This document shows positions 1 to 12,959 of a stretch of 12,959 nt of DNA, in pieces; positions within the stretch are counted from its first letter, which is position 1, and every line of letters starts with the position of its first letter. The notes below the pieces were generated by a model. It saw only the letters and a list, made by a program, of their open reading frames with translations. It ran no database searches and was not told the DNA's origin. The DNA is taken from positions 1-12,959 of the forward strand of contig CANIBQ010000120.1 of NCBI GenBank assembly GCA_947465645.1, read 5' to 3'. The translations under genes and the position numbers were made by a program. This DNA is from Acidobacteriota bacterium. GTDB lineage: Bacteria; Acidobacteriota; Vicinamibacteria; Vicinamibacterales; UBA2999.

Positions 1-1193
1 TGCGACTCCATCACGAAGCAGTGGGCATCGTCCTGGCTGAACTGCCGCACGCGCGTCAGGCCGGTGAGTACCCCGGACGCCTCGTTGCGGTGCAGCGCCG
101 TCTGCTCGTGGAGGCGGATCGGCAGGTCGCGGTAGCTGCGCACCTCGCTGCCGAAGACCAGCATGTGGCCGGGGCAGTTCATCGCCTTGAGAGCCATCTG
201 CTCGCCTTCGCCGCTCTCGACCTGGAACATGTTCTGGCGGTAGTGCTGCCAGTGGCCCGAGGTCTCCCACAGCGCCTTGTTGAAGATCAGCGGCGTCTTC
301 ACCTCGACGTAGCCGGAGGGAAAGAGGACGCCGCGCATGTAGTCGGCGAGCGTGTTCCAGAGCGTGGCGCCCTTGGCGAGCCAGAAGGTCGCGCCCGGCG
401 CCCACTGATGAAACATGAACAGCTTCTGGTCGCGGCCAATCTTGCGGTGGTCGCGCTTCTTCGCTTCTTCGAGGCGGTGCAGGTGCGCCTGCAGCTCCTT
501 ATCCGAGGCGAACGCCGTGCCGTAGACGCGTGACATCGGCTGGTTGCGCGCGTCGCCCTTCCAGTAGGCGTTCGAGGTCGTCAGCAGCTTGAACGCCTTC
601 AGCCTGCCGGTCGACGGAACGTGCGGGCCGACGCAGAAGTCGACGAAGGTGTCGCGGTCCTTGATCGTGTAGCAGGAGACCTCGCTCTGGCCCTCGGTCT
701 TCTCGTCGATCAGTTGCACCTTGAGCGGCTCGCCGCGGCTGCCGAAGAACTGCTTCGCGTCCTCGCGGGGCCAGGCCTGCCGCTGGTACGGCAAATCCTG
801 CTGCGCGAGCTCGCGCATCTTCTTTTCAATCTTGTCGAGGTCTTCGGGGACAAACGGCTTCGGGACGACGAAGTCGTAGAAGAAGCCTTCGTCGGTGGCG
901 GGGCCGATGCCGCACTGCGCGCCGGGAAAGAGGTTGGTCACCGCCGCGGCCATCAGGTGGGCGGTGCTGTGACGGAGCAGGTGGAGCGCTTCGGGACTCT
1001 CGGGTGTGACGATCTTGACCGACGCATCCTTGTCGAGCGGGAAGGACAGATCCACGAGACGATCGCCGACCACCGCCGCCAGCGCAGCCTTCGCCAGACG
1101 CGGCGAGATCGCCGACGCGACCTCGCGCACGGGCGTTCCAGCGGACACAGCGCGGCTGGATCCGTCTGGCAATGTGATCTGAACGTCGCTCAT
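1..1193 (-). CDS. thrS: Threonyl-tRNA synthetase, 3' part cut off by window edge
   Basis: Class II aminoacyl-tRNA synthetase that charges tRNA-Thr in the cytoplasm and edits mischarged Ser-tRNA. The 397 visible residues read through an N-terminal TGS domain (about 1-62), the editing domain with HSTAHLM (His75, His79) and CVGPH (Cys187, His191), then the start of the catalytic core. The core shows MNCPGHM (about 338-344, with zinc ligand Cys340) and the motif 2 region HRNEASG..GLTRVRQF..QDDAH (about 368-391). The rest of the core and the anticodon-binding domain lie beyond position 1. The ATG at 1193 is chosen because MSDVQITLPDGS is a normal TGS beginning; no clear Shine-Dalgarno is seen. It lies 34 bp downstream of tRNA-Val on the same strand, so the two may share a transcript. 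Identification is near certain. Confidence 0.97.
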   Translation of the reverse strand, partial: MSDVQITLPDGSSRAVSAGTPVREVASAISPRLAKAALAAVVGDRLVDLSFPLDKDASVKIVTPESPEALHLLRHSTAHLMAAAVTNLFPGAQCGIGPATDEGFFYDFVVPKPFVPEDLDKIEKKMRELAQQDLPYQRQAWPREDAKQFFGSRGEPLKVQLIDEKTEGQSEVSCYTIKDRDTFVDFCVGPHVPSTGRLKAFKLLTTSNAYWKGDARNQPMSRVYGTAFASDKELQAHLHRLEEAKKRDHRKIGRDQKLFMFHQWAPGATFWLAKGATLWNTLADYMRGVLFPSGYVEVKTPLIFNKALWETSGHWQHYRQNMFQVESGEGEQMALKAMNCPGHMLVFGSEVRSYRDLPIRLHEQTALHRNEASGVLTGLTRVRQFSQDDAHCFVMES

Positions 1194-1227
1194 TGGGGCA
1201 GTGCTAAAGACCAAAGACCAGAAGTAA

Positions 1228-1304
1228 TGGTAGGCGCGGGTGGACTCGAACCACTGACCTCCTCCGTGTCAGGGAGGCGCTCTAACCAACTGAGCTACGC
1301 GCCT
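1228..1304 (-). tRNA. tRNA-Val (anticodon GAC), CCA encoded
   Basis: A complete 77-nt cloverleaf on the minus strand. It has acceptor AGGCGCG paired with CGCGCCT, D-stem GCTC/GAGC, anticodon stem CCTCC/GGAGG around loop CTGACAC, variable loop AGGTC, T-loop TTCGAGT, discriminator A and a genomically encoded CCA. The anticodon GAC reads valine codons GUC and GUU. The T-stem is AGTGG/CCACC, so its outermost pair (49-65) is an A-C mismatch where other bacterial tRNA-Val have G-C or G-U. All other stems pair fully. It sits between the S41-like gene and thrS on the same strand. Confidence 0.96.
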
Positions 1305-1339
1305 ATCTGTTGTGAAAATCAGGCCTTAGCCGAACGATC

Positions 1340-1345
1340 AGTATA
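1340..1345 (-). promoter_or_regulatory. Possible -10 box for tRNA-Val/thrS
   Basis: Reading leftwards, TATACT (one change from the TATAAT consensus) lies about 36 bp before the 5' end of tRNA-Val. That would place a transcription start near 1333. No convincing -35 hexamer sits at 16-18 bp; the nearest TTGAGT is too close. Read-through from the upstream S41-like gene is also possible. Tentative. Confidence 0.3.
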
Positions 1346-1365
1346 CCAAACTCAAGGGTGAATCT

Positions 1366-1403
1366 CGCAGGGGGCAGGGGTTAGGGGGCAGGGGCACCCT
1401 GCG
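1366..1403. repeat. G-rich 12-bp direct repeat with G-quadruplex potential, flanked by inverted arms
   Basis: Two copies of AGGGGGCAGGGG (1369-1380 and 1383-1394) are separated by TT. On the plus strand this gives four runs of four or five G with loops CA, TTA and CA, a textbook intramolecular G-quadruplex pattern; the minus strand is the matching C-rich strand. The repeat is enclosed by 7-bp inverted arms CGCAGGG (1366-1372) and CCCTGCG (1397-1403), ending 4 bp past the stop of the S41-like gene. The plus strand is the template for the leftward genes, so the structure could hinder polymerase or act in transcript 3' end formation. There is no U-tract, so it is not a classical intrinsic terminator. 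It could simply be one copy of an interspersed repeat. Confidence 0.75.
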
Positions 1404-1407
1404 TTTG

Positions 1408-2574
1408 CTACGCGGCCTTCTTCTCGGAGAGGTGCTCGAGCGCCTTCTGGAGCGTGGCGTCGACAGCCGGGGCCTCCGAACCGAATTCGATTTCGGGCTG
1501 CTCGACGTCAATGTCGGGCGCGAGGCCCTTCTCGTGGATCGGTTCGCTCGACGGGGTGAGGTAGCGGAGATAGGTCAGCCAGAGGCCGCTGCTGTCTGGC
1601 AGCTTAATCAGCTTCTGGCGGGCGGCGCGGCCGATCGTGTGCTCGCCCACCAGGTCGGCGCGCGTGTTGCCGTCGAGGGCCGCCGCGAACACTTCGGCGG
1701 CTCCCGCCGTGCCCTGGTCCACCAGCAGCACCAGCGGCGCCGTGATGGCGCCATCGGTGGCCTGCGCCGTGACGATTTCTTTCTGGTCGCCCTTCGTCAG
1801 GCGGACGGTGAGCGTGCCGCTCTTGACGAAGAGGTGCGATGCCGCGAGGCCGTGGTCCAGGTCGCCGCGGGCCGTGCCGCGCAGGTCGATGACGTAGCGC
1901 ACCGCACCGGTCCTGGCGAGCGCATCGAACGCCTGCTTGAGCTTCGCCGGAGAGTCTCGGGTGAAGTCGACCACCCGCACGTAGCCGGTGTTGGAGTTGG
2001 CCATGCGCGACGTCATCTCGGTGCCCGCGGGCAGCTCGCGGACGAGGTCGACGACGTGGGGATCGGCCGCGTTGCCGCGAATCAGCAGGATCGACACTTT
2101 CGATCCGGGCGCGCCGTGCAGGAGCCGCGATCCCTCGAACGCCGACATGTCACGCGTGGGACGGTTGTCGATCGCGCGGATGAAATCGCCGCTGCGGATG
2201 CCGGCCTTCGCGGCGGGCGAGCCGTCGCGCGCGGAAATGACGCGGAGGTAATACTGGCGCGTGAGATCGATGCCGACGTTGGCGGCGCCGGCGCTGGTGT
2301 TGCCCTCCATCGCCTTGACGAGATCCGGCGTCAGGAACGCGCTCTCGGGGTCGAGGCCGTCGGCCAGCCCTTTCATCGCGCCCTTCATCGCCTGCTTCAC
2401 GTCAACCGGCTCGACGTAGTTGTTGAGCACGAGCGAGATGACATCCTCGAACACCCGCAGGTGCTGGTAGGTGTCGTCCTTGGCGAGAGCCTGGCCCAGG
2501 TATCCGCCGAGGATGGCGAACATGATCACCGGGATCGAGATGGTCAGGACGAGCGCGCGTGTCCGGGACGTCAT
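1408..2574 (-). CDS. S41/C-terminal-processing-peptidase-like protein with PDZ domain, catalytic residues lost
   Basis: A 388-residue protein of the CtpA/Prc (MEROPS S41A) type. It has an N-terminal hydrophobic segment (about 8-28; signal anchor or uncleaved signal), the S41 N-terminal helical part with LADGLDPESAF (70-80), a PDZ domain (about 92-175, with SPAAKAGIRSGDFI) and the S41 core with VIDLRG (228-233), ending in GLAPDIDV. Active members have a Ser in a TASASE-like motif, a Lys 25 residues later in FGKG, and a Gln four further on. Here the motifs read TAGAAE and IGRAARQ. The Ser position is Gly291, the Lys position is Arg316 (spacing exactly 25) and Gln320 is kept. Both codons were read directly from the sequence. 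Family fold is certain; proteolytic activity is doubtful. It follows envC by 18 bp, with AAAGG about 10 nt before the ATG, so the two look co-transcribed. The role may be scaffolding or peptide binding in the periplasm. Confidence 0.93.
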   Translation of the reverse strand: MTSRTRALVLTISIPVIMFAILGGYLGQALAKDDTYQHLRVFEDVISLVLNNYVEPVDVKQAMKGAMKGLADGLDPESAFLTPDLVKAMEGNTSAGAANVGIDLTRQYYLRVISARDGSPAAKAGIRSGDFIRAIDNRPTRDMSAFEGSRLLHGAPGSKVSILLIRGNAADPHVVDLVRELPAGTEMTSRMANSNTGYVRVVDFTRDSPAKLKQAFDALARTGAVRYVIDLRGTARGDLDHGLAASHLFVKSGTLTVRLTKGDQKEIVTAQATDGAITAPLVLLVDQGTAGAAEVFAAALDGNTRADLVGEHTIGRAARQKLIKLPDSSGLWLTYLRYLTPSSEPIHEKGLAPDIDVEQPEIEFGSEAPAVDATLQKALEHLSEKKAA

Positions 2575-2592
2575 GTCAATGAAGCCTTTGTG

Positions 2593-3777
2593 CTAACGAG
2601 CCTTCAGCCATTGTACGGGATCGACTGAACGGCCGTCGATGCGTACCTCGAAGTACAGGGCGGGGGGGCCTGCTGGCGCCGAACCGACACGGCCCAGCTC
2701 GGTGCCGGCCTCGACAACCTCCCCTCGCTGGGCACTGATCGAGCCGAGGTAGCCGTATAAGGTGTAGTTGTTGCCGCCGTGGTCGAGAATCACGAGGTTC
2801 CCAAAGCCGCTGAATGCATCCGAGTACGACACCGTGCCCGTATGGACAGCCTGGACGGGGGTGCCTTCAGCGGCGGCGATCTCGATACCATTCCGCAGGG
2901 TGGCCGACCCCGGCCGTGACGGTTGGCCAAACCGGCCCGCGATCCGGCCGGTGGCGGGCCAGTCGAGGGCGCCGCGGAACGGCGCCAGGGGCACCGCGAC
3001 CTGCTCCACCGGACGCCCCGCCGCCAGGTTGGCGACCTGCTGCTGAAGCCGCTCCGAGGCCACCTGCAGCTCGCCGGCCAACTGCGCGTTGAGATCCCGC
3101 CGCCTGTCAATCTGCGCGATCAGGGCATTGCGCGCCGCGACGGCGCGATCGGCCGCCAGGCGGGCCTGGCGCACCTCGGCCTCGTGCGCCTGCAGGTCGC
3201 GCACCTTCAACTCCAGCGCGGTCCGCTCGTCGCGCACAGCCGCAAGCGTCCGGCGGTGCTCCTCGACGCGCTGTTCGTTGATGCGCGCGAGGGCCGCGAC
3301 GGCGCGTGTCGCCCGGCCGAACTCACGCACGCCGCCGACACCAAACAGCAGGCGGGCGTATCCGGCAGGGCCACGTTTGTACACGTCCACCATCTGGGCC
3401 TTGAGCGTGGGCAACTGCGCCACGCGCTGCTGCTCGAGGCCCGTGAGCCGGTCGCTGACCTGCTGGACGGCCGCCTGGCCCGCCGCGACGTCGGCCTCCG
3501 CTTGTGTCAGCCGCTCGATCTGCAGATCGCGATCGATCTCGAGCGTGCGGAGATCGCCCACCAGCGTCCGTGCTTCGCCCGCCAGCCGATCGGCTTCGCG
3601 CTGCAGGGAGACGATGCGGTAGTTGACCCGGCGATTGACCACGTCGGCCGGCGACCGGTCGGGCGCCTGCGCCGAGAGCGCGGTGGCCGTCAGCAGGAAG
3701 ATCAGCAATCGCGATGCGGCGCGGACCTTTACCCCTCGACTGCGCTCGGGGCAGGCGGTCCGCGGCGTGTTTTTCAC
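2593..3777 (-). CDS. envC: EnvC-like murein hydrolase activator (coiled coil plus degenerate LytM/M23 domain)
   Basis: A 394-residue exported protein. The signal peptide has a long basic n-region and a hydrophobic core LLIFLLTATALSA (about 24-36). A long coiled coil rich in Leu, Gln, Glu and Arg follows (about 45-250), then a C-terminal LytM/M23 fold (about 268-394) with GRIAGRFG, EGTPVQAVHTG and FGNLVILDHG. M23 enzymes bind zinc through HxxxD and HxH; here those sites read R295-N-G-I-E299 and A373-L-Y375, and the usual YAHL is YGYL. This is the pattern of E. coli EnvC (LYGY, SLYFE), whose LytM domain is not a hydrolase but activates the septal amidases AmiA/AmiB. An amidase-activating role in daughter-cell separation is therefore inferred. 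The start is GTG at 3777, chosen because the next candidate (TTG, codon 24) would remove the basic n-region. Codons 9-16 come from a palindromic repeat. Confidence 0.9.
   Translation of the reverse strand: MKNTPRTACPERSRGVKVRAASRLLIFLLTATALSAQAPDRSPADVVNRRVNYRIVSLQREADRLAGEARTLVGDLRTLEIDRDLQIERLTQAEADVAAGQAAVQQVSDRLTGLEQQRVAQLPTLKAQMVDVYKRGPAGYARLLFGVGGVREFGRATRAVAALARINEQRVEEHRRTLAAVRDERTALELKVRDLQAHEAEVRQARLAADRAVAARNALIAQIDRRRDLNAQLAGELQVASERLQQQVANLAAGRPVEQVAVPLAPFRGALDWPATGRIAGRFGQPSRPGSATLRNGIEIAAAEGTPVQAVHTGTVSYSDAFSGFGNLVILDHGGNNYTLYGYLGSISAQRGEVVEAGTELGRVGSAPAGPPALYFEVRIDGRSVDPVQWLKAR
3732..3753. repeat. Short palindromic repeat inside the envC signal-peptide region
   Basis: CCCCTCGACTGCGCTCGGGG plus CA forms a hairpin: CCC-CGA pairs with TCG-GGG around loop CTGCGC, with a one-base T bulge. 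On the minus strand it is translated as roughly CPERSRGV in the n-region of EnvC, between MKNTPR and KVRAAS. The same hairpin and its 'PERSR' peptide resemble a short element scattered through many environmental genomes; that resemblance is from memory. Family membership needs a genome-wide count. Confidence 0.65.
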
Positions 3778-3783
3778 AGGGCT

Positions 3784-3791
3784 AGTATAAA
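3784..3791. promoter_or_regulatory. Possible overlapping divergent -10 elements between envC and ruvX
   Basis: The 23-bp gap between the divergent GTG starts of envC (3777) and ruvX (3801) contains CTAGTATAAAG. Read leftwards it gives TATACT (3789 to 3784); read rightwards it gives TATAAA (3786-3791). Either would place the transcription start within a few bases of the GTG codon, consistent with leaderless or near-leaderless transcripts, and neither gene shows a Shine-Dalgarno. No good -35 hexamer is seen for either direction, so this is weak. Confidence 0.3.
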
Positions 3792-3800
3792 GTCAGACGA

Positions 3801-4265
3801 GTGCGCATCGTGGGCCTCGATGTAGGCGAGAAACGCATCGGCATCGCCATCAGCGACGCCACGGCCACCCTGGCCAGGCCGGTCGGGGTGCTCAAGGCGG
3901 CCGGGCTCTCGACGAGCGCCATCACCATAGTCGCCGACGAAATTGCGCGGCTCAGCGCCGAAGACGATCCGGTCTCGTCCATCATCGTCGGCCTTCCCAG
4001 GCGGCTCGACGGTTCTCCCAACGACATGACACCGCGCGTCGAACGGTTTGCGGCCCACCTCGGCACACGCACCGGACTGCCGGTCGTGCTGCAGGACGAG
4101 CGGCTCACGAGCCGCGAAGCGGAAAGCCGGCTGGCCGTCCGCGAGAAAGACTGGCGCGTGCGGAAAGAGCGCCTCGATGCCGCGGCGGCGGCGATCATCC
4201 TGCAGGATTATCTCGACACCCGTCCCGGCCGTCCCGTGCTGATCGCGGACGAGCCCGAGTTCTGA
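3801..4265 (+). CDS. ruvX: YqgF/RuvX family RNase H-like nuclease (pre-16S rRNA processing / putative Holliday junction resolvase)
   Basis: A 154-residue RNase H-fold protein of normal family length. It has GLDVGEKRIGIAISD (5-19) carrying Asp7, IIVGLPRRLDGS (61-72), DERLTS (99-104) carrying Glu100, and RLDAAAAAIILQDYLD (124-139) carrying Asp126. These three acidic residues match the metal-binding set of the family. E. coli YqgF is known for maturing the 5' end of 16S rRNA; the Holliday-junction role is older and less secure. The start is GTG at 3801, immediately giving MRIVGLDVG. Its TGA shares a base with the ATG of mltG, the common ruvX-mltG arrangement, so the two are translationally coupled. 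Confidence 0.95.
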   Translation: MRIVGLDVGEKRIGIAISDATATLARPVGVLKAAGLSTSAITIVADEIARLSAEDDPVSSIIVGLPRRLDGSPNDMTPRVERFAAHLGTRTGLPVVLQDERLTSREAESRLAVREKDWRVRKERLDAAAAAIILQDYLDTRPGRPVLIADEPEF

Positions 4266-5317
4266 TGCGCAAAGCCGTCATCACCGTTGTGATCATCATG
4301 GTTGTGCTGGGCGCGGCCGCCGGGCTCGTCGGCTTCCGCGTGTGGGATCGGATGCACACCCCGTACAAGGGATACGCGCGAGCGGAGCAATTCGTCGACA
4401 TCCCGTCAGGCGTGTCGAGCAACGCCATCGGACGCCTGCTCGTGGAGGCCGGAGTGATCGAGAACGATCTTGCCTTCCGTGCCGCGCTCCGCTGGACTGG
4501 CCGTGGCCAGAGCTTGAAGGCTGGCGAGTACCGCTTCGATCGTCCGATGAGCGCCGTGGACGTCATCGAGGTGATCGCGCGCGGCGACGCGTATGCGCGG
4601 CGCATCACGTTTCCCGAAGGCTTGACGATCCTCGACATGGCGCGGCTGTACGAGTCACGCGGATTCGGTTCCGCGCGCGACTTCACCCAGGCGGCCGCCG
4701 ACGCCTCGGTCGTCAAGGACATCGATCCGGCCGCGACCGATCTCGAGGGATACCTGTTTCCCGACACCTACGCATTGCCACGTCGGACGCCGGCGTCACG
4801 CCTCGTCGCGGAGATGCTCGGACGCTTTCGCGCCACCTACACCGATGACCTCCGCAGCCGTGCCGAGGCCCAGGGGTTGACGACGCGCGAGTTGGTGACG
4901 CTGGCGTCGGTCATCGAAAAGGAAACTGGAGCCGGCGAAGAGCGTCCGCTCGTGGCGGCCGTCTATACGAACCGCCTCCGGATCGGGATGGGACTCCAGG
5001 CCGATCCAACCGTCGTCTATGCGCTGCTGAAGGCGGGGAAGTACGACGGCAATATCCGCCGCGGGGACCTGGCAATCGACTCGCCGTACAACACCTATAA
5101 GTACCGCGGCCTGCCTCCCGGCCCGATCGCGTCGCCCGGGAAGGCCTCGCTCGAAGCCGCCGTCAGCCCGGCCGACGTCCCCTACCTGTACTTCGTCAGC
5201 CGCAACGACGGCACGCACGCGTTCGCCACGACACTAAGCGAACACAACGCCAACGTCAGGAAATTCCAGGTCCAGTTCTTCAGGGACGCGAGAGCCCGCG
5301 AGCAGTCTTCACGCTAA
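4265..5317 (+). CDS. mltG: Endolytic murein transglycosylase MltG (YceG-like)
   Basis: A 350-residue membrane-anchored lytic transglycosylase that cuts nascent glycan strands and so helps set their length. It has one N-terminal transmembrane helix (about 4-26), then a LysM-like part (about 40-108, with IPSGVSS.AIGRLLVEAGVI and LKAGEYRF), then the YceG catalytic domain. Visible motifs are FPEGLTI, LEGYLFPDTY (160-169), LASVIEKET (213-221) with the catalytic Glu218, LQADPTVVYAL, and SPYNTYKYRGLPPGPIASPG (273-292). Length and motif order are complete. It starts by a one-base overlap with ruvX and ends 5 bp before the convergent stop of nadK. Confidence 0.97.
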   Translation: MRKAVITVVIIMVVLGAAAGLVGFRVWDRMHTPYKGYARAEQFVDIPSGVSSNAIGRLLVEAGVIENDLAFRAALRWTGRGQSLKAGEYRFDRPMSAVDVIEVIARGDAYARRITFPEGLTILDMARLYESRGFGSARDFTQAAADASVVKDIDPAATDLEGYLFPDTYALPRRTPASRLVAEMLGRFRATYTDDLRSRAEAQGLTTRELVTLASVIEKETGAGEERPLVAAVYTNRLRIGMGLQADPTVVYALLKAGKYDGNIRRGDLAIDSPYNTYKYRGLPPGPIASPGKASLEAAVSPADVPYLYFVSRNDGTHAFATTLSEHNANVRKFQVQFFRDARAREQSSR

Positions 5318-5322
5318 CGTGG

Positions 5323-6201
5323 CTATCGTTCGCCCCATTTGAGCTTCTCACGGAGCAGTTCGAAATAACTGCGTGCGGGTGCCTTGACGAGGCGCAGGGT
5401 GCGCTCTGACTTGCGCACGCGGACGATGTCGCCGGGCTTGAGCGGATAGCCGGATTGGCCGTCGAAGGTGACAAAGGTCTCTTCGTCGATCTGCGGGGCC
5501 ACCTCGACGACCGAGTCTCCGGGGATCACGATCGGCCTGTGCGTGAGCGTGTGGGGGGCGATCGGAGTCAGCACCAGCGCGTCAACGGCGGGGTGCACGA
5601 TCGGCCCGCCGGCTGAGAGGTTGTACGCGGTGGAGCCGGTCGCGCTCGCGACGATCAAGCCGTCGGCTTTCACGCGCGTCACGAATCCGCCGCTCACCGA
5701 CACCGAGAGCTCGATCATCCGCGACAGCGCGCCCCTGGTGAACACCACGTCGTTCAGCACCGTGCGGGAATCGAAACACTCGCCGTCCCGGTGCGCATCA
5801 GCCACCAGTACTGCCCGCTCGTCGAAATCAGCCGTGCCCTCGAGCACCTGCTCGAGCGAGTTGTACAACTCGTCGATGCGGATCTCGGTGAGGAAGCCCA
5901 GGCTGCCGAAATTGACGCCGAGAATCGGGATTTCGCGGCCGGCTGCGGCGATACGCGCCGCCATGGCGATGAGCGTGCCGTCGCCGCCGAGGACGATCAC
6001 CAGATCGACAGCGTGGGGCAGTTCTTCGCGCGTGACCGCTTTGCAGCCGCGCGCCGAAGCGCCCGCCAGCCTCGCGGTGTCGGTTTCGAACACCGCCTCG
6101 ACGCGCCGCTCGCGCAGCCACAGCGCGAGGCGCGCCAGGTGATCCGACGCGGCGAGACCTGTCTTGGCGACGATGCCGACCCGTTCGATGCGCGCGCTCA
6201 T
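5323..6201 (-). CDS. nadK: NAD kinase
   Basis: A 292-residue cytoplasmic enzyme that phosphorylates NAD to NADP, the only known route to NADP. Diagnostic motifs are VIVLGGDGTLI (68-78) with catalytic Asp74, GVNFGSLGFL (95-104), LNDV (149-152, where many homologues have NE), DGLIVASATGSTAY (180-193) and SAGGPI. It is the last gene of the leftward operon. Its ATG overlaps the TGA of tlyA by four bases (ATGA), so translation is probably coupled; no strong Shine-Dalgarno is present. tlyA-nadK is a widespread neighbour pair. Confidence 0.96.
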   Translation of the reverse strand: MSARIERVGIVAKTGLAASDHLARLALWLRERRVEAVFETDTARLAGASARGCKAVTREELPHAVDLVIVLGGDGTLIAMAARIAAAGREIPILGVNFGSLGFLTEIRIDELYNSLEQVLEGTADFDERAVLVADAHRDGECFDSRTVLNDVVFTRGALSRMIELSVSVSGGFVTRVKADGLIVASATGSTAYNLSAGGPIVHPAVDALVLTPIAPHTLTHRPIVIPGDSVVEVAPQIDEETFVTFDGQSGYPLKPGDIVRVRKSERTLRLVKAPARSYFELLREKLKWGER

Positions 6202-6923
6202 GGTCGTAGATGAAGAAGGAACTCGACGTTGCCCTTCTGGCCGGTGATTGGCGACGAGGTCGAGCCCATTCGCGTCAATCCTACCCCAGCGGCCGCAGCC
6301 ACAATCTCGTCAACCACACGTAGGTGGACCGCCTCGTCGCGGATTACGCCCTTGCGCACTTCGGTGCGCCCCGCCTCGAATTGCGGTTTGACGAGCGCGA
6401 CGACGTCGGCGCCCGGTCGGAGCAGCGGAGGGATCGCCGGGAGAATATGGCGGAGCGAGATGAACGACACGTCGATTGCCACGACGTCGACCGGCCCGGG
6501 GATGTCGGCAAGCGTGAGATAACGCGCGTTGAAGCGTTCGATCACGACGACCCGGGGATCGTTGCGCAGCGTCCAGTCGAACTGCCCGTGCCCGACGTCG
6601 AGGGCGACGACGCGCGTGGCGCCGCGCTGGAGCAGGACGTCGGTGAAGCCGCCCGTCGAGGCGCCGATGTCGAGCGCTTCGCGCCCGGAGACGGCTATCT
6701 GGAAGGTATCGAGTGCGTGCGCGAGCTTCAGGCCGCCGCGTCCCACGTACGGATGGTCGGGGGTCGCCAGGACGACGTCGGCCGAGTCGTCCACCTGCGC
6801 GCCGGCCTTGGTGACCGGTTCGCCGCCGACGGTGACCTGGCCGGCGAGGATGAGCGCGCGCGCGCGTTCGCGCGACGGCGCGAGGCCGCGCTCGGTCACG
6901 AGCTGATCGAGTCTGATCTTCAA
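6198..6923 (-). CDS. tlyA: TlyA family rRNA 2'-O-methyltransferase (S4 + FtsJ-like)
   Basis: A 241-residue protein with an N-terminal S4 RNA-binding domain (about 1-60: KIRLDQLVTERGLA, ARALILAGQV) followed by an FtsJ/RrmJ-type SAM methyltransferase. The SAM site is ALDIGASTGGFTD (83-95). The K-D-K-E tetrad of 2'-O-methyltransferases is present as Lys66, Asp151, Lys179 and Glu234. In mycobacteria TlyA methylates 16S and 23S rRNA and is needed for capreomycin sensitivity; the target here is inferred. The reading frame is open far upstream, but homology starts at MKIRLDQ, so TTG at 6923 is taken as the start. It overlaps the ispA stop by four bases (TTGA). Confidence 0.93.
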   Translation of the reverse strand: MKIRLDQLVTERGLAPSRERARALILAGQVTVGGEPVTKAGAQVDDSADVVLATPDHPYVGRGGLKLAHALDTFQIAVSGREALDIGASTGGFTDVLLQRGATRVVALDVGHGQFDWTLRNDPRVVVIERFNARYLTLADIPGPVDVVAIDVSFISLRHILPAIPPLLRPGADVVALVKPQFEAGRTEVRKGVIRDEAVHLRVVDEIVAAAAGVGLTRMGSTSSPITGQKGNVEFLLHLRP

Positions 6924-7840
6924 TTTCCGCGTTCGACGATCCAGCGCCCGATCTGAAGAAGCCGCGAATCGGCGAGATTGGCAGAGGCGAGCGCCGCGCC
7001 GGCGCGCGCGAGGCACTCGGCGGCCATCTGCCGCGACCGGGCGACGCCGTACAGTGCGGGATAGGTCGGCTTGCCTGCCGCCGCATCCTTCCCGGCCGTC
7101 TTGCCCAGGTCGGCCGACGCTCCGTCCACGTCGAGCACGTCGTCGATGATCTGAAACGCCAGGCCGAGCTCGGTGGCCGCGGTCTCGATCGCGTTGATGT
7201 CGTGTTCGGTTCCGCCCCCCACGATCGCGCCGGCCACGGCGGACGCACGGATGAGCGCGCCCGTCTTCCTCGCGTGCATGGCGCGAAGGCCGTCGGCATC
7301 GAGCGGCGGCGCCAGTTGTCCCTTGGGATCGGGCGTGACGCACGCAAGGTCGAGCGCCTGCCCGCCCACCATGCCGGCGGCTCCGGCAGCCGCGGCGATG
7401 ACGCCGATGACCCGCAGCGTGCGAGCCGCCACGGCGGGATCGGTGGCGCGAGTCTCGCGCGCGAGCAGGGCGAACGCCTCAGTGAGCAGGCCGTCCCCAG
7501 CGAGAATCGCCATGCCTTCACCCGCCACGACGTGCAGCGTCGGACGGCCGCGGCGCATGGTGTCGTTGTCCATCGCCGGAAGGTCGTCGTGGATCAGCGA
7601 GTACGTGTGAATGAGCTCGATAGCGCAGGCCGCGGGCATCGCGTCGCCGCGGCTGCCTCCAACCGCTTCGGCGCTTGCCAGGCACAGCACGGGACGCAGG
7701 CGCTTGCCGCCGGCGGTGACGCTGTAGCGCATGGCGTCGGCGACCACCCCGGGACAGCCGGGCGGGCGCGGCAGCGCCGCATCGAGCGCCGCGTCGATGT
7801 CGGCGCGGCAGGCCTCCAGGTATTCAGCGAGCGTCGTCAT
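6920..7840 (-). CDS. ispA: Polyprenyl (farnesyl/geranylgeranyl) diphosphate synthase
   Basis: A 306-residue all-helical trans-prenyltransferase that condenses IPP with allylic diphosphates. It has GGKRLRP (44-50), HTYSLIHDDLPAMDND (78-93) with the first Asp-rich motif Asp85-Asp86..Asp91, RRGRPTLH (97-103), GGQALDL (159-165), KTGALI (192-197) and the second Asp-rich motif IIDDVLD (231-237). The four-residue spacing in the first motif is the bacterial type of E. coli IspA, so C15 is the likeliest product, with C20 possible. The product supplies undecaprenyl-phosphate and quinone synthesis. Its ATG lies 17 bp inside the end of xseB. dxs, often found between ispA and tlyA, is absent here. Confidence 0.94.
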   Translation of the reverse strand: MTTLAEYLEACRADIDAALDAALPRPPGCPGVVADAMRYSVTAGGKRLRPVLCLASAEAVGGSRGDAMPAACAIELIHTYSLIHDDLPAMDNDTMRRGRPTLHVVAGEGMAILAGDGLLTEAFALLARETRATDPAVAARTLRVIGVIAAAAGAAGMVGGQALDLACVTPDPKGQLAPPLDADGLRAMHARKTGALIRASAVAGAIVGGGTEHDINAIETAATELGLAFQIIDDVLDVDGASADLGKTAGKDAAAGKPTYPALYGVARSRQMAAECLARAGAALASANLADSRLLQIGRWIVERGN

Positions 7841-8057
7841 CGCCGAGCGTTGCCGGCTTCAGCTCCCCTCGCTCGTTGAGGATCTCGATTCGGCGCTCCG
7901 CCTCCTCGAGACGGGAGTGACAGAACCGCGAAAGATGGACGCCGCGCTCGTACAGCTCGAGCGATTTCTCCAGCGACAAGTCGCCTTCCTCGAGCTTCTT
8001 GACGATGGTGTCGAGCTCGGCGATTGCGGCTTCGAAGTCTTTGATGGTTGGGTCCAT
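7824..8057 (-). CDS. xseB: Exodeoxyribonuclease VII small subunit
   Basis: A 77-residue helical protein of typical length. The family motif is clear: FEAAIAELDTIVKKLEEGDL (8-27), SLEKSLELYERGVHL, then CHSRLEEAERRIEIL. Several copies of XseB bind one XseA and are needed for exonuclease VII, which degrades single-stranded DNA from both ends in mismatch and damage repair. It is separated from the xseA stop by 48 bp made of heptamer repeats. Only GGCAACGA precedes the ATG, so ribosome loading probably depends on that repeat or on coupling with xseA. Its 3' end overlaps ispA by 17 bp. Confidence 0.95.
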   Translation of the reverse strand: MDPTIKDFEAAIAELDTIVKKLEEGDLSLEKSLELYERGVHLSRFCHSRLEEAERRIEILNERGELKPATLGDDDAR

Positions 8058-8059
8058 TC

Positions 8060-8136
8060 GTTGCCAGTTGCCAGTTGCCAGTTGCCAGTTGCCAGTTGTC
8101 AGTTGTCAGTTGTCGGTTGTCAGTTGTCGGTTGTCA
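8060..8136. repeat. Heptanucleotide tandem repeat, 11 units
   Basis: Eleven consecutive 7-bp units on the plus strand: five GTTGCCA, then GTTGTCA, GTTGTCA, GTTGTCG, GTTGTCA, GTTGTCG and GTTGTCA. On the transcribed strand the units are TGGCAAC, TGACAAC and CGACAAC. Four and a half units form the last codons and stop of xseA; the rest fill the gap before xseB, ending two bases before its ATG. No spacers are present, so it is not CRISPR. Because 7 is not a multiple of 3, a change in copy number would alter the end of XseA and the gap length. It resembles the short tandem heptamers (STRR) of cyanobacteria in kind. Confidence 0.97.
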
Positions 8137-9506
8137 GCGTCGGGGCTGGAACCTGTGACATCACAATCCAGTTCGCCTCGCTCAACCTTCACATGGACGC
8201 GTTCGCCAAGCGATACCTTCGACGCGTCGCGAATGATCATCGTGTGGTCCGCGTTCCAGCAGACGGCATAGCCACGCCCGAGCACGGCGAGTGGGCTGAG
8301 CGCCTCGAGCCTGGCGGCGGTGCCGCGCAGCCTCGCGTCGGCTGAATGACGCGTGCGGGTGAGAGCCGCGCCAAGCCGGCTGTCGGCGGCCACCAGCCGG
8401 CTGCGGACGCCGCCGAGCCGGACGCGGATGTCGAAGGTGTCGAGCTTTCTTCGCATCGCCTGGTACATCCGTCCGCGCGCGGCGAGCTGCGAGAGCAACG
8501 CGCGGCCGGGACGGGCGTCGAGCGCCCGCAGACGCGATTCGAGGCGGTGCAGGCGGGTCTGCATGCCGCTGGTCACGCCGTGCGCGAGGCGATCGATGCG
8601 CGCGTAGAAGTCGTCCTTGCGCGAGACCACCATTTCGGCGGCCGCCGACGGCGTGGGCGCCCGAAGGTCTGCGACGAAGTCCGCGATCGTCACGTCGGTT
8701 TCGTGTCCAACCGCGGAGATCGTCGGCACCGGACAGCCGGCAATCGCCCGTGCCACGACCTCCTCGTTGAAGGCCCACAGGTCTTCGATCGAGCCGCCGC
8801 CGCGGCCGACAATGACCACGTCTACCCCGGGGACCTTGCCGATCGCGCTCAAGGCACGCGCGATGTCGAGCGCCGAGCCTTCTCCCTGCACGCGCGTCGG
8901 ACGGATGATGAGGTGCGCATTCGGATACCGCCGACGCAGTACCTGGATGATGTCGCGCACCGCCGCGCCATCGAGAGAGGTGACGATGCCGATCTTGCGA
9001 GGCAGTGCGGGCAGCGGACGCTTTCGACGCGGGTCGAACAGGCCCTCCGCCGAGAGGCGCTGCTTGAGCTGTTCGAATGCCAGTTGCAGCGCGCCGAGGC
9101 CCTCGGGCTCGAGATGCTCGCAGACGATCTGGTACTCGCCCTTCGGGTCGTACACGCTCACCCGTCCGCGCGCGACGACGCGGAGCCCGTCCTGCGGCTT
9201 GAAGCGGAGGTAGCGCAGCGCGGAGCGGAACATCACGCCCTTGATCTGCGCGGCCTCGTCTTTGAGCGTGAAGTACAGGTGGCCGGTGTTCCACACGCGG
9301 CAGTTCGACAGCTCGCCCTCGACCCAGACCTCGACGAACCGCTCCTCGAGCAGCGCGCGAATATCGGCCGTCAGCTCCGCTACGCTGAAGACTCGCCGCG
9401 TGGCCGGGGTCTTCGCGGCCGGCTGCGGCTCCTCAGCCTCGGGCTTGCCCACCGAAGCTTCAGCGGAGGTGGGTTCCTCGAACGGCAGGTCGAAGAGAGA
9501 GGTCAT
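8106..9506 (-). CDS. xseA: Exodeoxyribonuclease VII large subunit
   Basis: The 466-residue catalytic subunit of exonuclease VII. The OB-fold DNA-binding domain (about 38-135) has FSVAELT, VWVEGELSN and GHLYFTLKD. The catalytic domain has IGIVTSLDGAAVRDI (172-186), RPTRVQGEGS, VIVGRGGGSIEDLWAFNEE (231-249) and ISAVGHETDVTIADFVADLR (263-282). A long coiled-coil arm (about 295-400) and SPLAVLGRGYA follow. Two parts look acquired. Residues about 12-21 come from a palindromic repeat, and the last nine residues (DNRQLTTDN) are translated heptamer repeat, extending the protein past the usual end near the Cys-Asp-Val strand. The ATG at 9506 lies 47 bp inside ymdB. A GTG at codon 19 is an alternative start, but MTSLFDLPFEE looks like a genuine N-terminus. 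Confidence 0.95.
   Translation of the reverse strand: MTSLFDLPFEEPTSAEASVGKPEAEEPQPAAKTPATRRVFSVAELTADIRALLEERFVEVWVEGELSNCRVWNTGHLYFTLKDEAAQIKGVMFRSALRYLRFKPQDGLRVVARGRVSVYDPKGEYQIVCEHLEPEGLGALQLAFEQLKQRLSAEGLFDPRRKRPLPALPRKIGIVTSLDGAAVRDIIQVLRRRYPNAHLIIRPTRVQGEGSALDIARALSAIGKVPGVDVVIVGRGGGSIEDLWAFNEEVVARAIAGCPVPTISAVGHETDVTIADFVADLRAPTPSAAAEMVVSRKDDFYARIDRLAHGVTSGMQTRLHRLESRLRALDARPGRALLSQLAARGRMYQAMRRKLDTFDIRVRLGGVRSRLVAADSRLGAALTRTRHSADARLRGTAARLEALSPLAVLGRGYAVCWNADHTMIIRDASKVSLGERVHVKVERGELDCDVTGSSPDADNRQLTTDN
9448..9473. repeat. 26-bp palindromic repeat at the ymdB/xseA overlap
   Basis: Terminal arms CCCACC (9448-9453) and GGTGGG (9468-9473) enclose the self-complementary octamer GAAGCTTC, giving a hairpin-capable element. 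On the minus strand it is read in two frames. In xseA it encodes about PTSAEASVG in the variable N-terminus; in ymdB it encodes the final HLR and the TGA stop. Similar short palindromes inserted in coding sequence are known, for example Rickettsia palindromic elements; whether this is a multi-copy family here cannot be told from one copy. Confidence 0.6.
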
Positions 9507-10293
9507 TGAGCTCTGATTCGGAATAGCTGATGCGCCGCACCGCGCTGGCGCGGCCCGTCCGGTCGTCTGCGGAGACGACCACCCCGTTCAACCGCGGGTT
9601 GCCGGTGGCGGGCTCGAACCGCGACGGCATGGCGTTCAGGAACCGCCCCAGCGACGGCTCGCGCTCCATCCCGATAATGCCGTCGTGCGGCCCCGTCATC
9701 CCGGCGTCGGTGAGATACGCGGTGCCGTTGGGCAGGATGCGCTCGTCCGCCGTCTGCACGTGCGTGTGGGTGCCGAACATCGCGGTGACCTTGCCGTCGA
9801 GGTGCCAGCCCATCGCGATCTTCTCGCTCGTGGCCTCGGCGTGGAAGTCGACGATGATGACGCGCGTCTTGTGGCGGATGGCTTCGATCTCGCGCTGCAC
9901 CACCGCGAACGGGTCGTCGATGTTCAACATGAACACACGCCCCATGACGTTGATCACGCCGATCGCGCGCCCGTCGCCGGTCTGCGCCACATAGGATCCG
10001 CGGCCGGGCACGCCGGCGGGATAGTTCGCCGGCCGGAGGAGCCGCGGCTCGGTGGCGATGTAATCGATCGCTTCCTTCTTGTCCCAGATATGGTTGCCCG
10101 AGGTCATCACGTCCACGCCCCACTCGAGCAGCGTGTCGCCGATCTCCTTGGTGATGCCGAAGCCGTTTGCGGAGTTTTCCGCATTCGCAATCACGAGATC
10201 GATCTCGTGCTCCTCGATGAGTCCCCGCAGTCCCTTGCGTACCAGCTCGCGTCCCGGCTTGCCGACAATGTCGCCGACGAACAGGATGTTCAT
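9460..10293 (-). CDS. ymdB: YmdB-type metallophosphoesterase (2',3'-cyclic-nucleotide phosphodiesterase)
   Basis: A 277-residue calcineurin-like phosphoesterase of the TIGR00282/YmdB family. The metal-binding residues are all present: Asp8 in FVGDIVGKPG, Glu39 and Asn40 in NAENSANGFG, Asn67-His68 in TSGNHIWDK, His151 in VDFHAEATSEK, and His176/His178 in GTHTHVQTAD. MTGPHDGIIGME is also typical. In Bacillus subtilis YmdB hydrolyses cyclic nucleotides and affects biofilm and RNA metabolism; the role here is inferred. The tail beyond about residue 262 is family-atypical and ends in a stop supplied by a palindromic repeat. It starts by an ATGA overlap with hsp20 and overlaps xseA by 47 bp. Confidence 0.94.
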   Translation of the reverse strand: MNILFVGDIVGKPGRELVRKGLRGLIEEHEIDLVIANAENSANGFGITKEIGDTLLEWGVDVMTSGNHIWDKKEAIDYIATEPRLLRPANYPAGVPGRGSYVAQTGDGRAIGVINVMGRVFMLNIDDPFAVVQREIEAIRHKTRVIIVDFHAEATSEKIAMGWHLDGKVTAMFGTHTHVQTADERILPNGTAYLTDAGMTGPHDGIIGMEREPSLGRFLNAMPSRFEPATGNPRLNGVVVSADDRTGRASAVRRISYSESELNDLSLRPAVRGTHLR

Positions 10294-10790
10294 GGCTGGC
10301 GCTTGTCGGCGCGATCCCGGGACGCGTCGGTGCGATGGTGCGACGATGCGACGGGAATGCGGTGTGGCGTATTGCGGCGGTCGTCGAGCTTCGGCAGCAC
10401 GATGGTGAGCTCGCCGTCGCGCAGCGTCGCCGTGGCGCGTGCCACGGCGAAGGCGCCGTTCAGCCGCACCGCGCGCGCGAAGCGCCCGAACTCGCGCTCC
10501 ACCAGGTGGAAGGTCTGTTGCGGCCCGGCCGGGAGCGGCGCCTTCTCGCCGGCGATGATCACAACGCTGGCTCGGAAGAGGACGCGGAGCGCATCGCCCG
10601 GCACGCCCGAGACGTCGACAACGATCTCGACCGAGTGGTCGGTTTCAAGCACGTCCAGCGACGGATGGCATTCCCCAGAAAACGCCCGCTGCTCCTGCTG
10701 GAGGTGCCTCGCCAGGTCTTCGAAAAGCCCGCGGATGTCCTCGGCAAGCTCGTTGGTTTCGCCCGAGGGAATAAAGGAGAACTGGGCCAT
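10290..10790 (-). CDS. Small heat shock protein (Hsp20/alpha-crystallin)
   Basis: A 166-residue ATP-independent holdase chaperone. A 40-residue N-terminal arm precedes the alpha-crystallin domain (about 42-135: PSLDVLETDHSVEIVVDVSG, REFGRFARAVRLNG and the signature ATLRDGELTIVLPK). The C-terminal IPV at 125-127 matches the I-x-I/V oligomerisation motif. A basic, His- and Arg-rich tail follows. The ATG at 10790 is chosen because MAQFSFIPSG begins the arm; the reading frame continues further upstream without family similarity. It is the first gene of the leftward operon, with its stop overlapping the ymdB start (ATGA), so heat-shock control here could affect the whole operon. No convincing promoter is visible in the 35 bp between it and the pseudogene. 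Confidence 0.9.
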   Translation of the reverse strand: MAQFSFIPSGETNELAEDIRGLFEDLARHLQQEQRAFSGECHPSLDVLETDHSVEIVVDVSGVPGDALRVLFRASVVIIAGEKAPLPAGPQQTFHLVEREFGRFARAVRLNGAFAVARATATLRDGELTIVLPKLDDRRNTPHRIPVASSHHRTDASRDRADKRQP

Positions 10791-10825
10791 CGGCGACCCA
10801 TGATCGCACAATACCCACAGGCCGC

Positions 10826-11187
10826 ATGACCGAATCCTTCCAGCAGCGAATCGCCCTTCTCGCGTCAGACCGGGAATCGGGCGCGTCGGAGATTCTCGAC
10901 GAGGTATTGAGTGTGTTTCGTGACGCCGTGGCCGAAGGCGTTGCGCTGATGCCGGGGTGACCGTCCTCGAACGGATCGCCGAGAGCCGGCAGTTGCGGGT
11001 GTGGCGCAGTGAAAGCCGGCCGGCGCTGGAGGGACGCCGCCTGGCCGCGCGCCTCGCCGCCTCGGGCATTACCGTGACCTGTTTCAGCGATGCGGTTGCC
11101 CCCGACATGGGCGTTCTAGGCTCAGCGCTGGCCATCGACGTGTGCGAAGGCGGTCAGCCGCGACCAACCTCCAGGCCTCATCGATAA
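10826..11187 (+). pseudogene. Decayed eIF-2B-family (MtnA/ribose-bisphosphate-isomerase-like) gene
   Basis: Two open stretches in different frames together resemble an eIF-2B-family protein of about 300 residues. The first (10826-10960, 44 residues, MTESFQQRIALLASDRESGA...) looks like the family's helical N-terminus. The second (10957-11187, beginning at a GTGA overlap) carries TVLERIAES and ESRPALEGRRLAARLAASGI-TVTCFSDA, the typical 'ESRP.l.GR.LA..L...GI.VT...D' block of the catalytic half. Roughly 70-100 residues that should lie between them are missing. The downstream GADA and NK.GT motifs are absent too. Internal deletion, a frameshift and 3' truncation indicate a pseudogene. Family recognition is from pattern memory and moderately sure; two unrelated small ORFs is the alternative. 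Confidence 0.6.
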
Positions 11188-11252
11188 ACTCCACTAAAAC
11201 AAGGGCTTGAAGCTGGAGGAATCTGTCCAGGCAATATATGAGTCCTATTGAC

Positions 11253-11262
11253 TTAGATCTAA
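11253..11262. promoter_or_regulatory. Perfect 10-bp palindrome upstream of the dnaK promoter
   Basis: TTAGATCTAA is an exact inverted repeat ending 3 bp before the dnaK -35 box, within an AT-rich leader that contrasts with the GC-rich surroundings. It could be a half or whole operator for a heat-shock regulator, but it is not the CIRCE (TTAGCACTC..GAGTGCTAA) or HAIR (CTTGAGT..ACTCAAG) element. A chance palindrome is possible. Confidence 0.3.
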
Positions 11263-11265
11263 TGC

Positions 11266-11293
11266 TTGACATGCACTCACATCTTGTTATCAT
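11266..11293 (+). promoter_or_regulatory. Sigma70-type promoter of dnaK
   Basis: A consensus -35 box TTGACA (11266-11271) is followed after 16 bp by TATCAT (11288-11293), one change from TATAAT. The predicted transcription start is near 11300, leaving a 5' leader of about 23 nt. The context is the most AT-rich stretch of the window. The -35 is too close to the bacterial vegetative consensus to suggest a sigma32-type promoter (CTTGAA..CCCCAT), so stress control, if any, would be by a repressor. Confidence 0.75.
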
Positions 11294-11305
11294 GGGAACA
11301 CGAAC

Positions 11306-11313
11306 GAAGGGGA
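11306..11313 (+). promoter_or_regulatory. Strong Shine-Dalgarno of dnaK
   Basis: GAAGGGGA lies 9 bases before the ATG at 11323 and is the clearest ribosome-binding site in the window. It fixes the dnaK start and fits the high expression expected for this chaperone. Confidence 0.8.
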
Positions 11314-11322
11314 ACCCAAATA

Positions 11323-12959
<1,637 letters not shown>

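Follow-up and report, generated by a model that had tools for sequence, protein, structure and literature searches.

The C-terminal processing peptidases of family S41A (CtpA, Prc, and D1P) combine an S41 fold carrying an inserted PDZ domain with a serine nucleophile and a lysine base. CtpB of Bacillus subtilis and the D1 protease of plants and algae are Ser-Lys proteases. The N-P-G-G motif of active S41 paralogues helps to form the oxyanion hole, and in CtpA of Pseudomonas aeruginosa (PaCtpA) the N-terminal and C-terminal helices serve oligomerization. The S41 fold is also found in animals, in IRBP, which has neither a PDZ domain nor a protease role. The gene of PaCtpA belongs to an envC-ctpA-PA5135 operon, according to the available part of PMC12569750, and the accessible text of PMC11021448 reports that the S302A and K327A replacements abolish its activity in vivo, with a minor effect of Q331A and a moderate effect of H84A. 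Pseudoenzymes are defined, in the portion of PMC10211241 that is available, by the absence from the sequence of a conserved catalytic motif.

The window analyzed here is a stretch of 12,959 nucleotides of an Acidobacteriota contig (CANIBQ010000120.1, assembly GCA_947465645.1; class Vicinamibacteria). On its minus strand, positions 1408..2574 hold an open reading frame without internal stop that encodes a short S41 protein of 388 amino acids, matched by Pfam to Peptidase_S41 (8.8e-33) and PDZ_6 (5.9e-12). The S41 core covers residues 195 to 357 (1504..1992, minus strand; PF03572), and the PDZ domain inserted in the S41 fold, as in the S41A peptidases, spans residues 100 to 172 in rounded limits (2059..2277, minus strand; PDZ_6 at 112 to 166 and PDZ_2 at 102 to 169). 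The structure model is a confident prediction of the CtpA fold, with the N-terminal helices and the C-terminal helix present. Codons 1 to 31 (2482..2574, minus strand) encode a hydrophobic segment predicted to be a signal or an anchor, with a best 17-residue mean hydropathy of 2.5; the same measure exceeds 1.6 in all 186 short-family members of testable length. The protein is probably exported to the periplasm and held or processed at this segment.

Residue-by-residue alignment with PaCtpA pairs GTAGAAEV with GSASAAEI and TIGRAARQ with SFGKGSVQ. Ser302, Lys327, and Gln331 of PaCtpA correspond to Gly291 (1702..1704), Arg316 (1627..1629), and Gln320 (1615..1617, all on the minus strand), with spacings of 25 and 4 residues in both proteins, which confirms the proposal of an earlier note on this DNA that Gly and Arg replace the nucleophile and the general base at the 25-residue interval. 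That note had also called the Gln intact, and it is kept in 120 of 120 homologues (the best 120 of 7608). The position of PaCtpA His84, located by a hand count along the same alignment, is occupied by Glu77 (2344..2346, minus strand); a histidine is found there in 19 of 19 long S41 paralogues versus 4 of 188 short proteins. The N-P-G-G motif, present in 12 of 12 active paralogues, reads T-A-R-G in the 388-residue protein. The fold-defining motifs had been described as intact, and VIDLRG and GLAPDIDV do show the fold, but the segment directly after VIDLRG is degenerate. Against the NCBIfam model "prc" (TIGR00225) the protein scores 192.1 bits, below the cut-off of 218.6; L200, a short homologue in which the dyad is present, also falls short at 208.3 bits, and the score thus does not depend on the dyad alone. 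The Ser-Lys dyad is lost, and with it the conserved catalytic motif whose absence marks a pseudoenzyme. Proteolysis as such has presumably been lost as well. With the fold of the CtpA family and the defining catalysis absent, the protein is, judged from its sequence, a pseudoprotease derived from that family.

These replacements are conserved. Of the best 120 of 7608 homologues, query included, 119 have Gly and one has Ala at position 291, all have Arg at position 316, and none has the Ser and Lys pair. The distances to the nearest relative with DNA available (L001) are 0.50 for synonymous and 0.069 for nonsynonymous sites, giving a dN/dS of 0.138 (0.14 when rounded, for the check that the earlier note had proposed), and the ratio lies between 0.07 and 0.32 across the 40 closest of 123 pairs, so that the gene is maintained by selection, as is required of a pseudoenzyme. 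Homologue conservation, dN/dS, the structure model, and the survey of 188 proteins given below all favor a functional pseudoprotease over a decaying gene, as had been suggested, and we hold it as highly probable that the protein is a conserved pseudoprotease.

In the source's class, to which genome G003 belongs, 191 of 193 genomes match the family at an E value of 1e-20 or better. When the weakly matching genomes were searched again, 11 of the 193 had the long S41 only and 2 had nothing; a short-family match, in some cases a fragment, is present in about 180 of the 193. The gene is therefore not universal in the class, unless these 11 and 2 genomes are incomplete. In another genome of the survey a short S41 match extends over two frames (G014:C94:5767-6788), which may be a damaged copy or reflect faulty assembly. 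From 119 class loci that were fetched, 115 were counted; the others are L055, whose aligned row is empty in the active-site columns, L072, which is partial and reads Gly/Arg, L081, which lies narrowly under the score cut and reads Cys/Arg, and L114, which is identical to L113. Position 291 in the 115 is G in 89, C in 7, Q in 5, S in 4, A in 4, R in 2, N in 2, Y in 1, and D in 1, while position 316 is R in 100, L in 10, S in 3, Q in 1, and I in 1, and Lys in 0 of 115. In one subgroup (L074-L081) the positions of Ser, Lys, and Gln are taken by Cys, Arg, and Pro, respectively, and its seven tabulated loci carry an MltG-like gene downstream in the same direction.

Of 396 genomes drawn from across the phylum, 385 have a match to the family profile at 1e-40, through either S41 protein. 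Forty loci were read among the best-scoring from genomes outside the 193, and a search of 44 further genomes, mostly chosen for lower scores, added 33 short loci. Together 188 short S41 proteins of Acidobacteriota were compared, of which 187 lack the pair and one, L200, has both Ser and Lys. Ser is found in eight and Lys in three, and residues seen at the Lys position include R, L, E, D, S, M, A, and V. All seven long proteins examined along with the short ones have Ser and Lys. The counts exclude the duplicates L012-L022 and L143-L172, while L213-L242 were given no separate analysis; part of the further S41 copies in genomes with three or four matches was read, and likewise part of the short members of the genomes searched. 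The sampling is biased in that similarity to dead proteins was the basis for finding members, yet the same searches still retrieved the active long S41. The same dead protein occurs across the Acidobacteriota sampled, and the expectation that no close relative would have Ser and Lys is upheld by 0 of the 120 homologues (best 120 of 7608) and 0 of the 115 class members, the one protein with both, L200, being distant.

A tree of the "quick" type, built without the active-site columns, unites the short proteins in a single long-stemmed clade (SH-aLRT 100) that is separate from the long active proteins; four long rows were flagged, two of which were joined. L200 lies inside the short clade, where the backbone is unresolved, and groups with L250, which reads Gly/Lys. 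Its gene (L200:4539-5804, minus strand) stands beside EnvC and encodes the sole short member read with Ser, Lys, and Gln; it also carries an N-A-G-G motif. Because L200 keeps these features, not every short member need be dead. L200 may be an active survivor, and it may represent either an ancestral survivor, which would imply several losses, or a special case.

The neighbors of the gene in the window, the M23 domain and the tRNA apart, carry putative names. An M23 (LytM) gene (2593..3777, minus strand; PF01551), which we take to encode EnvC, lies 18 bp upstream. Alignment gives its product N/E/Y at what we take to be the M23 metal-ligand positions; degenerate metal ligands are typical of amidase activators, and several EnvC-like proteins at loci outside the class retain H/D/H. 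With these residues beside the dead S41 protein, the operon encodes two enzyme-derived proteins without catalytic residues. The promoter scan gave one promoter-like match (0.2 expected), within the end of the EnvC gene, and the terminator scan gave one terminator-like match, at chance level and on the other strand. The divergent neighbors are reading frames on the plus strand that are presumably RuvX/YqgF-like (3801..4265) and an MltG-like endolytic transglycosylase (4265..5317). Downstream, a tRNA-Val (gac) found by ARAGORN (1228..1304, minus strand) separates the pseudoprotease from a partial, presumably ThrS-like reading frame (3..1214, minus strand). Elsewhere in the window, a tandem array of 11 copies of a 7-base unit (8060-8137) lies at the 3' end of an XseA-like reading frame.

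Much of this arrangement recurs. Among class loci with 3.5 kb or more of upstream sequence, a divergent MltG gene is present in 56 of 56, a divergent RuvX gene in 54 of 56, and a codirectional EnvC gene in 34 of 56. ThrS is the gene downstream in 59 of the 62 class loci that extend 2.5 kb in that direction. Among loci outside the class with 3.5 kb of upstream sequence, neither EnvC nor RuvX/MltG lies upstream in 20 of 33 of one set and 9 of 29 of the other, and of these 20 and 9 loci, 18 have a class A penicillin-binding protein instead and 11 have none of these genes. A separate clade comprises 22 loci, 14 of them placed in the tree and 8 left out of it, each of the 8 at least 72% identical to a clade row. 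Here a class A penicillin-binding protein gene comes next in the same direction in 21, in 16 of them within 181 bp; L180 has none at its locus. The gene follows the dead S41 gene at L186:1706-4306 and in 20 similar loci, with PF00912 and PF00905 domains in the two proteins scanned. At a further locus (L083:2462-4570, plus strand), a gene whose product carries a PF01663 domain (type I phosphodiesterase/nucleotide pyrophosphatase) lies upstream of EnvC, and its relatives precede EnvC in many loci.

We searched 26 pseudoprotease-carrying genomes, chosen with and without EnvC at the locus. Full-length EnvC is present in 10, the FtsX extracellular domain in exactly these 10, and Amidase_3 in 25. 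In 15 of the 26, all of which keep the dead S41 gene, neither EnvC nor FtsX was found, the matches being M23 domains only. The presence or absence of full-length EnvC thus coincides with that of the FtsX extracellular domain in 25 of 26 genomes; the exception is G002, where EnvC is split into two pieces and FtsX gave no match. Single absences are weak evidence in incomplete metagenome-derived genomes; it is the agreement of the EnvC and FtsX lists that carries weight, and it suggests that FtsEX-EnvC was lost jointly in several acidobacterial lineages. The link to EnvC drawn in the earlier note is real but incomplete, because the gene persists in genomes where EnvC was not found. EnvC as the only partner is accordingly ruled out.

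The reading we prefer, with a probability of roughly 0.55, is that the protein is a catalytically dead S41 protein of the CtpA branch that works as a periplasmic PDZ adaptor of peptidoglycan enzymes. A PDZ scaffold, which the earlier note had offered as a possibility, gains support from the conservation of the PDZ domain and from the cell-wall genes nearby: PDZ conservation in the dead protein is about that of the active paralogue, with an S41 core that is much less conserved. The PDZ domain, perhaps with an emptied substrate groove, would hold partner proteins of the periplasm by their C-terminal or unfolded segments, and peptidoglycan enzymes might in this way be recruited, shielded, or positioned. 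Partners would probably vary by lineage, with EnvC, together with FtsEX and amidases, and MltG as candidates in the source's class and a class A penicillin-binding protein in another large clade; EnvC cannot be the sole one, as the gene stays without EnvC and FtsX in 15 of 26 genomes. Several observations count against parts of this reading. The PDZ loop region is unlike that of the active paralogue, which speaks against an adaptor, and mltG is divergent and outside the operon, linkage alone being no sign of interaction. The dyad and Gln of L200, the loci outside the class that are devoid of EnvC and RuvX/MltG upstream, the 13 class genomes in which no short S41 was seen, and the two-frame match in G014 also weigh against it. 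A broader proposal, which we offer tentatively and with less confidence than the adaptor itself, is that an ancient CtpA duplicate ceased to be proteolytic early in the history of Acidobacteriota and took on the role of a general PDZ hub for cell-wall growth in the periplasm, a pseudoprotease characteristic of the phylum whose partners (EnvC-FtsEX, MltG, and class A penicillin-binding protein) were swapped between lineages.

The best-surviving alternative, though an unlikely one, is that the dead protein regulates the active long CtpA through mixed oligomers or by feeding or withholding substrates, as pseudoenzymes elsewhere regulate an active sister. The second, intact S41 gene sought by the earlier note does exist: each of the 11 genomes reached from L001-L011 has two S41 matches, the short dead one and a longer one with Ser and Lys in all 11, and this co-occurrence in 11 of 11 genomes favors a regulator. 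The long proteins are 30 to 33% identical to the 388-residue protein in these genomes; their open frames span 533 to 612 amino acids, Ser, Lys, Gln, and His are intact in all 19 sequences read, and L031, the one long paralogue scored, reaches 294.5 bits and passes the "prc" cut-off of 218.6. The helices that serve oligomerization in PaCtpA are present in the model, which favors this reading, but the N-terminal part is less conserved than that of the active paralogue (0.722 versus 0.862), and the short and long genes lie on separate contigs in 11 of 11 genomes, with no linkage seen.

It is rather improbable that the protein is a nonprotease binder of a small hydrophobic molecule or a glycan strand, comparable to the retinoid-binding IRBP; IRBP is a structural match to the dead protein, but a more distant one than CtpA. 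Slightly less probable still is an enzyme with a moved or altered site, such as Thr289 or the Cys of one subgroup, or with a site completed by a partner. Thr289 is conserved in 92% of 108 class members and in 93% of the full set of 188 short proteins, and Cys occurs with Arg in the subgroup noted above (7 of 115, plus L081). However, active enzymes already have Ser at position 289, and the S302A replacement inactivates PaCtpA, in the part of PMC11021448 that is available, although the Ser equivalent to 289 remains (7rqh). A search for a migrated dyad found none: no position holds Lys or Cys in at least 85% of class members; one His, at 347, is conserved at 85% in the class but falls below this over all 188, and the Lys position accepts the wide range of residues listed above. 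A sequencing or assembly artifact or a recent pseudogene can be dismissed for 1408..2574, where nothing points to error or decay (the two-frame match in G014 lies elsewhere) and where Gly/Arg conservation in 120 homologues (best 120 of 7608), purifying selection, and the same loss in many separate genomes stand against it.

A dead copy of a cell-wall-regulating protease, retained close to peptidoglycan genes across the sampled phylum, would naturally reveal which functions CtpA has apart from cleavage, and the protein offers a concrete entry point into acidobacterial cell-wall growth. The label "carboxyl-terminal processing protease" carried by many close homologues is probably wrong in kind. 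Neither a CtpA-type pseudoprotease nor a phylum-scale clade of dead CtpA proteins was found among the literature matches listed, in a search outside which most subscription journals lie.

The dead protein can be set against several described systems. CtpB of B. subtilis and the plant and algal D1 protease differ from it in being Ser-Lys proteases, whereas it is without the dyad. CspC of Clostridioides difficile is, in the available parts of the sources, likewise a serine pseudoprotease of bacteria, whose pathway culminates in degradation of the cell wall (cortex), but it has a subtilisin-like fold and acts in spore germination. The long S41 protein of the same acidobacterial genomes shares the S41 domain with PDZ and differs in its intact Ser, Lys, Gln, and His. 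P. aeruginosa CtpA, a member of S41A, has in common with the dead protein the fold, the PDZ domain, the Gln, and the gene order of EnvC followed by S41, but it has Ser302, Lys327, and His84 and is proteolytic with LbcA, as described in the accessible text of PMC11021448, where the acidobacterial protein has Gly, Arg, and Glu.
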